From: Deltaproteobacteria bacterium | Lineage (GTDB): Bacteria > Myxococcota_A > UBA9160 > SMWR01 | NCBI GenBank assembly: GCA_002729515.1 | Contig: PBYF01000138.1 | Coordinates: 1 to 64,000 of the forward strand | Direction of reading: 5' to 3' | DNA: 64,000 bases | Shown here: positions 1 to 64,000 of the stretch, piece after piece | Position numbering within the stretch: the stretch's first letter is position 1 | Layout of the letters: every line of letters starts with the position of its first letter | Position numbers and translations under genes: made by a program | The notes under the pieces: model-generated | The model's input: only the letters and a program-made list of their open reading frames with translations | What the model was told of the DNA's origin: nothing | Database searches by the model: none

Positions 1-137
1 CCGCAGCAGTTCCACGTCGTCACCGCTTGCCGGCCTCGACTGGAAACTCATGCGGGCAGAAAACATAGCCGCAGCAGTTCCACGTCGTCACCGCTTGCCC
101 GGCCTCGACTGGAAACTCAATGGGGCGGAAAACATGG
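1..137. repeat. 68-bp imperfect tandem repeat, two copies visible
   Basis: Copy 1 is about 1-67 and copy 2 about 69-137. Both begin CCGCAGCAGTTCCACGTCGT and both end in a GGCGGAAAACAT or GGCAGAAAACAT-like tail. The copies differ by one inserted C, one inserted A and a few substitutions. The window edge cuts the array, so copy number is unknown. The whole unit is repeated, not short repeats with different spacers, so this is not a CRISPR array. It ends about 65 bp before the serine hydrolase start. Confidence 0.85.
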
Positions 138-201
138 AACGCCGTACCGACAGCCCGATGCCAGCTGATACAATCCGCTCTCCATCACTCCGGAGATCCC
201 G

Positions 202-1764
202 ATGCGCCTCGCGCTCACCCGTCTTGCCGCCGTCGCCGCGCTGCTGCTGCCCTTCGCCCCCGGCGCCCTCGCTTACCCCCTGGACGGGTACGACTACACG
301 GGAATCTATCGCCTCAAAGCCCAGCGCATGGTGCAGACCGGCAAAGCCAAGGGCAAGAAGCGGCCGCCCGGCGAGTTGCTGCCTCTCAAAGACGTTCAGC
401 TTCGACTCCTCGACCACCGGGGCCTCGAGCTCCCGCCGCCGGACCCGAAGCTCACCGCCGCCGTGAGGCGGTTGCTCGGCCCCGAGGCCGACCGATACGG
501 TATCGCGCTCCTCGACCTCTCCGACATCAACGCACCACGTTATGCGGAGGTCAACGGTCTCCAGCGCCAGAACCCAGGCAGCGTCGGCAAGATCATGGTG
601 GCCCTCGGGATCTTCCAGGTGCTGGCGGACATACACCCGGACGACATCAAGGCGCGCGAACGCATCCTGCGCGAAACCATCATCACCGCCGACATCTACA
701 GCGTCTACGACCATCACACCGTGATGAAGAGCGACCCCAAGACCGGCAGAGTCTGGCGCGAGCCGATCAAACAGGGCGATCGAGCGAGCATGTGGACCTA
801 TCTCGACTGGATGATGTCTCCGAGTTCAAACTCCGCCGCGGCAATGCTCGAGAAACAGTTGATCCTGATGAAATACTTCGGCAAGAACTATCCACCGTCT
901 CCCGAGGAAGAGGCGCGTTTCTTCGAGGAGACGAATTACAACTCGCGGGGCAAGATCTTCGCCTCAGCCATTCAGGATCCCGTGACACGCAACGGCCTGG
1001 ACCTGCGTTACCTGCGCCAGGGCAGCTTCTTCACCCATCAGGGAAAAAAGCGGGTCGCCGGCACGAGCAGCTACGCAACGGCTCGTGAGCTGACACGGTT
1101 CATGCTCAAGCTGGAGCAGGGCAAGCTCGTCGATGAGTGGTCGAGCCGCGAGATCAAGCGACTCATGTACGTCACCGAGCGGCGTATCCGGTACGGGTCG
1201 TCCGGTGTGCTGCGCCAGTCGGCCGTGTACTTCAAGTCCGGCTCACTCTACAGCTGCGAACCCGAGCCCGGGTTCACGTGCAAGAAGTACCACGGCAACA
1301 AGCGCAATTACATGAACTCCATCGCGATGATCGAATCGCCGGCGGGACAGAACCGCCTCTACTACCTGGTCTCTGTGGTCTCGAACGTCCTGCGCAAGAA
1401 CTCGGCGCAGGACCACCGCGACCTGGCGCGGGCCATCCAGGGACATCTACTCCGGAAGCATCCGGCCAAGGCGACCGGGCCGGGCCAGCTGCCGGCCTCC
1501 GCGACCTTCGGCAAGGGATTCATCGGCTACGCTGCCGAGCGTCGCGCCGTCCAGCTCAAACTCGACACCCAGGAGTCGCTGCTAGACCTGGGCTACGACA
1601 TCGGGGAAATAGACGGTGTTATCGGACGCGGAACCCGCAAGGCCATCCGCAGCTTCCAGAAGTCCCAGGGACTGAAGGTGACCGGTCAGCCGTCGGAGGC
1701 ATTGCTGGCGAAGATGCGCCAAGTGGCGCAGGAAAAGGGCCTGGCGCGGCCTGATGCAAACTAG
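202..1764 (+). CDS. Secreted penicillin-binding-type serine hydrolase with C-terminal peptidoglycan-binding domain
   Basis: 520 aa. A signal peptide covers about residues 1-24 (MRLALTRLAAVAALLLPF), so it acts in the periplasm. The catalytic domain carries the three motifs of the serine beta-lactamase/DD-peptidase fold: SVGK (S127-K130) as SxxK, SSN at about 207-209 as SxN, and KSG near residue 350 as the KTG motif. Residues about 435-505 form a PG_binding_1 domain (LGYDIGEIDGVIGRGTRKAI), which should anchor it to the sacculus. A GGAG RBS lies 6 bases before the ATG. It most likely modifies or cleaves peptidoglycan stem peptides; a beta-lactamase role is possible but less likely given the wall-binding domain. 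Its stop shares the tetranucleotide CTAG with the convergent phosphatase gene. Confidence 0.85.
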   Translation: MRLALTRLAAVAALLLPFAPGALAYPLDGYDYTGIYRLKAQRMVQTGKAKGKKRPPGELLPLKDVQLRLLDHRGLELPPPDPKLTAAVRRLLGPEADRYGIALLDLSDINAPRYAEVNGLQRQNPGSVGKIMVALGIFQVLADIHPDDIKARERILRETIITADIYSVYDHHTVMKSDPKTGRVWREPIKQGDRASMWTYLDWMMSPSSNSAAAMLEKQLILMKYFGKNYPPSPEEEARFFEETNYNSRGKIFASAIQDPVTRNGLDLRYLRQGSFFTHQGKKRVAGTSSYATARELTRFMLKLEQGKLVDEWSSREIKRLMYVTERRIRYGSSGVLRQSAVYFKSGSLYSCEPEPGFTCKKYHGNKRNYMNSIAMIESPAGQNRLYYLVSVVSNVLRKNSAQDHRDLARAIQGHLLRKHPAKATGPGQLPASATFGKGFIGYAAERRAVQLKLDTQESLLDLGYDIGEIDGVIGRGTRKAIRSFQKSQGLKVTGQPSEALLAKMRQVAQEKGLARPDAN

Positions 1765-2387
1765 AATTCGAGGCCCGCAAGCCTCGGCCAGTCCTCGGGC
1801 GTAAGAGAACCCATATAAGTCGCCTTCCCGTCCGCCGCGCGGAAGACGTGGGCGATTCCCTCGGGTCGCGTCTTCAGACCAAAGCTGTAGAGAAGCGTGC
1901 CGGTGTGCGTGATGAGTACCGTATTTCCGCCCGGTGGCGGCGGCGTTGCCAGCATCTCGCGAACCATTCCGCCGCGCTCGGACCGCTCGGGCACACTCAG
2001 TGTGTCCCAGACCGAAAGCAGCTCCGACTCGGTCACACGCCCGAAGGCGAGACGCCCCGTCTCGAGACAGCGGCAGTAGGGGCTCGACAGCACCTGCCCC
2101 ACCGGAATCCCGAGACGCGCGAAAGATTTTCCGATGCGCCGCGCCTGCTCGCGTCCCTCTTCGGACAAGACACGCTGGGTCGAGCAGTCACGAAGGTTGA
2201 AGGTTTGCGGGTCAGGCGCCACGTGCTCGGTCGTTGCATGACGCATGAGCACAACGTAGCCGCCGCGCTTGAGTGCCTCGACGAGAGCCGGCCCCTCGAG
2301 GCTGGGTTTGAGCGCCTGCTGCGCCAACACACCCGGCACCGGAAGCAAGAGACCGAAGAGCAGCGAGAGCGCGCCAATCCGCAGCAT
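1761..2387 (-). CDS. Secreted histidine phosphatase family protein
   Basis: 208 aa. The N-terminal signal sequence (MLRIGALSLLFGLLLPVPG, probably cut after VLAQ) predicts export. The branch-1 histidine phosphatase motif appears as LMRHATTEH (RHA instead of RHG) near residue 49. The second catalytic His is in LITHTG near residue 162, and SSPYCRCLETGRLAFG is the usual mid-domain motif. The substrate cannot be read from sequence; SixA-like, phytase-like and sugar-phosphate roles are all possible. The gene faces the serine hydrolase tail to tail and the two stops overlap by 4 bp. Confidence 0.85.
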   Translation of the reverse strand: MLRIGALSLLFGLLLPVPGVLAQQALKPSLEGPALVEALKRGGYVVLMRHATTEHVAPDPQTFNLRDCSTQRVLSEEGREQARRIGKSFARLGIPVGQVLSSPYCRCLETGRLAFGRVTESELLSVWDTLSVPERSERGGMVREMLATPPPPGGNTVLITHTGTLLYSFGLKTRPEGIAHVFRAADGKATYMGSLTPEDWPRLAGLEF

Positions 2388-2501
2388 GCGGTTCGCAGGC
2401 TACCACGCGACGTTCGGCTCCGCCCCGATCACCCACCGGTGCGGCCCCTAAAGGCGTCCGTGCGGGGCGAGGCGGTGCAGGTGCCGACGGCGGAACGCTA
2501 G

Positions 2502-2672
2502 CGCGAGACGGTGTACCTGGCGTTCGAGCCACAGAAGGCGACGCCTTTCGACCGGGAGGCCACGGCGAAAGAGCTCGACGCGATCCCCCTCGACACACTA
2601 TTCCTCGCCCCCGGGAAGCAACACGCGGCACGGCCGGTCCTGCACGAATCTCAGCCGAGTTTCCCGATCTAA
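2502..2672 (+). pseudogene. Possible decayed coding fragment
   Basis: The gap 2388-2736 holds no intact gene. On the plus strand one frame runs after a TAG at 2499-2501 to a TAA at 2670-2672, has GC-rich third positions like neighbouring genes, and reads coding-like (YLAFEPQKATPFDREATAKE). The same frame stays coding-like for a short way upstream of the TAG. This could be the eroded 3' end of a gene with a premature stop, but I recognise no family and there is no start codon with an RBS. Confidence 0.25.
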
Positions 2673-2736
2673 TCCACGCGCAGGACTTGGCAACAGAGTC
2701 AACAGGCTCCGCCTGCACGCAGCGCTTCGCCAATAC

Positions 2737-3648
2737 TCACGGTGAATTCCCGCGACCGAGCCTGGCCTTGACTTTCTCGATCCGGTCCTCCGTCAGCCGC
2801 GTTTCGATGTGGTCGGACCCGACCGAGCGCTTGAGCATCTCGAGTGACTGCTCGTAGATCCGCAGCGCCTCGACCCATTTTCCCTGGCGCGCGTAGAGAT
2901 CTGCAAGACTCCGGCGATAGATCGCGACATTCGGACTGCTCTCGCCCGCGACCTGCCGTGCCGTCACGATCGCCTGCCGGTGCTGTCGTTCCGCAACGTC
3001 GAAGCGCTCCATCGCCTGGTAGAGAAGCCCCAGATTGTTCTGGATCGTCGCGATCCGTATGGCGTAACGGCCTCCGTGGTCCCCGTAGATCAAGGCCGCC
3101 TCCAGCAAATTGACCTCCGCGAGCCGGTGCTTGCCGAGACGGCGCTGCACCTCGGCAAGCAGCACGATGCTCTCTGCCGTCTCGGGGGCCGTGGGTTCGA
3201 GGCTGCCGATCCGGATCTCGGCGCACTCGGTGAAGGCCGCTTCGGCCTCGGCGAGCCTGCCCTGCATCACCTCCAGGAGCCCAAGACTTTCGAGCACGTC
3301 TGCCCGCAGTTCCGGTTCCGCCGGGGACAGAGCCCTGGCATGGTCACGCGCCAACTCGAGCAGCCGCTGCGCCTTCTCGATCTGGCCCTGGCGGCGGTAG
3401 GCTTCGCCGAGCCCCAGTTCAGAGCGGACGCGGCGCGGGTCCCCCACCGCAAACACGGCCTGCGCCTTGTGCCAGGCCCGCTCGTAGTAGAGAGCCGAGG
3501 CATCGGTTTTGGTCTTGCTCCAGCGACTGCCGCTGGCGTACAGGCGCTCCCAAGCTTCGGCATCGGACTCGACACTCTCCCCTGACTCGGTTGTCGCGCA
3601 AGCCAACGCGAACACGACACAGCAGAGGGCAATGGGGAGGGACCTCAT
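2737..3648 (-). CDS. TPR-repeat lipoprotein
   Basis: 303 aa from the ATG at 3648. The longer reading frame reaches 3876, but the first residues from 3648 (MRSLPIALCCVVFALAC) are a lipoprotein signal with the lipobox ALAC, which fixes the start. The rest is five or six tetratricopeptide repeats, for example GEAYRRQGQIEKAQRLLELA, LAEVQRRLGKHRLAEVNLLE and LADLYARQGKWVEALRIYEQ. These build a helical scaffold for protein binding, probably facing the periplasm. No enzymatic domain is seen. It diverges from the SDR gene across about 180 bp that should carry both promoters. Confidence 0.8.
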   Translation of the reverse strand: MRSLPIALCCVVFALACATTESGESVESDAEAWERLYASGSRWSKTKTDASALYYERAWHKAQAVFAVGDPRRVRSELGLGEAYRRQGQIEKAQRLLELARDHARALSPAEPELRADVLESLGLLEVMQGRLAEAEAAFTECAEIRIGSLEPTAPETAESIVLLAEVQRRLGKHRLAEVNLLEAALIYGDHGGRYAIRIATIQNNLGLLYQAMERFDVAERQHRQAIVTARQVAGESSPNVAIYRRSLADLYARQGKWVEALRIYEQSLEMLKRSVGSDHIETRLTEDRIEKVKARLGRGNSP

Positions 3649-3828
3649 ACGCGAACGAGTAGGATTGCGGCCCCGACCGGCCGGAGCCATCCCGTGGCGG
3701 CGGGAAAGAAGACCAGCGGCGGCGGGGACATCGAGGCGAAGTGCAGCATCCGAGCCATGGAAGCCGCGAGCGCAGCCGAAGTCAACGCAACGGCATGGTA
3801 TGCTCTGCACGCGCCGTAAGGAGCACGC

Positions 3829-4755
3829 TTGCCCCAGGAGACCGGACCCGTTCTCGTCACCGGGGCCAACGGCCACCTCGGCCGCCGGCTGCTACGCCGC
3901 CTTTCGGGATCGCGCCCGCTGCGGCCGGTCGTTCGCTCCGAGCGTGCAGCCGAACAGATCTCGGCCCTCGACCTGCCCGACCCGCCTCCCATATCGATCC
4001 TCGACTACGGCGACGCGGCGGCGCTGACCCAGGCGGCGAGCGGTTGCAGCCACGCGGTGCACCTGGCCGGCATCCTCAAGGAGAACTCGAGCAGCCGCTA
4101 CGCCGACGCGCACGAGCGCGCGTCTCTCGCTCTCGCCAACGCCTCGGATGCCGCCGGCCTGAGCCGCATCGTGTACCTGAGCATTCTCGGGTCGAGCCAG
4201 GACTCGGCCAACGCCTGCCTGGCTTCGAAGGGACGCGCCGAACAGATCTTGATGGCGGCGCGCACCCCCACTCTCGTGTTGCGAGTACCGATGGTTCTGG
4301 GAGAAGGAGACTTCGCCTCTCTAGCACTCGGGCGCCGCGCACGTGCCCGAGCCACAGCACTGACTCGCGGAGGCACCTGCCTCGAGCAGCCCATCTACGC
4401 AGGTGATGTCGTCGACGCAATCGTCGCAGGAACGACGCGCGACGGACTCGACGATCTGGCGCTCGATCTCGCCGGCCCCGAGTCGCTGCCCCAGCACCAG
4501 CTCGTGGCGCGCGCTGCAGCCGCGGCCGGTGCCGACGGTCCAACAACCCTTGCGGTTCCTTACGCGCTGAACCACGCCCTCGCGTGGATCTTCGAGAAAC
4601 TCGTTGACGACCCGCCTGTCACACGTCCCATGCTCGGTGTGCTCGACTGTGACGATCAGGTCGATCCGAGCGAAGCCCTTGCGAAGCTCGGCATCGAGTC
4701 CACTTCCCTCGACGAAATGCTGCACCGCTGCGTGGGACTGGGAGCCGGCCGATGA
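3829..4755 (+). CDS. Extended SDR / NmrA-like NAD(P)-binding protein, TTG start
   Basis: 308 aa. The Rossmann signature TGANGHLG lies at residues about 11-18. The fold resembles atypical extended SDRs (NmrA, complex-I NDUFA9-like), which often bind NAD(P) without clear dehydrogenase activity. The start is TTG: an AAGGAG RBS sits at about 3818-3823, 5 bases upstream, and no ATG fits. The gene ends with an ATGA overlap (4752-4755) onto the membrane protein behind it, so the two are translationally coupled. The substrate is unknown. Confidence 0.75.
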   Translation: MPQETGPVLVTGANGHLGRRLLRRLSGSRPLRPVVRSERAAEQISALDLPDPPPISILDYGDAAALTQAASGCSHAVHLAGILKENSSSRYADAHERASLALANASDAAGLSRIVYLSILGSSQDSANACLASKGRAEQILMAARTPTLVLRVPMVLGEGDFASLALGRRARARATALTRGGTCLEQPIYAGDVVDAIVAGTTRDGLDDLALDLAGPESLPQHQLVARAAAAAGADGPTTLAVPYALNHALAWIFEKLVDDPPVTRPMLGVLDCDDQVDPSEALAKLGIESTSLDEMLHRCVGLGAGR

Positions 4756-5717
4756 GCGGAGGAGCAAAGAGCCTGCGGGGAGACATCTTGAAGCGCGCGA
4801 TCCCGTGGATCGTGACGCTCGCCTGCTTCACCTATCTCTACTTCCGCATCGATGGCGCCGCCCAGCGCGAGGGCTCGAGCGCGATCCCGTACCTAGCAAA
4901 CGTCTTCGCGAATGTCAGCTGGGCACGATGGCTCGGGCTGATGGTTCCCTACTCGATCTTCTTCTTCCTCATCGATTCGCTGGTCGTGTGGCGGGTCATC
5001 AACTGGTTCAACGCCCGCGTGCGCTACGCGGACATCCTGCCGATTCGCGGCAGCACGTACATCATCTCCATCCTGAACGAGCAGGTCGGAAAGGGGGTCA
5101 TGGCGGTCTACCTGAACCGCCGCGACGGGGTGCCCGGCTGGCAAGTCGGCTCCAGCATGCTCTTCATCATGTTCTGCGAGTTCTTCTACCTGCTGCTCTG
5201 GGCCAACGTGGGCTACGCGCTGCAGGGAGACGCTCTGCCGCCACAATTCGGCCTGCTTCCCTGGGTCGCGCTGGGCTCCGGAATCTTCTTCGCGCTCTGG
5301 GTGCTCTACTTCCGCGGCGCGATCGCCCCGACCAGCCGGCTGCGCGACCGGCAGATCCTGCACGCATTCCGCCAGGCAAAGTGGTGGCAGTACGGCGCGA
5401 TCGTCTTGCTCCGCTCGCCGGCCCTGCTGATGGCGGTCGTGGTCTACACCCTGTCGCTGCGCCTCTTCGATCTCGAGACAGGGTTCCTGGATATGCTCAT
5501 CACCCTCCCGCTGATCTTCTTCGGAGCCGCAATTCCAACACCGATGCGAGCCGTCGCCATCACGCTCTGGTCGTTTCTCTATCCTGAAAATCCGGCGCAG
5601 GCCACCGCCTTCGGACTCGTGCAGCACAACTTCTTCATCTTTTTCAACGCGTCGATCGGATTGTTGTTCCTCAGACGGGCAAACCGCGAGCTCTTCGGGC
5701 CAAAAAGAGCCACCTGA
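4752..5717 (+). CDS. Multi-pass membrane protein, UPF0104/YbhN-like
   Basis: 321 aa with about seven or eight hydrophobic segments (AIPWIVTLACFTYLYF, YSIFFFLIDSLVVW, MLFIMFCEFFYLLLW, LITLPLIFFGAAIPTPMRA and others). The layout resembles the lysylphosphatidylglycerol-synthase TM / UPF0104 group of lipid flippase-like proteins, which is inferred from topology and the late PTPMRAVAITLW segment. It is coupled by ATGA to the SDR upstream. Its last 47 bp overlap the 3' end of the convergent CDP-alcohol phosphotransferase gene. Confidence 0.65.
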   Translation: MSGGAKSLRGDILKRAIPWIVTLACFTYLYFRIDGAAQREGSSAIPYLANVFANVSWARWLGLMVPYSIFFFLIDSLVVWRVINWFNARVRYADILPIRGSTYIISILNEQVGKGVMAVYLNRRDGVPGWQVGSSMLFIMFCEFFYLLLWANVGYALQGDALPPQFGLLPWVALGSGIFFALWVLYFRGAIAPTSRLRDRQILHAFRQAKWWQYGAIVLLRSPALLMAVVVYTLSLRLFDLETGFLDMLITLPLIFFGAAIPTPMRAVAITLWSFLYPENPAQATAFGLVQHNFFIFFNASIGLLFLRRANRELFGPKRAT

Positions 5718-6222
5718 GCCGATCGGCCATTGAGACAAGAGTCGAGGCGACGAGCACCCAGGCGAGCAGAGTGACGAGGTCGGCGCCTGGCCAACCGAGT
5801 CCGAGTGCGTCGCGAACGATCGGTACGGCGACGATCACGTAGTAGGCGATGCCGTTGCAGCGGCCGAGTTTACTGGGCCGCAGGTTCCGCGCGGAAAGCC
5901 AGCGCGAATCGAGCGCGTATTGCAGAAACGCAGCGGCTATCAGCATTGGAAGCAGCGCCGGAAGCACGCCGGCACACGACAGCGCCGCTGCACCGGTGCA
6001 GACGAAGATCGCATCCGCGGCGTGGTCGATGATACCGCCGAGCGGTGTGGCCTCGCCGTAGCGCCGTGCCGCCCAGCCATCGGCGCAGTCCGTGGCAACC
6101 GCCAAGACGAAGACGAGCGTCGCGAGCACGGGTCTCTCGGCGCCGATTGCACCAAAGAGCGCCGGTGCGGCCAGAAGACGCAGCGCCGTGAATCCGTTCG
6201 CCCGCGTCAGCCAAGAGTCCAT
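5671..6222 (-). CDS. CDP-alcohol phosphatidyltransferase family protein
   Basis: 183 aa integral membrane enzyme. The family motif D-x2-DG-x2-AR-x8-G-x3-D-x3-D is complete: DCADGWAARRYGEA, then GGIIDHAAD, at about residues 45-70. The motif Asp residues bind the divalent metal and CDP. The family joins a CDP-linked lipid to an alcohol acceptor to make phospholipid head groups; the acceptor here is unknown. Five or six TM segments fit the family, and the length is normal. The 3' end overlaps the convergent flippase-like gene by 47 bp. Confidence 0.85.
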   Translation of the reverse strand: MDSWLTRANGFTALRLLAAPALFGAIGAERPVLATLVFVLAVATDCADGWAARRYGEATPLGGIIDHAADAIFVCTGAAALSCAGVLPALLPMLIAAAFLQYALDSRWLSARNLRPSKLGRCNGIAYYVIVAVPIVRDALGLGWPGADLVTLLAWVLVASTLVSMADRLRWLFLARRARGLPV

Positions 6223-6266
6223 CGAGACGAGACGGTACCGGCGCAGGCGCTAAGCTGCACAAAATC

Positions 6267-6590
6267 GTGCGACACTCCTGGTCCGTACTCATCGCCCTGG
6301 TCGCACTGTCCTGCTCCAATGCGGGCGACACGCAAACAGCGGTGCAGCGCGGCGAGATGATCTATCGCAACACCTGCACCGTCTGTCACGCACAGGATCC
6401 CGCGCAGGTGGGGAGCCTGGGACCTCCCGTGGCGGGCGCGTCGGCGACGCTGCTCGAGGCAAAGGTGGTGCGCGGAGAACATCCGCTGGGCTACGAGCCC
6501 AAGCGCACCACGAACCAGATGCCCCGGCTCGCCTACCTGAAGGACCACATCGGAGATCTCGCGGCGTATCTCGACTCCGTGAACCGCTAG
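6267..6590 (+). CDS. Small c-type cytochrome lipoprotein
   Basis: 107 aa from a GTG start. MRHSWSVLIALVALSC is a lipoprotein signal with lipobox VALSC, so the protein should sit on a membrane facing the periplasm. One heme-c site CTVCH lies at residues about 38-42, and the Met ligand is probably in TTNQMPRL. This is a class I single-heme electron carrier. It faces the PuuD-like gene tail to tail, sharing CTAG at 6587-6590. In known PuuD proteins a membrane domain is fused to a cytochrome c, so the two may be a split version. That pairing is inference. Confidence 0.85.
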   Translation: MRHSWSVLIALVALSCSNAGDTQTAVQRGEMIYRNTCTVCHAQDPAQVGSLGPPVAGASATLLEAKVVRGEHPLGYEPKRTTNQMPRLAYLKDHIGDLAAYLDSVNR

Positions 6591-7285
6591 ATCAGGAACA
6601 CCTGGGACAGCAGAAGAACGGTGGTCAGTGCCAGACCCGCATGGATCGTGCCGGAGACGGTGGTGAGCGGCTTCTGCGTGGTCGCATCCGGTCCGATCAG
6701 GCCATTGATCTCGACCAGGCCGATGACGATGAATGCCACCGTCCAGTACGTCAATACGTGTATGCCGACATCCGCACCCCTTGCGAGGGAGGGCAGGTGA
6801 CTCGCCGCCGCCATGAAAAAGAGCATCGGGATCGAGAAGAGCGTATTGGTGCGCGACGCCATCCCAGCCCGGGCCCCGGCCCCGGCGGCTGCCGGGTTCG
6901 CCTCGCCGCCCCCCGCCACGTTCTCCGCGTTCGCAATGACGATCTTCTGGGCGGGCCAGATCAAGAACCACACATTCAAGAACATGAGCGTGCCCATGAG
7001 GCCTCCGGTCAGGACGCGGGTCATGTAGCCCGAGCTCAGGGAGGTGCCCGTGTGCAACTTGAGAAACAGCATCAACACGCCTGAAAGGAGGGTGAACATG
7101 GCGCCCCAGCGAAACCACCAGAGCGCGGCGGGCACGAGTCCCCGCGTCATCGCACTCTTGGCCGTACCGCCGAGCTCCGTGCCAAAAAAGGGTGTCTGGA
7201 TGAAGTTGAAGTAGTAGAGAACACCGATCCAGGTGATCCCAGCCAGGAAGTGAATCCAGCGGAGTAGAAACTCTGTGATCTCCAT
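6587..7285 (-). CDS. PuuD-like membrane protein (urate oxidase N-terminal domain family)
   Basis: 232 aa from the ATG at 7285, preceded by a strong GAGGAGGG RBS; the open frame extends further upstream without a better start. It opens MEITEFLLRWIHFLAGITW and has about seven TM helices with conserved His and Trp residues in the first, as in the membrane domain of urate hydroxylase PuuD (Urate_ox_N). It lacks the C-terminal cytochrome c domain of full PuuD; a separate cytochrome c gene faces it. No other purine-breakdown gene is visible nearby, so urate may not be the substrate. Confidence 0.7.
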   Translation of the reverse strand: MEITEFLLRWIHFLAGITWIGVLYYFNFIQTPFFGTELGGTAKSAMTRGLVPAALWWFRWGAMFTLLSGVLMLFLKLHTGTSLSSGYMTRVLTGGLMGTLMFLNVWFLIWPAQKIVIANAENVAGGGEANPAAAGAGARAGMASRTNTLFSIPMLFFMAAASHLPSLARGADVGIHVLTYWTVAFIVIGLVEINGLIGPDATTQKPLTTVSGTIHAGLALTTVLLLSQVFLI

Positions 7286-7316
7286 GGCATCCCTCCTCGA
7301 TTGAAGCCCGGGCAGT

Positions 7317-8243
7317 CTAGGGCAATCTCCACGGGTATGGGTGTCTCTTCCCGGCCGCCCAGCGCGGAACTCGCGTGGCGATGCGACCCCAGCCCAGATC
7401 CTCGAACAGCGTCTCGACCTCATTGCGGTCCGCACCTACCCAGTTCATCTCGCGCAACAGGGCGCGGATCCCCGGTACGTCGCGAACCAGCGTCGCGAGG
7501 TCGCGGGTACGCAGCGCCTGCTCCCGATGCGCATCGATGAGTCCGGCCACTCGTTTTGGACCGCGCACCGCAACGCCGGCCCACCGATCGGAGTCGGCCG
7601 GCACCTCCTCGATTCGGCGGAAGGCGCGCAATGCCGCAGCCGCGGTCTTGGGTCCGACTCCCGGCACACCCGGAAGGTTGTCGACGCTGTCTCCCATGAG
7701 CCCCAGGTAGTCTGGAATCTGTGCCGGGTCCACGCCGAAACGCTCTCGCACGCCGTCGGCGTCGCAGCCGATCTCCTTCGCCATGTCCCAGAGCGTGACG
7801 CGCCCGTCTTCACGAACCAGTTGCGCCAGGTCCTTGTCGGTCGTCACCACCCGGGCGCTAGCGCCACGTCGCACCAGCTGCGTCGCGCACGTCGCGATCA
7901 CGTCGTCGGCTTCGTAGCCCTCCACTTCGAGCGCGGGGATGCCGAGGGCGCGCGTCGCCTCGGTACAAAGATCCCACTGGGGCTCGAGGTCGTCGGGAAC
8001 CTCGCCGCGTTGGGCCTTGTAGTCCGGGAATTCCTCGTTGCGGAAGCTCTCCATCGCGTAGTCGAAGGCCACCGCCAGGTGCGTGGGCTCGTGGTCGGTG
8101 AGGTACTTGAGGAGCGTGTTGGTATAGCCATAAGCGGCGTTGGTCGGCGTTCCGTCAGGCGCCTTCATCTCGGGCAGCGCGTAGTAGGCACGGAATACCC
8201 ACACCGGACCGTCGATCAAGTGGACCAGGGGTCCCCCGGCCAC
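7317..8243 (-). CDS. 5'-3' exonuclease, PolA N-terminal type
   Basis: 308 aa. It is a stand-alone FEN/PolA 5'-nuclease domain without polymerase. The metal-binding acidic residues of the family are in VHLIDGP, VAFDYAMESFR, EGYEADDVIA, TTDKDL and LMGDSVDNLPGVPGVGPKTA, the last leading into the helix-hairpin-helix. It would remove 5' flaps or RNA primers. I place the start at the GTG at 8243, one base after the proS stop, because residues further upstream are only proS read in another frame. It ends the FIST > aminotransferase > proS > exonuclease run. Confidence 0.85.
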   Translation of the reverse strand: MAGGPLVHLIDGPVWVFRAYYALPEMKAPDGTPTNAAYGYTNTLLKYLTDHEPTHLAVAFDYAMESFRNEEFPDYKAQRGEVPDDLEPQWDLCTEATRALGIPALEVEGYEADDVIATCATQLVRRGASARVVTTDKDLAQLVREDGRVTLWDMAKEIGCDADGVRERFGVDPAQIPDYLGLMGDSVDNLPGVPGVGPKTAAAALRAFRRIEEVPADSDRWAGVAVRGPKRVAGLIDAHREQALRTRDLATLVRDVPGIRALLREMNWVGADRNEVETLFEDLGWGRIATRVPRWAAGKRHPYPWRLP

Positions 8244-8244
8244 G

Positions 8245-9969
8245 CTAGATCTGCGACGAGAGACCGCGCTCCTCGAGCACCGCCTCGGCGGTCGCCTCGG
8301 CCGCTTTCTGGAGGTCCATGGTCCGGGAGGTCTTGCCGCGCCGCCGCACCAACTCGACCTTGCCTTCCGCGAGACCCCTGGGTCCGACGACCAGGCGATA
8401 GGGAACGCCGACCAGATCCGCATCCTTGAACTTGACACCCGGCCGCTCGTCCCGGTCGTCGAGAATGACTTCGATCCCCGCAGTCACCAGGGCGTCGTAG
8501 AGTGCGCCCGCGGCATCCCGGGTCGCGGCATCCTTGGCGTTGAGCTGCGTGACCACGACCTCGAAGGGCGCCACGCTGAGCGGCCAGACGATGCCCGACT
8601 CGTCGTGATGGCGCTCCACGACCGCCGCCATGGTTCGCTGGATGCCGATGCCGTAGGACCCCATGACGATCGGCCGGGTCTTGCCCTGTTCGTCGAGTAC
8701 CGCCGCGCCCATCACTTCGTAGCGCGTGCCGAGCTTGAAGATGTGGCCGATCTCGATCGTCTTCTGCACGGCGAGCGGGCCGTCACAAGCGGGACACGAT
8801 TCGCCCTCATTCACCTCGCGAAGGTCTAGCCACGCGTCCACCGCGATGTCATGCTCGACATCGACGCCGCGAAGGTGGAAGCCGTCTTCGTTTGCACCGG
8901 TCACCATGCCACATCGCCCGCGCAACGCTTCATCGGCCACGATCCGGACACCGCTCACTCCGACCGCGCCCAGACTCCCGGCCGCGGCACCGAGCGCAGA
9001 GAGAATCTCCTCGTCGGACGCGGCGCACCAGTCGACGCTCCCCAGTCCGTCGGAGAGCTTCTGCTCCACCAGTGAATGGTCGCCGCGAAGAAGCACGAGC
9101 GTGGGCTGCGCGTCCACCGTGTAGACGAGCGTCTTGATCTGCCGTTCCGGCGGAGCCCCTGCGTCGAAGCGGGCCAGGTCGTCGATGGTGCGCTGCCCAG
9201 GCGTCGCGAACTTCTCCGGAGCCGCCAGACCCGCCGCATCCTCGACGCGCTCCAAGGACGAGGTGGCCTTCTCGAAATTCGCCGCGTAACCGCAGGCAGC
9301 GCAGGAAGCGACCCAGTCTTCACCCGCATCGCTCGGCACCATGAATTCGATCGACTCGCTGCCACCCATGGCCCCCGACGAAGCCTCGACGGCCAGTGCA
9401 TCGAGACCGCAGCTACCAAACACCTTGCGGTAGGCCTCGAAGTGCTTCCGGAACGAGAGGTCGAGGCCCGCTTCGTCCAGGTCGAGCGAGTACGAGTCCT
9501 TCATGGTGAACTCGCGCGTCCTCAGCAGGCCGGACTTGGGGCGCGGCTCGTCGCGAAACTTCGTGTCGACCTGATACCAGATCTGCGGGAGCTGCCGGTA
9601 GCTGCGCAGCTCGGCCGCGATGCTTGCGAAGACTTCCTCGTGGGTCATGCCGAGGGCAGCATCCGCCCCCTTTCGGTCGACGAGGCGGAACATCTCGTCG
9701 CCCATCGTCTCCCAGCGCCCGGAACGCTTCCAGAGCTCGGCCGGATGAAGCGACGGCAGGCTGAACTCCTGTCCGCCGATTTCGTTCATCCCGCGGCGAA
9801 CGATCGATTCGATCTTGTGGCATACGCGCCGGCCGAGCGGCAGGATCGCATACACGCCGGCGGTTACCTGGCGAATGAAGCCGGCGCGCACCAGGAGCTT
9901 GTGACTCACGGCTTCCGCATCGGCCGGGTCGTCACGCAGGGTGGGGATGAAGGCGTGGGACCACTTCAC
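8245..9969 (-). CDS. proS: Prolyl-tRNA synthetase
   Basis: 574 aa, the usual length of the bacterial-type class II enzyme. Residues 1-200 show the class II core: MKWSHAFIPTLRDDP, the TAGVYAILPLGRRV start and RDEPRPKSGLLRTREFTMKD as motif 2. The central insertion (about 220-380) is the INS editing domain that clears mischarged Ala-tRNA. Motif 3 is in VMGSYGIGIQRTMAA. The C-terminal anticodon-binding domain follows (LSVAPFEVVVTQL). It charges tRNA-Pro in the cytoplasm. It lies 9 bp behind the aminotransferase gene and abuts the exonuclease gene. Confidence 0.97.
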   Translation of the reverse strand: MKWSHAFIPTLRDDPADAEAVSHKLLVRAGFIRQVTAGVYAILPLGRRVCHKIESIVRRGMNEIGGQEFSLPSLHPAELWKRSGRWETMGDEMFRLVDRKGADAALGMTHEEVFASIAAELRSYRQLPQIWYQVDTKFRDEPRPKSGLLRTREFTMKDSYSLDLDEAGLDLSFRKHFEAYRKVFGSCGLDALAVEASSGAMGGSESIEFMVPSDAGEDWVASCAACGYAANFEKATSSLERVEDAAGLAAPEKFATPGQRTIDDLARFDAGAPPERQIKTLVYTVDAQPTLVLLRGDHSLVEQKLSDGLGSVDWCAASDEEILSALGAAAGSLGAVGVSGVRIVADEALRGRCGMVTGANEDGFHLRGVDVEHDIAVDAWLDLREVNEGESCPACDGPLAVQKTIEIGHIFKLGTRYEVMGAAVLDEQGKTRPIVMGSYGIGIQRTMAAVVERHHDESGIVWPLSVAPFEVVVTQLNAKDAATRDAAGALYDALVTAGIEVILDDRDERPGVKFKDADLVGVPYRLVVGPRGLAEGKVELVRRRGKTSRTMDLQKAAEATAEAVLEERGLSSQI

Positions 9970-9978
9970 GGCCCCACG

Positions 9979-10851
9979 CTAGCTCAGGGCCGGGACTCCC
10001 AGGGAGGGCGCCGCACTCAGGAAGGCACCGCGGAGCTTTTCCCACAGCGGCCCCGGGCGGCCGCTTCCGATCGGACGGCCATCGAGCGAACTCACCGGCA
10101 CGACGCCCGCGGCGCTGCCGGTCAGGAAGACCTCGGTGGCAGCAAATAGATCGAAGCGCGAGATACAGCGCTCGGAGGCCGGAATGCCGAGAGTCCCGGC
10201 CAACTCGAGCAGAGTGCGCCGGGTGATGCCCTCGAGCGCACCTTCGGTGGCGGGTGGGGTCGCAATCTCCCCGTAACGGGCGCAGAAGACGTTGGCCACA
10301 GCGGCCTCCGCCACGCGCCCGGCGGTATTCAGGAGCAGCGCCTCATCGGCGCCCTGGCGGCGCGCCTCCTGCTTCGCGAGCACGCTGTTCAGGTAGTTGA
10401 GGCTCTTGACCCGCGGGTCGAGGACGTCCGGCGGGGGCCGGCGCAGGCTCGAGGTGACCAGGTCGATCCCGCAGCGCAGCTTCTCTTCCGAGTAGATGCT
10501 GATTTCCGCAACCAGGCAAAAGAGACGGGGTGCCGAGCAGGTCGTGGGGTCGACGCCGAGCGCCCCGTCGCCCCGGGTCACGACAAGCCTGACGTAGGCT
10601 TCGGGCTCTGCGTGGGCGCGCACGGTCTCGAGCACGATCTCGTGGAGACGGGCCCGCTCGAAGGGCAGCACCAGGCCCAGAACGCGTGCCCCGGCCTCGA
10701 GCCGGACCAGGTGGTCGTCGAGCCGGAATACCCGGCCGCCGTACACCCGGATTCCCTCGAACAGGCCGTCGCCGTAGAGGAGCCCGTGGTCGGTAACGGG
10801 GATCCGGGCCTCCCCCGCCTCGACGATTTGGCCGTCGATCCAGATCTTCAC
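9979..10851 (-). CDS. Class IV PLP aminotransferase, branched-chain type
   Basis: 290 aa. The fold-type IV landmarks are all visible: DHGLLYGDGLFEGIRVYGG near the N-terminus, Arg in YVRLVVTRGDGALG, the PLP lysine in DPRVKSLNYLNSVLAKQEA at about residue 140-155, and the phosphate-binding GALEGITRRTLLELA and FLTGSAAGVVPV. It most resembles branched-chain amino acid aminotransferase; D-amino acid transaminase and 4-amino-4-deoxychorismate lyase share these motifs and cannot be excluded. It lies 6 bp downstream of the FIST gene. Confidence 0.85.
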   Translation of the reverse strand: MKIWIDGQIVEAGEARIPVTDHGLLYGDGLFEGIRVYGGRVFRLDDHLVRLEAGARVLGLVLPFERARLHEIVLETVRAHAEPEAYVRLVVTRGDGALGVDPTTCSAPRLFCLVAEISIYSEEKLRCGIDLVTSSLRRPPPDVLDPRVKSLNYLNSVLAKQEARRQGADEALLLNTAGRVAEAAVANVFCARYGEIATPPATEGALEGITRRTLLELAGTLGIPASERCISRFDLFAATEVFLTGSAAGVVPVSSLDGRPIGSGRPGPLWEKLRGAFLSAAPSLGVPALS

Positions 10852-10857
10852 CGTGCC

Positions 10858-12003
10858 TCAGCCCTCCAGCAGCGCGAGCACTCCGGTGTAGGTCAGAAGC
10901 TCGGTCGTCGCACCCACCGGGCCGATCTCGCAGGAGCCGAACATCCCGAGCATCGGGACGGGCCCGAGTGCCCGCTCCAAGTAGGCCGATTCGAGACCCG
11001 GAACACCGAAGAACGCCTCCCCTCGGGCACAGCAATCGAAGTAGAGGGCCGCCGCCGCCCCGGTACCCGCGAGCGGGTCGAGCATCGCCTTCAGGTCTTC
11101 GCGGGCAGCCTCTGCGTCGCGGAAGGCGAACGCCAGCCGATCTCCAGCGCGAAGCTCAACCGGAATTGCGAACGCATTCTCATTCTCTTCGAACCCGATC
11201 ACGTGGCGAACCAGGTAACTCCCGGGGGCCAGGTCCTCTCCCGCCACAGGCAACGCCGCCAGCACGAAGGCCGCGGCACGGCGCAGGTCTTCGGCAAGCC
11301 GCCCGCGAGCCAGTTCTCGGTAGACTTCGAGCGCTGGCCTGCCATCGATCTCCAGGACCCAGTGGCCCCGGGCGCGGGTCACCGTGAGAAGATCCGTCAC
11401 CGGCCGGCACGCCTGCGTCACCCCCACGCGGGCAGGCCGGGTACCCCGGATCAGCATGCCTGCCACCGCGCCCGAAGCCACGGTTCGCCCGCACCACTGA
11501 ACGGGGGTCCCGCCGGTGGGATCGCCCGCCCCTGCCCCTACCACACGGGCCGGGCCGAATACCTCAGCGATCTGTGGCAAGAAGACCTCGGGGTTAAAAT
11601 TCCCCGGATCTGGGAGTAATACCACCAGGTCCTCGGGGCCTGGTGGACGCCCGAGCCGAGCTGCGATCTCGCGGCAGGCGGCCTGCTCTGCGCCGGCTGT
11701 ATCCACGAGCAGAAAGGGCTTCGCATCGAGGCCCGCCAGGGCGAGCACGCCCACCGCCGGCTGGTTCTCGCACTCGGATCCATTGGCGAGAATTCCGTGG
11801 GCGCTGGCACCCACGATCGCCTCCGTGCCGAGTGTGGTGGCCACCGCATCGAGCATCAACGGCAGCTCATCCCCGTATCCCGGTCCGGCAAACAGCAGGG
11901 CCGCGTCCGCAGCCCCGGCCGCCGAGAGCGCGCGCTCCGCTGCCTCGGCCCCCGCACCGGCGGCGCCATGGGCGGTCGAAAGTCCAACTCCAGCCTTCGG
12001 CAC
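10858..12003 (-). CDS. FIST domain sensory protein
   Basis: 381 aa from the GTG at 12003; a GTG at 12060 would add 19 residues. The start is chosen so the first strand reads KAGVGLSTAHG as in other FIST N-terminal domains. The FIST N half (IVGASAHGILANGSE) and FIST C half (VRHVIGFEENENAFAIP, ALYFDCCARGEAFFG, GMFGSCEIGPVG) are both present. FIST proteins are cytoplasmic small-ligand sensors, often fused to signalling domains; here no output domain is attached, so any signalling partner is elsewhere. It begins the operon leading to proS. Confidence 0.8.
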   Translation of the reverse strand: MPKAGVGLSTAHGAAGAGAEAAERALSAAGAADAALLFAGPGYGDELPLMLDAVATTLGTEAIVGASAHGILANGSECENQPAVGVLALAGLDAKPFLLVDTAGAEQAACREIAARLGRPPGPEDLVVLLPDPGNFNPEVFLPQIAEVFGPARVVGAGAGDPTGGTPVQWCGRTVASGAVAGMLIRGTRPARVGVTQACRPVTDLLTVTRARGHWVLEIDGRPALEVYRELARGRLAEDLRRAAAFVLAALPVAGEDLAPGSYLVRHVIGFEENENAFAIPVELRAGDRLAFAFRDAEAAREDLKAMLDPLAGTGAAAALYFDCCARGEAFFGVPGLESAYLERALGPVPMLGMFGSCEIGPVGATTELLTYTGVLALLEG

Positions 12004-12220
12004 GCCGGAATTATCGGCCACCCCCGGGCTCCTGGGGAGCCCCGCCTCCGAGGTCCCCACGGGAGCGGCTACCCAGGCGGCCAGGACTCAGCTAACATGG
12101 CCCTCGGCACCGCTTCGCGCCCCTCCTCGGTGCCTTGTATTCCCCTCCGTGAGAAACAACTCCTGTTTGGGTGTGCGTGATTCCCGCAGGTCGGGGGACG
12201 AACCCATAAAGGCCCGCAAA

Positions 12221-13459
12221 TTGGCGGACTTCGAGATCATCGAAACCAAGGCAGGCCTCGACGTCGTCGTCGAGGACCTGCTGTCGGCCAAGATCGTCGC
12301 AATCGACACCGAAGCCGACAGCTTCTACCACTATTTCGACAAGACCTGCCTGGTGCAGATCGCTACACGCCGGAATATCTACCTGATCGACCCCTTGGCA
12401 CTGGGTGGTCCGGCGGAGCTCGCCCCGCTGGGGCCCGTGTTCGCGTCCCCCGAGATCACGAAGATCTTCCACGCCGCCGAGTACGACCTCTTCGTGTTGA
12501 CGCGCGATTGCCGCTTCAGTTTCGCAAATCTCTTCGACACCATGGTGAGCGCGCAGCTGCTCGGTTACCCGTCGGTGGGGCTCGCCGGCCTCGCCGAGCG
12601 GCATTTCGGCGTGAACCTCCCGAAGGACGAGCAGCGCTCGGACTGGTCGCGGCGTCCGCTGACCCAGCGACAGCTCAACTACGCCGCAGCCGACGTCGTC
12701 TACCTGATCGAGCTGACCGAGAAGCTCACTCGCGAGCTGCGCCAGGCGAAACGCCTGCGCTGGGCACGCGAGGAATTCGAATCGCTGTGCACTCGATCCT
12801 GGCCCGAACGTGAGTTCGACGAGTTCGGGTACCTGCGCATCAAAGGGGCAAAGCGTCTCGACCCGAAGGGGCTCTCGATCCTGCGCGAACTCTACTTCGT
12901 GCGAGACGCCCGGGCGCGCGAGTTGGACCGGCCGCCCTTCAAAGTGCTGGGCAACCGGACCTTGCTCGACATCGCCGATCGAAAGCCGACAAAACTGAGC
13001 GAGGTGGCCGAGATCAAGGGCATCACCGACCTCCTCATCCGGCGCATGGGCCGCGACATCATGACCGCGATCCGCAAGGGCCGTAAACAGGACCATGGCC
13101 CGCTCCCCAAGCTCGGTGGTGGCCGGCGCCGCATGGACCGGCAGGTCGAGCGCCGGATGGCGGCGCTCAAAACCTGGCGCACCGGCCGCGCCGAAGACCT
13201 GAGGATGGACCCAGGCGTGCTCGCTCCGAACTCGGTGCTCGAGGCAATCGCGTGGCGGGCGCCGGCAACGGCGGCCGACCTCGACGACCTGCCCGAACTC
13301 AAGGGCTGGTTCCGACGGGAGTTCGGCTCGGAGGTGACCCGAGTGACCCTGGAGGACCTGACCGGACAAGAGACCACGAAGAAGCAGCGGCACGGCCAGC
13401 GGGCCCGCTCCGGCCGGCGGCGCAGCGGCCCCCGCCGGGCCGACGAGACGGAATCCTGA
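12221..13459 (+). CDS. rnd: Ribonuclease D
   Basis: About 412 aa. The DEDDy exonuclease motifs are clear: DTE (residues 29-31) in AIDTEADSF, HAAEYDLFVL (about 84-93) and YAAADVVYL. An HRDC domain follows (LREL, DIADRKPTKLSEVAEIKGIT) and a second helical domain ends the protein. It trims 3' ends of tRNA and other structured RNAs. The open frame runs far upstream through the antisense of the FIST gene, so the start is uncertain. I chose the TTG at 12221, 8 nt after AAAGG, which matches the N-terminal length of E. coli RNase D. GTG at 12173 is the alternative. Confidence 0.9.
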   Translation: MADFEIIETKAGLDVVVEDLLSAKIVAIDTEADSFYHYFDKTCLVQIATRRNIYLIDPLALGGPAELAPLGPVFASPEITKIFHAAEYDLFVLTRDCRFSFANLFDTMVSAQLLGYPSVGLAGLAERHFGVNLPKDEQRSDWSRRPLTQRQLNYAAADVVYLIELTEKLTRELRQAKRLRWAREEFESLCTRSWPEREFDEFGYLRIKGAKRLDPKGLSILRELYFVRDARARELDRPPFKVLGNRTLLDIADRKPTKLSEVAEIKGITDLLIRRMGRDIMTAIRKGRKQDHGPLPKLGGGRRRMDRQVERRMAALKTWRTGRAEDLRMDPGVLAPNSVLEAIAWRAPATAADLDDLPELKGWFRREFGSEVTRVTLEDLTGQETTKKQRHGQRARSGRRRSGPRRADETES

Positions 13460-13649
13460 AAAACGAGAAGCCCCCGGGCCGGACCATCCGGCCGGGGGCT
13501 CTAGCGACTGTCCTCCCGGCGCGAAGCCGAGCGGGCGAGTCCCGCCTTGGGGGAAAGCGCCTGGTAGCGCTCGACCCTCCTCCGAGAGGTGTGCCGAACC
13601 GTCCGTGCGCGCCCGCTTACGTCCGATCCGGCCACAACAGAACGCTGCA
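13455..13649 (-). ncRNA. Candidate sigma-54-driven small transcript between rnd and the lipoprotein gene
   Basis: The 340-bp gap after rnd has no plus-strand gene. On the minus strand, a sigma-54-type promoter (13661-13675) would start RNA near 13649, and the hairpin at 13469-13500 followed by TTTTT would end it, giving about 195 nt. The interior can pair locally, for example AGCGC with GCGCT at 13556-13572 and GGCGGG with CCCGC at about 13529-13545. A basic 44-codon frame from a GTG at about 13635 down to the stop at 13501 also fits (VAGSDVSGRARTVRHTS), with GC-rich third positions. I cannot tell whether RNA or peptide is the product, and I match no known RNA family. Confidence 0.45.
13469..13500 (-). 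terminator. Strong hairpin, intrinsic terminator when read on the minus strand
   Basis: AGCCCCCGG(G)CCGGA pairs with TCCGGCCGGGGGCT around a short loop. Read on the minus strand, the hairpin is followed by TTCTCGTTTTTCAG, a proper T-tract. On the plus strand there is no T-tract, so for the rnd transcript it is at best a stem-loop end. The orientation supports minus-strand transcription entering from about 13650. Confidence 0.75.
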
Positions 13650-13658
13650 CTATTCCAA

Positions 13659-13676
13659 GAGCAGAAAGCGTGCCAA
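13659..13676 (-). promoter_or_regulatory. Sigma-54 (-24/-12) type promoter
   Basis: Minus-strand TTGGCACGCTTTCTGCTC. The GG at 13674-13673 and the GC at 13662-13661 are separated by the required 10 nt, and TGGCACG is the full -24 consensus. The -12 element is CTGC instead of TTGC. It points away from the lipoprotein gene and towards the terminator at 13469-13500. Confidence 0.55.
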
Positions 13677-13844
13677 GCACAGACCACCTCTCACTCCACG
13701 CAAGGGGTTGATTTTTCAGCTCTTTTCTCAAACGTGTCGAGAGCACACCGGTCCGTGGGTGCCACTAAAATTTGCAGCCGGATGTGCCTCCGGGCAACCG
13801 GCGGCCGTCAGCTGCGCCACAACCCCGCGAGACGGAAACAGTCG

Positions 13845-14975
13845 GTGATCAACGCATCCGAAAGCAGCCCCGCCGCCCTTTGCGGCGGGCTGGCTACCGC
13901 CCTGCTGCGGATCGCGGTGGCCGCTCTAGCCGGCTGTACGGCGCAGCACACGCCCCAGGTGACTCCCCGCATCCACACGGCCCAACCGGTCAGCGGCAGC
14001 GAGGACTACTGCGCCTGGTACGGCGACGCCCGCGACGGGGTGCTCTATTTCGGTCAGGCGGCATTCTGGGCAGCCAAGCGGGCCCACGCCGGTGATCCCC
14101 GCGGCGACCTGGCGGCGTCGGGTCCCCAACTCATCGGCCGCTTCGACTTGCAGCGGGAGCGCATGCTGCCCCCCCTCGACGTCACAGCGCCCGGGGCGCG
14201 CTCCGGGGTCTGGGACGTCCACGCCCACCGGAACGGGCGCGTCTACTACACGACTTTTTTTGAGGAGATGGGCGCAGTCGACCCGGCAACCGGCGACGTG
14301 AGCCGCTTCCGAGGGCTCGGATTGGGCCTGAACGAGATCGCCGCGGGGGAGGGAGACACGCTGCTCGTCACTCGCTACGGCGCCGGGCCACGGGAAGACC
14401 CTCAGCAGGGCTCGCTGCTGGTCATCTCTCCCGAGGGCGTGCTCCTCGAAGAGCATGCACTCACACCGCCCGCCGGTTACACCGCGGCACCGAAGACCCC
14501 CGCCTTGGACACAGCGAGCGCCACGTACTGGTTGACTGCAGACCTCTTGCCCCGGGGCGCCGGCGCGGTTCGAAACGACGCATTCGTACTGAGCCTCGAC
14601 GGAGTTCAACGCCGACGCATCGAAACGCCCGAGATCCAGTTCGTTGCGAGCAACCCGCAGGTGGGGCTACTGCGCGCCGAGCGAAGCGGCTCCGAACTCG
14701 ATCTCGTGCGGCCCGTTGGGAGCGTCGTACTCGACACTGACTTCGCCGCCGCCTTCGACTTCACCCAGGACGTGAAGCCCACACCCGACGGCGGAGCCGT
14801 CGTCACACAGTGGAGTGGCCTCGTCCACCGCGTTGCCGCGGACGGCTCCTCCAGCAGACTGCAGCTTCCGAACCTCCAGCAGGGCGGTCTCTACTACACG
14901 GCAGTGCTGGCCGACGACCGCATCTGCGCCACGTACTGCGCCGGGGTGCGCGTCGTCTGCACTCGGATTCCGTAG
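13845..14975 (+). CDS. Lipoprotein, probable beta-propeller
   Basis: 376 aa from a GTG at 13845 with a weak ACGGA RBS; the open frame extends upstream but has no signal peptide there. The signal ends in the lipobox ALAGC at about residue 29. The mature part has repeated strand-rich segments such as VWDVHAHRNGRVYYTTFFEE, EIAAGEGDTLLVTRYG and DVKPTPDGGAVVTQWSG, which look like propeller blades of the SMP-30/gluconolactonase or NHL kind. No catalytic residues can be assigned. The function is unknown. Confidence 0.65.
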   Translation: MINASESSPAALCGGLATALLRIAVAALAGCTAQHTPQVTPRIHTAQPVSGSEDYCAWYGDARDGVLYFGQAAFWAAKRAHAGDPRGDLAASGPQLIGRFDLQRERMLPPLDVTAPGARSGVWDVHAHRNGRVYYTTFFEEMGAVDPATGDVSRFRGLGLGLNEIAAGEGDTLLVTRYGAGPREDPQQGSLLVISPEGVLLEEHALTPPAGYTAAPKTPALDTASATYWLTADLLPRGAGAVRNDAFVLSLDGVQRRRIETPEIQFVASNPQVGLLRAERSGSELDLVRPVGSVVLDTDFAAAFDFTQDVKPTPDGGAVVTQWSGLVHRVAADGSSSRLQLPNLQQGGLYYTAVLADDRICATYCAGVRVVCTRIP

Positions 14976-15021
14976 CGAGCGAGCTTCGTTTGCACCCGGG
15001 TTACGTAGTAAGATCGCTGCC

Positions 15022-16317
15022 GTGTTCGCAGAACGCCGCCAAAAGGTCCGAGCCGCCATGGGGAAGGGCGCCGTCGCGATCTTCCTCGGCTCGAGCATGG
15101 TGCAACGCTCGAACGACACGGACTTTCCCTTCCGACAGGAAAGCGACTTCTGGTACCTGACGGGTTTCGACCACCCGGGTGCCGTCGCCCTGCTGCGGAC
15201 GGACGGCGGACCCGAGTACACGCTCTACGTCGAGCCCCGCGATCCGGCCACCGAAATCTGGACGGGCTACCGACCGGGAGTCGACGGTGCGGTGCGCGAC
15301 CATGCTGCTGACGAAGCACACCCCCGCTCGGACTTTCTGCGCCACTTGGCGGACCTCGTCGGCAAGGTCGACCGCATCCACCACGTGCTGGGCCGCAACG
15401 CCACGATCGACGCCTGCATCACCGGAGCCATCGAGGATCTGCGCCGCCGCTCGCGCCAGGGAACCGAGGCACCCACGGCGATCCTGGATCCGCGGGCAAT
15501 CCTCCACGAGCTGCGGCTGTTCAAGAGCCCCGAAGAACTCGATATCATGCGCCGCGCTGCCGCCATCAGCGCCGACGCACACACCGCGGCCGCGCGCCTG
15601 GCCCACCCGGGAACGTATGAGTACGAACTCCAGGCGATTCTCGAGTACACCTTCAGGCGCCGAGGCGCCCGAGGCCCCGCGTATACGACCATCGTCGGCG
15701 GTGGCAGCAATGCCACCGTACTCCACTACGTGGCGAACGACTCCAAGCTCACGGACGAGAGTCTCGTCCTCATCGATGCCGGCTGCGAGCTCGAAGGCTA
15801 CGCGTCGGACGTGACGCGCACCTATCCGGTCGGCGGCCGTTTCACCGGAACCGGGCGCGCTCTTTACGAGGTGGTGCTCTCGGCGCAGCTTGCGGCACTC
15901 GACCAGTGCCGTCCGGGACACACCCTGGTGCAGGTGCACGAAGCCGCCGTGCGCCGCCTCGCCGAAGGGCTCGTCGACCCGGAACTTCTCTCCGGAGACG
16001 TGGAGGAGATCGTCTCCCGTGAGGAGCACAAGGCCTACTGCATGCACAACACCAGCCACTGGCTCGGGCTCGACTCACACGACGTTGGCGCCTACCGGCG
16101 GGAAGGATCTCCGCGTCCCCTCGAGCCCGGGATGGTCTTCACCGTAGAGCCCGGTCTCTACATCTCCGAATCCACCGCACAGGCAGGTTCTCGCTTCCGC
16201 GGCATCGGCGTGCGCATCGAAGACGACGTGGTAGTAACCGAGGATGGTCACGAGAACCTCAATGCCGCACTTCCCAAGACACCCGACGAATTGGAGGCGC
16301 TCGTCTCCGAGCGCTAA
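15022..16317 (+). CDS. pepP: Xaa-Pro aminopeptidase, M24B family
   Basis: 431 aa from the GTG at 15022; residues upstream in the open frame belong to another gene's antisense or other frame. An aminopeptidase P N-terminal domain (FAERRQKVRAAMGKGAVAIF) leads into the pita-bread fold. The five Mn-binding residues are seen: D in LIDAGCELEGYASD, D in ASDVTRTYPVGG, H in MHNTSHWLGLDSHD, E in FTVEPGLYI and E in GIGVRIEDDVVV. It removes an N-terminal residue preceding proline in the cytoplasm. Its last 24 bp are repeated imperfectly 15 bp downstream, before acs. Confidence 0.92.
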   Translation: MFAERRQKVRAAMGKGAVAIFLGSSMVQRSNDTDFPFRQESDFWYLTGFDHPGAVALLRTDGGPEYTLYVEPRDPATEIWTGYRPGVDGAVRDHAADEAHPRSDFLRHLADLVGKVDRIHHVLGRNATIDACITGAIEDLRRRSRQGTEAPTAILDPRAILHELRLFKSPEELDIMRRAAAISADAHTAAARLAHPGTYEYELQAILEYTFRRRGARGPAYTTIVGGGSNATVLHYVANDSKLTDESLVLIDAGCELEGYASDVTRTYPVGGRFTGTGRALYEVVLSAQLAALDQCRPGHTLVQVHEAAVRRLAEGLVDPELLSGDVEEIVSREEHKAYCMHNTSHWLGLDSHDVGAYRREGSPRPLEPGMVFTVEPGLYISESTAQAGSRFRGIGVRIEDDVVVTEDGHENLNAALPKTPDELEALVSER

Positions 16318-16353
16318 AGAAACGAAAAGTTGGAAGCGCTCCTCAACGAGCGC
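16291..16353. repeat. Short imperfect direct repeat at the pepP-acs junction
   Basis: Positions 16291-16314 (TTGGAGGCGCTCGTCTCCGA then GCGC) and 16330-16353 (TTGGAAGCGCTCCTCAACGA then GCGC) match at 20 of 24 bases. The first copy encodes the pepP C-terminus LEALVSER; the second, in the gap or extended acs N-terminus, would read LEALLNER. Confidence 0.6.
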
Positions 16354-16365
16354 CGACGGAGCACC

Positions 16366-18321
<1,956 letters not shown>

Positions 18322-18353
18322 AAACTCTTTATTTTCAAATATTTGAGAAAATC
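18322..18353. promoter_or_regulatory. AT-rich island with palindrome after acs
   Basis: A roughly 30-bp AT-rich run in otherwise GC-rich DNA contains the perfect 12-bp palindrome TCAAATATTTGA at 18335-18346. It lies between the acs stop and the CRP-type box and could be part of the promoter of the small secreted protein gene or the end of the acs transcript. Confidence 0.4.
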
Positions 18354-18361
18354 GCTCTGCG

Positions 18362-18377
18362 TGTGAACCACCTCACA
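18362..18377. promoter_or_regulatory. CRP-type binding site, exact TGTGA-N6-TCACA
   Basis: TGTGAACCACCTCACA matches the canonical CRP half-sites on both sides with the standard 6-base spacer. It lies 49 bp before the ATG of the small secreted protein at 18427. An identical half-site pair occurs at 47578-47593. Confidence 0.6.
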
Positions 18378-18426
18378 GGTTCCCGCTCGCTCCATGGCCG
18401 AGAATTCCGTCATGGAGACAGCCACA

Positions 18427-18681
18427 ATGAAGAAAACGACAGCTCTAGCGATGGCGGTTTTGTTCCTCGGGGCGATGGGGCTAGTGGAAGTCGGGAGCCA
18501 GACGGAGACGGCGACGGCCCGGCGGGCTGAGCCGGCAGCGACACAGCAAGTCACCGAAGAGCGACGGCGCTGCGGCAAAGTCTGCTCACTGAGCGACATT
18601 CCGATCTTCGTTTCGCCGAACCGGGGCAGCGCGACCTCGCGGATCGGGGGCGGCTCGCGCGGCGGCAACCTGGAGTTCTGA
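18427..18681 (+). CDS. Small secreted protein, unknown function
   Basis: 84 aa from the ATG at 18427, 8 nt after GGAGA; an upstream ATG at 18394 has no RBS. A signal peptide is clear (MKKTTALAMAVLFLGAMGL). The mature part is short and polar with a Cys pair (RRCGKVCSLSD) and ends in a Gly-rich tail (IGGGSRGGNLEF). I recognise no family. The AT-rich island and the CRP-type box directly upstream make it a probable member of a cAMP-type regulon. It ends 4 bp before the convergent phosphatase stop. Confidence 0.6.
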   Translation: MKKTTALAMAVLFLGAMGLVEVGSQTETATARRAEPAATQQVTEERRRCGKVCSLSDIPIFVSPNRGSATSRIGGGSRGGNLEF

Positions 18682-18685
18682 CCCG

Positions 18686-19279
18686 CTAGCCGGGATTGCT
18701 GCCCCGACGGCCCAGACGCCAGTCGTCGTCAGCGGCGCAGAAGAGACCCAACGAACCCGCCAGGGGGGGCTCTCCATCCTCGAGCGGCGCGCCGAGCAGG
18801 GACTCGGCGATCGTGCGCACGGTTCCTTTGTGAGCCACGACGAGAACACTCGTCGCCCCGCCCGTCTGGAGTCCCTCGAGGCCCTGCTCCACGCGCGCCC
18901 GGAAGTCCGCACGCGCCTCGCCGCCGGGGTACTCGAATCCCTCTACCTTGCCGTCCCACTCCGCGTAGAGCACCGGATCCGAGGCCTCGATCTCCTCGCG
19001 GGTCAAGCCCTCCCAGCGGCCGAAACCGATCTCGTTGAACCGGTACTCGATCCGCACCGGCGCACCTCCGGCGACGATCGACGCCGCCTGCCACGAACGG
19101 CGGAGTGCACTCGCCACCACGAGGTCGAAGAATTCCCCCTTCAGGCCCCGAGCCGCATCGCGCACCTGGGCGCGTCCCTCGTCAGAGAGGGAAACGTCGG
19201 TGCTTCCGTGGAAGCGGATGCTCGATTCACCCGTGGTTTCGCCGTGGCGCATCAGTACAAGGCGGCGAAGCTGCGACAT
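18686..19279 (-). CDS. Histidine phosphatase family protein (cobC/phosphoglycerate mutase-like)
   Basis: 197 aa from the ATG at 19279, preceded by GGAGGAGAAGAC, a strong RBS; the open frame upstream of it is not coding-like. The motif LVLMRHGETTGES is at residues 7-19, GFGRWEGLTREEIEA at about 100, and the second His in VLVVAHKGTVRTIAESLLG. There is no signal peptide, so it is cytoplasmic, unlike the family member at 1761-2387. Alpha-ribazole phosphatase and broad-specificity phosphatases share this pattern, so the substrate is open. Confidence 0.85.
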   Translation of the reverse strand: MSQLRRLVLMRHGETTGESSIRFHGSTDVSLSDEGRAQVRDAARGLKGEFFDLVVASALRRSWQAASIVAGGAPVRIEYRFNEIGFGRWEGLTREEIEASDPVLYAEWDGKVEGFEYPGGEARADFRARVEQGLEGLQTGGATSVLVVAHKGTVRTIAESLLGAPLEDGEPPLAGSLGLFCAADDDWRLGRRGSNPG

Positions 19280-19431
19280 GTCTTCTCCTCCGGACACGAA
19301 AAGGCTACAAGAACCGCACCCGGCTACCGCCGGCCCGAAAGGGCGCAGGATCGCGCCCACCGGCCGCGGCGTCAATGCGGCTGCGTTAGACTCGATTCCC
19401 CGACGGTGATCGGTGGAAGGGGAGGGGTGGC

Positions 19432-20763
19432 GTGAGCGCTCGGGGGTGGCTCTTCGTTCTTCTCCTGCTGCTGCTGGGCGGCGGCGGAGTCTTCGCGTGG
19501 TTTCGCTTCGAAGCGAGTGCGCCGGCAGTCGCCGGTCCAGAGGCAATCGTGTTCGGTGCGAACGGAGGCACTCTGGAGTTCGACCTTTCGGACTCCGGGA
19601 CGGGATTGCGCTCCGTGGAGGCCGTGCTGTCTCATGCCGGCGGCGACGCGCCGCTGGTGTCCGAGACCTACCCAGGGGGCCTCATGTCGGGCGCGCTCCG
19701 AGGGGAAGAGCCCGAGACGCTCGAGGTTACGTTGCCTCCCGACGCACTGCCGCGGGGCGTGAGCGAGGCCTTCCTGCGCCTCACGGTGCGCGACTGGTCG
19801 TGGCGTGACGGGCTGCGCGGCAACGAGACGCGCGCAGACATCCCACTCCGCATTGATCGGGTCCCACCCCAGGTATCCATTGCCACGGGGCTTACCTACG
19901 TAAAGCGCGGCGGCAGCGGCGCGGTGCGTTACCAGATCTCCGAAGAGACCGTGCGCGACGGGGTCGAAGTGGGCGACGTGTTCTTTCCGAGCTACCCGCT
20001 GGGCGACGGACGTGCCGTAGTCTACGCGGTGCCGATCGACGCGCCGCAAAGCCCGAAGGTGCGCGTGCTGGCGGAAGATCAGGCCGGCAACGTGACACGT
20101 GCGCGCTGGCCCGTCGTGGTGAACGAGCGGAGGCTTCCCGAGGCAAATGTCACGCTTCCCGCGAGTTTTCTCGACGTGACCGTCCCGGAACTGGCCGCCG
20201 CCATGGGCATCGACGCTTCGGATCCGGCCGCTGCCTTCCAGGTCATCAACACGGAGGTGCGGGCCTCCAACGAGGAGCAAATCGGCGAACTGCTCGCGGA
20301 GAGCGCACCGGAGAAACACTGGGAAGGCGCCTTCGACCAACTCGACAATTCAGAGGTGACGAGCCGCTTCGCCGAAAAGCGCACGTACTTCGTATCGGGC
20401 CAGCCGAACTCGAAGGCCACGCACTTCGGCTACGACCTGGCCTCGACGCGGGCCGCCCCGGTCACGGCAGCAGCGAGCGGGCGGGTGATCTACGCCGGCG
20501 CCCTTGGCATCTACGGAAACTGCGTACTGCTGGATCACGGACTCGGCGTCGCGACGCTCTACGGACACCTGTCCCGAATCGACGTCTCGGCCGGCGACGC
20601 GGTCGAGCAAGGCCAACCGCTGGGACGCTCCGGCGCAACGGGTCTCGCCGGGGGCGACCACCTCCACTTCGCCGTGCTCGTCGGCCGTACCTACGTGGAT
20701 CCGCTCGAGTGGTGGGACGCAAAATGGGTACGCGAGAACCTGGAGGCGCAGCTCACTCCCTGA
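19432..20763 (+). CDS. M23 family metalloendopeptidase, membrane-anchored
   Basis: 443 aa from a GTG behind GGAAGGGGAGGGG. One N-terminal TM helix (GWLFVLLLLLLGGGGVFAW) anchors it, with the rest periplasmic. Residues about 30-300 are beta-rich, Ig-like. The C-terminal LytM/M23 domain has the zinc motifs HFGYDLAS (H-x3-D, about 325) and GDHLHFAV (HxH, about 405), with LYGHLS between. It should cut peptidoglycan cross-bridges or regulate amidases; the intact zinc ligands favour an active enzyme. sfsA begins 5 bp after its stop. Confidence 0.88.
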   Translation: MSARGWLFVLLLLLLGGGGVFAWFRFEASAPAVAGPEAIVFGANGGTLEFDLSDSGTGLRSVEAVLSHAGGDAPLVSETYPGGLMSGALRGEEPETLEVTLPPDALPRGVSEAFLRLTVRDWSWRDGLRGNETRADIPLRIDRVPPQVSIATGLTYVKRGGSGAVRYQISEETVRDGVEVGDVFFPSYPLGDGRAVVYAVPIDAPQSPKVRVLAEDQAGNVTRARWPVVVNERRLPEANVTLPASFLDVTVPELAAAMGIDASDPAAAFQVINTEVRASNEEQIGELLAESAPEKHWEGAFDQLDNSEVTSRFAEKRTYFVSGQPNSKATHFGYDLASTRAAPVTAAASGRVIYAGALGIYGNCVLLDHGLGVATLYGHLSRIDVSAGDAVEQGQPLGRSGATGLAGGDHLHFAVLVGRTYVDPLEWWDAKWVRENLEAQLTP

Positions 20764-20768
20764 GGCCG

Positions 20769-21476
20769 GTGGGCGTCCGTATCGACGCCACCCTCCGCGG
20801 GCGTCTGCTCCGCCGCTACAAGCGCTTTCTTGCCGACGTCGAGACGGACGCGGGCCAGAAGCTCACGGTCCACTGCCCCGACCCCGGGAGCATGCGGGGC
20901 TGCGCGCTGCCAGGTGCACTCGTGCGCTGCTCCAGGAGCGACAACCCGAAGCGGAAGCTGAGCCACACGCTCGAAATGATCCGTGTCGGACGGGTCTGGG
21001 TGGGCGTGAATACGGGGCGCGCGAACCACGTCGTGGCGCGGGCGCTCACCGCCGGAGCCCTGCCCGAGCTATCCGGCTACGGTCGGCACGAGCGGGAAGT
21101 GGTGGCCGTGCCGGGATCGCGGCTCGACTTCCGGCTTGCGGACCACACGCGGGATCCGCGCCCCGCCTGGATCGAGGTGAAGAGCGTGACATTCGCCGAG
21201 GGGGACACGGCGCTTTTCCCGGACAGCGTGACCGCTCGCGGACGCAGACATCTCGAGACGCTTCTGCGCCTGCACCGGCGCGGAGCGCGTGCGGCTCTGG
21301 TCTACCTGGTGCAGCGCGCAGATTGCGTGCGGGTCGCTCCGGCCGCTGCGATCGATCCCGAATACACGGCTGCGCTGCGCCGTGCGGCACGGGGCGGTGT
21401 CGAGATCTTCGCGCTCGGCGCCCGAGTCACGGGACGGGCGATCCGCATCGAGCGCCGCCTTCCGGTGCTGCTTTGA
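20769..21476 (+). CDS. sfsA: SfsA family protein (sugar fermentation stimulation)
   Basis: 235 aa from the GTG at 20769, the same length as E. coli SfsA (234 aa); the frame upstream overlaps the M23 gene. It opens with an OB-like segment (KRFLADVETDAGQKLTVHCP) followed by DPGSMRGCALPGALVRCS. The C-terminal nuclease-like domain shows RLDFRL, IEVKSVTFAEGDTALFPDSV and RGRRHLETLL, with the acidic D and ExK pattern of PD-(D/E)XK folds. The biological role is not firmly known in any organism. Its stop overlaps the mutY TTG start. Confidence 0.9.
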   Translation: MGVRIDATLRGRLLRRYKRFLADVETDAGQKLTVHCPDPGSMRGCALPGALVRCSRSDNPKRKLSHTLEMIRVGRVWVGVNTGRANHVVARALTAGALPELSGYGRHEREVVAVPGSRLDFRLADHTRDPRPAWIEVKSVTFAEGDTALFPDSVTARGRRHLETLLRLHRRGARAALVYLVQRADCVRVAPAAAIDPEYTAALRRAARGGVEIFALGARVTGRAIRIERRLPVLL

Positions 21477-22534
21477 AGCCGACGCGCCGTATCCTGATCG
21501 ACTGGTACCACCAGCACCGGCGCGACCTTCCGTGGCGCCGCAGCGAAGACCCCTACGCGATCTGGATCTCAGAGACGATGCTTCAACAGACGCGCGTCGA
21601 CAGCGTGATCCCGTACTACGAGCGCTTCCTCGCCCGCTTTCCCGACATCGACGCGCTGGCCTGCGCGGAGGCCGACGACGTGCTCGGCCTCTGGGCCGGG
21701 CTCGGTTATTACTCGCGCGCGCGCAACCTCCTGAAGGCGGCGCGCATCGTGCGGGATCGACACGGCGGTGCGCTCCCGGACTCGGCCGAAGCACTCCGAG
21801 AACTCCCGGGAATCGGCCGCTACACGGCCGGTGCGGTCGCGTCGATCGCCTTCGACCGGCCCGAGCCGGCCGTCGACGGGAACGTGGCGCGCGTGCTCGC
21901 ACGCCTCCACGAGATCCGCGAGGACCCGAAGACACCCCAGACCCAGCGCCGACTCTGGGACGAAGCTGCCGCACTCGCCCGCGGCGCGAACCCGGGCGAC
22001 CTGAATCAGGCGCTCATGGAACTCGGCGCGAGCGTCTGCACGCCGAAGAACCCGCGCTGCCCGGAATGCCCGCTGCGGCGGCGCTGCTCCGCACGGCGTG
22101 CTGGCGATCCGGAGTCGCTCCCGGTCAAGACCCGTCGCGCGCAGCCGCAGCGCGTGGCCGCCGTGGCGGGCTGGGTGGTGCGGCGCGGTCGCGCCCTGGC
22201 GGTGCGGCGGCCACCGCGAGGGCTCCTCGGGGGTCTCTGGGAACTCCCAGGCGGTGCTCTCGCCCGGGCTGAAGACCCCGAGACAGCGCTGCTCCGTGCT
22301 CTCACCGAGCGGGTGGGGCTCGCGGTCCCCCGAGCGCAGCACCTGGGAACTGTCGACCACGCCTTCACACACCGCCGTTTGCAACTCCACCTCTTCCGGT
22401 GCGAAACTCCCCGGGGAAGGGTGCGCCTCGAGGGCTTCGACGCCCACCGCTGGCTCGCGCCGGCGGCGGTGGCGGAACTCCCGCAGGGCGCTCTCACGCG
22501 CAAGGCGCTGAAACTGCTTCCGGAGAACTCATAG
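21473..22534 (+). CDS. mutY: A/G-specific adenine glycosylase
   Basis: 353 aa. It starts at a TTG in a TTGA overlap with the sfsA stop, so translation is coupled. Catalytic Glu is in WISETMLQQTRVDSV (about residue 37), the helix-hairpin-helix in LPGIGRYTAGAVASIAF, and the catalytic Asp in AVDGNVARVLARL. The [4Fe-4S] motif C-x6-C-x2-C-x5-C is intact (VCTPKNPRCPECPLRRRC). A NUDIX-like C-terminal domain follows (LLGGLWELPGG) that reads 8-oxoG. It removes A opposite 8-oxoG. Confidence 0.95.
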   Translation: MKPTRRILIDWYHQHRRDLPWRRSEDPYAIWISETMLQQTRVDSVIPYYERFLARFPDIDALACAEADDVLGLWAGLGYYSRARNLLKAARIVRDRHGGALPDSAEALRELPGIGRYTAGAVASIAFDRPEPAVDGNVARVLARLHEIREDPKTPQTQRRLWDEAAALARGANPGDLNQALMELGASVCTPKNPRCPECPLRRRCSARRAGDPESLPVKTRRAQPQRVAAVAGWVVRRGRALAVRRPPRGLLGGLWELPGGALARAEDPETALLRALTERVGLAVPRAQHLGTVDHAFTHRRLQLHLFRCETPRGRVRLEGFDAHRWLAPAAVAELPQGALTRKALKLLPENS

Positions 22535-22551
22535 GAGACGGGCTGGACTCG

Positions 22552-23058
22552 ATGGGAACCCGGGGCGACGAATCGGATTTCGAGAAAGCCATGTCCGACG
22601 CGAAACCGCTCGAGAATCGGGACAAGGCGGTGCGGCCCAGAACGCTGCGCCGGCGCCGCCGCGTGCAGGGCGAAGACTCCGGTGCGGCGGTGAAGTTCGA
22701 CATCGACCTCCTCGGAGAACGCGTGGAAGGGCTCGCACCCGGAGCCGATCACGGCCTGCTCCGCAAGCTTCGCAATGGCGAGATCGCGCGGGATGCGCGG
22801 GTCGACCTCCATGGACACGACGAGGCCTCGGCGCGTCGGCGCGTGCACGAATCGCTGCTCGAGACCCGACGTCAGGGCGGCCGCTGCGTTCTCGTGATCC
22901 ACGGCCGCGGCAGAAACTCGCCGGGAGGCCCGGTCTTGAAGGAGGCACTCGTCGACTGGCTCAGCCAGCCTCCTGTCGGGTCCGAGGTGCTGGCGTTTTC
23001 GAGTGCCACCAGCGGCGACGGCGGTGTCGGCGCCACCTACGTGCTCTTGAGAGGCTGA
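22552..23058 (+). CDS. Smr domain protein
   Basis: 168 aa from the ATG at 22552; the nearest AGGAG lies 14 nt upstream, so the start is approximate. The first 80 residues are basic and charged (KAVRPRTLRRRRRV). The C-terminal Smr domain has DLHGHDEASARRRV and the signature HGRGRNS (TGxGxHS type) before GPVLKEALVDWL. Smr domains act as endonucleases on branched DNA or collided ribosomes in various bacteria. This short stand-alone form follows mutY and precedes aroC. Confidence 0.85.
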   Translation: MGTRGDESDFEKAMSDAKPLENRDKAVRPRTLRRRRRVQGEDSGAAVKFDIDLLGERVEGLAPGADHGLLRKLRNGEIARDARVDLHGHDEASARRRVHESLLETRRQGGRCVLVIHGRGRNSPGGPVLKEALVDWLSQPPVGSEVLAFSSATSGDGGVGATYVLLRG

Positions 23059-23085
23059 TCACCGCCTGTTGTATCTTCTCGCCCG

Positions 23086-24183
23086 ATGAGCAGCCGATTC
23101 GGGAAAGCCTTCGAGTTGACGACCTTCGGCGAGAGCCATGGAGGCGGGGTGGGCGTCGTGGTCGACGGCTGCCCGCCGCGGCTCCCGCTCTCGGTGGAGG
23201 AGATCCAACGCGATCTGGACCGCCGGCGCCCGGGGCAGAGCCAACTCACCACTGCGCGCCAAGAGGCCGACCGTGCCGAGATCCTGTCCGGCGTCTTCGA
23301 AGGCCGCACCATCGGATCGCCCATCGCGCTCCTCGTGCGCAACGAAGACGCACGCCCTTCGGCCTACGAGCACATGAAGGACCTCTACCGTCCCTCCCAC
23401 GCGGACTACACCACCGAGGCCAAGTACGGCATCCGAAACTGGCAGGGCGGCGGGCGCGCTAGCGCCCGAGAGACAATCGGACGGGTCGCCGCCGGCGCCA
23501 TCGCGCGAAAGCTCCTGCGCGAGGCCGCGAGCGTGGAAGTCCTCGCCTGGGTCCGGCGCGTGCACGAAGTCGAGGCGAAGCTCGACCCGGGATCGGTGAA
23601 TCTCGAAGCCGTCGAGGCGAACCCGGTGCGCTGTCCGGATCCGGGCGCGGCCGAGGAGATGGCGCGTGCCATCGAGGCCGCCCGGGAGCGCGGAGACTCT
23701 CTGGGGGGCATCGTGGAATGCATCGCGCGCGGTGTGCCCCCCGGTCTCGGTGAACCCGTATTCGACAAGCTCGAGGCCGACCTGGCCGCAGGACTGATGT
23801 CGCTTCCGGCGACGAAGGCCTTCGAAATCGGCAGCGGCCTCGAGGGCACGCGCATGACGGGCATCGAACACAACGACCCGTTCGTCCCGGGCGAGGACGG
23901 CCGTCCGCGCACGGCAGCCAACCGCTCGGGGGGAGTGCAGGGCGGCATCAGCAACGGCGAAGACATCTCGCTGCGCGTTGCCTTCAAGCCCACCGCGACG
24001 ATCGCGCAGGCCCAGGACACGGTCACCGCCGAGGGCGCGGCGACGACGCTCGAGGCCCGCGGACGTCACGATCCCTGCGTCCTGCCCCGCGCCGTTCCGA
24101 TGGTGGAAGCGATGGTCTGCCTGGTACTCGCAGACCACTGGTTGCGCCAGCGCAGCGTCGACGTCTTGCCGCCCCTCGCCTAG
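23086..24183 (+). CDS. aroC: Chorismate synthase
   Basis: 365 aa. It makes chorismate from EPSP with reduced FMN, the last step of the shikimate pathway. Signatures 1 to 3 are present: [16 protein letters not shown] near residue 15, the RRPGQS turn, [16 protein letters not shown] at about 125, and [14 protein letters not shown] at about 285. The start ATG reads [19 protein letters not shown], as in other AroC. Its stop shares CTAG with the convergent DUF4079-like gene. The window's trpF uses chorismate-derived intermediates but lies 27 kb away. Confidence 0.97.
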
Positions 24184-24560
24184 GGAAGCAGCACGAACCC
24201 GGCGACGGTGGCGAGCGCTGCGAACAGGATCGCGAGTCCGCCGAGTACGGCGTGAACGTCGTAGGCGCGCGTGCGGCGCTTTTCGATGCGGTGGCCGACA
24301 ACTGCGGCAGCGGCAAAGAGCGCCGCCACGACGAGCCCGACGAAGCCGTGGAAGGTACCCAGCGGCTCCCCGCCGCGGAGCCACACCCACGAAATCGGCC
24401 CACCGATGAATCCGACCAGCAGCATCAAGACAGCCGGCTTGGCGAAGCGCAGGTGGCCCGCACGCATCTCTGGCGTCTGCTGGAGCCGCCCGAGTCGCGT
24501 GCGCCGCAGGCCGACTCCCGCGCGAAATGCCAGCGCCGCCAACGAGAGCCCAACCGTCAT
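24180..24560 (-). CDS. Small four-TM membrane protein, DUF4079-like; true start may be the CTG at 24620
   Basis: 126 aa from the ATG at 24560, with TM segments [47 protein letters not shown] and [20 protein letters not shown]. The frame stays open for 20 more codons, back to the codon straight after the cinA-type stop, and reads LDPTLQDPAARALAYVHPAW. That matches the N-terminal His-Pro helix start expected of DUF4079 proteins. There is no ATG, GTG or TTG in that extension, only CTG at 24620. So the gene either starts at CTG by coupling to the upstream gene or loses half of its first helix. Function unknown. Confidence 0.65.
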
Positions 24561-24620
24561 CCACGCCGGGTGAACATAGGCGAGAGCGCGCGCCGCGGGA
24601 TCCTGAAGCGTCGGGTCCAG

Positions 24621-25346
24621 CTACTCGACCCGGTGGACCGCATCCTCGGGAAGCCGGTTCAACAGGCTCTCGAGGGCGTCCTGGACGTAACCCGCGTCCC
24701 GCGATTCGAGCGTCAGCATCACGTGGAAGGCCTCCTGCCCGATGCGCGGATAAGAGCCCAGTAGAAGTTCCGGGAACTCCTGGAGGAGCTCGTTCAAGAG
24801 CGGCGCAATGTCGCTCTCGCGTTTGCGCACGAACACCTTCTTCAGCACGAACGGAACGCCGCGGAAGCGATCGCGCACGGACTCGAACTTCTTGCGCAGG
24901 AGCTCTGGAACACCGGGAAAGATGTAGACGTTATGCACCACCACGAGCGGGAACCAGAGGTCTCCCGAATCGAGGAGCTGGGCGCCAGTGGGAATCCGCG
25001 CCATGCGAAGGAGCGTATCGCTGGGCTCCTTGCCGGTTGCGCGGCGTATGCGCTCTTCGATCGACTCGCTGTGCTCTACGGCGACCCCGAAGCCGGCGGC
25101 GATTCCCTCGATGGTCAGGTCGTCGTGAGTTGGCCCGATCCCGCCCGCCGTGAACACGAAATCATACGCATCACTCATCGCCTTCACCTCGGAGGCGATG
25201 CTCTGCACGTCGTCGGAAATCGTAAGGATCCGCTCGACATCGACGCCCAGCGCGCGCAGTTCGCGGCAGAAGTAGGGCGAGTTCTCATCGGTCACCTTAC
25301 CCGAGAGGATTTCGTTGCCAATTATCAGGATTGCCGCCGTGGGCAT
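24621..25346 (-). CDS. CinA/MoaB-type molybdopterin-binding domain protein
   Basis: 241 aa from the ATG at 25346; an ATG at 25364 would add six residues. It has the MoCF_biosynth fold: ILIIGNEILSGKVTDENS at residues 5-22, FTAGGIGPTHDDLTIEGIA at about 75-93, and FPGVPELLRKKFESV at about 145-159. It is the N-terminal domain of competence/damage-inducible CinA without the amidohydrolase domain, as in single-domain FAD-pyrophosphatase-like relatives. The reaction is unproven. It diverges from the ferredoxin gene over 60 bp. Confidence 0.85.
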   Translation of the reverse strand: MPTAAILIIGNEILSGKVTDENSPYFCRELRALGVDVERILTISDDVQSIASEVKAMSDAYDFVFTAGGIGPTHDDLTIEGIAAGFGVAVEHSESIEERIRRATGKEPSDTLLRMARIPTGAQLLDSGDLWFPLVVVHNVYIFPGVPELLRKKFESVRDRFRGVPFVLKKVFVRKRESDIAPLLNELLQEFPELLLGSYPRIGQEAFHVMLTLESRDAGYVQDALESLLNRLPEDAVHRVE

Positions 25347-25406
25347 TGACCCAGCATAAGCCATGGCCTCGTCGGGCTCCAAGCCACCGCTTGCTATGAT
25401 GCGCCC

Positions 25407-25697
25407 ATGGACGTCGAGGTGCGCTTCCAGCCGTCGGGGCGCAGCCTGCGCGTCGCCCCCGGAACGACTTTGCTCGAGGCCGCCCAGAGTGCGGGGCTCC
25501 CGATGGCCAGCGCCTGCGGTGCCCACGGCGTCTGCGGGCGCTGCAGCGTCGAGCTCCTCGGGGGTGCGCGAAACGTCTCGGCACAGACACCTGCGGAAGC
25601 GCGGGTGATGCGCGCCAACCGAGTCGCGGCGGACCGGCGTCTCGCCTGTCATGCCCACGTCGCCGGTCCGGTCGAGATGACCGCGAGCTACTGGTGA
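25407..25697 (+). CDS. 2Fe-2S ferredoxin
   Basis: 96 aa plant-type ferredoxin. The cluster ligands are in ACGAHGVCGRCSVEL (C-x5-C-x2-C) with the fourth Cys in RLACHAHV. It carries single electrons in the cytoplasm. It lies 43 bp before the LLM oxidoreductase gene and on the same strand, so it may feed or be transcribed with it; the partner is inferred from position only. Confidence 0.92.
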   Translation: MDVEVRFQPSGRSLRVAPGTTLLEAAQSAGLPMASACGAHGVCGRCSVELLGGARNVSAQTPAEARVMRANRVAADRRLACHAHVAGPVEMTASYW

Positions 25698-25740
25698 ACA
25701 GCGAGGCCGCTGCAACACGCCCGCGAGTGAGGACACAACG

Positions 25741-26667
25741 ATGAAGGATATTCAGATCGGCCTGGGCTTGATGCTCGGGCGCCAGGAACTCGACGTTCTG
25801 CTGACCCAGGTACGCGAGGCTGAAGAAGCGGGCTTCCCCAGTGTCTGGGTCCCGAACATCTTCGGCGGCGACGCGATGACGCTCTGCGCCCTCGCCGGCC
25901 GGGAGACCTCGCACATCGAGGTGGGGACAGCGGTCGTTCCGAGTTTCTCGCGCCACCCGCTCTACATGGCGCAGCAGGCGCTCACCACCCAGGTCGCAAC
26001 GCGCGGCCGCTTCGTGCTCGGCGTCGGCCCGAGCCACCGCGTGGTGATCGAGGACATGCTGGGCCTCTCCTACGCAAAGCCCGCGCGCCACGTGCGCGAG
26101 TACGTGACGATCGTGAAGCAGCTCCTGGAAACCGGAAAGACCAGCTTCTCGGGCGAGACCTATCGGGTCAACGCCTCGCTCGACACGCCCTGTGAATCGC
26201 CGCCGCCGCTCCTGATCGGGGCCCTCGGGCCAATGCTGCGCCGGGTCGCGGGCTCGCTCTGCGATGGGACGATCACCTGGATGACAGGTCCGCGCGCACT
26301 CGGCGGAGAAGTGGGCCCCGGTGTGCGGTCCGCAGCGGAGGCCGCCGGACGCCCGGCGCCGCGCATCGTGGCCGGCATTCCCATCTGCCTGACCGACGAC
26401 GCCGCCGGCGCCCGTGCGAACGCCGGAGAACGCTTCGCCATGTACGGTCAGCTCCCTTCCTACAAGGCGATGCTCGACCTCGAGGGCGTTTCGGACCCAT
26501 CGGAGATCGCCATCGCCGGCGACGAGAAGACGCTCGAAGCTGGGATCCGCCGCTTCGCGGACGCCGGCGTCACCGACTTCCAGGCCGCGATCTTTCCTCA
26601 CGGACCGAGCGGACGAGCCTCGGTCGAACGCACCCGCGCGTTCCTGGCCGAGCTGTCGAGGGCCTGA
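25741..26667 (+). CDS. LLM class F420-dependent oxidoreductase
   Basis: 308 aa TIM-barrel of the luciferase-like monooxygenase superfamily. Sequence such as QIGLGLMLGRQELDVL, SVWVPNIFGGDAMT, GRFVLGVGPSH and IGALGPMLRRVAG fits the F420-dependent subfamily. Coenzyme F420 production is supported by cofG and cofH in the same window (50.9-53.3 kb). The substrate is unknown; the family reduces or oxidises many small organic molecules. The stop and the next ATG overlap by one base. Confidence 0.85.
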   Translation: MKDIQIGLGLMLGRQELDVLLTQVREAEEAGFPSVWVPNIFGGDAMTLCALAGRETSHIEVGTAVVPSFSRHPLYMAQQALTTQVATRGRFVLGVGPSHRVVIEDMLGLSYAKPARHVREYVTIVKQLLETGKTSFSGETYRVNASLDTPCESPPPLLIGALGPMLRRVAGSLCDGTITWMTGPRALGGEVGPGVRSAAEAAGRPAPRIVAGIPICLTDDAAGARANAGERFAMYGQLPSYKAMLDLEGVSDPSEIAIAGDEKTLEAGIRRFADAGVTDFQAAIFPHGPSGRASVERTRAFLAELSRA

Positions 26668-27833
26668 TGGACAACCGTCACCGCTTCGAAACCCGTGCGA
26701 TCCACGTGGGGCAGGCGCCCGACCCGGCCACCGGCGCCACGATCGTTCCGGTCTACCAGACGGTCACCTTCACCCAGGACGAGGTCGGCCATCACAAGGG
26801 CTACGAGTACTCGCGCACCGGGAACCCGACGCGTGCCGCACTCGAGGAATGCCTCGCCTCTCTCGAGGGCGGGCGCTTCGGCTTCGCCTACGGCTCGGGC
26901 ATGGCAGCGATCCACGGTGCCATGCAGTTGGTTTCTGCGGGCGACCATGTGGTGGTAGCCGACGACCTCTACGGCGGAACCTTTCGCCTCTTCAGCGAGG
27001 TCCTCCCGCGCTTCGGCGTGCACTTCGACTATGTCGACGCGACGCAGCCGGAGGCGATCGACGCAGCGGTCACGCCCGAGACCCGCATGCTCTGGATCGA
27101 AACGCCCACCAACCCCCTGCTGCGCCTCGTGGACCTGTCGGCCTGCGCAGAAATCGCGAACCGGAACGGCGCAAAGCTCGTCGTCGACAACACCTTCGCC
27201 ACCCCGTACCTCCAGAACCCGCTGGAGTTCGGGGCGCACGTGGTCGTGCACTCGACCACCAAGTACCTGGGAGGGCACTCCGACGTGATCGGCGGTGCAG
27301 TCATCGTCGACGACGAGGAACTGGCGCAAACGCTCCAGTTCACACGAAACGCCACGGGGGGCATCCCGGGGCCCTGGGACGCCTGGCTCACACTTCGGGG
27401 CACCAAAACCCTGGCACTGCGCATGCGCGAGCACGAGGCCAACGCGCGCCGGGTCGTCGAATTCCTGGTGGGGCGCCCGGAGGTCGCACGCGTCCACTAT
27501 CCCGGAATTCCCAACCATCCGGGTCACGAACTCGCACAGCGACAGATGCGCGGCTTCGGCGGCATGCTCGCCCTCGACCTCGAAGGCGGCGAGCCGGCGG
27601 CCCGCGCCTTCTGTGCCGCGACCCAACTTTTTTCCCTCGGCGAAAGCCTGGGAGGCGTGGAATCACTGGTCGGCTACCCCTGGTCCATGAGCCACGGCGC
27701 CTTCCCCGCCGAGGAGAAGCGGCGAAAGGGTATTACCGAGGGCACCGTGCGCCTTTCGGTCGGGATCGAACACCCCGACGACCTGTGCACCGACCTCGAA
27801 CGGGCGCTCGAAGCCGCGGTGGTCACCGGATGA
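26667..27833 (+). CDS. Cys/Met metabolism PLP enzyme (cystathionine gamma-synthase/lyase type)
   Basis: 388 aa fold-type I PLP enzyme. Landmarks: YEYSRTGNPTRAALEECLA at about 47-65, YGSGMAAIHGAMQLV at about 75, VVDNTFATPYLQNPLEFGAH at about 172-191, and the PLP lysine in HSTTKYLGGHSDVIGG at about 195-210. SLGESLGGVESLVGYPW and GTVRLSVGIEHPDDL close the active site. It handles gamma-replacement or gamma-elimination on homoserine esters or cystathionine; sequence alone does not separate synthase from lyase. It is followed by ATGA coupling to the cbiX-like gene. Confidence 0.92.
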   Translation: MDNRHRFETRAIHVGQAPDPATGATIVPVYQTVTFTQDEVGHHKGYEYSRTGNPTRAALEECLASLEGGRFGFAYGSGMAAIHGAMQLVSAGDHVVVADDLYGGTFRLFSEVLPRFGVHFDYVDATQPEAIDAAVTPETRMLWIETPTNPLLRLVDLSACAEIANRNGAKLVVDNTFATPYLQNPLEFGAHVVVHSTTKYLGGHSDVIGGAVIVDDEELAQTLQFTRNATGGIPGPWDAWLTLRGTKTLALRMREHEANARRVVEFLVGRPEVARVHYPGIPNHPGHELAQRQMRGFGGMLALDLEGGEPAARAFCAATQLFSLGESLGGVESLVGYPWSMSHGAFPAEEKRRKGITEGTVRLSVGIEHPDDLCTDLERALEAAVVTG

Positions 27834-28195
27834 AGCCCGCGATCCTGCTCGTCGACCACGGGAGCCGACGGCCCGAGGCAAACGCACAGCTCGAGGCGTT
27901 GGCCGAGCGCTTGCGCGCTCGGGTCGGCGACCGTTTCGTCGCCATCGCCCACATGGAACTCGCCGAGCCGAGCATCGAGCGGGGCATCGGAGCCTGCGTC
28001 GCCTCCGGAGCGCGAGAGATCGTGGTCCACCCCTTCTTTCTCGGACCGGGGAGCCATACGACGCGCGACATTCCCCGGCGGGTGACCGACGCGGCGGCGG
28101 GCCACCCCGGTGTTCACGCGCGTGTCGGTCCCCCGCTCGGTCTCGACGACAAACTCGTCGATCTCGTTCTCGAGCGCATCGAACAAGCCCCGTAG
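27830..28195 (+). CDS. cbiX: Sirohydrochlorin chelatase, short CbiX/SirB type
   Basis: 121 aa, the single-domain CbiX-S length. The catalytic histidines are in LLVDHGSRRPEAN (residues 5-17) and VVHPFFLGPGSHTT (about 62-75). It inserts Fe or Co into sirohydrochlorin. Siroheme is needed by the sulfite reductase at 53.4-55.1 kb, and the neighbouring transsulfuration enzyme supports a sulfur-assimilation setting. Translation is coupled to the upstream gene by ATGA at 27830-27833. Confidence 0.88.
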   Translation: MKPAILLVDHGSRRPEANAQLEALAERLRARVGDRFVAIAHMELAEPSIERGIGACVASGAREIVVHPFFLGPGSHTTRDIPRRVTDAAAGHPGVHARVGPPLGLDDKLVDLVLERIEQAP

Positions 28196-28200
28196 CATCC

Positions 28201-29400
28201 GTGCAACGCCCCGTCGTGATGGCGCTCGTGTGGTTTTTCTGCCTGGGCGCGCTCGGGACCTGGTTCCCGTTCTACACGCTCTATCTGAAGGAGAACGCGG
28301 GACTCACCGGTACGCAGGTGGGACTCGTGATGGCAACCCTCCCCCTCGTCGGGATCCTCGGTCAGCCCTTCTGGGGACAGGTCGCCGATCGCACCGGCTC
28401 GCGCACGCGAATGCTCACTCTTCTCGCATTGTGTGCGGCGGCGGGATACGCAGCACTCGGCCTGCCCGAAAGCTTTTCCGGCTTCCTCGTGGCCACCGCC
28501 TTTCTCGCACTCTTCTCCACCGCGGTCATCCCCTCCTGCGTCGCCGTCACCCTGGCGCTGAGCCGGGAGGGCGGCGCACGCGCATTCGGCCATTCGCGCG
28601 TCTGGGGCACGGTGGGCTTCCTGGTCTCGGTGGTCGCATTCCCGGAACTGCTCGACACTTGGCAGTCGCGCCCCGACTTCGAAGCGTTGCGCGGAAAATC
28701 GCTCGCCGCACCGGGACTGGGAATCATGTTCCCCGTCACGGCGGTCGTCATGGCCCTGGGCGGGCTCATGGCCCTGGCGCTGCCCCGTGCGGGCGCCGTC
28801 TCGCTTCGCGCCGCGCCGGGCGACTGGCGCGAGTTGGTGCGCCACCGCCCCTACCGCCGGGTGCTGCTCTTCACCCTGCTCGGATACCTGTGTCTCCAGG
28901 GTCCTCAGGTCTTCTTCCCGGTGTTCGTGCGCTCCCTCGGCGGCGAGATCGATACGGTGAGCCGCATGTGGATTCCCATGCTCGTACTCGAGATCCCGTT
29001 GATCGCGTACTCGGGTGCGACGCTGGATCGCATCGGCGCACGCGGTCTGCTGGCGATGGGGGTGCTCGCTGGCGGACTGCGCTGGGCCATCTGCGGCTTC
29101 GCCCCCGATCTCTCCTGGGTGTGGCCCGTGCAGCTGCTGCACGGCGTAGTCGTCACGGGACTGGTGATCGGCGGTCCCCTCTACGTCGAGCAGGTCGTCC
29201 CCGAGCGACTGCGTTCGACCGGCCAGGGTCTGCTCGCCATGGTGGGCTTCGGCATCGGCGGCATGGCCTCCAACGCGGGCTCGGGCTGGCTCGTCGATCA
29301 GGTCGCCGCCTGGGCTCCATACGCTGTCGGCGGCGTCGGCGCCATCGCACTCGGCCTGGCGGTACCGCTGCTGCTACCCGCGCCCCGCCGTCCGCAGTGA
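28201..29400 (+). CDS. MFS transporter, MFS_1-like/HcaT type
   Basis: 399 aa with about twelve TM helices. It opens VVMALVWFFCLGALGTWFPF and has the loop 2-3 motif GQVADRTGSRTRML, typical of the major facilitator superfamily. The single-lobe sequence pattern (FPFYTLYLKENAGLTGTQVG) is closest to the HcaT/proton-symporter-like group. Start is GTG at 28201, 5 bp after the chelatase stop. The cargo is unknown. Its last 27 bp overlap the convergent GT9 gene. Confidence 0.85.
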   Translation: MQRPVVMALVWFFCLGALGTWFPFYTLYLKENAGLTGTQVGLVMATLPLVGILGQPFWGQVADRTGSRTRMLTLLALCAAAGYAALGLPESFSGFLVATAFLALFSTAVIPSCVAVTLALSREGGARAFGHSRVWGTVGFLVSVVAFPELLDTWQSRPDFEALRGKSLAAPGLGIMFPVTAVVMALGGLMALALPRAGAVSLRAAPGDWRELVRHRPYRRVLLFTLLGYLCLQGPQVFFPVFVRSLGGEIDTVSRMWIPMLVLEIPLIAYSGATLDRIGARGLLAMGVLAGGLRWAICGFAPDLSWVWPVQLLHGVVVTGLVIGGPLYVEQVVPERLRSTGQGLLAMVGFGIGGMASNAGSGWLVDQVAAWAPYAVGGVGAIALGLAVPLLLPAPRRPQ

Positions 29401-30666
29401 CGCGGGTCCCCGAAGCTTCGACTCATTGGGGTGCTCTCCGGCGAGAATCGCGTGCACCGAGGCGAGCACATCCGCAACGGCAATTCCCGTCATGCACTTC
29501 GCCTGGGAGAACCAGCAGGAAAGCACCTTGTTGTCGTGGACGAACATACACGGGGAGCAACCGAGACTCAGATAGTGGACGGCATGGCGCTGGTCTTCAG
29601 CGGAGTACAGCGGGCCGTAGAGAACCGGAGTCTCCGGGCCGAAGAGCGCCACCGTCGACGTGCCGACGGCGGCTGCGAGATGCATCGGACCCGAATCGTT
29701 CGTGACGACGACATCCGCGTGGGCGAGCAGTGCCACCAGTTCCGCAACATCACAGCGGCCTACCAGGTTGACGACGCGGGAGCCGGTCTCGGAGAGATCC
29801 AGTACCGCTTGCACCCGGCCGCGCTCGGCGGAGGATCCCACGAGCACGACGTTTGCGGGAACTTGCGCCGTCAGGTGCACCAGAAGCTCGGCAAACTGCT
29901 CCGCGGGCCAGCGGCGCTCGAGGGCCATGTCGCCCGCGTTCGGATTGACCACTGCGAGCCGCTCGTCTTCTCGCCATGCCGGATCGGCGCAGAGCACCGC
30001 ATGACAGCGCTCCCAGGCACCCTCGGGCGGCTCGAGTGTGGGCAGGATGGGGCTCCCTGAGACTCCATCCGCATTCACGGCGTTCATCGGATCGCCTACG
30101 AGCAGGGTGAGGAAGTTCTGCGTCACGTGGCAGTAGGCGTTGAACGGAACTTCGGCATCGTGGAGCCGCCCGCGCCACTTCCCCTTGGCGCTGAAGCCGT
30201 GGGACCACGCCGGCGCCACCAGGTAGGACAGAATCGCTGAAAAGCGCGTGAAGAACTCGAGATCCAGGAGAAGGTCGTAGCGCTCGCGGCGCAGCGCCCG
30301 GATGGTGCGAAGCGCATCGAATAGGAAATGCGTCACACCCCGAGAGAGATCGATCCCGATCACCCGATCGATGTCGGGGTAGAGGTGCGCCACCGCCTCG
30401 TTCTCACCCAGCGAGAGAAAGTCGATCCGCACGCCGGGATGGCGCTCGCGCAGGCGCTCGAGCAGCGGGGAGGCGAGTACGATGCTCCCCATGCCCCACA
30501 TCTTGAGCAGCAGCACGCGCCTCACCGCTTCCGGGTCGGGCGGCGCGCGGCGCCGCCGCAGCAGGCGCTTCGCGCCGAGGAGTAATGCGCACACTACCGG
30601 GCCCGCCGTGTTGTCGATCCACAGCGCGATGTCGTAGCGGCGCCGGCTGGGGCGCTTGTCGGCCAT
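29374..30666 (-). CDS. Glycosyltransferase family 9 (heptosyltransferase-like)
   Basis: 430 aa. The GT-B enzyme has an N-terminal half with VLLLKMWGMGSIVLASPLLE and a C-terminal nucleotide-sugar half with NPNAGDMALERRWPAEQFAE, VLVGSSAERGR and the GT9 signature VVTNDSGPMHLAAAVGTSTVALFGPE. It transfers a heptose or other sugar from an ADP- or UDP-sugar in the inner leaflet. A Cys-rich tail (GCSPCMFVHDNKVLSCWFSQ) is typical of GT9 proteins outside enterobacteria. It is the last gene of the NUDIX-to-GT9 operon. Confidence 0.9.
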   Translation of the reverse strand: MADKRPSRRRYDIALWIDNTAGPVVCALLLGAKRLLRRRRAPPDPEAVRRVLLLKMWGMGSIVLASPLLERLRERHPGVRIDFLSLGENEAVAHLYPDIDRVIGIDLSRGVTHFLFDALRTIRALRRERYDLLLDLEFFTRFSAILSYLVAPAWSHGFSAKGKWRGRLHDAEVPFNAYCHVTQNFLTLLVGDPMNAVNADGVSGSPILPTLEPPEGAWERCHAVLCADPAWREDERLAVVNPNAGDMALERRWPAEQFAELLVHLTAQVPANVVLVGSSAERGRVQAVLDLSETGSRVVNLVGRCDVAELVALLAHADVVVTNDSGPMHLAAAVGTSTVALFGPETPVLYGPLYSAEDQRHAVHYLSLGCSPCMFVHDNKVLSCWFSQAKCMTGIAVADVLASVHAILAGEHPNESKLRGPASLRTAGRG

Positions 30667-30675
30667 TCGAAGAGT

Positions 30676-32712
30676 TTAGTCCGATCGGCTCTGCTCGGCT
30701 CCGCCGGCCGTGCGAAAGCCGCTTATCGAAACGTCGCCGTAGCGCTGCTCCTCCTCGTAGCTCTCCTCGAGCCAGCGCAGCAGCGGCTTGCCGAAAACGA
30801 GCTCGTCTGGAAGGCCATCTACCCGCAGGGCGCCAGCATCCCACACCAGGTACCGGGGTGGCCGAGCCTGCAACTGCGCCAGCACCTCGTCGCGATGGGC
30901 CTGGGTCACGATCTGGTGTCCCATGGCGAAGCGAATCGGATTCGGGCGGTCGGTCAGGTAATAGTAGGCACCGTTGTTCGGCAGGAAGAGCACCGGCTCC
31001 CCGTCTTCCGTGTGACGCGTCACCCATTGGACGACCTGCATCACCCGAGGGTCCCCGACCGCCCGGCGGCCGTTGCGCCACACGCTCAGCAGATTCAGGT
31101 TGTGATCGAGGTTCTTCAGCGGTTCGGCGGGCAGGCTGAAGCCCAGGGTCGCAATCAGCAGGGCGAAGGCCGCCGCGCGCCACGCCGCGAGGCCCGCGGG
31201 CCAGGTGCCCGAGCGCCAGAACGAGAGGCCCCGGTCGGCCGCCACCACGAGCAGCACCACGGCCGCCGGCATGGTGTCGATCATGTGCTTGAGGTCGCTC
31301 CGGCCCAGGGCCGTTCGGAAGGCGAGCATTCCGAAGACCGCAACGGCGAGCACGCCGGTCCGGACGGGATCGCTGCGAAGACCTTCGACGACCCCACGCA
31401 CGCTCGCCAGGGGCGCCCGCGGGTCGAGACGCGATATCGGCAGCGCCCACAGCAATCCGCCCAGGCACACGGCGGGAACGCCGTAGCCGAGCTGGAACGC
31501 GAGCAACTCGCGTCCGCCCCAGTCCGAAATGGAAAATGGAATTGCCGATGCGAGTGCGGGGAAGGGAAGCTTGGCATAACCGGCAAAGATATAGGCCGGG
31601 TATCCCAGCATCTCGCGCAACATCGGGAGCAGCGCGTCGTTGGCCGCGTACCAGGAAAAGACCGGAACGATCAGCGCCGCACCCGCCGCAGCGAATACGA
31701 GCGCCGGGCGCCAGGCCGCGTGGAGCGCGAAGACGAGCGCTGCGACCACGCAGAAGGCAAGACCGAACTCCTGGCTGAAGAGAAGCGACACGCCGGCGGT
31801 GAGACCGGCCAGCGCAACCAGGCTCCCGCGGCGCGAGATCAGCCATCCCAGCAGGAAGCAGAGGCCGATGAAGGCCAGGCCACTTCGCAGGTTGATCCAC
31901 GGCAACAGGAACGGGACAGCCAACACGAGCAACCGGCGACGCACCAGGAGCGCCGTGAGCACCAGCAGGCCCGCGAGTGCCAGCACCCGTGTGGCCGAAA
32001 AGTAGAAATCCCAGGCCACAACCGAGCGGCCGAACACCTGCCAGGCCCCGAGGAGCCCGAAATCGTAGAGCGGGCCGTAGAGACAGAAGAAGTCCTTGCC
32101 GTGGAAACCGCCCTCCATGAGCGCATTCGCCCACGCCAGGTGCTGACCGATCTCGCCCATGAAGGGGAAACCGCCGAATACCCGAGAGGCATCGGGGAAA
32201 CGGTTGAGAACGCTCCAGAGGTTGGCCTGGAAGTCGCTCGTGAGCGCAATCGCGAGCAACACCGCAGCGCAGGAGAGCAGCGCCACGCGACCCGGCGAGA
32301 GCGCCACCGGGTCGAGTCCGGTGGCGGTCGAAAGCTTCGAACCCGACCCGCCGAGGAAGAGCGCGCCCGCCGCCAGTGCGGCGGCGACCGCTGGACCCGC
32401 CGGGCCAGGCAGCCACAAGAGCGCGAGAAGTGAGCCGACGGCGAACGCCTCCACCGCAACCCGCGGGCCCACCGCGCGGCGGGTGAGCCAGCGCGAGGCG
32501 CCCCAGGTGACGAGAACGGCAACGGTGACGCTCGCGAGAAGCCAGAAGGTCTCCTGCTGTTGTGGATAGCGGGCCAGGCTGGCGAGGCTCACGATGCCGA
32601 GTGCATTCTCGCGGTATTCGAAGTGCACCGGCAGCAGGCGCGCGGTCAGCAACGCCGCCGTCGCCGCGAGCGGCAGCGCCGCCGCGAGTCCGGAGTCCCG
32701 CGCTGCGCTCAC
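30676..32712 (-). CDS. Large multi-pass membrane protein, GT-C-like, unknown function
   Basis: 678 aa from a GTG at 32712 in a GTGA overlap with the gene upstream; the frame stays open for another 1 kb but that part is another gene's shadow. About fourteen hydrophobic helices occupy residues 1-480 and a soluble C-terminal domain of about 120 residues follows (GEPVLFLPNNGAYYYLTD, RPPRYLVWDAGALR). TM bundle plus periplasmic tail resembles GT-C and O-antigen-associated proteins, but I see no clear GT39 DxD-type motif. Probably acts on lipid-linked sugars; this is inferred from its operon. Confidence 0.65.
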   Translation of the reverse strand: MSAARDSGLAAALPLAATAALLTARLLPVHFEYRENALGIVSLASLARYPQQQETFWLLASVTVAVLVTWGASRWLTRRAVGPRVAVEAFAVGSLLALLWLPGPAGPAVAAALAAGALFLGGSGSKLSTATGLDPVALSPGRVALLSCAAVLLAIALTSDFQANLWSVLNRFPDASRVFGGFPFMGEIGQHLAWANALMEGGFHGKDFFCLYGPLYDFGLLGAWQVFGRSVVAWDFYFSATRVLALAGLLVLTALLVRRRLLVLAVPFLLPWINLRSGLAFIGLCFLLGWLISRRGSLVALAGLTAGVSLLFSQEFGLAFCVVAALVFALHAAWRPALVFAAAGAALIVPVFSWYAANDALLPMLREMLGYPAYIFAGYAKLPFPALASAIPFSISDWGGRELLAFQLGYGVPAVCLGGLLWALPISRLDPRAPLASVRGVVEGLRSDPVRTGVLAVAVFGMLAFRTALGRSDLKHMIDTMPAAVVLLVVAADRGLSFWRSGTWPAGLAAWRAAAFALLIATLGFSLPAEPLKNLDHNLNLLSVWRNGRRAVGDPRVMQVVQWVTRHTEDGEPVLFLPNNGAYYYLTDRPNPIRFAMGHQIVTQAHRDEVLAQLQARPPRYLVWDAGALRVDGLPDELVFGKPLLRWLEESYEEEQRYGDVSISGFRTAGGAEQSRSD

Positions 32713-33902
32713 GTCGCGGTTGCCCGAGCGCGAGAGATTCCAGCCGTGGCGAGAATCGCCAGAGCGACACCGAAGCACAACAGAACCGACGCGTCGCGCA
32801 GTAGCACGAGGCCAATCGGCCAGACTGCGTGCCCCGCGATGTCCCAATGCCCGACCAGCAGCGGGCTTCCAGTGAGGAACGCGTATGCCCCATAGACGTA
32901 AGCGCCGAGCACGATGCTCAACAGGGCCGCCACCCGAACGTCGAGAAAGAGCAGGAACGGAACGCACCAGGCCAGGTACTGCCAGGCCCAGAAGCTCGTC
33001 AGACCATATACGGCGAGGAAGCCGCCGCAGACGCTCACGCCCACCACCCGTACCCCCGGATCGCCGCGCCGCCACCAGGCGATGAGCAGGATCGGTACCG
33101 AGCAGACCAGCCCATTGGCCGCTGCGAGTGCACTCGCAAGCGGTGTATCGGCGAAGCGCAGCGCCGAAGACAGTCCCCACACCACCGCGCCGGCCGGAGT
33201 CTCGACGGGCGAGCCGCCGTAGCCGGCGATCCTGCGAATCAGCAACTCGGGCTCCTGCGCGAGCCAGGGCAGGAAACCCACCATCCCCACGAGAAACGTC
33301 GCAACGGCAAACCGCACGCGATCGCGACTGCGCCCAAACCCGAGCAATAGCGCCGGCGCAGCGATCAAGACCGGCAGCTTTACCCACAATCCGATTCCGA
33401 GAGCCGCACCGGCGAGCGTGGGGTGGCCGCGCGAAACCGCTATGAGCGAAGCGAGGGCGAACGCGGCAATCGCCGAGTCGGTATTGCCGTGGTAGGCGGA
33501 GAAGAGTACTGCCAGCGGGTTCAGCCAGTAGCCGGCACAGGCTGCCCAGCGCCAGGCCGACCCGGAAAATGCGAGCCAGACCAGGCCGGCCGTCGCAAGG
33601 TCGAGGAGGGCAAAGGGCGCGCGCAGTACCGCGGCGAAGGGGAGCCCAGTCGCCTCGGCTATGCGCACGGCACCGGAGAACCAGGCCCCCATGAGCGGCG
33701 GGTGGTTGAAGACCTCGGCCATCTCGTACCAACCGAGGAGTCCCACGCGGTTGATCTGGTGACCGTGGTGGAGCTTGATCGAAACGTCGAAGGTGCCCTC
33801 GGTTCCGAAGACGAGGGCGCCGCGCAGCAGCGCGCCGACGGCGATCGAGAGCCAGAACCAGGCGCCCGGGCGCTTCAGGGTGGCAAGCCGCTCGTCGTTC
33901 AA
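32709..33902 (-). CDS. GT-C-like membrane glycosyltransferase
   Basis: 397 aa starting at a TTG in a TTGA overlap with the YfhO-like gene. Ten or more TM helices are visible, for example FWLSIAVGALLRGALVFG and FWAWQYLAWCVPFLLFL. The loops GTFDVSIKLHHG and FNHPPLMGAWF hold acidic and His-Pro residues like those at the catalytic loop of mannosyltransferase/GT87-type proteins, and AYHGNTDSAIAAFAL matches the DUF2029/PIG-M-like pattern. It would use a polyprenyl-phosphate sugar. The donor and acceptor are unknown. Confidence 0.7.
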   Translation of the reverse strand: MNDERLATLKRPGAWFWLSIAVGALLRGALVFGTEGTFDVSIKLHHGHQINRVGLLGWYEMAEVFNHPPLMGAWFSGAVRIAEATGLPFAAVLRAPFALLDLATAGLVWLAFSGSAWRWAACAGYWLNPLAVLFSAYHGNTDSAIAAFALASLIAVSRGHPTLAGAALGIGLWVKLPVLIAAPALLLGFGRSRDRVRFAVATFLVGMVGFLPWLAQEPELLIRRIAGYGGSPVETPAGAVVWGLSSALRFADTPLASALAAANGLVCSVPILLIAWWRRGDPGVRVVGVSVCGGFLAVYGLTSFWAWQYLAWCVPFLLFLDVRVAALLSIVLGAYVYGAYAFLTGSPLLVGHWDIAGHAVWPIGLVLLRDASVLLCFGVALAILATAGISRARATAT

Positions 33903-35503
33903 GCCCGCCTCCGGTAGAAGAGGAAACCCGCGCAGAAGAGCGCGCTCGCCCCGGATACCGCGGCCCCGAAACCGAGCCCCGGCGGGCCGTAGCGGAGCGC
34001 GACTTCGCGTGTGCCGGAGGGAACCTCGATCACCAGCCACCCGACCTCGGTCGATGCAGACGCCCCATCGACGCTCCATGCGTCCGCCCCGGAATGCACC
34101 GGCAATACGAAGCGCGCCGGCGCCGCGGCATCGACCGCGTAGACGAGCCGGTTGGGTGCAAACGCCGTGAGCCGCGCCGCCGCGCCCGGAACGTGCACCT
34201 CCTCGGGCTGCGGCCGGTGGTCACGGCGCGCAATCGCCGGGCCCGTTGCAGTCGCCTGCCACGGACGGCTCTCGATCCAGAGATCGACGCACACGAGCAC
34301 AGCGACGCCCCACGCCAGCACAGCCGCTTGCCGGGGCCCGTACCGCGCAGCGAGCCGGCGCAGCCGCTCGAGTCCCGGTACGGCGGCGAAGACCAGGCCA
34401 AAGAGCCCGAGCACGAGAAAGCGCGCCGGGCAGCGCTGCGAGCGCCACACGGGGAAGTCCTCGATCAGCCGCCAGAGCGGCGACGATTCGACGGCGAGCA
34501 CCGCAAAGAATGCGCCGACGAGAGCGAGTTCCCAGGCGCCGCGCGTCGCCACGAGACCCAGCGCCACCAAGGCGAACGCCAGCGGCCCCAGGTAGAAGGC
34601 GTACTCCCACCAGCCCGCACCCCACTCGAGGACGATGGACGGGTCGAGGCGCTCGGGCGTCTGGCCGCGCGCCAGCAACGAGGCGACGAGCGAACCCGCG
34701 GGAAGACCCTGGATGCGGGCCTCGGGCGCGTAATTCGCGAACTCGATCCAGAGCGGCGCGAGCTTTGCGGCGCCGAGCCCCGCGCTGAGCAGCACCAGCA
34801 GGCCCACGCGCCACAAGGGGAACCAGGCGCGCACGCGCAGCGCCCACAGCAGCGCCAGCGCACCGAGCAGGAGATTCTGCCACACGAAGGGCTGGTGCTG
34901 TCCACCCAGGATCGTGAAGGCGTTCAACGCGGCCGCCACCACGAGTGCGGCATCGCTCCCGAGTGCGGCACGGCGCACGAGCCACACCAGCCCGGGCAAG
35001 AGCCACGCGCCCATCGCCCAGTGATGGCCAACAGCGAGATGCGACGCGAAGAACCCGCCGAAGGCGAAGACGCCACTCGCGAAGGCGGCCACGGGGGGCG
35101 CCCCGCCGAGATCGCGCGCGAGCAGCCAGCCGCCCGCCAGTCCGAGCGCCGTGAAGACGACGAAAAGGAACTTTACGTAGACCCCCGTCGGAAGCACCAG
35201 CAACAGCCACGCCAACGGCCCGAACGTCGGTGCCTCGGCATTCGCCAGGAAGTTTGGCGTCACCCAGGCATCCGCCATGTACAGCGGCACGGCGCCGTAC
35301 TCCGCGAACGACTGGCGTACCCAGTCGAAGTAGTGAAAGTGGTGCGTGCTCCAGTCGTGGCCGTGCAACGCGCCACCCAGCAGGAGCGGCGCCCAGAAGA
35401 GCGCCGCCAGACCCAGCGCGCCCGAAAAGATCGCCAGCAGTTCTCGGGCGGGCGGGAAACCCGGGGCGGTATCAGCCCGCCTCGGCAGGAACTCTGCGAT
35501 CAT
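33899..35503 (-). CDS. YfhO-like integral membrane protein
   Basis: 534 aa from the ATG at 35503, in an ATGA overlap with the ThDP enzyme. It has about ten TM helices and a periplasmic C-terminal beta domain ending in another helix (SGASALFCAGFLFYRRRA). Motifs GHDWSTHHFHYFDWVRQ and GGQHQPFVWQNLLLGALAL, and the C-terminal SVDGASASTEVGWLVIEVP stretch, fit the YfhO family, linked to glycosylation of cell-wall polymers in Gram-positives. Role here is inferred as envelope glycan modification. Confidence 0.75.
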   Translation of the reverse strand: MIAEFLPRRADTAPGFPPARELLAIFSGALGLAALFWAPLLLGGALHGHDWSTHHFHYFDWVRQSFAEYGAVPLYMADAWVTPNFLANAEAPTFGPLAWLLLVLPTGVYVKFLFVVFTALGLAGGWLLARDLGGAPPVAAFASGVFAFGGFFASHLAVGHHWAMGAWLLPGLVWLVRRAALGSDAALVVAAALNAFTILGGQHQPFVWQNLLLGALALLWALRVRAWFPLWRVGLLVLLSAGLGAAKLAPLWIEFANYAPEARIQGLPAGSLVASLLARGQTPERLDPSIVLEWGAGWWEYAFYLGPLAFALVALGLVATRGAWELALVGAFFAVLAVESSPLWRLIEDFPVWRSQRCPARFLVLGLFGLVFAAVPGLERLRRLAARYGPRQAAVLAWGVAVLVCVDLWIESRPWQATATGPAIARRDHRPQPEEVHVPGAAARLTAFAPNRLVYAVDAAAPARFVLPVHSGADAWSVDGASASTEVGWLVIEVPSGTREVALRYGPPGLGFGAAVSGASALFCAGFLFYRRRA

Positions 35504-37176
35504 CGCCGGGTGGCGCGACTCTTGCGGGCGCTGGCGCGGATGTATCGCCGACTCACCGGCGAGCTGTCGTCGGGCGGCACGATGCATTCGACGATCGCGA
35601 AGCCCTTCGCGTCGTGCGCGGTGCCGAGCGCCTCGCGAAGCTCCTCGCGCGTCTCGACGCGGATGCCGATTCCGCCCCAGGCCCGGGCGAGCTCCGCATA
35701 GGGCCAGGGCGGAATCTCGAGCAGTTCCTTGCGCGGCGTGACGGCCCGAAAGATTCCCCATCCAGCGTTGTTGACCAGCACCACGATCGGTGCGAGTCCG
35801 CGAACGGGAGCGTGGGAAATCTCGGGCCCAGTCATCTGAAACGCGCCGTCGCCGCAGAGCACGAGTGGGCGGCGCCCCGTGCCGATCTCCGCACCCATGG
35901 CCGCCGGCACCCCGAAACCCATCGACGCGTAATAGCCCTGCGCGAAATAGGTGCCTCCGCTCTGCATCCGTGTCTCGAGACCACCGAAGAGCATGTCACC
36001 GGACTCGGCGAAGACGTGGTAGCGGCGCCCCCGAGCCGAAGAGAGGAACTCATTCACCTCGACGAGCAGGTCGTTGATCGACAGCGGCGTGCGGCTGCCG
36101 GCGCGCAGCGGCGTCCGCTTCAGGTTGTCGTGGTACTCCACTCGCTCGGAGATCCGGGGCAACTTCTCCTTCGCGAGACGAGCGACGAAATCCTTCAGCG
36201 TGACGTCGGTATAGGTGTGGAAGGAGATGTTCACGCGTCCCGACACCGCCCATATGGACCGGTCCCGCCGCACCTGCGGCTTGGCGGCCCCGAGATTTAT
36301 GTCGGTGAGTTGGTTTCCCATGGAGAGGACGAGATCCGCGCTGCGCACACGTCTCTGGATCGCCGGCGCGCTGAAGGGGCCGACGTGGATCCCCATGTGG
36401 AGTGGGTGGTCCATGGGAAAGACCCCCTTCGCCAGGATCGTCGTCACGACCGGTGCCGCCAGCTTCTCCGCGAGACGCCGGAAATCCCGCTCCACCTGCC
36501 CGCGGTAGAGCTCGACTCCACCGATCAGGATAGGACGCTTCGCGGCGCGCAGGCACCGGGCCGCTTCTCCCACCGCTTCGGCCAGCTTGCGAGAATCCGA
36601 GGCTCGGCGCGGAAAGCTGCCACTCCACTCGACGATGTGCTTCGGCACCGGGATCTCCAGGTCCACCAGATCGCGGTGAATCTCGAGATATCCCGGCCTG
36701 TGCTCGGTCAACACCTGTCGCAGGGTCTCGTGCACTTGCTCAGCCATCCGCTCCGGGTGCTTCAGGATGCGGGCGGAGCAGGTGACCTCGGAGAAGATCC
36801 GGCACTGCGCCGCCACGTCCTTCACCTGGTGGTGCACCCCGGCGAGCTTGCTCTCCGCCTCTCCAGGACCTCCGGAAACGACGAGCAGCGGAATCTGCTC
36901 GGCGTAGGCGCCCGCAACGGGATTGAGGACGTTGTACCCCCCCGCGCCGTAGGTCACGCAGATCACACCGAGCTTGCGGGTGCTCCGCGCGTACCCGTCG
37001 GCTGCGAAACCCACCGCCGGCTCGTGTGAGAAAGTCACGATCTCGAGGCTGCGCTCCGCCCCAAAACGGTGGAAGAGACCGAGCACGAGGTCGCCCGGCA
37101 AACCGAAGACGTGTGTGACTCCGGCGCGCCGCAGGCAAGCGACGAGAAAGTCGCCCAGCTTCATCCGGCTCTTCAC
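35500..37176 (-). CDS. ThDP-dependent alpha-keto acid decarboxylase (IPDC/PDC-like)
   Basis: 558 aa. The cofactor-activating Glu is in TFSHEPAVGFAADGYAR at about residue 50. The diphosphate/Mg motif GDGAFQMTGPEISH runs to VNNAGWGIF at about 435-470. A central domain lies between. The overall pattern is closer to pyruvate/indolepyruvate decarboxylase than acetolactate synthase, but exact substrate is not decidable. Start is the GTG at 37176 (RBS AGGGAGGGG, GTGA overlap with the NUDIX stop); the ATG at 37164 is possible. It is unusual for such a gene to sit inside a membrane-glycosyltransferase operon. Confidence 0.85.
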   Translation of the reverse strand: MKSRMKLGDFLVACLRRAGVTHVFGLPGDLVLGLFHRFGAERSLEIVTFSHEPAVGFAADGYARSTRKLGVICVTYGAGGYNVLNPVAGAYAEQIPLLVVSGGPGEAESKLAGVHHQVKDVAAQCRIFSEVTCSARILKHPERMAEQVHETLRQVLTEHRPGYLEIHRDLVDLEIPVPKHIVEWSGSFPRRASDSRKLAEAVGEAARCLRAAKRPILIGGVELYRGQVERDFRRLAEKLAAPVVTTILAKGVFPMDHPLHMGIHVGPFSAPAIQRRVRSADLVLSMGNQLTDINLGAAKPQVRRDRSIWAVSGRVNISFHTYTDVTLKDFVARLAKEKLPRISERVEYHDNLKRTPLRAGSRTPLSINDLLVEVNEFLSSARGRRYHVFAESGDMLFGGLETRMQSGGTYFAQGYYASMGFGVPAAMGAEIGTGRRPLVLCGDGAFQMTGPEISHAPVRGLAPIVVLVNNAGWGIFRAVTPRKELLEIPPWPYAELARAWGGIGIRVETREELREALGTAHDAKGFAIVECIVPPDDSSPVSRRYIRASARKSRATRR

Positions 37177-37793
37177 GATCCCCTCCCTGTCTTCGCCGCC
37201 GGCTGGCCCCCCGCTGCGGCCTTCGCCGCCGGCTGGCCCCCCCCTGCGGCCTGTTCAAAGAGATCGAGGAAGTGGAACGCGGCGAGCACCAGGGCGTGAT
37301 CGATGCCCCCTTCGCGGACTGCGCGACGCACCTCGGCGGGGTGCATCAACTCGACGACCGTCTCCTCCGTACCGTCGTTCTGGATCTCGGTGAAGGGCCG
37401 AACACCCCGGCCCAGAAAGCTGAAACAGCGGTTGCCGAAGAGGGCGGGGTTCGGACTCACCGCACCGATCGGAACCACTTCGTCGGCCCGATAGCCCGTC
37501 TCCTCGATCAACTCGCGTGCGGCGGCGTCCGCGGGCGCCTCGCCCGGGTCGACCATGCCCCCGGGAATCTCCAGGGTCACGTCGCGCGAACCGTGCCGAT
37601 ACTGGCGGATCATCACCATCTCTCCTGCCGGAGTCACGGGGACGATGTTGACCCAGTCGTTGGAATCGATGCGGTAGAAGTCGTGGAGGCCGCTGTCTTT
37701 GGGCGACCGGGTCCGGATCCGGCTCACCGAGAAGACCGCGCATTCCTGCAACAGCTCGGTCTCGAGCGGGATCCACCGCCTGGGGCCCGACAT
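37173..37793 (-). CDS. NUDIX hydrolase, ADP-ribose pyrophosphatase-like
   Basis: 206 aa from the ATG at 37793; a GTG at 37811 would add six residues. The NUDIX box is complete: GGMVDPGEAPADAAARELIE then ETGY, preceded by VTLEIPGG. This arrangement matches ADP-ribose/nucleotide-sugar pyrophosphatases of the NudF kind. The last 25 residues contain a duplicated 10-residue unit (GGQPAAKAAAGGQPAAKTG) encoded by a 30-bp tandem repeat. It is the first gene of the operon that ends with GT9. Confidence 0.88.
   Translation of the reverse strand: MSGPRRWIPLETELLQECAVFSVSRIRTRSPKDSGLHDFYRIDSNDWVNIVPVTPAGEMVMIRQYRHGSRDVTLEIPGGMVDPGEAPADAAARELIEETGYRADEVVPIGAVSPNPALFGNRCFSFLGRGVRPFTEIQNDGTEETVVELMHPAEVRRAVREGGIDHALVLAAFHFLDLFEQAAGGGQPAAKAAAGGQPAAKTGRGS
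37191..37250. repeat. 30-bp tandem duplication inside the NUDIX gene
   Basis: 37191-37220 and 37221-37250 are identical except for one base (G at 37213, C at 37243). Both start CTTCGCCGCCGGCTGGCCCC. The 30-bp unit keeps the reading frame and doubles a 10-residue Ala/Gly/Gln-Pro segment near the C-terminus. Confidence 0.9.
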
Positions 37794-37908
37794 CGACGCG
37801 AAGGCTAGCACCCGGAGTTGCTAGGATGCCTGTACCCGGCGGACCGGAGCGCTCGCCATCGCATCCACCAACGAACAACCGCCCCGCCAAACCAGCGGAC
37901 ACCTGTTC

Positions 37909-39936
37909 ATGGTTTTCGTGGCGGTCGCCTGTGGCCTGGCCGGAGCGTTCAGCGCCGTCGTCTTCCGCCTGATGATCCGGTTCGTCCAGGCCGTTTTCTT
38001 CCATGGAACGGAGGGAATTTCCGCGCTCATGGCGGAGGGTCTACTGGCCGACCCGGGGGATCCATTGCACCTGGCGCGGGATCTCTCCTGGCAGTGGCGC
38101 CTGGCGATCCCGACGCTGGGCGGCCTCCTCGTCGGTCCCCTGATCTGGTTCTTCGCCCGCGAGGCCAAAGGGCACGGGGTCCCCGAGGTGATGGCAGCGG
38201 TCGCACTCCGCGGTGGCGTGATCCGACCGCGGGTGGTGGCGGTAAAGGCGCTGGCCTCGGCCATTTCGATCGGATCGGGCGGCTCGGTAGGACGGGAGGG
38301 CCCGATCGTCCAGATCGGCTCGGCCATCGCCTCGACACTCGGCCAGGCCCTGAAGGTTCCCGCCAGCCAGTTGCGGGTGATCGTCGGCTGTGGCGCCGCC
38401 GCCGGCATCGCCGCCACTTTCAACGCCCCGATCGCCGGGGCGCTCTTCGCCGCCGAGGTCATCGTCGGCGGCTTCGCCGTCGCGCAGCTCTCGCCAATCG
38501 TGATTTCGTCGGTGGTGGCCACCGTCGTCTCGCGCTCCGTGCTGGGAAACCATCCCGCCTTCCCGGTGCCCCCCTACGAGCTCGTGAGCCCCTTCGAACT
38601 CGTGCCCTACATGGCGGTGGGCCTCATCGCGGGCTTCGTGGCGCTGGCCTTCATCCGAAGCCTCTCGACGGCCGAGGACCTCTTCGAGCGCCTCTCGATT
38701 CCCGAATGGCTGAAGGCTGCAGTGGGCGGCCTGATGGTCGGTGTAATTGCGATCTGGCTGCCCAACGTCTACGGCGTCGGCTACAGCACGATATCGATGG
38801 CGCTCACCGGGTCGCTTCCGGTGGCGCTGCTCGGCATGTTGCTGGTGGCAAAGATCATCGCCACGTCGGTCACGATCGGCTCGGGCGGCTCTGGCGGGAT
38901 CTTTGCGCCCTCCCTCTTCCTGGGTGCCATGACCGGCGGCTTCATCGGAACCTTCGTACACCAGTGGTTCCCGGAGGCAACCGCTTCGTCGGGTGCCTAC
39001 GCCCTGGTCACCATGGGAGCCGTCTTCGCCGCCGCCACCCACGCACCGATCTCCGCGATCATCATCATCTTCGAGCTGACGCAGACGATCAACATCATCC
39101 CGCCCCTGATGGCGGCATGCGTGACCAGCACCCTGGTCGCCACGTTCATATCGCGGGATTCCATCTACACCGAGAAGCTGCGGCGGCGCGGCATCGACCT
39201 CTACGAGGAGCAGACCCACAACGTCCTCAAGAGCCTCTACGTCCACGACATCATCGACCGCAATCCGGAAACGCTGCCGGCCAGTGCAAACCTCGCCACC
39301 ATCCTCGATCAGGTGCTGGAGAACGACCGCACCGACTTCTTCGTTCTCGATGAGAACGAACAGCTGCTGGGCTCGATGCAGCTGCGCGACCTGACCCGCA
39401 CGCTCATGGAACGCGAGTCGCTGCTCCACGTGGTCGTGGCCGGCGACCTCATGGTCCCGCACCTGGCGGCGCTCTGTGAAGACGACGACCTCGACGTAGC
39501 GATGCGCACGTTCAGCAGCGGCCTCTTCGAAGAGCTCCCGATCGTCGCTGTGGAAAACCCGAGACGCCTGGTCGGGAGCGTTCACAAGCGCGACCTGATT
39601 CACGCCTACAACCAGGAGGTCATGCGCCGCGACCTGGCAGGCCAGGTATCGAGCACGGTGCTGCTGGCGAGCCGGGGCCAGCAGGTGGACCTCGGCGGCG
39701 GCTTCGTGCTCCAGGAGATCCAACCGCCGCCGCGATTCTTCGGCCGCACCATCCGCGACATCGACATCGCGCGAGCATTCGGCGCGCAGGTGGTGCTGCT
39801 GCGCAAGCGCGCCGCAGCCGACGGTGGACCTTCGATCCGCGTTCCCACCGCCGACGACACCATCGAAGAGGGAGACCGGCTCGTCGTGGCCGGCACCCGC
39901 GCTGCCGTGGAATCCCTCGACGTCCTGTCGGGCTGA
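37909..39936 (+). CDS. ClC family chloride channel/transporter with CBS pair and TrkA-C domain
   Basis: 675 aa. The ClC core (about 1-415) has GSGGSVGREGPIVQIGSAIA, the GxFAP-type GSGGSGGIFAPSLFLGAMTGG and NAPIAGALFAAEVI. The gating/proton glutamate is in GREGP. Two CBS domains follow (about 430-555: HDIIDRNPETLPASANL; GDLMVPHLAALCEDDDLDV), then a TrkA-C domain (about 590-670: FFGRTIRDIDIARAFGAQVV). It moves chloride or fluoride, controlled by nucleotides. The frame is open for 28 codons upstream (TNEQPPRQTSGHLF) and looks cytosolic, but holds no ATG, GTG or TTG. Confidence 0.93.
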   Translation: MVFVAVACGLAGAFSAVVFRLMIRFVQAVFFHGTEGISALMAEGLLADPGDPLHLARDLSWQWRLAIPTLGGLLVGPLIWFFAREAKGHGVPEVMAAVALRGGVIRPRVVAVKALASAISIGSGGSVGREGPIVQIGSAIASTLGQALKVPASQLRVIVGCGAAAGIAATFNAPIAGALFAAEVIVGGFAVAQLSPIVISSVVATVVSRSVLGNHPAFPVPPYELVSPFELVPYMAVGLIAGFVALAFIRSLSTAEDLFERLSIPEWLKAAVGGLMVGVIAIWLPNVYGVGYSTISMALTGSLPVALLGMLLVAKIIATSVTIGSGGSGGIFAPSLFLGAMTGGFIGTFVHQWFPEATASSGAYALVTMGAVFAAATHAPISAIIIIFELTQTINIIPPLMAACVTSTLVATFISRDSIYTEKLRRRGIDLYEEQTHNVLKSLYVHDIIDRNPETLPASANLATILDQVLENDRTDFFVLDENEQLLGSMQLRDLTRTLMERESLLHVVVAGDLMVPHLAALCEDDDLDVAMRTFSSGLFEELPIVAVENPRRLVGSVHKRDLIHAYNQEVMRRDLAGQVSSTVLLASRGQQVDLGGGFVLQEIQPPPRFFGRTIRDIDIARAFGAQVVLLRKRAAADGGPSIRVPTADDTIEEGDRLVVAGTRAAVESLDVLSG

Positions 39937-39960
39937 CCCGAGACCGGCGCAGAACGCGTC

Positions 39961-40515
39961 CTAGAGCGCTTCGTCGAGGACCACCACCACGCCCGTCGCA
40001 CCGGGTGCAAACGTTCCCGCAGCGCCCCCCTGGAGGTCGCCGGCCGTGCGCGAGCCGGCGTCCCCGTCCCGGTCCAGCCGCGCCGTCAGGCGCAACTCTC
40101 CCGCAAACGGGAGCGTCTTGATCATGCGGTGCTCCGGCCCCAGATCGAATTCCAGCGGAAAGCGCGGCGCGCCGAAGCGGCGCACCGCGAGCGGCGGTCC
40201 CGTCGGCCCGACCCGCGCGATCAGGAAGAGAACGGCGTCGCGGGGAACGCTTTCGGCGAGCGTCTCGTCGATGCGCACCACCCCGCGAATGGGCGGTGCC
40301 CCCGCCGAGGGATCGGCACCGCGCCCCTCGCTCCCCGGCGGTGCCGGGAGTTCCACTTCCATGCCGAGCGGCGCCGTTCGCTCGGATCCCTCCGGGAAGA
40401 TCTTTGCGAGATCCGGCGACCTGGGCTCCTCGCCGGGAACGAATGGCCCGAGGTTGCGATCACAGCCCGCAAAACCCGCACAGAGCGCGGCGAACAGCGT
40501 AATTCGGAGAATCAC
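39961..40515 (-). CDS. Lipoprotein with CycH/CcmI C-terminal-like domain
   Basis: 184 aa from the GTG at 40515; an ATG at 40569 would give an 18-residue longer, Arg-rich leader reaching to the thiC riboswitch. The signal VILRITLFAALCAGFAGC has the lipobox GFAGC. The C-terminal half (VVRIDETLAESVPRDAVLFL, ARVGPTGPPLAVRRFGAPRF, ARLDRDGDAGSRTAGDLQGG) follows the pattern of the C-terminal domain of cytochrome c biogenesis protein CycH/CcmI. No TPR part is present. It may help apocytochrome handling, which suits the c-type cytochrome at 6.3 kb; this is inference. Confidence 0.65.
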   Translation of the reverse strand: MILRITLFAALCAGFAGCDRNLGPFVPGEEPRSPDLAKIFPEGSERTAPLGMEVELPAPPGSEGRGADPSAGAPPIRGVVRIDETLAESVPRDAVLFLIARVGPTGPPLAVRRFGAPRFPLEFDLGPEHRMIKTLPFAGELRLTARLDRDGDAGSRTAGDLQGGAAGTFAPGATGVVVVLDEAL

Positions 40516-40577
40516 AAGGAGCCGACGGTAGCCAATTGTCGCCCGCCGCCCCCAGTGGTAGATTCGCATCCGAGTAC

Positions 40578-40661
40578 AGCCACGGGGTGGCCGAGCGCAG
40601 GATCGGCCTGAGATCACACCCGTCGAACCTGATCTCGTTCGGACGAGCGCAGGGATCGGCT
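40578..40661 (+). promoter_or_regulatory. TPP riboswitch (THI element) upstream of thiC
   Basis: The conserved parts occur in order: ACGGGGTGGCC (40582-40592), CTGAGATCACACCC (40608-40621), GAACCTGATC (40625-40634), then GCGCAGGGA (40647-40655). CTCGT and ACGAG (40633-40645) close a stem around TTCGG, and AGCC/GGCT at the ends form P1. It binds thiamin diphosphate and shuts down thiC, whose ATG lies about 52 bp downstream. The control mode (translation or termination) is not decided from this sequence. Confidence 0.92.
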
Positions 40662-40713
40662 TCCAGCACGAGGTCTCACCCGGGCGCTTCGAGAAACAGG
40701 AGTGCCGCACACG

Positions 40714-42483
40714 ATGTCGACCCACGGACCTCTTCACCCCGGGACACCGCCGCCCGACACCAGCCCCTCGAACCACACCCAGGGCACTGCGCCGCCGAGC
40801 TTCGCTCGCCCTCCCGACGTGGGCGGGCCGTTCGCTTTCAGCTCGCCCGACACGCCGGGCATGCCGCAGCCCTCGGAGCGCACGGCGTGGAACTTCATGC
40901 CACCCGACTGGGTGTACCGCCCCGACGGAACCTGGCGGGCGCCGGAAGGCTTCGAGCCCGTCACCCAACTCGAGCACGCGCGGCTCGGCGCCGTGACGCC
41001 GGAGATGCTCCGGGTCGCGGAGCGCGAAACCCACCTCACCCCCGAGCAGGTGCGCGACGAGGTCGCCGCCGGGCGCATGGTGATTCCCGCCAACAAGGCG
41101 CATCTCGCCCACGCGCTCGACCCCATGGCGATCGGCCGCGCGAGTTCGACGAAGATCAATGCCAACATGGGCGCTTCTCCCATCTCGAGCGGAACCGACG
41201 CGGAAGTCGAGAAGCTGCGCTGGGCCGAGCGCTGGGGTGCCGACACCGTGATGGATCTCTCGACCGGCGGCGACCTCGATGCCTGTCGCGAAGCGATCAT
41301 CCGCAACGCGACCGTCCCCATCGGCACCGTTCCGATCTACTCCATGATCATCGGCCGCCGCATCGAAGACCTCGACGAGCGGGCGGTGCTCGAAACGCTC
41401 GAACACCAGGCCCGCCAGGGCGTCGACTACTTCACAATCCACGCTGGCGTGCTCCGCGAGCACCTCCCGGCGGTTCGCAACCGCCTGATCGGCATCGTAT
41501 CGCGGGGCGGGTCACTGCTGGCGAAGTGGATGCTGCACCACGAGCGCCAGAACATCATGTACGAGCTCTGGGACGACATCTGCAGCGTCTTGCGACGCTG
41601 GGACGTCGCCTTCTCGATTGGCGACGGCCTGCGGCCAGGCGGCCTCGCCGACGCGACGGACGAAGCGCAGCTCCTCGAGCTCTCGACGCTCGGCGAACTG
41701 ACGGAGCGGGCCTGGCGGAACGGCTGCCAGGTGATAATCGAAGGGCCGGGGCACGTGCCCTTCGACCAGATCGAGTACAACATGAAGCTCGAGCGCCAGC
41801 TGTGTCACGGTGCGCCCTTTTACGTGCTCGGCCCGCTCGTAACCGACGTGTTCCCAGGCTACGACCACATCACGAGTAGCATCGGCGCCACGGCCGCCGC
41901 CTACCACGGCGCGTCGATGCTCTGCTACGTGACGCCAAAGGAGCACCTCGGACTCCCGAAGAAGGACGACGTGAAGCAGGGCGTGATCGCCTACAAGATC
42001 GCCGCCCACGCCGCCGATGTCGCACTGGGGATTCCCAGCGCCCGAGACCACGACGACGAGCTGACGAAAGCCCGTGCCGCGCTCAACTGGGAGAAGCACT
42101 TCGAGCTGGCCTACGACTCCGACACGGCCCGCGCCTACCACGACGAAGATCTCGATGTGGACACGGACTTCTGCGCCATGTGCGGACACGACTGGTGCTC
42201 GGTTCGGATCAGCCGTGAGATCACGGACTTCGTATCCGGGAAGGACGAGGCCTACGCCTGGACCGAACCCAAGGTCTCAGGCGCACTCTCGCAGGAGCAG
42301 CAGGAGATCCTCGAGCGGCGCGGGGTACTCTCGCCGGAAGAGGTAGAGCGACTGGCGAGCAAGACCCGCCACGCACTGGGCGCGAAAGGTGGTCGCCGGG
42401 CGGCGTGCCACAGCGACGTCACCGAAGAGAACGAAGCGCAAGCGCTCCAAGCAGACGCCCTCGGAGAATCGGCCGCACCTTGA
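40714..42483 (+). CDS. thiC: Phosphomethylpyrimidine synthase ThiC
   Basis: 589 aa. A radical SAM enzyme that turns aminoimidazole ribotide into HMP-P for thiamin. Seen: [14 protein letters not shown] and [49 protein letters not shown] and [20 protein letters not shown]. The [4Fe-4S] site near the C-terminus is [14 protein letters not shown] (C-x2-C-x4-C). I take the ATG at 40714 because AGGAG ends 11 nt upstream; the GTG at 40702 overlaps that RBS. A TPP riboswitch controls it and a perfect hairpin follows it. Confidence 0.97.
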
Positions 42484-42503
42484 TCCGGGGGCCCAATATA
42501 AAG

Positions 42504-42531
42504 CGCCCCGGAGCAATGCTGCTCCGGGGCG
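42504..42531 (+). terminator. Perfect 12-bp hairpin after thiC
   Basis: CGCCCCGGAGCA (42504-42515) pairs perfectly with TGCTCCGGGGCG (42520-42531) around a 4-nt ATGC loop. It lies 20 bp after the thiC stop. No T-tract follows, so it may stop or protect the transcript without being a classic intrinsic terminator. Confidence 0.7.
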
Positions 42532-42634
42532 TCCCGTCTGAGCCGCACCCCCCCAGACTTGGCTCAGAATCTGTCCTCTGCATCGGTAAAAGCTGCAGAA
42601 GCTTGAACCTTTCCTGCCGCCCCCGTACACGGCG

Positions 42635-43678
42635 ATGAGCCCCCAGCTGCAGCTGCACGAAGACAACCTGCTGGATTACCTAGGCAATTCAGGTTTGCTC
42701 GGGGCTGACGCGGAGTTCTCGATCGAACCGGTAGGAGACGGCAACATCAATTGGGTCCGCCGCGTCCGCGGCGCTTCCGGTTCGCGGGTCGTGAAACAGG
42801 CCCGGCCGACCCTGGAACGGTTCCCCGAATACGCCGCACCGACCGAGCGAATCGCCATCGAGGCCCGCTTTTTCGAGGTGGCCGCGCCGTTCGACTTGGA
42901 GGGGATATGCCCGCGAGTGCTGGCCTTCGACCCGGAGCAGAGTGTCCTGGTGCTCGAGGACCTGGGCGACGCCGAGCGCCTGGACGCCGCGCTGGCCCGC
43001 GGCGCGGAAGTCTCCGCGCCTGCGGCCACACTGGCCCGCTTCCTGGCCCGCCTCCACGCGGGGTGCACGCAAACCGCCCTCCGCGAGCGCTTCGCCAACG
43101 GCGCCATGCAGCGACTCCACGGCGACCACATCTTCCACCTGCCCTTTCGAGCCAACGACTTCGCATTGAGGCCAGTGGTGGCCGAGCGGGCACGGCAGAT
43201 CCGGGCGGACGCCGGGCTCATCGCAAAGATCGACGCCGCCTACGCCCGCTACCTCGAGCCAAAGGGTACGCTGGTGCACGGAGACGTGCAGCCCGCCAAC
43301 GTGCTCCTCACGGCGGCCGGACCCAAGCTTCTCGACGCGGAGATCGCACACGTGGGAGACCCCGCCTTCGACATCGGCCAACTCCTCGGCCACCTGCTGC
43401 TACCGGCGGCGGCGCGCGGCGAGCCCGAGACGGCGCTCCCCGCGCTGCGCTCGACGTGGGCCGCCTATGCGGCGGCCGGAGCAGACGCTTCACCCGCCGT
43501 ACTCGATGCGGTGAGCCGCTACGCCGGCATCGAGCTACTGCGCCGCACCCTGGGCGCTGCCCGCGTACCCGCGGTCGCGAGCGACAATGCCTCGCTCGCC
43601 GTCGTGGACTCGGGCCTGGCACTGATTCGCGAGGGTCTCGTGCTCGCGGGCGAGCGTCTCGTGCCGGGAGCCACCTGA
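42635..43678 (+). CDS. Phosphotransferase resembling S-methyl-5-thioribose kinase
   Basis: 347 aa in the APH/ChoK kinase fold. The start of the N-lobe, VGDGNINWVRRVRG with KQARPTLER, resembles MtnK. The catalytic loop is VHGDVQPANVLL (residues about 213-224), and the Mg loop LLDAEIAHVGDPAFDIGQL has DAE where aminoglycoside kinases have DxD or DFG, again as in MtnK. It would phosphorylate methylthioribose or another small sugar alcohol; other methionine-salvage genes are not visible nearby. The DUF4149 gene overlaps its stop by one base. Confidence 0.75.
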   Translation: MSPQLQLHEDNLLDYLGNSGLLGADAEFSIEPVGDGNINWVRRVRGASGSRVVKQARPTLERFPEYAAPTERIAIEARFFEVAAPFDLEGICPRVLAFDPEQSVLVLEDLGDAERLDAALARGAEVSAPAATLARFLARLHAGCTQTALRERFANGAMQRLHGDHIFHLPFRANDFALRPVVAERARQIRADAGLIAKIDAAYARYLEPKGTLVHGDVQPANVLLTAAGPKLLDAEIAHVGDPAFDIGQLLGHLLLPAAARGEPETALPALRSTWAAYAAAGADASPAVLDAVSRYAGIELLRRTLGAARVPAVASDNASLAVVDSGLALIREGLVLAGERLVPGAT

Positions 43679-44166
43679 TGCGGCCGACGCCCTGGCGGGA
43701 GACAGGGCTCCGCACCGCGCTGTGGGCGCTGCTCGGAGGCTGGCTCGGGGCCTGGATCCTCTTCGCTTTCGGCGTCTCGGCGACTGCGTTCCGCGTGCTC
43801 CCAGACACGGGGCTGGCCGGGAAAGTCGTTGGACCGATCCTTTCCGGTCTCAACATCTACGGCAGCCTCGCGGGCGTCGCGCTCGCATTTCTCGCCGCCG
43901 GCATCGGACGCGGGCGCATCTTCTGGCTGACGCCCCTGGCGCTCGCCGGGCTCTGCCTCTACTCGGAGTTCTTCATCACTCCGGGAATCCAAGCCGTTCG
44001 CGACGCAGCACTCGGCCCGGACGGCGGCCTGGAGGCCGCCAAGCGGTTTTCCAGCTTGCACCGGCAATCGCTGTGGATTTTCGGGGGAGTGGGCATTGGA
44101 ACCAGCGTGCTGCTCTTCCTTCATGCCAGAGAAGACGCCTGTGGTGACAACCCCTCGCTGGAATGA
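43678..44166 (+). CDS. DUF4149-like membrane protein
   Basis: 162 aa from the ATG at 43678, overlapping the kinase stop by one base (TGATG). Four TM helices are seen: ALWALLGGWLGAWILFAFGVS, ILSGLNIYGSLAGVALAFLA, IFWLTPLALAGLCLYSEFF and LWIFGGVGIGTSVLLFL. The pattern, including FITPGIQAVRD and FSSLHRQSLW, fits DUF4149/TMEM205-like proteins, whose function is unknown. Confidence 0.75.
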   Translation: MRPTPWRETGLRTALWALLGGWLGAWILFAFGVSATAFRVLPDTGLAGKVVGPILSGLNIYGSLAGVALAFLAAGIGRGRIFWLTPLALAGLCLYSEFFITPGIQAVRDAALGPDGGLEAAKRFSSLHRQSLWIFGGVGIGTSVLLFLHAREDACGDNPSLE

Positions 44167-44279
44167 CCTCTGCGCCCGACACGAGGAATCGTCGGAGAAT
44201 CGTGTAAAAAGTCATGCCGTGACCGAAGGGGTGGTGTATGCTACCGCGCGCTCAACGAGATTCTTTTTATATCTCGTAT

Positions 44280-44294
44280 AGTTAGAGACTAACT
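44280..44294. promoter_or_regulatory. Inverted repeat in the leader of a small gene, possible operator
   Basis: AGTTAG-AGA-CTAACT is a perfect 6-bp inverted repeat with a 3-nt spacer. It lies within an AT-rich stretch (44255-44294, including TTCTTTTTATATCTCGTATA) about 54 bp before the start of the small acidic protein. TATAGT at about 44276-44281 may be part of a -10 element. There is no gene in 44167-44347. Confidence 0.4.
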
Positions 44295-44347
44295 CCTGTC
44301 ACCTGACCCCCCGGGTGGCATCCCCAGGACGAAAAGGACGCCCCTCG

Positions 44348-44554
44348 ATGGACGTCACGATCAAAGTTTCAGTCGGCTTCAGCGTGTCTGAGAACTCGCT
44401 TGAAGATGCCCTTGCCGAGTACGACGAGATCAACGTAAGCGGTCTCCTGCGTGAGATCATCGACAAGGCCATCGCCTGCGACGAGATCTCCTGCAAAGTG
44501 GTAGAGGGTCCCGATAGCCTCGAGGCACTCGACGCTCTCAAGGGCGGCGGCTGA
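44348..44554 (+). CDS. Small acidic protein, unknown function
   Basis: 68 aa from the ATG at 44348, about 10 nt after AAAGGA; a GTG at 44315 is less likely. It is acidic and soluble (VSENSLEDALAEYDEINVSG, IDKAIACDEISCKVVEGPDS). No family is recognised and there is no signal peptide or TM helix. It has its own AT-rich promoter-like leader, so it is probably expressed. Its last 17 bp overlap the convergent metallopeptidase gene. Confidence 0.55.
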   Translation: MDVTIKVSVGFSVSENSLEDALAEYDEINVSGLLREIIDKAIACDEISCKVVEGPDSLEALDALKGGG

Positions 44555-44948
44555 TCGCCCGGAAGAGTTCGAGTTGCCGGGGTCCGGCTGCGCGCGGCAT
44601 TCTCCCGGGCGCATTGATTCTCCCCGGCACGTAGATTCTCTCCGTGCGCGCCCAGTCGAGCAGCTTTAGATAGAAGGCCTGAAACAGCGGCCCGTGGTTG
44701 AAATGGCGCAGGTGCGCCAACTCGTGACAGAGCGTGCTGACCAGGCTCGAGTACTTGAGGGCCTGCCCGGTGGTCGCGTGCCGCAGCCGGATCCGGATGA
44801 CGGCGTCCGAGGTGCACAGGCCATAATGGCCGTTGACCCCGGGGCGCTCGGCCTCAATTGCCCGGTAGCGCAGGCCGAACTCACCCGCGACGCGCCCGGC
44901 GTCGCGCCGGAGCCGCGCCATCAGCGCGCGCGCCTCTCTGCCCTCCAT
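44538..44948 (-). CDS. SprT/YgjP-like zinc metallopeptidase domain protein
   Basis: 136 aa. The zinc motif is HELAHLRHFNHGPLF: HExxH at about residues 75-79 with the third ligand His in FNHGPLF, as in the YgjP/SprT/WSS1 gluzincin-like group. Upstream is LRHATTGQALKYSSLVSTLC, the strand-helix that positions the motif. It is short (about half of YgjP), cytoplasmic, and should be a minimal protease of the group. It is divergent from the LON-domain gene. Confidence 0.8.
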   Translation of the reverse strand: MEGREARALMARLRRDAGRVAGEFGLRYRAIEAERPGVNGHYGLCTSDAVIRIRLRHATTGQALKYSSLVSTLCHELAHLRHFNHGPLFQAFYLKLLDWARTERIYVPGRINAPGRMPRAAGPRQLELFRAISRRP

Positions 44949-45061
44949 CGGCAGGAAATCTTCCCGGATCCCGGTGCGGCGTCAAGCGTCCAAGCAAGCC
45001 CACCTATTGGTACAGAGGGCGCCCTGGGGGGGCACCCGCCGGTGCGTGATATTCTGGCTCC

Positions 45062-45724
45062 ATGGGCAGCCAGGAGCTTCCGATCTTCCCGCTCCCGACC
45101 GTAGTGCTCTTTCCCGGGGTAAAAGCGCCGTTGCACCTATTCGAGCCGCGCTATCGGCAGCTGGGCGAAGCCGTCGTCTCGGGCAGCCACCCCATGGGCA
45201 TGGTGCTGGTACCACCCGAGCACGTCGACGACCTGCAGGGTAATCCGCCCGTGTACCCGATTGGGTGCGCTGGAAAAATCGTGCAGGCTCAGCGGTTGCC
45301 CGATGGCCGCTTCAACATCGTGATCGCCGGCACCGCCCGCTTCCGCATCGTGTCCGAGGCCCCGCCTTTGGGCGAGCGTCTCTACCGAACCGCCGAGGTC
45401 GAGTGGCTCGACGACCCGTACCCGGAGGACGCCCGACCGCGGGTGTCCGAATTGCGCGAGCGAATCATCGCGCAACTGCAGGAACTCGTGGACCGTGCCG
45501 CACCGAGGCGAGAGGGCCGCGTCACCGAGAACCCGGTCACCGGAGCCGGCGATGCGAACTTCGTCAACTCGCTCTGCAACGCCCTGTCCTTCGCACCGTC
45601 CGAGAAACAGGGTCTACTCGAGGCTCCCAGCGTGCCCGAGCGCTTCGAACGCCTCGAGGGCCTGCTCGCCTTCCGTCTGGCCGACTCGGGGCTCGGCGCC
45701 GAGGGCTCCCGGTCGCTCCACTGA
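45062..45724 (+). CDS. LON substrate-binding domain protein
   Basis: 220 aa. It has only the N-terminal LON domain: LPIFPLPTVVLFPGVKAPLH at residues 6-25, FEPRYRQL, GTARFRIVSEAPPLGERLYR, and a helical tail with SFAPSEKQGLLEAPSVPERF. No AAA or protease domain follows. Such stand-alone proteins are common in bacteria, and their role is not well known. It is divergent from the YgjP-like gene over 113 bp. Confidence 0.88.
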   Translation: MGSQELPIFPLPTVVLFPGVKAPLHLFEPRYRQLGEAVVSGSHPMGMVLVPPEHVDDLQGNPPVYPIGCAGKIVQAQRLPDGRFNIVIAGTARFRIVSEAPPLGERLYRTAEVEWLDDPYPEDARPRVSELRERIIAQLQELVDRAAPRREGRVTENPVTGAGDANFVNSLCNALSFAPSEKQGLLEAPSVPERFERLEGLLAFRLADSGLGAEGSRSLH

Positions 45725-46097
45725 TCACCTCCGGCAAGCTTTTCTACCTCCACTGAAAAACTTGAAAAAAACCTGCATTTCAACGAAATCATCCAATTTT
45801 TGAAGATCTCTCTCCCCGGCATCCCTTCCGCTCCCGGCCGGACCAACGCGATGAAGTCGCCTCAAAGCCTGCGCCGAACTACGCGAAATCGAATCGCCTT
45901 TACGCAGACAAACACTGGTTCTCCGACGGCAAATGCAGAAAATTACATCTAGCGCAAGAGATGATTTACTGCTCCTGCAGTGCCCGCATCCAGCGTTGCA
46001 GCCCCACTGAGGAAGTGGTGTACTGCGCGCGCGTCGAAATCGTGATGGTGGGAATCGGCGCAGAAACCTCTAAAACTTCTGAGAATCGTTGAACGGC
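45725..46097. other. AT-rich, gene-free leader of dnaA; weak candidate origin
   Basis: No gene is seen on either strand. 45740-45805 is strongly AT-rich for this chromosome (A-runs and TTTTTGAAGATC) and could be a DNA-unwinding element. I find no TTATCCACA-type DnaA box. A small stem CCACT/AGTGG lies at about 46003-46017. A neighbouring dnaA supports an origin; the missing boxes argue against it or imply an altered recognition sequence. Confidence 0.3.
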
Positions 46098-47477
46098 ATG
46101 TCCCCTTCACCGCTGTTCTGGGACGGTGTCTTACGCCGGCTCGGACAGGACATCCCCGCTTTTACGCTAGACGCCTGGGTGCGTTGCCTGGGCGTCGAGG
46201 GTGAGAAGGATCGCCTGCTGCTGCTGTGTCCGACACCCTTCCACCGGGAGCGGGTTCGCGAGCGCTTCCTGGGCCGAATCGAAACCGCTGTCGAGGCGGA
46301 GACGGGACGCGCCCACGCAATCGAGTTGGGCCTCGCACTCCCTGCCGCCGCGCTCGAACCGCCCCAGGCCCCGGTCCCTGCAGAACGTGCAGCCGCGGCC
46401 CCGACTCCGAAGCCAGCCCGAAGAGCCAACCCCGCTGGCTCCCAGGCCAGCTTGCCATTCACCTTCGACTCCTTCGTCGTGGGGTCCTGCAATGCGTTGG
46501 CCCGCGAGGCCAGCCTGGCGCTGGCGCGCGACCAGCAACCCGGGCTGAATCCGCTCTACCTGTCATCAGACCCGGGGCTCGGGAAGACCCATCTCGCCCG
46601 CGCGGTCGTCGCCGAAGCCTACCAGGCCCGGCCGACACGCATCATCTACGAATCGGCGGAGCAGTTCACGAACCACTTCATGGCCGCGATTCGCGGCAAG
46701 ACGATGCCGAACTTCAAGCGGCGCTACCGCGAACGGTGTGAGCTGCTCGTGCTCGAAGACGTGCAGTTTCTGAATTCGAAGTGCGCGACCCAGCTCGAAC
46801 TCTTCCACACGCTCGTCCACCTGGCAGACGCCGGCGCGCGGGTGGTTTTGACGGGCGACCGCCTACCCCGGGCCATCGACGGGCTCGATGGGCGCTTGCG
46901 CTCCCAGATCACCGCGGGGCTCGTGGCCGAGATCGAGTCTCCAGACGCCGCCGTGCGCCGACGCATCCTGCGCGCAAAGGCGGCCGCGGGCGGGGTGCGC
47001 CTCCCCGACGACTGCCTGGACCTATTGGTCGATTCGGTGCGCGGCAGCGTGCGCGACCTCGAGGGTGCGCTGAGCCAGCTGGTCGCTACCGCCTCGCTGC
47101 TCAAGCGGCGCATTGACCTCTCTCTCACGCGTGGCGCCCTGCACAAACTCGCGCCCGCTCCCGTTCCCGTCCGCACCCTCGAACCCAAGGTCGTAATCGG
47201 TGCAGTGGCGGCCTTCTTCGGCACGAGCCACGCCGCCATGGCCGCGCGCTCGCGGCGTCGAGACGTGCTGCTCCCGAGGCAACTCGCCATGTACCTCTGC
47301 CGGCGCTACACGGATGAGCCCCTCTGCGCCATCGCGCGCCACTTCGACCGCGACCATCCCGCGGTCAGCAACGCGGTCAAGAGCGTCGAACGCCGCATCC
47401 TCGAGCGCGCACCGCTGCGCTATCAGATCGAAGAACTCTCCGCCCGCCTCGACCAGCTGCGCGACCGGGCGGGCTAG
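46098..47477 (+). CDS. dnaA: Diverged DnaA replication-initiator homologue
   Basis: 459 aa (TTG at 46089 possible). Domains I, III and IV are present. Domain III has NPLYLSSDPGLGKTHL for Walker A (canonical NPLFLYGGTGLGKTHL), LVLEDVQFL for Walker B (usual LLIDDIQF), LTGDR for sensor 1, and GRLRSQITAGL where E. coli has DRLKSRFGWGL, so the Arg finger (R285) is Gln. Sensor 2 in VRDLEGALSQL is kept. In domain IV RSRRRDVLLPRQLAMYL is normal but RDHPAVSNAV replaces GGRDHTTVLHA. dnaN, recF and gyrB do not follow. It may be the initiator or a paralogue. Confidence 0.85.
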   Translation: MSPSPLFWDGVLRRLGQDIPAFTLDAWVRCLGVEGEKDRLLLLCPTPFHRERVRERFLGRIETAVEAETGRAHAIELGLALPAAALEPPQAPVPAERAAAAPTPKPARRANPAGSQASLPFTFDSFVVGSCNALAREASLALARDQQPGLNPLYLSSDPGLGKTHLARAVVAEAYQARPTRIIYESAEQFTNHFMAAIRGKTMPNFKRRYRERCELLVLEDVQFLNSKCATQLELFHTLVHLADAGARVVLTGDRLPRAIDGLDGRLRSQITAGLVAEIESPDAAVRRRILRAKAAAGGVRLPDDCLDLLVDSVRGSVRDLEGALSQLVATASLLKRRIDLSLTRGALHKLAPAPVPVRTLEPKVVIGAVAAFFGTSHAAMAARSRRRDVLLPRQLAMYLCRRYTDEPLCAIARHFDRDHPAVSNAVKSVERRILERAPLRYQIEELSARLDQLRDRAG

Positions 47478-47487
47478 GGCGACAGGA

Positions 47488-47502
47488 CGGACCGGGGGTC
47501 CG
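47488..47502 (+). terminator. Short hairpin after dnaA
   Basis: CGGACC (47488-47493) pairs with GGTCCG (47497-47502) around GGG, 10 bp after the dnaA stop. A second small palindrome, GGATGCCATCC, lies just beyond. There is no T-tract, so termination is only possible. Confidence 0.35.
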
Positions 47503-47577
47503 GCGGACGGATGCCATCCGCGCTTGCCTGCCCGTCATCCCTGGCTCCAGCGGGTCCGGCCATGCCCACGCACGGGG

Positions 47578-47593
47578 TGTGAAGTAGCTCACA
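47578..47593. promoter_or_regulatory. CRP-type binding site, exact TGTGA-N6-TCACA
   Basis: TGTGAAGTAGCTCACA lies 35 bp before the ATG of a cyclic-nucleotide-binding protein gene. It is the same half-site pair as at 18362-18377. The short distance to the start codon would place a bound regulator over or near the promoter. Confidence 0.6.
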
Positions 47594-47628
47594 GCGCGCT
47601 GTGTGGCGCTGCGGAATACTGGAACCAG

Positions 47629-48093
47629 ATGGCCGAACACGAACTGTGGAAGCTCCGCGAGACATTCGAATCGAGCAGCGTCTTCTCCGGGCTGGTGGAC
47701 CCAGACCTCGACTGGATTCTCGACGGAGCAGAAACCCTGCAATTCGATTCGAATGATGTCGTGTTGAAACGCGGCACCCCGTCGAATCACGTCCTGATCG
47801 TACTGCGTGGACTGCTCGAAGTGGAGACGGAGCACTCCCGATCGGGAACCATCGCGATGGGCCGCATCGAACCCGGCGACCTCCTCGGAGAGATAGGCGT
47901 CCTCCAGGACGCGCCGCGCACGGCGACCGTAAAGGTCCTCGAGCCCAGCGAATTGCTGAAGATTCCACAACCCGATTTCCTGGCGCTGCTCGTCGCGCAC
48001 CCTGCGCTCGCGATTCGGGTACTCGGTGTCGTCACGGACCGGCTGAGCCGCCTTACCGATCGGATCGGAGGAATCGAGCCCCGGCCCCGCTAG
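47629..48093 (+). CDS. Stand-alone cyclic nucleotide-binding domain protein
   Basis: 154 aa. It is a single CNB domain: the phosphate-binding cassette is in GDLLGEIGVLQDAPRTATV (residues about 80-98), with GTPSNHVLIVLRGLLEVE before it. The cassette Glu and Arg are in place, so cAMP or cGMP may bind. There is no HTH DNA-binding domain and no catalytic domain, so it cannot be a CRP-type regulator alone. The CRP-type box upstream suggests it belongs to the same signalling circuit. Its stop shares CTAG with the minus-strand ORF at 48090. Confidence 0.82.
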   Translation: MAEHELWKLRETFESSSVFSGLVDPDLDWILDGAETLQFDSNDVVLKRGTPSNHVLIVLRGLLEVETEHSRSGTIAMGRIEPGDLLGEIGVLQDAPRTATVKVLEPSELLKIPQPDFLALLVAHPALAIRVLGVVTDRLSRLTDRIGGIEPRPR

Positions 48094-48494
48094 CTGCACT
48101 CCGGCACCTGCCCGTCTTCCCCAGCCCCCTTTGCCGACCTGCCGCCGCACCCGGATTGCACCGGGCCTGCGCAGCGCGGTCCGGCGGGCAGCGCCACCTT
48201 GGGGTCGAGCAGTTCGAGATCGGGCACTGCGATTGGTGTCTCCCAACGCAGGCGCTCCTCCACGGCCGCCGGGACACCCTCGCGCTGGACCCGAAATACA
48301 TCGTGGAGTTCGCACCCCGGCATCTCGTCGAGAGCGAAGTCGACCGACTCGAGGGAGATCGTGTCTCGAGCATTTCCGTAGCGGAGTCGCCCGACGCGCT
48401 GGGGGCTGTTTCCGCGTCTTCTCGCCGGATCCGTACGAGCGAGTTGTGCGACAATTCGCCGCCTGCGACCCGTTGAAACGGCAAAGGAGTCCAA
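48090..48494 (-). CDS. Hypothetical protein, start uncertain
   Basis: About 134 aa if it starts at the TTG at 48494, just before the divergent SDR. The frame has GC-rich third positions and a natural composition (ARDTISLESVDFALDEMPGC, VPAAVEERLRWETPIAVPDL) unlike the other frames here. Its stop shares CTAG with the convergent CNB gene, as do three other gene pairs in the window, which favours a real gene. The Arg-rich first 40 residues and the lack of a good start suggest it is shorter or partly degraded. It ends in a Cys/Gly-rich tail. No family recognised. Confidence 0.45.
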   Translation of the reverse strand: MDSFAVSTGRRRRIVAQLARTDPARRRGNSPQRVGRLRYGNARDTISLESVDFALDEMPGCELHDVFRVQREGVPAAVEERLRWETPIAVPDLELLDPKVALPAGPRCAGPVQSGCGGRSAKGAGEDGQVPECS

Positions 48495-48495
48495 C

Positions 48496-49347
48496 GTGAC
48501 ACAGGACGTGATCTCCCTGAAGGAAAAAGTGGCCATCGTCACCGGTGCTGGGGGTGGACTCGGGCGCGGCATTGCCGAAGCATTCGGATCGCTGGGCGCG
48601 AAGGTCGTCGTTGTCGAACACGACAACGACCGCGCCGACGACGCTGAGTCCTGGTTCGAAAACCGGGGACATGACCACCTCGTCTGCCGGATCGACGTGC
48701 GCAACGCCCCGGACGTCGCTGCGATGCTGGAGCAGGTGCGAGACGCGTACGGCCGCATCGACGTCCTCGTCAACAACGTGGGCGACTTCCTCGGTCTGGT
48801 GAAACCCTTCGCCGAGACGAGCGAGGACGACTGGCAGGCTCTCTACGAGATCAACCTGAAGCACGTCTTCCGTGTCACCCACGCGGCGCTTCCAATAATG
48901 CTCGGCAACGAACGTGGCGGAAGCATCATCAACATCTCCACGATCGAGGCCTTTCGCGGCATCCCCAACGGCGCCGTCTACTCGGCCTTCAACGCCGGCA
49001 TCACCGGTTTCACGAAAAGCCTCGCCCTGGAACTCGGACCCGCGGGGATCCGTGTGAATGCCATCGCACCCGAGACTTCGGAGACAGAGCAGGTGAAACC
49101 GAGCGCCTGGGTGGCGCCGGAATACCGCGAACACGCGAAAGACTGGATTCCCCTGGGCCGCTTCGGCAAGCCTTCGGACGCCGCGGGCTGCGCGGTCTTC
49201 CTGGCCAGCGACCTCTCGGCGTGGGTCACGGGAACGACGCTCCACATGGACGGCGGCGCGCTGGCTGCCGCCGGCTGGTACCGGGTTCACGCAACCGGGC
49301 GCTGGACCAACATGCCGGTCGTTTCCGATGCCGGCATCAAGATGTAG
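48496..49347 (+). CDS. SDR-family protein lacking the catalytic Lys
   Basis: 283 aa, classical short-chain dehydrogenase fold. The cofactor motif TGAGGGLGRG is at residues 16-25 and the NNVGD region at about 93-97. The active-site Tyr is in NGAVYSAFNAG, so YxxxK reads YSAFN with Asn for Lys, and the Ser position 13 before the Tyr holds Thr (ISTIEAFRG). The remainder (TKSLALELGPAGIRVNAIAP) is normal. The catalytic triad is thus altered and activity is doubtful. GTG start with AAAGGAG 9 nt upstream. Its last 11 bp overlap the SGNH hydrolase gene. Confidence 0.85.
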   Translation: MTQDVISLKEKVAIVTGAGGGLGRGIAEAFGSLGAKVVVVEHDNDRADDAESWFENRGHDHLVCRIDVRNAPDVAAMLEQVRDAYGRIDVLVNNVGDFLGLVKPFAETSEDDWQALYEINLKHVFRVTHAALPIMLGNERGGSIINISTIEAFRGIPNGAVYSAFNAGITGFTKSLALELGPAGIRVNAIAPETSETEQVKPSAWVAPEYREHAKDWIPLGRFGKPSDAAGCAVFLASDLSAWVTGTTLHMDGGALAAAGWYRVHATGRWTNMPVVSDAGIKM

Positions 49348-50068
49348 GACCGCCTCGCAGGTCTTCCAGGAGGCGGGTTTGGATGATCCCGGTCCAGATC
49401 GCGTAGCCCTTCGCACTGAGGTGGAGCCCGTCGAATATGTAGTTGTCCCGGTCCGGCTCGCCATCCGCCCCGAGAAGAGCCGGGCCCGTCTCGATGTAGT
49501 GGAGCGCCGGGTCCCCGGCGCTCCACTCGCGGACCCGCCGGTTCGTCTCCTGGGCCTGACCCCAGATCTCCCAGCGCATCGGAGACGGTGTGATCCCGAT
49601 GAAGTAGATCGGGACATCCGGAAGATCCGCGCGCACGCGCTCGACGAAACGCCGGTACGTTTCGAGTAGAACTTCCGGAGACTTGCTCGCGCCGGGCTGG
49701 AGATCGTTGGTCCCGGCGAAAACGACGACCGCCCGGGGATCGAACGGGTTTACCAGGCGTTCGGCGTAGAACTCGACGTCGGCGAGCTTCGCGCCACCGA
49801 AGCCGTGCTGAATCACCGGCAGCGGTTGCATGTCGGCCTCGAGGGTCGACCACAACCGGATGCTCGAGCTCCCGATGAAGACGACCGCATCCTCGGACAC
49901 CGGGCCTTCGCGCGTCCGCGCGACGAGATCCTCGATGTCCTCGGCGTAGACCGTGGGGTCTTCGCTAACGGCCTTGCGGATCTCGACGTAGAACCGGTAG
50001 GCGGGAAAAGCGGCGAGAAGTACCAGTGCGCCGAGCACGATCCCCGCAATCTTCGCCACGCGTTTCAT
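49337..50068 (-). CDS. SGNH/GDSL-family hydrolase, membrane-anchored
   Basis: 243 aa from the ATG at 50068. One N-terminal helix (IAGIVLGALVLLAAFPAYRF) anchors it to the membrane with the enzyme outside. SGNH blocks: VFIGSSSIRLW (block I, GSSS for GDS), HGFGGAKLADV (II), VFAGTNDL (III, GxND) and DGLHLSAKGY (V, DxxH). The family hydrolyses esters such as lipid or acetylated sugar esters; substrate unknown. It is the last gene of the folB-to-SGNH run, 2 bp after trpF. Confidence 0.88.
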   Translation of the reverse strand: MKRVAKIAGIVLGALVLLAAFPAYRFYVEIRKAVSEDPTVYAEDIEDLVARTREGPVSEDAVVFIGSSSIRLWSTLEADMQPLPVIQHGFGGAKLADVEFYAERLVNPFDPRAVVVFAGTNDLQPGASKSPEVLLETYRRFVERVRADLPDVPIYFIGITPSPMRWEIWGQAQETNRRVREWSAGDPALHYIETGPALLGADGEPDRDNYIFDGLHLSAKGYAIWTGIIQTRLLEDLRGGPTS

Positions 50069-50070
50069 GC

Positions 50071-50724
50071 CTACGGCCCCTCTGCGGCGACGGCAGCCAC
50101 GAATGATGCGAGCAGCCCCTCGTCCAGTTCGCCTCTGGGGCGGAGTCCCGAGCAGACGTCGACGCCCGAGGGACGCACCTGTCGGATGGCCTCGGCCACG
50201 TTGTCGGGGCGCAGACCTCCCGCGAGCCAGACCGGGCAGGCGGCGCCCCGCACGATCTCCCGGCTGAGACTCCAATCGTGCGTCGAACCCGTGCCGCCGA
50301 GCGTGCGCTGCGGGGCATCCGGAGCACCGGAGTCGAGCAGCAGCGCGTCCGCGCCTGCTTCGGCGCGGCGGGCCTCTTCGACCGAGTTCCGATCGACGAC
50401 GTGGACGACCTGCACGAGCAAAACCTGCGGAAGATCGCGCCGGACCGCCGCCCGCGACTGCGCCGAGACCCGGTCGACGAGCTGCAGGGTGCTGGCGCCC
50501 GTAGCCCGCTGGTGCTCGACGATGGCTTCGGGGTCGGTGCGGCTCGTGAGCAGGAAGCTGCGCACCTCCGGCGCGAGCGTCGCGACGATCTCCCGGATCC
50601 GGGAATCCGCGACCACCCCGGTGGCAGTCGGCATTTCTGCGACCAGACCGATGGCGTTCGCTCCGGCGGCCAGGGCCCGGCGCGCTTCACCCTCCGACTG
50701 GATGCCGCAGATCTTGACGAGCAA
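50071..50724 (-). CDS. trpF: Phosphoribosylanthranilate isomerase TrpF
   Basis: 217 aa TIM barrel. It opens LVKICGI with the catalytic Cys, and the catalytic Asp is in ALLLDSGAP (about residue 128). The phosphate-binding C-terminal loops are LAGGLRPDNVAEAI and GVDVCSGL. It isomerises PRA to CdRP in Trp synthesis. No other trp gene is nearby. The start is TTG at 50724, inside the 3' end of a small upstream ORF, with no clear RBS, so translation is probably coupled. Confidence 0.88.
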   Translation of the reverse strand: MLVKICGIQSEGEARRALAAGANAIGLVAEMPTATGVVADSRIREIVATLAPEVRSFLLTSRTDPEAIVEHQRATGASTLQLVDRVSAQSRAAVRRDLPQVLLVQVVHVVDRNSVEEARRAEAGADALLLDSGAPDAPQRTLGGTGSTHDWSLSREIVRGAACPVWLAGGLRPDNVAEAIRQVRPSGVDVCSGLRPRGELDEGLLASFVAAVAAEGP

Positions 50725-50869
50725 GGGGACATGCTAGCGGCCCGGCGCAGAGGCCGGCGAAGACCCTTGCCACCAAGCGGTCCTGCACCGCCGGCTGGCG
50801 GAGCAGCACGGCAGAGAGGAGACCCAGCGGGGTCACCGCGGCTGCCGAGCCGATCAGGATGCGCCGCAC
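50687..50869 (-). CDS. Small hydrophobic ORF between cofH and trpF
   Basis: 60 codons from a GTG at 50869, 8 nt after the TAAGG that includes the cofH stop. It begins with a hydrophobic helix (ILIGSAAAVTPLGLLSAVLL) and then a short tail that overlaps the trpF start by 38 bp. It could be a real one-helix membrane protein or a leader that couples trpF translation. No family is recognised. Confidence 0.4.
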   Translation of the reverse strand: MRRILIGSAAAVTPLGLLSAVLLRQPAVQDRLVARVFAGLCAGPLACPLARQDLRHPVGG

Positions 50870-50878
50870 GGCGGTGCC

Positions 50879-52105
50879 TTACCGTGCGGCTCGCCCCTGT
50901 GCGAGCCTCGAACGCGTCGGACCCGAGAGTTCCGGCTCGACCCGGGGCTCGAGCGACGGCGGGTCCTCGGCCGGATCGTCGAAACGGCGCAGCACGCGGT
51001 AGGTGGTGCTGCGTTCGACGGGCGTGCGGCCGATTTCGCGAATGAGCCGCCGCATGTCTTCGGCGGGCAGGTTCTCGCCGTGGTCCGATCCCGACTCACG
51101 ACTGATGGACTCCTCCATCAAGGTGCCGCCGAAATCGTTGGCGCCACTCATGAGCGCCACCTGCGCGAGCTTCGGCCCCATCTTTACCCACGACGCCTGA
51201 ACGTTCGTGATCCAGGGGCGCAGGAAGAGCCGCGCCACGGCGACCAATCGCAGGTCTTCGGGCGCCGAACTGCCGGGGCGTGCCCCCAGGTGGTTGAAGA
51301 GCACGTTCTTCTCGTGAATGAAACCCAGCGGAACGAATTCCGTGAAGCCGCCCGTCTCCTGCTGGATTTCCCGCAGCAGACCCAGGTGATGGGCCACGTG
51401 GCGCGGGCTTTCGATGTGTCCGTACATGAGTGTCGAGGTCGAGCGCAGGCCAATGCCATGCGCTGCCTTCACGATCTCGACCCAGCGGTCTCGCTTCAGC
51501 TTGCGCGGAGAAATTTCGTTGCGCACGGCGTCGTCGAGGATCTCGGCCGCCGTTCCGGGCATCGTGCCGAGCCCGGCATCCACCAGCCAGCGCAAGTAGT
51601 CCGAGAGCTCCATCCCGCTCTTGCGGTGGCCGAAGTCGATCTCCTCGGGCGAGAAGGCGTGGATGTGGAGCTCCGGATGAGCCGCTTTGATCGATTCGAG
51701 GATCTCGCGGTAGTGCGTGTGATCCTTATTCGGGTGGATTCCGCCCTGGATGCAGACCTCGGTCGCACCGCGCGCCACGGCGTCGCGGCACTTTGCGAGC
51801 AGTACCTCCATCGGGTGGTCGAAGACATCCGCCTCGGTCTTGTGGCGTGAGAAGCCGCAGAAGCTGCAACCCACATAGCAGACGTTGGTGAAGTTGATGT
51901 TCCGGCAGACGACGAACGTGACGTCGTCTCCCTTGTCTTCGAGGCGGGCGACATCGGCGGCGCGCTGCAGGGCCAGGAGTTCGGCCCCTTCGAGCTGGAG
52001 CAACCGCTCTGCATCGTCGACACCGAGCTCGGCGCCCGAGAGCGCACGATCCAGGCAGTGCCCGACCTCGGGCCGCAGGTCCGAAAACAACCGTTCGAGA
52101 CTCAC
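50879..52105 (-). CDS. cofH: F420 biosynthesis: FO synthase subunit 2 (CofH)
   Basis: 408 aa radical SAM enzyme. The cluster motif is CYVGCSFC (C-x3-C-x2-C) at about residues 76-83 in NFTNVCYVGCSFCGFSRHK. EVCIQGGIHPNKD, HAFSPEEI and the FIHEKNVLFNHLGARPG stretch are typical of CofH and not of MqnE/C. It joins tyrosine-derived hydroxybenzyl to the ribityl-uracil, then CofG closes the deazaflavin ring to give FO, the F420 chromophore. Start is GTG in a GTGA overlap with cofG. Confidence 0.92.
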   Translation of the reverse strand: MSLERLFSDLRPEVGHCLDRALSGAELGVDDAERLLQLEGAELLALQRAADVARLEDKGDDVTFVVCRNINFTNVCYVGCSFCGFSRHKTEADVFDHPMEVLLAKCRDAVARGATEVCIQGGIHPNKDHTHYREILESIKAAHPELHIHAFSPEEIDFGHRKSGMELSDYLRWLVDAGLGTMPGTAAEILDDAVRNEISPRKLKRDRWVEIVKAAHGIGLRSTSTLMYGHIESPRHVAHHLGLLREIQQETGGFTEFVPLGFIHEKNVLFNHLGARPGSSAPEDLRLVAVARLFLRPWITNVQASWVKMGPKLAQVALMSGANDFGGTLMEESISRESGSDHGENLPAEDMRRLIREIGRTPVERSTTYRVLRRFDDPAEDPPSLEPRVEPELSGPTRSRLAQGRAAR

Positions 52106-53337
52106 GCAGCCTCCACCTGCACGCCGGACCGTGCCCAGCCCTCGCCATCGGCGAGGCGAAGCGCCGCTGCGTGCACCTGCGGGTCGAAAAGATCCTTGCG
52201 GTGCAGCAAATCCTGGGGGTAGACGGGCAGCCGCTCGACGAGCCTCTGACCGGCTGCTTCGGTTCGGCGGCGCAGCTCGGCCAGCTCCGGCCAGGGCGCC
52301 TCGGGGTTGATGAAGTCGACCGTCACCGGGGACACGCCGCCCCAGTCGTTGAGCCCCGAGCGCAGCAGCAGCTCGAGAGCTTCGGGTGCCAGGTTCGGAG
52401 GCGCCTGCACGTTGGCCTCCGGACCCATCGCAAGCCGCGCGAGCGCCACCCAGCCGGAGATCAACGCGTCGGTCAAAGACTGCACGCCGCGCATCGGCGT
52501 CGTGGGCTTCGCGTGGAACGGCTGGACGATCACCTCCTGAATATGACCGTAGGCGTCTGCCGCGTCGCGGATTGCGAGCAGCGTGTCGACGCGCTCTGAG
52601 ACGTTCTCACCGATGCCGAGCAGCAGCCCGCTCGTAAACGGGATGCGGAGCTCGCCGGCCTCGCGGTGCATGCGCAGGCGGACCTCGGGGTCTTTGTCCG
52701 GCGCCACGTGGTGGGCGTGCCCCTTGCCGCGCAGGCGCGCGCTCGTCGTCTCGAGCATGAGCCCCATCGACGCATTCCAGGGCCGCAGCGCCGTCATCTG
52801 TTCGGGGGAAAGGATCCCCGCGTTCGTGTGCGGCAGCATGCCGAGCTCGAAAGCAACTCGGCAGCCTTCCACCAGGTATTCGGCCGTGCTCGCATGGCCT
52901 CTGGCCGCGAGCCAGTCGCGGTGCGCGCGATAGGCCTTCTCCGGCTTGTCGCCCAGGCAGAAGAGCGCCTCGATGCAGCCCGCGCGCCGGGCGCCGTGCG
53001 CCGCATCCGCGACCTCTTCCAGGTTCCAGGTCTTGGCTGCCGGATCGCCCGGCAGCTTCGCGAAGGTGCAATAACCGCAGCGGTCGCGGCAGAGATTCGT
53101 GAGTGGAATGAAGACGTTCTTCGAAACGCTGACCCGGTCGCCCTTGCCCCGGCACTTGCTTTCGAACGCCGCCTCGAGCACTGGCTCGCGCACGCACTCA
53201 TCCGCGAGGCCGGCTCCGAGCTTCTCGCCGGCAAAGCGCGAGAGCCGGCCGGTATCGAGAGCCTCGGCCAGCAGGCGTTCGGCCTCGATGCGCGTCGGGG
53301 TGGAGTGGGGGAAGGTCTTGCTCACTGGGAGGATCAC
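52102..53337 (-). CDS. cofG: F420 biosynthesis: FO synthase subunit 1 (CofG)
   Basis: 411 aa radical SAM enzyme. The cluster motif is CRDRCGYC in NLCRDRCGYCTFAKLPGD (about residues 83-100). LFCLGDKPEKAYRAH, LPHTNAGILSPEQM and VIVQPFHAKPTTPMRG are CofG-type. With CofH it forms FO; in actinobacteria both are fused as FbiC, here they are separate and adjacent. The GTG at 53337 is used; a GTG four codons on (53325) has a better-spaced GGAAGGGG. It sits 39 bp behind the sulfite reductase gene. Confidence 0.93.
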   Translation of the reverse strand: MILPVSKTFPHSTPTRIEAERLLAEALDTGRLSRFAGEKLGAGLADECVREPVLEAAFESKCRGKGDRVSVSKNVFIPLTNLCRDRCGYCTFAKLPGDPAAKTWNLEEVADAAHGARRAGCIEALFCLGDKPEKAYRAHRDWLAARGHASTAEYLVEGCRVAFELGMLPHTNAGILSPEQMTALRPWNASMGLMLETTSARLRGKGHAHHVAPDKDPEVRLRMHREAGELRIPFTSGLLLGIGENVSERVDTLLAIRDAADAYGHIQEVIVQPFHAKPTTPMRGVQSLTDALISGWVALARLAMGPEANVQAPPNLAPEALELLLRSGLNDWGGVSPVTVDFINPEAPWPELAELRRRTEAAGQRLVERLPVYPQDLLHRKDLFDPQVHAAALRLADGEGWARSGVQVEAA

Positions 53338-53376
53338 CCCTTCGGGTGCGGCACGCCGCGCAGCATACCACGGCGC

Positions 53377-55110
53377 TCAGACAGACTCGATTCCGACCCA
53401 ACCGCGCAGCGCTTCTGGCTCGGTGCGGTGGAGGAACTCACCAGCGGGAAGGCCTTCGGGATTTCGCTCCTTCACGGCGCGCAGAAGGCCGACTAGCGCC
53501 TCGACCATCTGCTCCTCGGGAACCCGCGGATAGAGCACCTGCGCCAGGCGCGACCCCTCCCGCGAGCCACCGACCAGGATCACGTGGTCGTTCTTTCCAT
53601 AGCCGTATATACCGATCTCGGCGCTCGGCGGCCGGACGCAGTTGTTCGGGCAACCGGTCATTCGGATCACGACATCCACGTCGCCGAGGCCCGCTGCGTC
53701 GATCGCATCGATGTATCGGGGCAGCACGTTCTCGGCATCGGTCATGGCGAGACCACAGGTCGGCTTGGCGGGGCACGCCATGGCGTTGCGCCGCACCCGG
53801 GAGATCGTCTCGGGCGGCTTGACACGCCCCTCTTCGAGGATGCGCTCCAAAGCCTTGCGATCCCGGACATCGCAGAGCAACAGGTCCTGCTGGGACGTGA
53901 GGCGCACCGAAAGGTCCAGCTCATCGACGGCCCGGCGCACGGCCCGGCGCAAAACCGGACCCATACGGCCGTTTTCCACCGAGATGCCGTACCAGTAACG
54001 CCCGTCCCGCTGTTCGTGCCAGCCCAGGTGGAACTGCACCGGCGGAAGCGCAACCGGCTCGGCGTCTTCGAGCGCGATGCCGAAACGATCGCGCAGTTCG
54101 GCCTTCACGTGGTTCGGGCCAAGCCTCCGGATCGTGTACTTCCAGCGGGCGAGTTTTCGGTTCTTGCGGTCTCCATTTTCCTTCTGGAGCACGCAGATCG
54201 CGCGAACCGCCTCGACCACCTGCGCACGACTCACCCGGCCCAGATAGAGGCCGAATAGCGCCGCTGTCTTCGGGTTGTTGTGGGTGAGGCCGAGTCCTCC
54301 ACCGCTGTGGAGATCCCACACGGCACCGTCACTCCCGACGGGTACGAGGCCCACGTCCTGCGTCAGAACATCCGCAGAGTTGTCCGCCGGGTGCGCGATG
54401 CCGACCTTGAATTTCCGCGGCAGGTACTGTTCTCCGTAGAGCGGTTCGGTGGCATTCACCGGCCCGGCATTGCGGCCCTCCTCGTCGGACAAGAAGACCT
54501 GGAAGTAAGCGGAGCTCTGCGGGGCGAGTTCTTCGGCGATCGCCTCGGCCAGCTCTCGCCCACCCGTCGCGTGCTCGGGCTCTAGCCCGTCTACGGGCGA
54601 ACACATGACGTTGCGGTTCACGTCGCCGCAGGCGCCGAGTGTGGCGCGGTCGCGGTAGCCCCGGTTCAAGCAGCGCACCAGCGGCGCGAGCTTGGGGCCG
54701 TAGACATGGTGGTACTGAATGCTCTGACGCGATGTGATCCGGATCGTACCGTCCGCAAACGCGTCGCTGGCATCGTCGACAGCCGCCCACTGCTCGCGGT
54801 TCAAGCCCCCGCCACCGGGGTTTCGAATCCGCACCATGAAGAAATAGTCGTCGGTCTTGCGGCCGCGCTCGCCGCGCTCCTGCTGCTTGTAGATCCCGAA
54901 GAACTTCGAAAGCTCCTTCGCCACGTTCCCGATGGTGGGCTCGCCGCGGTCGAGGGCCTCGATCTCATCGAGGAAGGTATGCACCTCGCCCTTCGCCGAG
55001 ACGTAGTAGAGCCCCTGGCTCGCGGCCTTGAGGCGCTCGTTCGCCGACATCTGCGCCAGATCGGCGCTCGCGAGGCTCACGGCCTCGGCGGCGGACTCAA
55101 AGTCAGACAC
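53377..55110 (-). CDS. Siroheme-[4Fe-4S] sulfite/nitrite reductase (ferredoxin type)
   Basis: 577 aa with two ferredoxin-like half-repeats (FFMVRIRNPGGGGLNREQWA early, YGISVENGRMGPVLRRAV later). The siroheme/4Fe-4S cysteines are ACPAKPTCGLAMTD (C-x5-C) and TGCPNNCVRPP (C-x3-C). These reduce sulfite to sulfide or nitrite to ammonia by six electrons; the fold does not say which. No second subunit or flavin domain is present, so a ferredoxin should supply electrons. The cbiX-like gene at 27.8 kb fits the siroheme need. Confidence 0.9.
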   Translation of the reverse strand: MSDFESAAEAVSLASADLAQMSANERLKAASQGLYYVSAKGEVHTFLDEIEALDRGEPTIGNVAKELSKFFGIYKQQERGERGRKTDDYFFMVRIRNPGGGGLNREQWAAVDDASDAFADGTIRITSRQSIQYHHVYGPKLAPLVRCLNRGYRDRATLGACGDVNRNVMCSPVDGLEPEHATGGRELAEAIAEELAPQSSAYFQVFLSDEEGRNAGPVNATEPLYGEQYLPRKFKVGIAHPADNSADVLTQDVGLVPVGSDGAVWDLHSGGGLGLTHNNPKTAALFGLYLGRVSRAQVVEAVRAICVLQKENGDRKNRKLARWKYTIRRLGPNHVKAELRDRFGIALEDAEPVALPPVQFHLGWHEQRDGRYWYGISVENGRMGPVLRRAVRRAVDELDLSVRLTSQQDLLLCDVRDRKALERILEEGRVKPPETISRVRRNAMACPAKPTCGLAMTDAENVLPRYIDAIDAAGLGDVDVVIRMTGCPNNCVRPPSAEIGIYGYGKNDHVILVGGSREGSRLAQVLYPRVPEEQMVEALVGLLRAVKERNPEGLPAGEFLHRTEPEALRGWVGIESV

Positions 55111-55141
55111 GGGTGCTCCCGAGCGAAAGAGCGAGGCTAGC

Positions 55142-55510
55142 TCAGGCCAGGTCCTCGCGAGTACGGCGGACGCGGACCCCCGCGTACTGGAGAACCCCCG
55201 CGATCGGGGTGGACTTGCGAACCGTCACGCTGACCGCATCGGCGTCGAACTTGCCGAGCACCGCGCGTGCGATCCGGTCGCCGAGTGCCTCCACGAGCTT
55301 GTGCTGCTGATTCGATGCCACGTCCTCGATCACCTCGAAGATCCGCTTGTAGTGAAGCGTGTCGCCGATGCGGTCGGTCCGGCCGGCGCGCGCGAGGTCC
55401 CGCTCGACCTCGATGTCGAGGAGCACCGGCCGGCGGGCCCGGCGCTCGGCAGCGGTCACGCCCAAGGCGGCGGGCACCTGGATTCCCTCGAGCAGGATCA
55501 CGTCGGACAC
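55142..55510 (-). CDS. folB: Dihydroneopterin aldolase FolB
   Basis: 122 aa, normal length. The tunnelling-fold signature is ILLEGIQVPAALGVTAAER at the N-terminus, with the active Glu in KLVEALGDRIA and the Lys in VRKSTPIAGVLQYAGV. It converts dihydroneopterin in folate synthesis. It is the first gene of the minus-strand run through sulfite reductase, cofGH and trpF. It diverges from argD over 75 bp. Confidence 0.93.
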   Translation of the reverse strand: MSDVILLEGIQVPAALGVTAAERRARRPVLLDIEVERDLARAGRTDRIGDTLHYKRIFEVIEDVASNQQHKLVEALGDRIARAVLGKFDADAVSVTVRKSTPIAGVLQYAGVRVRRTREDLA

Positions 55511-55585
55511 GGGGCGCCTCCGACGCCAGGGTAGCCCTCCGCGCTAGAGTGGTGCACCTGCCTCGGCCGGCTGAAGGAGATCCCC

Positions 55586-56767
55586 ATGAAGCTCGAGGAC
55601 GCCCGGGCAACCGAGGCGAAGCATTTTCTGCCCGTGGTGAAACGACACCCGGCAGTGATCGTCGAGGGCCGGGGTGCCCGCCTGCGCGACACCGAGGGGC
55701 GCGAGTACATCGACCTGATGGCGGGCTGGGCGGTGTGCTCCCTGGGCCACTCTCATCCAGCGCTGGTCGAGGCCATCGCCTTCCAGGCGGGCCGGCTGAT
55801 GCAGACGACCAACGTCTTCTACACGCTGCCCCAGCTCGAGTTGCTCGAGCGGCTCTCGGCCCTCTCCGGCGACGCGCTGCCCCACGCATTCGTCGTGAGC
55901 ACGGGCACCGAGGCGATGGACGGTGCGCTGAAGCTCGCCCACCGGGCGACTGGGCGTGCGAAGTTCGTCTCCACCGAGAACTCGTTCCACGGCCGCTCGA
56001 TCGGCGCATTGCGCATCATCGGCCAGACAAAGCACCGCGAACCCTATGCCGGTCTCCTGCCGGAGGGCTCCGTCGTCCCCTTCGACGACCTCGACGCCGC
56101 GCGCGCAGCGGTAGACACCGACACCGCGGCCTTCGTCGTCGAGCCGCTGCAGGGCGAGGGCGGCGTGAACGTCCCCCGTGACGGCTACCTCGCCGGGTTG
56201 CGCGAAATATGCGACGCGAAGGGCTCACTGCTCGTCTTCGACGAGGTGCAGACGGGCATCGGCCGGCTCGGAACGCTGCTCGGCTACCAGCACGAAGACG
56301 TCACCCCGGACATCGTCACGCTCGGCAAGGGCCTGGGCGGTGGCTTTCCGGTGGCGGCCTTCCTGTGCACCGAGGCCGTCGCAGAAACCGTGCAGATCGG
56401 CGACCACGGAACCACCTACGGCGGCAACCCGCTCGCGTGTGCGGCTGCGAACGCCGTGCTGCGTGTCGTCGCGGAGGAAAAGCTCCACGAGCGGGCTGCC
56501 GCACTCGGGGCGAAGCTGCGGGTGCGGCTCGAGGAGTTTGCGGTGCGGCGACCGGACCTCGCCGAGACGGTGCGCGGGCGCGGGCTACTGCTCGGGCTCG
56601 TCCTGAAAGATGCCGAGCTGGCGGCCGGCGTGCCGGCCCGGGCACTCGACGCCGGCGTAGTCGTCAACGTCACCGCCGGTCGCGCGGTGCGATTCTTCCC
56701 GGCACTCAACATCCCGGAGCAGGACCTCTTCGAGGGCGTCGACCGGGTGCTCGCACTGCTCGAGTGA
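55586..56767 (+). CDS. argD: Acetylornithine/succinylornithine-type aminotransferase
   Basis: 393 aa class III PLP aminotransferase. It reads MAGWAVCSLGHSHPALVEAI, VVSTGTEAMDGALKLAHRAT, FHGRSIGALRIIGQ, LLVFDEVQTGIGRLGTLLGY (the Asp that binds PLP) and the PLP Lys in VTLGKGLGGGFP. The family converts N-acetylglutamate semialdehyde and N-acetylornithine in Arg synthesis; some relatives act on lysine-type substrates. AAGGAG lies just before the ATG. Its stop overlaps the next gene's GTG by 4 bp (GTGA). Confidence 0.92.
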   Translation: MKLEDARATEAKHFLPVVKRHPAVIVEGRGARLRDTEGREYIDLMAGWAVCSLGHSHPALVEAIAFQAGRLMQTTNVFYTLPQLELLERLSALSGDALPHAFVVSTGTEAMDGALKLAHRATGRAKFVSTENSFHGRSIGALRIIGQTKHREPYAGLLPEGSVVPFDDLDAARAAVDTDTAAFVVEPLQGEGGVNVPRDGYLAGLREICDAKGSLLVFDEVQTGIGRLGTLLGYQHEDVTPDIVTLGKGLGGGFPVAAFLCTEAVAETVQIGDHGTTYGGNPLACAAANAVLRVVAEEKLHERAAALGAKLRVRLEEFAVRRPDLAETVRGRGLLLGLVLKDAELAAGVPARALDAGVVVNVTAGRAVRFFPALNIPEQDLFEGVDRVLALLE

Positions 56768-58242
56768 GCGCGCGCCATCGCAAGCGGACCGTGCTCCTGC
56801 TCCTCGCGGGCCTTGCGGCTTGCACCCCGGAGCCCGAGCCGCTGCCGAACCCCCAGCGCATCGTCCTGGTGAGCCTCGACACGGTGCGCGCAGACGCGCT
56901 GGCGAACCCGTCTCCCGAAGAGCTTCCGAACCTGACGGCTCTGGCTGCAGAGGGTGCGCACTTCTCCCAGGCCTGGGCGGCCGCCTCCTACACGCTGCCG
57001 TCCCATGCTGCCATGCTGACCGGACACGACGCCGCCGAGCACCCACTCGACGCAGAGCACCCCAGCCTCGACACCGATACGCCGACGCTGGCCGAACGGC
57101 TGCGCACCGCGGGTTTTGCGACGGCCGGCTTCCACGAGGGCGGCTACCTGCGCGAGGGCTACGGCTTCGGCCGCGGCTTCGAGCTCTACCAGCTATTGCC
57201 GCGCCGCGGCATGATCCAGAAGACCTTCGACCTCGTGCTCGACTGGATCGAAACGCACGCAGACGAGCGCTTCTTTCTCTTCGTTCACACCTACGCCGCG
57301 CACGACCCCTACGGAGGCTGGGACACGCTGCGCCGCGAGCACCCCGAACTGGGGCTGCCCGCCGCGCCAGCGGTGCGAGCCCTGGCGGACGAGTACCCGG
57401 ACGATGACCCCGCCCAGCTGCCTCCGGTCCACCGCCAACTCTTCCAACTCTACAACCCACTCGCCGATCGCGACCGCCACCGCGTCGACGTGGTGGCACG
57501 ACGCCCGGTCGAAGCCGTCGCCGAGAGCCCATACTTCGCGCTGGGAGTCGCCGCAATGCGCGCGGGATATGCGGCGCGCGTGCGGAGCATCGACACGGCG
57601 ATCGGGCGCCTGCGCGAACGGCTCGAAGCGCTCGGCCTGTGGGAGGACACACTCCTCGTCGTGACTTCCGACCACGGCGAAGCGTTCTACGAGCACGGCC
57701 AACCGTGGCATGGGTACTCCCCGTACGAGGAGGTGCTGCGGGTGCCGTGGATCATCTCGTGGCCGCGCCTTTTCGCCGACCGCGGCCCCGTCGAGATAGA
57801 AGCCCCCGTGTGGCACCTCGACCTGGTACCCACCCTGCTCGCCCTCGTCGGACTCGAACCCGACGTGTCATTGCGCGGGCACAACCTATCGGGAGCGTTG
57901 GCCCAGACCGAGGAACTCGAATCCGAGCGCGATCTCTTCCCGCTCGTGCTCGAAGTCGACTTCCTGGATCGCGAGCCGCCGCGGCGGGTTGCGATCCACC
58001 CGCCCCTCAAATTCGTTCCGTATCACCCGCGCTTTCACGCCGACGGCGACCAGCTCTTCGACCTGGAGACCGACCCCGGTGAGACGCGCAACCTGCTCGC
58101 CGCCCAGCCCGAGGAAGCCCGGAAGCTCCGAATCGCCGCCGACGCATACGAAGCCGGATTGCGCAGGCCCAGTGCGCCAGCCACAACCGGCCCCGATGCG
58201 GAAACCTTCGAAGACCTGCGCAGGCTCGGTTACGTCGAGTAG
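56764..58242 (+). CDS. Sulfatase-like lipoprotein with Thr at the formylglycine position
   Basis: 492 aa. A lipoprotein signal ends in LLAGLAAC. The alkaline-phosphatase-superfamily metal site is complete: VSLDTVRADALAN, TSDHGEAFYEHGQ and HGYSPYEEVLRVPWI. The usual CxPSR motif of sulfatases is TLPSH in ASYTLPSHAAMLTG, so the formylglycine Cys/Ser is replaced by Thr. A Thr nucleophile is known in phosphoethanolamine transferases and related phosphatases, so this may not be a sulfatase. It begins in a GTGA overlap with argD. Confidence 0.85.
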   Translation: MSARHRKRTVLLLLAGLAACTPEPEPLPNPQRIVLVSLDTVRADALANPSPEELPNLTALAAEGAHFSQAWAAASYTLPSHAAMLTGHDAAEHPLDAEHPSLDTDTPTLAERLRTAGFATAGFHEGGYLREGYGFGRGFELYQLLPRRGMIQKTFDLVLDWIETHADERFFLFVHTYAAHDPYGGWDTLRREHPELGLPAAPAVRALADEYPDDDPAQLPPVHRQLFQLYNPLADRDRHRVDVVARRPVEAVAESPYFALGVAAMRAGYAARVRSIDTAIGRLRERLEALGLWEDTLLVVTSDHGEAFYEHGQPWHGYSPYEEVLRVPWIISWPRLFADRGPVEIEAPVWHLDLVPTLLALVGLEPDVSLRGHNLSGALAQTEELESERDLFPLVLEVDFLDREPPRRVAIHPPLKFVPYHPRFHADGDQLFDLETDPGETRNLLAAQPEEARKLRIAADAYEAGLRRPSAPATTGPDAETFEDLRRLGYVE

Positions 58243-58264
58243 TTTGCCGGCACTAGAGGACTCC

Positions 58265-59197
58265 ATGGCCATATCAATTCAGAATGTGATGCACGTGAAT
58301 ATCAACTGCTCTGATCTCGAGCGATCGCTCATCTTCTATCGAGACATCGTGGGTCTCCAGACTGGAAGTCACACCAACCCGGTTCCCCAGGACGGTGCGG
58401 GATTCGGGATGAAGGGACAGGTGCAGTGGGACGCGCACATCTTGCAAGACGCACGGGGATTTTCCGGCCCCGGCATCGACCTGCTCGAATGGAAGCAACC
58501 GGGGCCTTGCGGCCGCCCTCACACCGAGCCGAACCATCTGGGGTTTTTCCGCGTCTGCCTGCTGGTTCCGAACATCGATGCCGTCTACCAACGGGCCGTA
58601 TCCAGCGGGGTCGCGTGTGAGAGCCCGCCTGTGGAGGTACCCGTCGATCCAGACAGCGGATTGATCGTGCGCGTTTTCGTGTGTCGGGATCCAGACGGAA
58701 CGGCGATCGAATTCGTTCAAGAGGAGAGCGTTTCGCAGGCGCAACTGATCCACGTCAACGTGAACTGTTCGGATCTTTCGCGCTCGCTCGATTGGTACGA
58801 AGGGGTACTCGGCCTGCAAGTTCGCGGCGGCTCGCACCCGGGTCCGGTTTCGGGCAGCGCTTTCGGAATGGACGGCCAGGTCGAGTGGGACGCCCGCTTC
58901 CTGTGGCCGTCAGAGCACGACACCTTCGCAATCGACTTGCTCGAATGGAAAACACCCGCTCCGGTGGGAAAGCCCACCGCTCGGGCCAATCAACTCGGTC
59001 TCTACCGCATGGCTTTCATGGTCGAGGACATTCACGCCTGCTTCGATGAACTCGGTAGCCTCGGGGTCGATTGCGGCCCACCGGTATTTCTCGACATGGG
59101 GCCGGAGATTCCAATCGAAGGGGTCTGGGCTCTATTCTTCCCGGATCCAGACGGAACCTGCATGGAACTGATTGAAACACCCAAACTCGACGAATAG
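58265..59197 (+). CDS. Two-module VOC (glyoxalase/dioxygenase-fold) protein
   Basis: 310 aa from the ATG at 58265, with AGAGGA upstream. It is two copies of the VOC fold: module 1 (about residues 5-155) starts NCSDLERSLIFYRDIVGLQ and module 2 (about 160-305) starts NCSDLSRSLDWYEGVLGLQ. Each has a metal-site His at its start (HVNINC; HVNVNC) and a Glu near its end (AIEFVQEE; CMELIE). It could be a lyase, isomerase or extradiol dioxygenase of aromatic rings. The thioesterase gene follows after 2 bp, so they share a transcript. Confidence 0.85.
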   Translation: MAISIQNVMHVNINCSDLERSLIFYRDIVGLQTGSHTNPVPQDGAGFGMKGQVQWDAHILQDARGFSGPGIDLLEWKQPGPCGRPHTEPNHLGFFRVCLLVPNIDAVYQRAVSSGVACESPPVEVPVDPDSGLIVRVFVCRDPDGTAIEFVQEESVSQAQLIHVNVNCSDLSRSLDWYEGVLGLQVRGGSHPGPVSGSAFGMDGQVEWDARFLWPSEHDTFAIDLLEWKTPAPVGKPTARANQLGLYRMAFMVEDIHACFDELGSLGVDCGPPVFLDMGPEIPIEGVWALFFPDPDGTCMELIETPKLDE

Positions 59198-59199
59198 CC

Positions 59200-59934
59200 A
59201 TGAGTCAAAAATACGACCTGATGAAGCGCTTCCGGGCGCACCAGAGAGGCGTGGAAGAGCCCAGCGAGAAATCCCTGGCCCGGCGGGAATTGGCCGACCA
59301 GCTGCGCGGGCTCTTACACGCAATCGGCAGCAGTCACGCTACCTCACAAGAGATGCGCGAGATCGCGGGAGAGCTCCGGAAACAGCGCGAGGTTCTCACG
59401 GCCGCGAGCGAGTCCAAGGCGCCCTCTGTGGCGACCGAGCCCGCAAGGGTCCCCGGCATGGCGGACTTCCACGACCGAAGTCCCGTCGCGGGAAGGGCAA
59501 ACCCGGTGGCACCTCCGGCCACTCTGGGCGTCGACCCGGATGCGGAGATCGTCGTGGGAGAAGTCACGTTTGGCACGGCCTTCGAAGGTGTGCCGGGGTG
59601 CGTCCATGGCGGCTTCGTCGCAGCCGTGCTCGACGAAGCACTCGGAATGGCAAGCGCCTTCAGCGGCACGACGTGCATGACCGCCGAACTCACCACCCGC
59701 TACCGACGGCATACACCGGTATCGACCGCGCTCCGCATCGAAGCCCGTCTGGTGTCCACCGACGGCCGAAAGGTCCAGACCACCGGCGAGGTCTATCACG
59801 GAGACGTGGTGGTCGCCGAGGGAATTGGCCTCTTCTTCGTCGTCGATGCCGCGAAGTTCGAGCGGCTGGTCGCCGCCCGGTCGGAGAAGACCGCGGTCTC
59901 GGCTGCGATTCCCCGTCGAAAAAAGGCGGACTGA
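59200..59934 (+). CDS. PaaI-type hot-dog thioesterase with N-terminal helical extension
   Basis: 244 aa. The hot-dog domain covers about residues 120-240, with GCVHGGFVAAVLDEALGMA as the catalytic helix (typical PaaI HGG and DEALG). The first 110 residues are a charged helical extension (SLARRELADQLRGLLHAIG, QEMREIAGELRKQREV) that likely mediates assembly. It hydrolyses acyl-CoA or aryl-CoA esters. A weak hairpin at 59960-59991 separates it from the convergent thiolase-like gene. Confidence 0.85.
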   Translation: MSQKYDLMKRFRAHQRGVEEPSEKSLARRELADQLRGLLHAIGSSHATSQEMREIAGELRKQREVLTAASESKAPSVATEPARVPGMADFHDRSPVAGRANPVAPPATLGVDPDAEIVVGEVTFGTAFEGVPGCVHGGFVAAVLDEALGMASAFSGTTCMTAELTTRYRRHTPVSTALRIEARLVSTDGRKVQTTGEVYHGDVVVAEGIGLFFVVDAAKFERLVAARSEKTAVSAAIPRRKKAD

Positions 59935-59959
59935 TCACCTGCTTCCAGCGGGCGTCGTG

Positions 59960-59991
59960 GACACCGCGCGGCGTGTAGGCCCAGCGGTGTC
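59960..59991. terminator. Inverted repeat between the convergent thioesterase and thiolase-like genes
   Basis: GACACCGC (59960-59967) pairs with GCGGTGTC (59984-59991) over a 16-nt GC-rich loop. It sits in the 67-bp convergent gap and could serve either direction; no T-tract is seen. Confidence 0.4.
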
Positions 59992-60001
59992 GCGCGCCGG
60001 T

Positions 60002-61483
60002 TCAAGCTTCGATCCGATTGACACCGCTGCCGGCATCGACCAGCCTCACCTCTCGACCCACCCACTCGATCTCTTCCATCGCCTGCATCAACCGGGGATC
60101 GTCTACCCTGGCGTAGCAGCGGTCGCCCGCGGGCATGTCACAGACTGCCAGGCCCCACACCGGTCCTTCGCGGCTGTGCACCACGCTGTAGGCAGCCACG
60201 CGGGCGGCACCCACAGCGGTGTTTCGAATTTTGCGATTCGGTGACGCTTCCACACGGGCCTGGACCGCCGCTGCATCCGGCGGCACCACGCGACCCGGCT
60301 CTGCGGAGTAGATCGCAAAGGCGTGGTGGGTCATGTGCATCCCAACGCCACTCACCATTCCCAGGGCCGATGCATCTTCGCGCAGCTTCTGCACCAGGGT
60401 TGCCACGGCGTGGGTCGTGTAGTTGTTCCCCGGACCCCCGTGGAAGGGGAGCCCGCCGGTGACACTGAGCGGCCTCGAATCTTCGACCGCCAGGCCCAGG
60501 GCGTCCGCCGCGAACTCGATGGAACTCCCGAAACAGCTATAGAGATCCAGGTGGGCCATGTCGTCGATCCCCACGCCGACACCGGCGAGCGCCGCACCGC
60601 TGGCCTCTTCCATCGCGACAGAGCGCCACAGCTCGTCCCGTTCGGCCACGTAGACGGGATCCTTGGCATGGCACCAACCCCGAAGATAGACGCGGCGATC
60701 GCGGGCAACGCCGAGGGCATCGGCCTTTTCGTGACTGGCAAGGATCACTGCGGCGGCCATATCCACATCCAGGATCGAAACCGTGTGCTTGGGATAGGGG
60801 TAGGCAACCATTCGGTTGCGGGAAGTAACCTCGACGAGCTCCTCCGCGGTGCGCTCGTTGCGCAGCCAGGCGTAGGGATTGGCGGCGGCGATGTGGCTCA
60901 TCGGGGCGAGGCGCGCGCCCAGGCGCCGTCGATGCTCGTCGGGCGACAGACCCAGGTGGGCGCGCCGCGCGATGTCGAAAACCGCAAAGGTCAGGTAGGC
61001 CTGAAAGACCTGATGTGCGATCTCGGCGGGATGAAAGGGATCGTCGAAGGGCAGGGCGGGCTTCTCTTCCGGCCGGAAGCTCCACGCCGGTTTCGCACCC
61101 GACTTCTTGAGGCGCCTCTTGGTCGCCAGAGATTCGGCTCCCACCGCGACGGCGACATCGCTGCGGCCCGCCAGGATCTCCGCCGCGGCGCTCTCGAGCC
61201 GCTTCTGCGGAGCGGTCCCGCTGAGCCCCGTGTAGTGGCGGGCACCGTCGCGGAGCCCCAGCCTCGCTGCCAGTCGAGCCGGCGGGTCATCGTATTGCCA
61301 GCTCAAGCTGTAGACGACCTGGAGACTGTCGACGGCGGCGAGGACATCCCCTCCCCCGCTGTCGACCGCGGCGCTGCGGCACACCTCCTCCCAGAGATCC
61401 AGGGGTTCAGGGGCGTCGCCCTCCTCTGGACGAACCGTGCGCTGGGCCACGCCGATGACACAGGGAGAGCGCGGCTCGATCAT
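60002..61483 (-). CDS. Thiolase-like protein lacking the usual nucleophilic Cys
   Basis: 493 aa from the ATG at 61483, in an ATGA overlap with the crotonase stop. Thiolase core sequence is seen (VIGVAQRTVRPEEGD, RSDVAVAVGAESLATKRRL, GGLPFHGGPGNNYTTHAVAT). At the place of the acyl-Cys loop (NSGCSSG type) it has YTGLSGTAPQKRLE, so there is no Cys. A C-terminal extension of about 100 residues (VGAARVAAYSVVHSREGPVW) is typical of the 490-aa thiolase-like group. It may be a retro-aldolase or an inactive partner, not a claisen thiolase. Confidence 0.8.
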   Translation of the reverse strand: MIEPRSPCVIGVAQRTVRPEEGDAPEPLDLWEEVCRSAAVDSGGGDVLAAVDSLQVVYSLSWQYDDPPARLAARLGLRDGARHYTGLSGTAPQKRLESAAAEILAGRSDVAVAVGAESLATKRRLKKSGAKPAWSFRPEEKPALPFDDPFHPAEIAHQVFQAYLTFAVFDIARRAHLGLSPDEHRRRLGARLAPMSHIAAANPYAWLRNERTAEELVEVTSRNRMVAYPYPKHTVSILDVDMAAAVILASHEKADALGVARDRRVYLRGWCHAKDPVYVAERDELWRSVAMEEASGAALAGVGVGIDDMAHLDLYSCFGSSIEFAADALGLAVEDSRPLSVTGGLPFHGGPGNNYTTHAVATLVQKLREDASALGMVSGVGMHMTHHAFAIYSAEPGRVVPPDAAAVQARVEASPNRKIRNTAVGAARVAAYSVVHSREGPVWGLAVCDMPAGDRCYARVDDPRLMQAMEEIEWVGREVRLVDAGSGVNRIEA

Positions 61484-62289
61484 TTTCCCTGCCACCGCGG
61501 CTCGCGTTTCTCGGCAAATGCTCTCGGGCCCTCTTTGGCGTCCTCGCTCTGGAAGATCTGCTGAGCGAGCCCAGACTCGACCTTGTAGGCATCCTTCAAC
61601 GGGAGCCCGAGGCCCCGGAGAACACTCTCCTTGGTGGCCTGAACGGCCAGCGGAGCGTTGGCATTGATGCGCCGCGCCCAATCGAAGGCTCTGTCGAGCA
61701 ACTCGGCCTCCCCGACGATTTCATTTACCAGGCCGACCTCCAGCGCGCGCTCGGAGGAAAATCGCTCGGCGGTGAGGAGGAACTCCATGGCGGCGGGGAA
61801 GGCCAGTTGGCGAGGCAGTCGCACGGTGGTTCCTCCACCGGCAAATAGGCCCCGTTTGGGCTCCATCACGCCAAAGCTCGCATTCGGGGTGGCTATGCGG
61901 ATATCGACCCCGCCGAGCATCTCCATACCGCCCGCGACACAGGGGCCGTTCACGGCTGCGATCACCGGCTTGTAGAGCTTTACGTTGCGCAGCACGGCGT
62001 ACGTGCCGTCGCTGAGCTTGCACCCGTCGATCTCGCTGACTTCCCCCGCCGCGATCTGCTTCTGCAACGCGGTGATCTGGGGGATGTAGGTCTTCAGGTC
62101 GGCGCCGGACATGAAATTCTGCCCGACGCCAGTGACGATAGCCGTCCAAGCGTCGGCATCCTCTCCGAACCGGCGCCAGGCTGCCGCCAGATCGCGGAAG
62201 TGATACATATCCAGGGAGTTTTTTGCCTCGGGCCGATCGATGGTGATGAGAACCGTGTGCTCGTCGTTTCGTGCGTAGTGAATGGGCAT
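61480..62289 (-). CDS. Enoyl-CoA hydratase/isomerase (crotonase family)
   Basis: 269 aa from the ATG at 62289, with GAGGAG 8-11 nt upstream; the open frame before it is not coding-like. It reads ITIDRPEAKNSLDMYHFRDL, GQNFMSGADLKTY (oxyanion hole), AVNGPCVAGGMEMLGGVDIR and FGVMEPKRGLFAGGGTTVR. It hydrates or isomerises an enoyl-CoA. At the catalytic helix the family's first Glu position is in GMEMLGGVD and the second in VMEPKRG, both present. It is coupled to the thiolase-like gene and divergent from the ACAD gene. Confidence 0.9.
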   Translation of the reverse strand: MPIHYARNDEHTVLITIDRPEAKNSLDMYHFRDLAAAWRRFGEDADAWTAIVTGVGQNFMSGADLKTYIPQITALQKQIAAGEVSEIDGCKLSDGTYAVLRNVKLYKPVIAAVNGPCVAGGMEMLGGVDIRIATPNASFGVMEPKRGLFAGGGTTVRLPRQLAFPAAMEFLLTAERFSSERALEVGLVNEIVGEAELLDRAFDWARRINANAPLAVQATKESVLRGLGLPLKDAYKVESGLAQQIFQSEDAKEGPRAFAEKREPRWQGK

Positions 62290-62594
62290 CTCGCGTACTG
62301 CTCCTCGATTTGGATCATAATGCCGCCGATGCTTCGCCGAGCGAAACACACTTCCCGGCGAGAGCGGCACACCCGGGCGGCATTCGATTCGAACAGGGGT
62401 GAGAGAATATCTGACAAATCGCGAGATTTGTGAGAGCATCCCCGGGTCCGGGAAGAATCCCCTCGTCACGAGTTCCGGATTCTCATACACCCGAGACTCA
62501 GCCACGTCGCTTGCTCTGGGGTTCCGGGCGGAACTCCAGAAGCGCGGCCCACACACGACTCCACGACCGCTAGGGTGAGAAGAAAGGCGGTTTC
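62290..62594. promoter_or_regulatory. Divergent promoter region of the acyl-CoA genes with a palindromic operator
   Basis: 305 bp without a gene. It contains the palindrome ACAAATC-GCGA-GATTTGT at 62414-62431 (seven paired bases per arm, eight of nine with the near-symmetric spacer). Such palindromes are typical TetR-family acyl-CoA-responsive operators, though no regulator gene lies in the window. The rest contains nothing I recognise. Confidence 0.5.
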
Positions 62595-64000
62595 ATGAAC
62601 TTCGGGTTCAGCGAGGAGCAGGAAGCTCTCCGGCGTGAGGTGCGCCGTTTCCTCGACGAGCGTTGCCCGCTCCGAGAGGTGCGCCGCCTGCAAGAAACCA
62701 ACTTGGGCTTCTCGGAAGAACTCTGGGCCGAGATGGCCCGACTCGGCTGGCTGGGAACCACGCTCCCCGAAACCTACGGCGGGTCTGGACTGACCTGGCT
62801 CGACCTGGTCGTCATCCTCGAGGAAACGGGGCGCAGCCTCTTTCCTTCTCCACTGATCGCCAACACCCTGGCTGCCACGGCAATTCTAGAGTTGGGCGAT
62901 ACCGTGCAGAAGCGGCGCTGGCTCCCGCCCCTCGCCGATGGCTCCCGCAAGGGCACGCTGGCGCTCTTCGAGGAGAGGGATGGGCTGCGGGCCAGAGATA
63001 CGCTTCTGCGGGGCGAACGCGATGGCGATGGCTTCATCCTCAACGGAGAGAAGCGCTGCGTCGCAGACCCCGAGGCTGCAGATTTCTTCGTGGTGTCGTT
63101 TCGTTATGGAGACGCACCCGACGCATTGGGGCTCGCCGTGCTCGAAGCATCGAGCGCCGGTGTCGAGGCCAAGGCCTATCCCGTGATCGATGCGACCAAA
63201 CGCATGGGCAATCTGAGCCTCAATGGCGTTCGCGTGGACCCGGAACAGCTGCTCGGAATTCCCGGCAAGGTGGAGCCTCAGATCGAACGCCTGATCGACC
63301 AGGGCGCCATCGCGGTCACAGCTGAGATGTCCGGTGCCGTCGACGCCGCTCTGCAGCTCACGGTTCAGTACGCGAAGGATCGGATTCAATTCGGTCATCC
63401 GATCGGGCGTTTCCAGGCAGTGAAGCATCCACTTGCGGAGATCTACGTAGATCTCGAGTCCTTCAGATCGTTGCTTTACTACGGGGCGTGGGCGATCGAC
63501 AACCGCTTCGATGAAGTGTCGCGGTCCACGTCTCTCGCGAAGGCATACGCCGTCGATACTTTCGTGCGCATGGGGATCGATGGAATCCAGCTCCACGGTG
63601 CCACAGGTTTCACGGTGGAATACGACATCCACCTCTATTTCATGCGCTCGAAGTGGGCGCGCCCGACGTTTGGCGACGCCACTGCCCACTACGAGCGCGC
63701 ATTCGAGTTGCGGCACCTCCCCCTGCTGCAGGGGGGAGCACATTTCGACCTGACTCCCGCAGAAGAGGAATTCCGCCAGGAGGTACGCGCCTTTCTCGAC
63801 GAATACAGTCCGCCTCGCGACAGGCGAGGCCCGAAAGAAATGGTCGAGTGGTGGGAAGCCGTGCGTGCGAAGCGCTATGTCGGCTTCTCATGGCCCCGCG
63901 AGTGCGGCGGTGGCGGCGGAACCCTGATGCAGCAGTTCATCCTCAAAGAGGAGATGCTCAGAGCCAACGCCCCGATGATCGGCAAGGATTACACGGGTCT
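62595..64000 (+). CDS. Tandem acyl-CoA dehydrogenase fusion, cut by the right edge
   Basis: At least 468 residues from the ATG at 62595 with no stop before the edge. Residues 1-375 are a complete ACAD: MNFGFSEEQEALRREVRRFL, WLGTTLPETYGGSGLTWLDL, GERDGDGFILNGEKRCV, YAKDRIQFGHPIGRFQAVKH and DGIQLHGATGFTVEYDIHLY. A second ACAD N-terminal domain then begins in frame (LTPAEEEFRQEVRAFLDEY, then YVGFSWPRECGGGGGTLMQQ). Single-chain double ACADs resemble the mycobacterial FadE34 class. The end of module 1 (FGDATAHYERAF) has no obvious EGT-type catalytic Glu. Confidence 0.88.
   Translation, partial: MNFGFSEEQEALRREVRRFLDERCPLREVRRLQETNLGFSEELWAEMARLGWLGTTLPETYGGSGLTWLDLVVILEETGRSLFPSPLIANTLAATAILELGDTVQKRRWLPPLADGSRKGTLALFEERDGLRARDTLLRGERDGDGFILNGEKRCVADPEAADFFVVSFRYGDAPDALGLAVLEASSAGVEAKAYPVIDATKRMGNLSLNGVRVDPEQLLGIPGKVEPQIERLIDQGAIAVTAEMSGAVDAALQLTVQYAKDRIQFGHPIGRFQAVKHPLAEIYVDLESFRSLLYYGAWAIDNRFDEVSRSTSLAKAYAVDTFVRMGIDGIQLHGATGFTVEYDIHLYFMRSKWARPTFGDATAHYERAFELRHLPLLQGGAHFDLTPAEEEFRQEVRAFLDEYSPPRDRRGPKEMVEWWEAVRAKRYVGFSWPRECGGGGGTLMQQFILKEEMLRANAPMIGKDYTG

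Follow-up and report, generated by a model that had tools for sequence, protein, structure and literature searches.

The analysed window, a stretch of 64,000 nucleotides of Deltaproteobacteria bacterium DNA, carries a stand-alone RNA gene of ~190 nt on its minus strand (~13649–13459), and the T-run at the end of this gene abuts the rnd stop codon. Comparison of orthologous sequences indicates that the conserved segment is an RNA gene with a conserved fold, and almost certainly a structured RNA driven by sigma-54. What the comparative evidence establishes is the RNA gene, its fold and the layout of its promoter. The gene probably represents a new small-RNA family that is activated from an enhancer and acts in trans, and it would pair with mRNAs.

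Locus and limits of the RNA gene

The RNA gene and its neighbours are placed as follows.

13459–13649, minus strand: RNA gene, ~190 nt, defined by covariance-model orthologues, with the start taken from the -24/-12 box and the end from the terminator
13459–13500, minus strand: intrinsic terminator read in the sequence, strong G+C hairpin AGCCCCCGGCCGGATGGTCCGGCCCGGGGGCT (13500–13469) plus TTTTT (13463–13459)
12260–13459 (start approximate), plus strand: rnd, ribonuclease D, with DNA_pol_A_exo1 and HRDC domains; convergent neighbour of the RNA gene across the order
13845–14975, plus strand: lipoprotein-like gene, divergent from the RNA gene; an open frame with no Pfam match, found in only part of the order

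Beyond the lipoprotein-like gene, Pfam domains identify an aminopeptidase P (M24) and an acetyl-CoA synthetase. In the relatives the RNA copies run towards rnd and away from pepP and acs, and because they share this one position at the rnd locus they are treated as orthologues. The genome that contains the window holds the locus twice (G000:C99 and G000:C116), with 2 mismatches in 3.3 kb; this is most likely assembly redundancy, which is why the covariance model scores two copies there.

The RNA is predicted to start near 13649, counting from the GG at -25/-24. A preliminary description, made from the window sequence alone, had drawn a 195-nt transcript here, and its start at ~13649, its hairpin and its T5 end could all be located. 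Beginning ~11 nt past the -24/-12 box, the 195-nt strand has a folding energy of -108 kcal/mol, compared with -92.2 +/- 4.5 for shuffled sequences (z = -3.5). A script detected a hairpin followed by a T-rich tail in 44 of the 58 orthologues and found no terminator in the other 14.

Instead of a gene of its own, the conserved stretch could be a leader or control region belonging to one of the neighbours, and in the window the enhancer region does extend over the beginning of the lipoprotein-like gene on the divergent side. However, along the RNA strand the terminator comes next, followed by rnd in the opposite orientation, and the lipoprotein-like gene is missing from many orthologous loci, so that we consider this explanation highly improbable.

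At the gathering score Rfam 15 has no match to the RNA, which agrees with the preliminary description in placing it in no known family; matches at a relaxed threshold were at chance level and were discarded. The sole gathering match in the window is a TPP riboswitch at 40573–40673 (plus strand, 59.6 bits). 6S RNA (RF00013) is likewise a single-copy structured RNA of similar length, but it was rejected as an identity since it has no match at the RNA, and two genomes (G024 and G029) carry both a separate 6S gene and the new RNA. Those two 6S genes (L189 in G024, L188 in G029) were the only ones at the gathering score among the 31 genomes searched, and 6S RNA in this order is thus either divergent or often absent.

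Distribution across the order

When relatives were searched at the DNA level, the segment turned up together with its promoter in several genera of the family, and a pattern search of ~85,000 species gave convincing matches only to records whose titles read Deltaproteobacteria, Myxococcales or uncultured bacterium. Of 80 genomes of the order, 58 contain the RNA according to the first covariance model, built from ten sequences, with one true copy in each, beside rnd. A refined second model built from 49 sequences raised this to 63 of 80. By inspection, the promoter and the P2 hairpin described below also occur at the rnd locus of G043, G072, G074, G076 and G078, for a total of 68/80. Orthologues are as little as ~41% identical to the window copy. 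One match (G066b, L119) was judged spurious, as it lies within a gene and has no promoter.

The refined model did not find the RNA in 11 class-mates outside the order, and when it was applied to 284 genomes sampled from the phylum, all matches fell within the order. Within the order, ten genomes from three lineages have the rnd locus and keep rpoN, with no RNA at that locus.

A conserved three-way junction

The RNA is predicted to fold as a three-way junction of the elements P1, P2 and P3, with two conserved loops.

13637–13645, minus strand: P1 closing stem, 5' arm, pairing with 13503–13511; 7/8 pairs changed on both sides
13503–13511, minus strand: P1 closing stem, 3' arm, placed by covariation
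13592–13633, minus strand: P2 hairpin with conserved loop GGGCGCG (13614–13608); 13/14 pairs changed on both sides
13512–13590 (limits approximate), minus strand: P3 arm with conserved CTTTCCCC (13557–13550); covariation in every P3 stem except the innermost, which has two pairs

Standard pairs fill 86% of cells in the 49-sequence alignment, compared with 68% in shuffles. Double-changed cells number 440 against 144 +/- 12 in shuffles, and such changes occur in 38 of the 47 pairs; this alignment is model-fitted and the shuffles ignore relatedness, whereas controls in which the structure is slid by 1–3 columns preserve relatedness, and in these the double-changed cells fall to 67–151. The first MAFFT alignment, which was not fitted to the model, has the same trend (43 vs 21.0 +/- 3.3), and RNAalifold independently arrives at P1 and P2 as well as a large part of P3.

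These substitutions bear on the alternative of a coding locus, whose product would be a small basic peptide of ~44–49 codons. The window copy does contain an open GTG frame, but the orthologues share no reading frame (start position, frame and length all vary) and the substitutions track base pairs. The peptide reading was therefore rejected for want of a conserved frame, and its probability is negligible. The preliminary description had allowed for either a small RNA or a peptide and had proposed a comparison with relatives. In that comparison the promoter and the stem pairs are both strongly conserved across the order, which supports the small-RNA half of the proposal, while the 44-codon frame, though present, is not conserved.

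The P2 loop GGGCGCG occurs in 56 of the 58 orthologues and the P3 motif CUUUCCC (CTTTCCC in DNA) in 47 of them. In the window copy, the usually conserved GGCACC of the P3 loop (13512–13590, minus strand) is altered to GGGACT. Four genomes (G043, G072, G038 and G078) keep the promoter and P2 with P3 reduced or lost, and family f9 (G024 and G031) keeps P3 and has lost the P2 loop. The separate loss of the two loops, together with the ten rnd loci that lack the RNA, suggests that the loops are separable contact modules and that the regulator can be dispensed with.

Promoter and upstream control sites

The region upstream of the RNA has the predicted layout of a classic enhancer/IHF/sigma-54 control region.

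13660–13676, minus strand: sigma-54 -24/-12 box TTGGCACGCTTTCTGCT, GG and GC 10 nt apart; the sole such box in the window
13701–13713, minus strand: IHF-like site AATCAACCCCTTG, matching 9/9 consensus positions in the window
13760–13776, minus strand: putative proximal activator dyad TGCAAATTTTAGTGGCA, a weak copy under the dyad rule
13871–13887, minus strand: putative distal activator dyad CGCCGCAAAGGGCGGCG under the dyad rule, within the start of the lipoprotein-like gene

The pattern TGGCAYR-N5-TGCW occurs once in the 64 kb window, with 0.09 occurrences expected from shuffles, and TTGGCACG-N5-TGCT did not occur in 100 shuffles of the window. The -24 motif is present in 58/58 orthologues and TGC at -12 in 48/58; the ten that lack the latter constitute family f4, in which TTGGCACG is kept and the GC is replaced by other letters. 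RpoN (PF04552) is encoded in the window's own genome and in 74 of the 80 genomes of the order. A sigma-70 reading (TTGGCA-16-AATAGT) is possible in the same stretch and overlaps the -24 box. The sigma-54 promoter of the preliminary description is thus confirmed as a box on the minus strand that is unique in the window and kept in relatives. The extent given there holds for the RNA part of the element and was drawn too small for the whole, with upstream control sites reaching ~13887.

Many orthologues have an IHF-like WATCAANNNNTTR ~40 nt upstream of the -24 box. Dyads of the form TGC[AC]NC-N5-GN[GT]GCA lie at ~-80 to -117 from this box, and distal dyads, often paired 18 bp apart, at ~-174 to -240. 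By fixed-rule counts, with control windows drawn from the same loci and test windows placed after the sites were inspected, IHF-like sites with at least 7/9 matches occur in 41% of orthologues vs 0.7% of control windows, proximal dyads with at least 10/12 in 59% vs 2.5%, and distal dyads with at least 10/12 in 57% vs 3%. A dyad site matrix was fitted on these very sites, so its scores are no test and the fixed-rule counts serve as one.

A search of the window's own genome found no other promoter with the strict enhancer pattern. Across the order this pattern leads back to the RNA and also to genes for small secreted proteins and a few others, and the genes behind a dyad and a sigma-54 box may be co-regulated with the RNA. 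In family f4, genes in this arrangement encode small secreted proteins with an RERWRGKPY-like motif (L180, L181, L182, L184 and L186); the one that was scanned has no Pfam match. Two further genes in this arrangement (L159 and L175) encode small proteins of 67 and 69 amino acids with no Pfam match.

P-II gene promoters of the window's family (L128–L142) are of the sigma-54 type (CGGCACG-N4-TTGCT) and often have two TGC..GCA boxes ~22 bp apart. This is relevant to the idea that the activator is NtrC itself and that the RNA is a nitrogen-starvation small RNA like NrsZ. The RNA's dyads are NtrC-like in form, and the same genomes have these sigma-54-type P-II promoters with TGC..GCA dyads. However, in the 13 P-II promoters compared the boxes are related to but distinct from those of the RNA: they have different inner letters, score low on the RNA's site matrix and are without an IHF-like site. 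Because of these differences the activator may be another NtrC-family protein, and we regard NtrC itself as a possible but rather doubtful candidate.

Proposed mechanism

From the sequence features we infer transcription in the cell, an activator, IHF binding and base pairing of the RNA in trans. An NtrC-family activator would bind the two upstream dyad clusters and, assisted by an IHF-type bend, activate sigma-54 polymerase at the -24/-12 box. The resulting ~190-nt RNA would fold as a three-way junction, end at the intrinsic terminator and pair in trans with mRNAs through its exposed conserved loops. These are GGGCGCG in P2 and, in P3, CUUUCCC(C), which is complementary to purine-rich Shine-Dalgarno-like sequence.

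Action by mRNA pairing is the first choice because small RNAs with C-rich loops offer an analogy, and on this basis we lean towards it with some confidence. In six genomes GGGGAAAG precedes ATG at 73 sites, vs 23 when the pattern is reversed as a control; Shine-Dalgarno sequence of the ordinary kind could account for this excess. Among the 30 loci read in this small search of six genomes, no downstream gene common to the genomes emerged as a shared mRNA target. This outcome weighs against the proposed mechanism, as do the 14 orthologues in which the script found no terminator, the missing GC at -12 in family f4, the weakness of the window's proximal dyad and the ten rnd loci that have no RNA.

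The outcome of the target search would also fit an RNA that is made in the same way and binds a protein instead of mRNA, as a sponge or cofactor like CsrB, CrcZ or 6S. The conservation of fold and loops over the order, beyond the needs of pairing seeds, points in the same direction. On the other hand, no repeated protein-binding motif was seen, and the gene persists in genomes that have lost one loop or the other, which would be odd for a single protein-bound shape. We therefore consider protein binding unlikely, if less so than the peptide and leader explanations, and retain the enhancer-activated, mRNA-pairing small RNA as the preferred reading. In a more ambitious version, the order-wide structured regulatory RNA would have a new architecture, a three-way junction whose two effector loops can each be dispensed with; its activator, of the NtrC family, would govern a regulon of its own, and the RNase D encoded next to the RNA would mature it. 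This version is speculative and would in our estimate probably prove wrong in some part.

Comparison with known systems

For an uncultivated order of Myxococcota-like bacteria, the analysis contributes a candidate new RNA family together with its covariance model and the control region predicted for it. Its order-wide conservation, the natural loss of either loop and the ten RNA-less rnd loci make its function accessible to culture-free comparative and metatranscriptomic tests.

Small RNAs under related control are known from other bacteria. GlmY of enterobacteria is a small RNA under enhancer, IHF and sigma-54 control, the same layout as predicted here, but GlmY acts via the protein RapZ and the new RNA has no Rfam match. 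NrsZ, NfiR and other small RNAs linked to sigma-54 and NtrC are also stand-alone and are switched on through sigma-54 activators, as would be the case for the new RNA; they differ in coming from other phyla, and the new RNA matches no Rfam family.

The nearest published parallel, compared here by its description, is Pxr of Myxococcus xanthus. Pxr has a predicted sigma-54 promoter, an upstream enhancer-binding region, an NtrC-type response regulator and a stem-loop fold; its 108 nt are read as three successive stem-loops, and its maturation requires RNase D (PMC5684412, PMC5568312, PMC10217877). The pxr gene lies beside the regulator gene nla19/pxrR (PMC5568312). The two RNAs are alike in being myxobacterial, in combining a predicted sigma-54 promoter with an upstream enhancer region and an NtrC-type activator, putative for the new RNA, and in having a stem-loop fold; in addition, Pxr needs RNase D and the new RNA adjoins rnd. 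They differ in that Pxr is 108 nt long, has its three stem-loops in series and sits beside nla19/pxrR, whereas the new RNA is ~190 nt long and lies between rnd and pepP/acs. The position beside rnd may be related to Pxr-like processing by RNase D, which we offer only as a lead; this adjacency raises the question of whether RNase D processing of sigma-54 small RNAs, as in Pxr, is older than Myxococcus.
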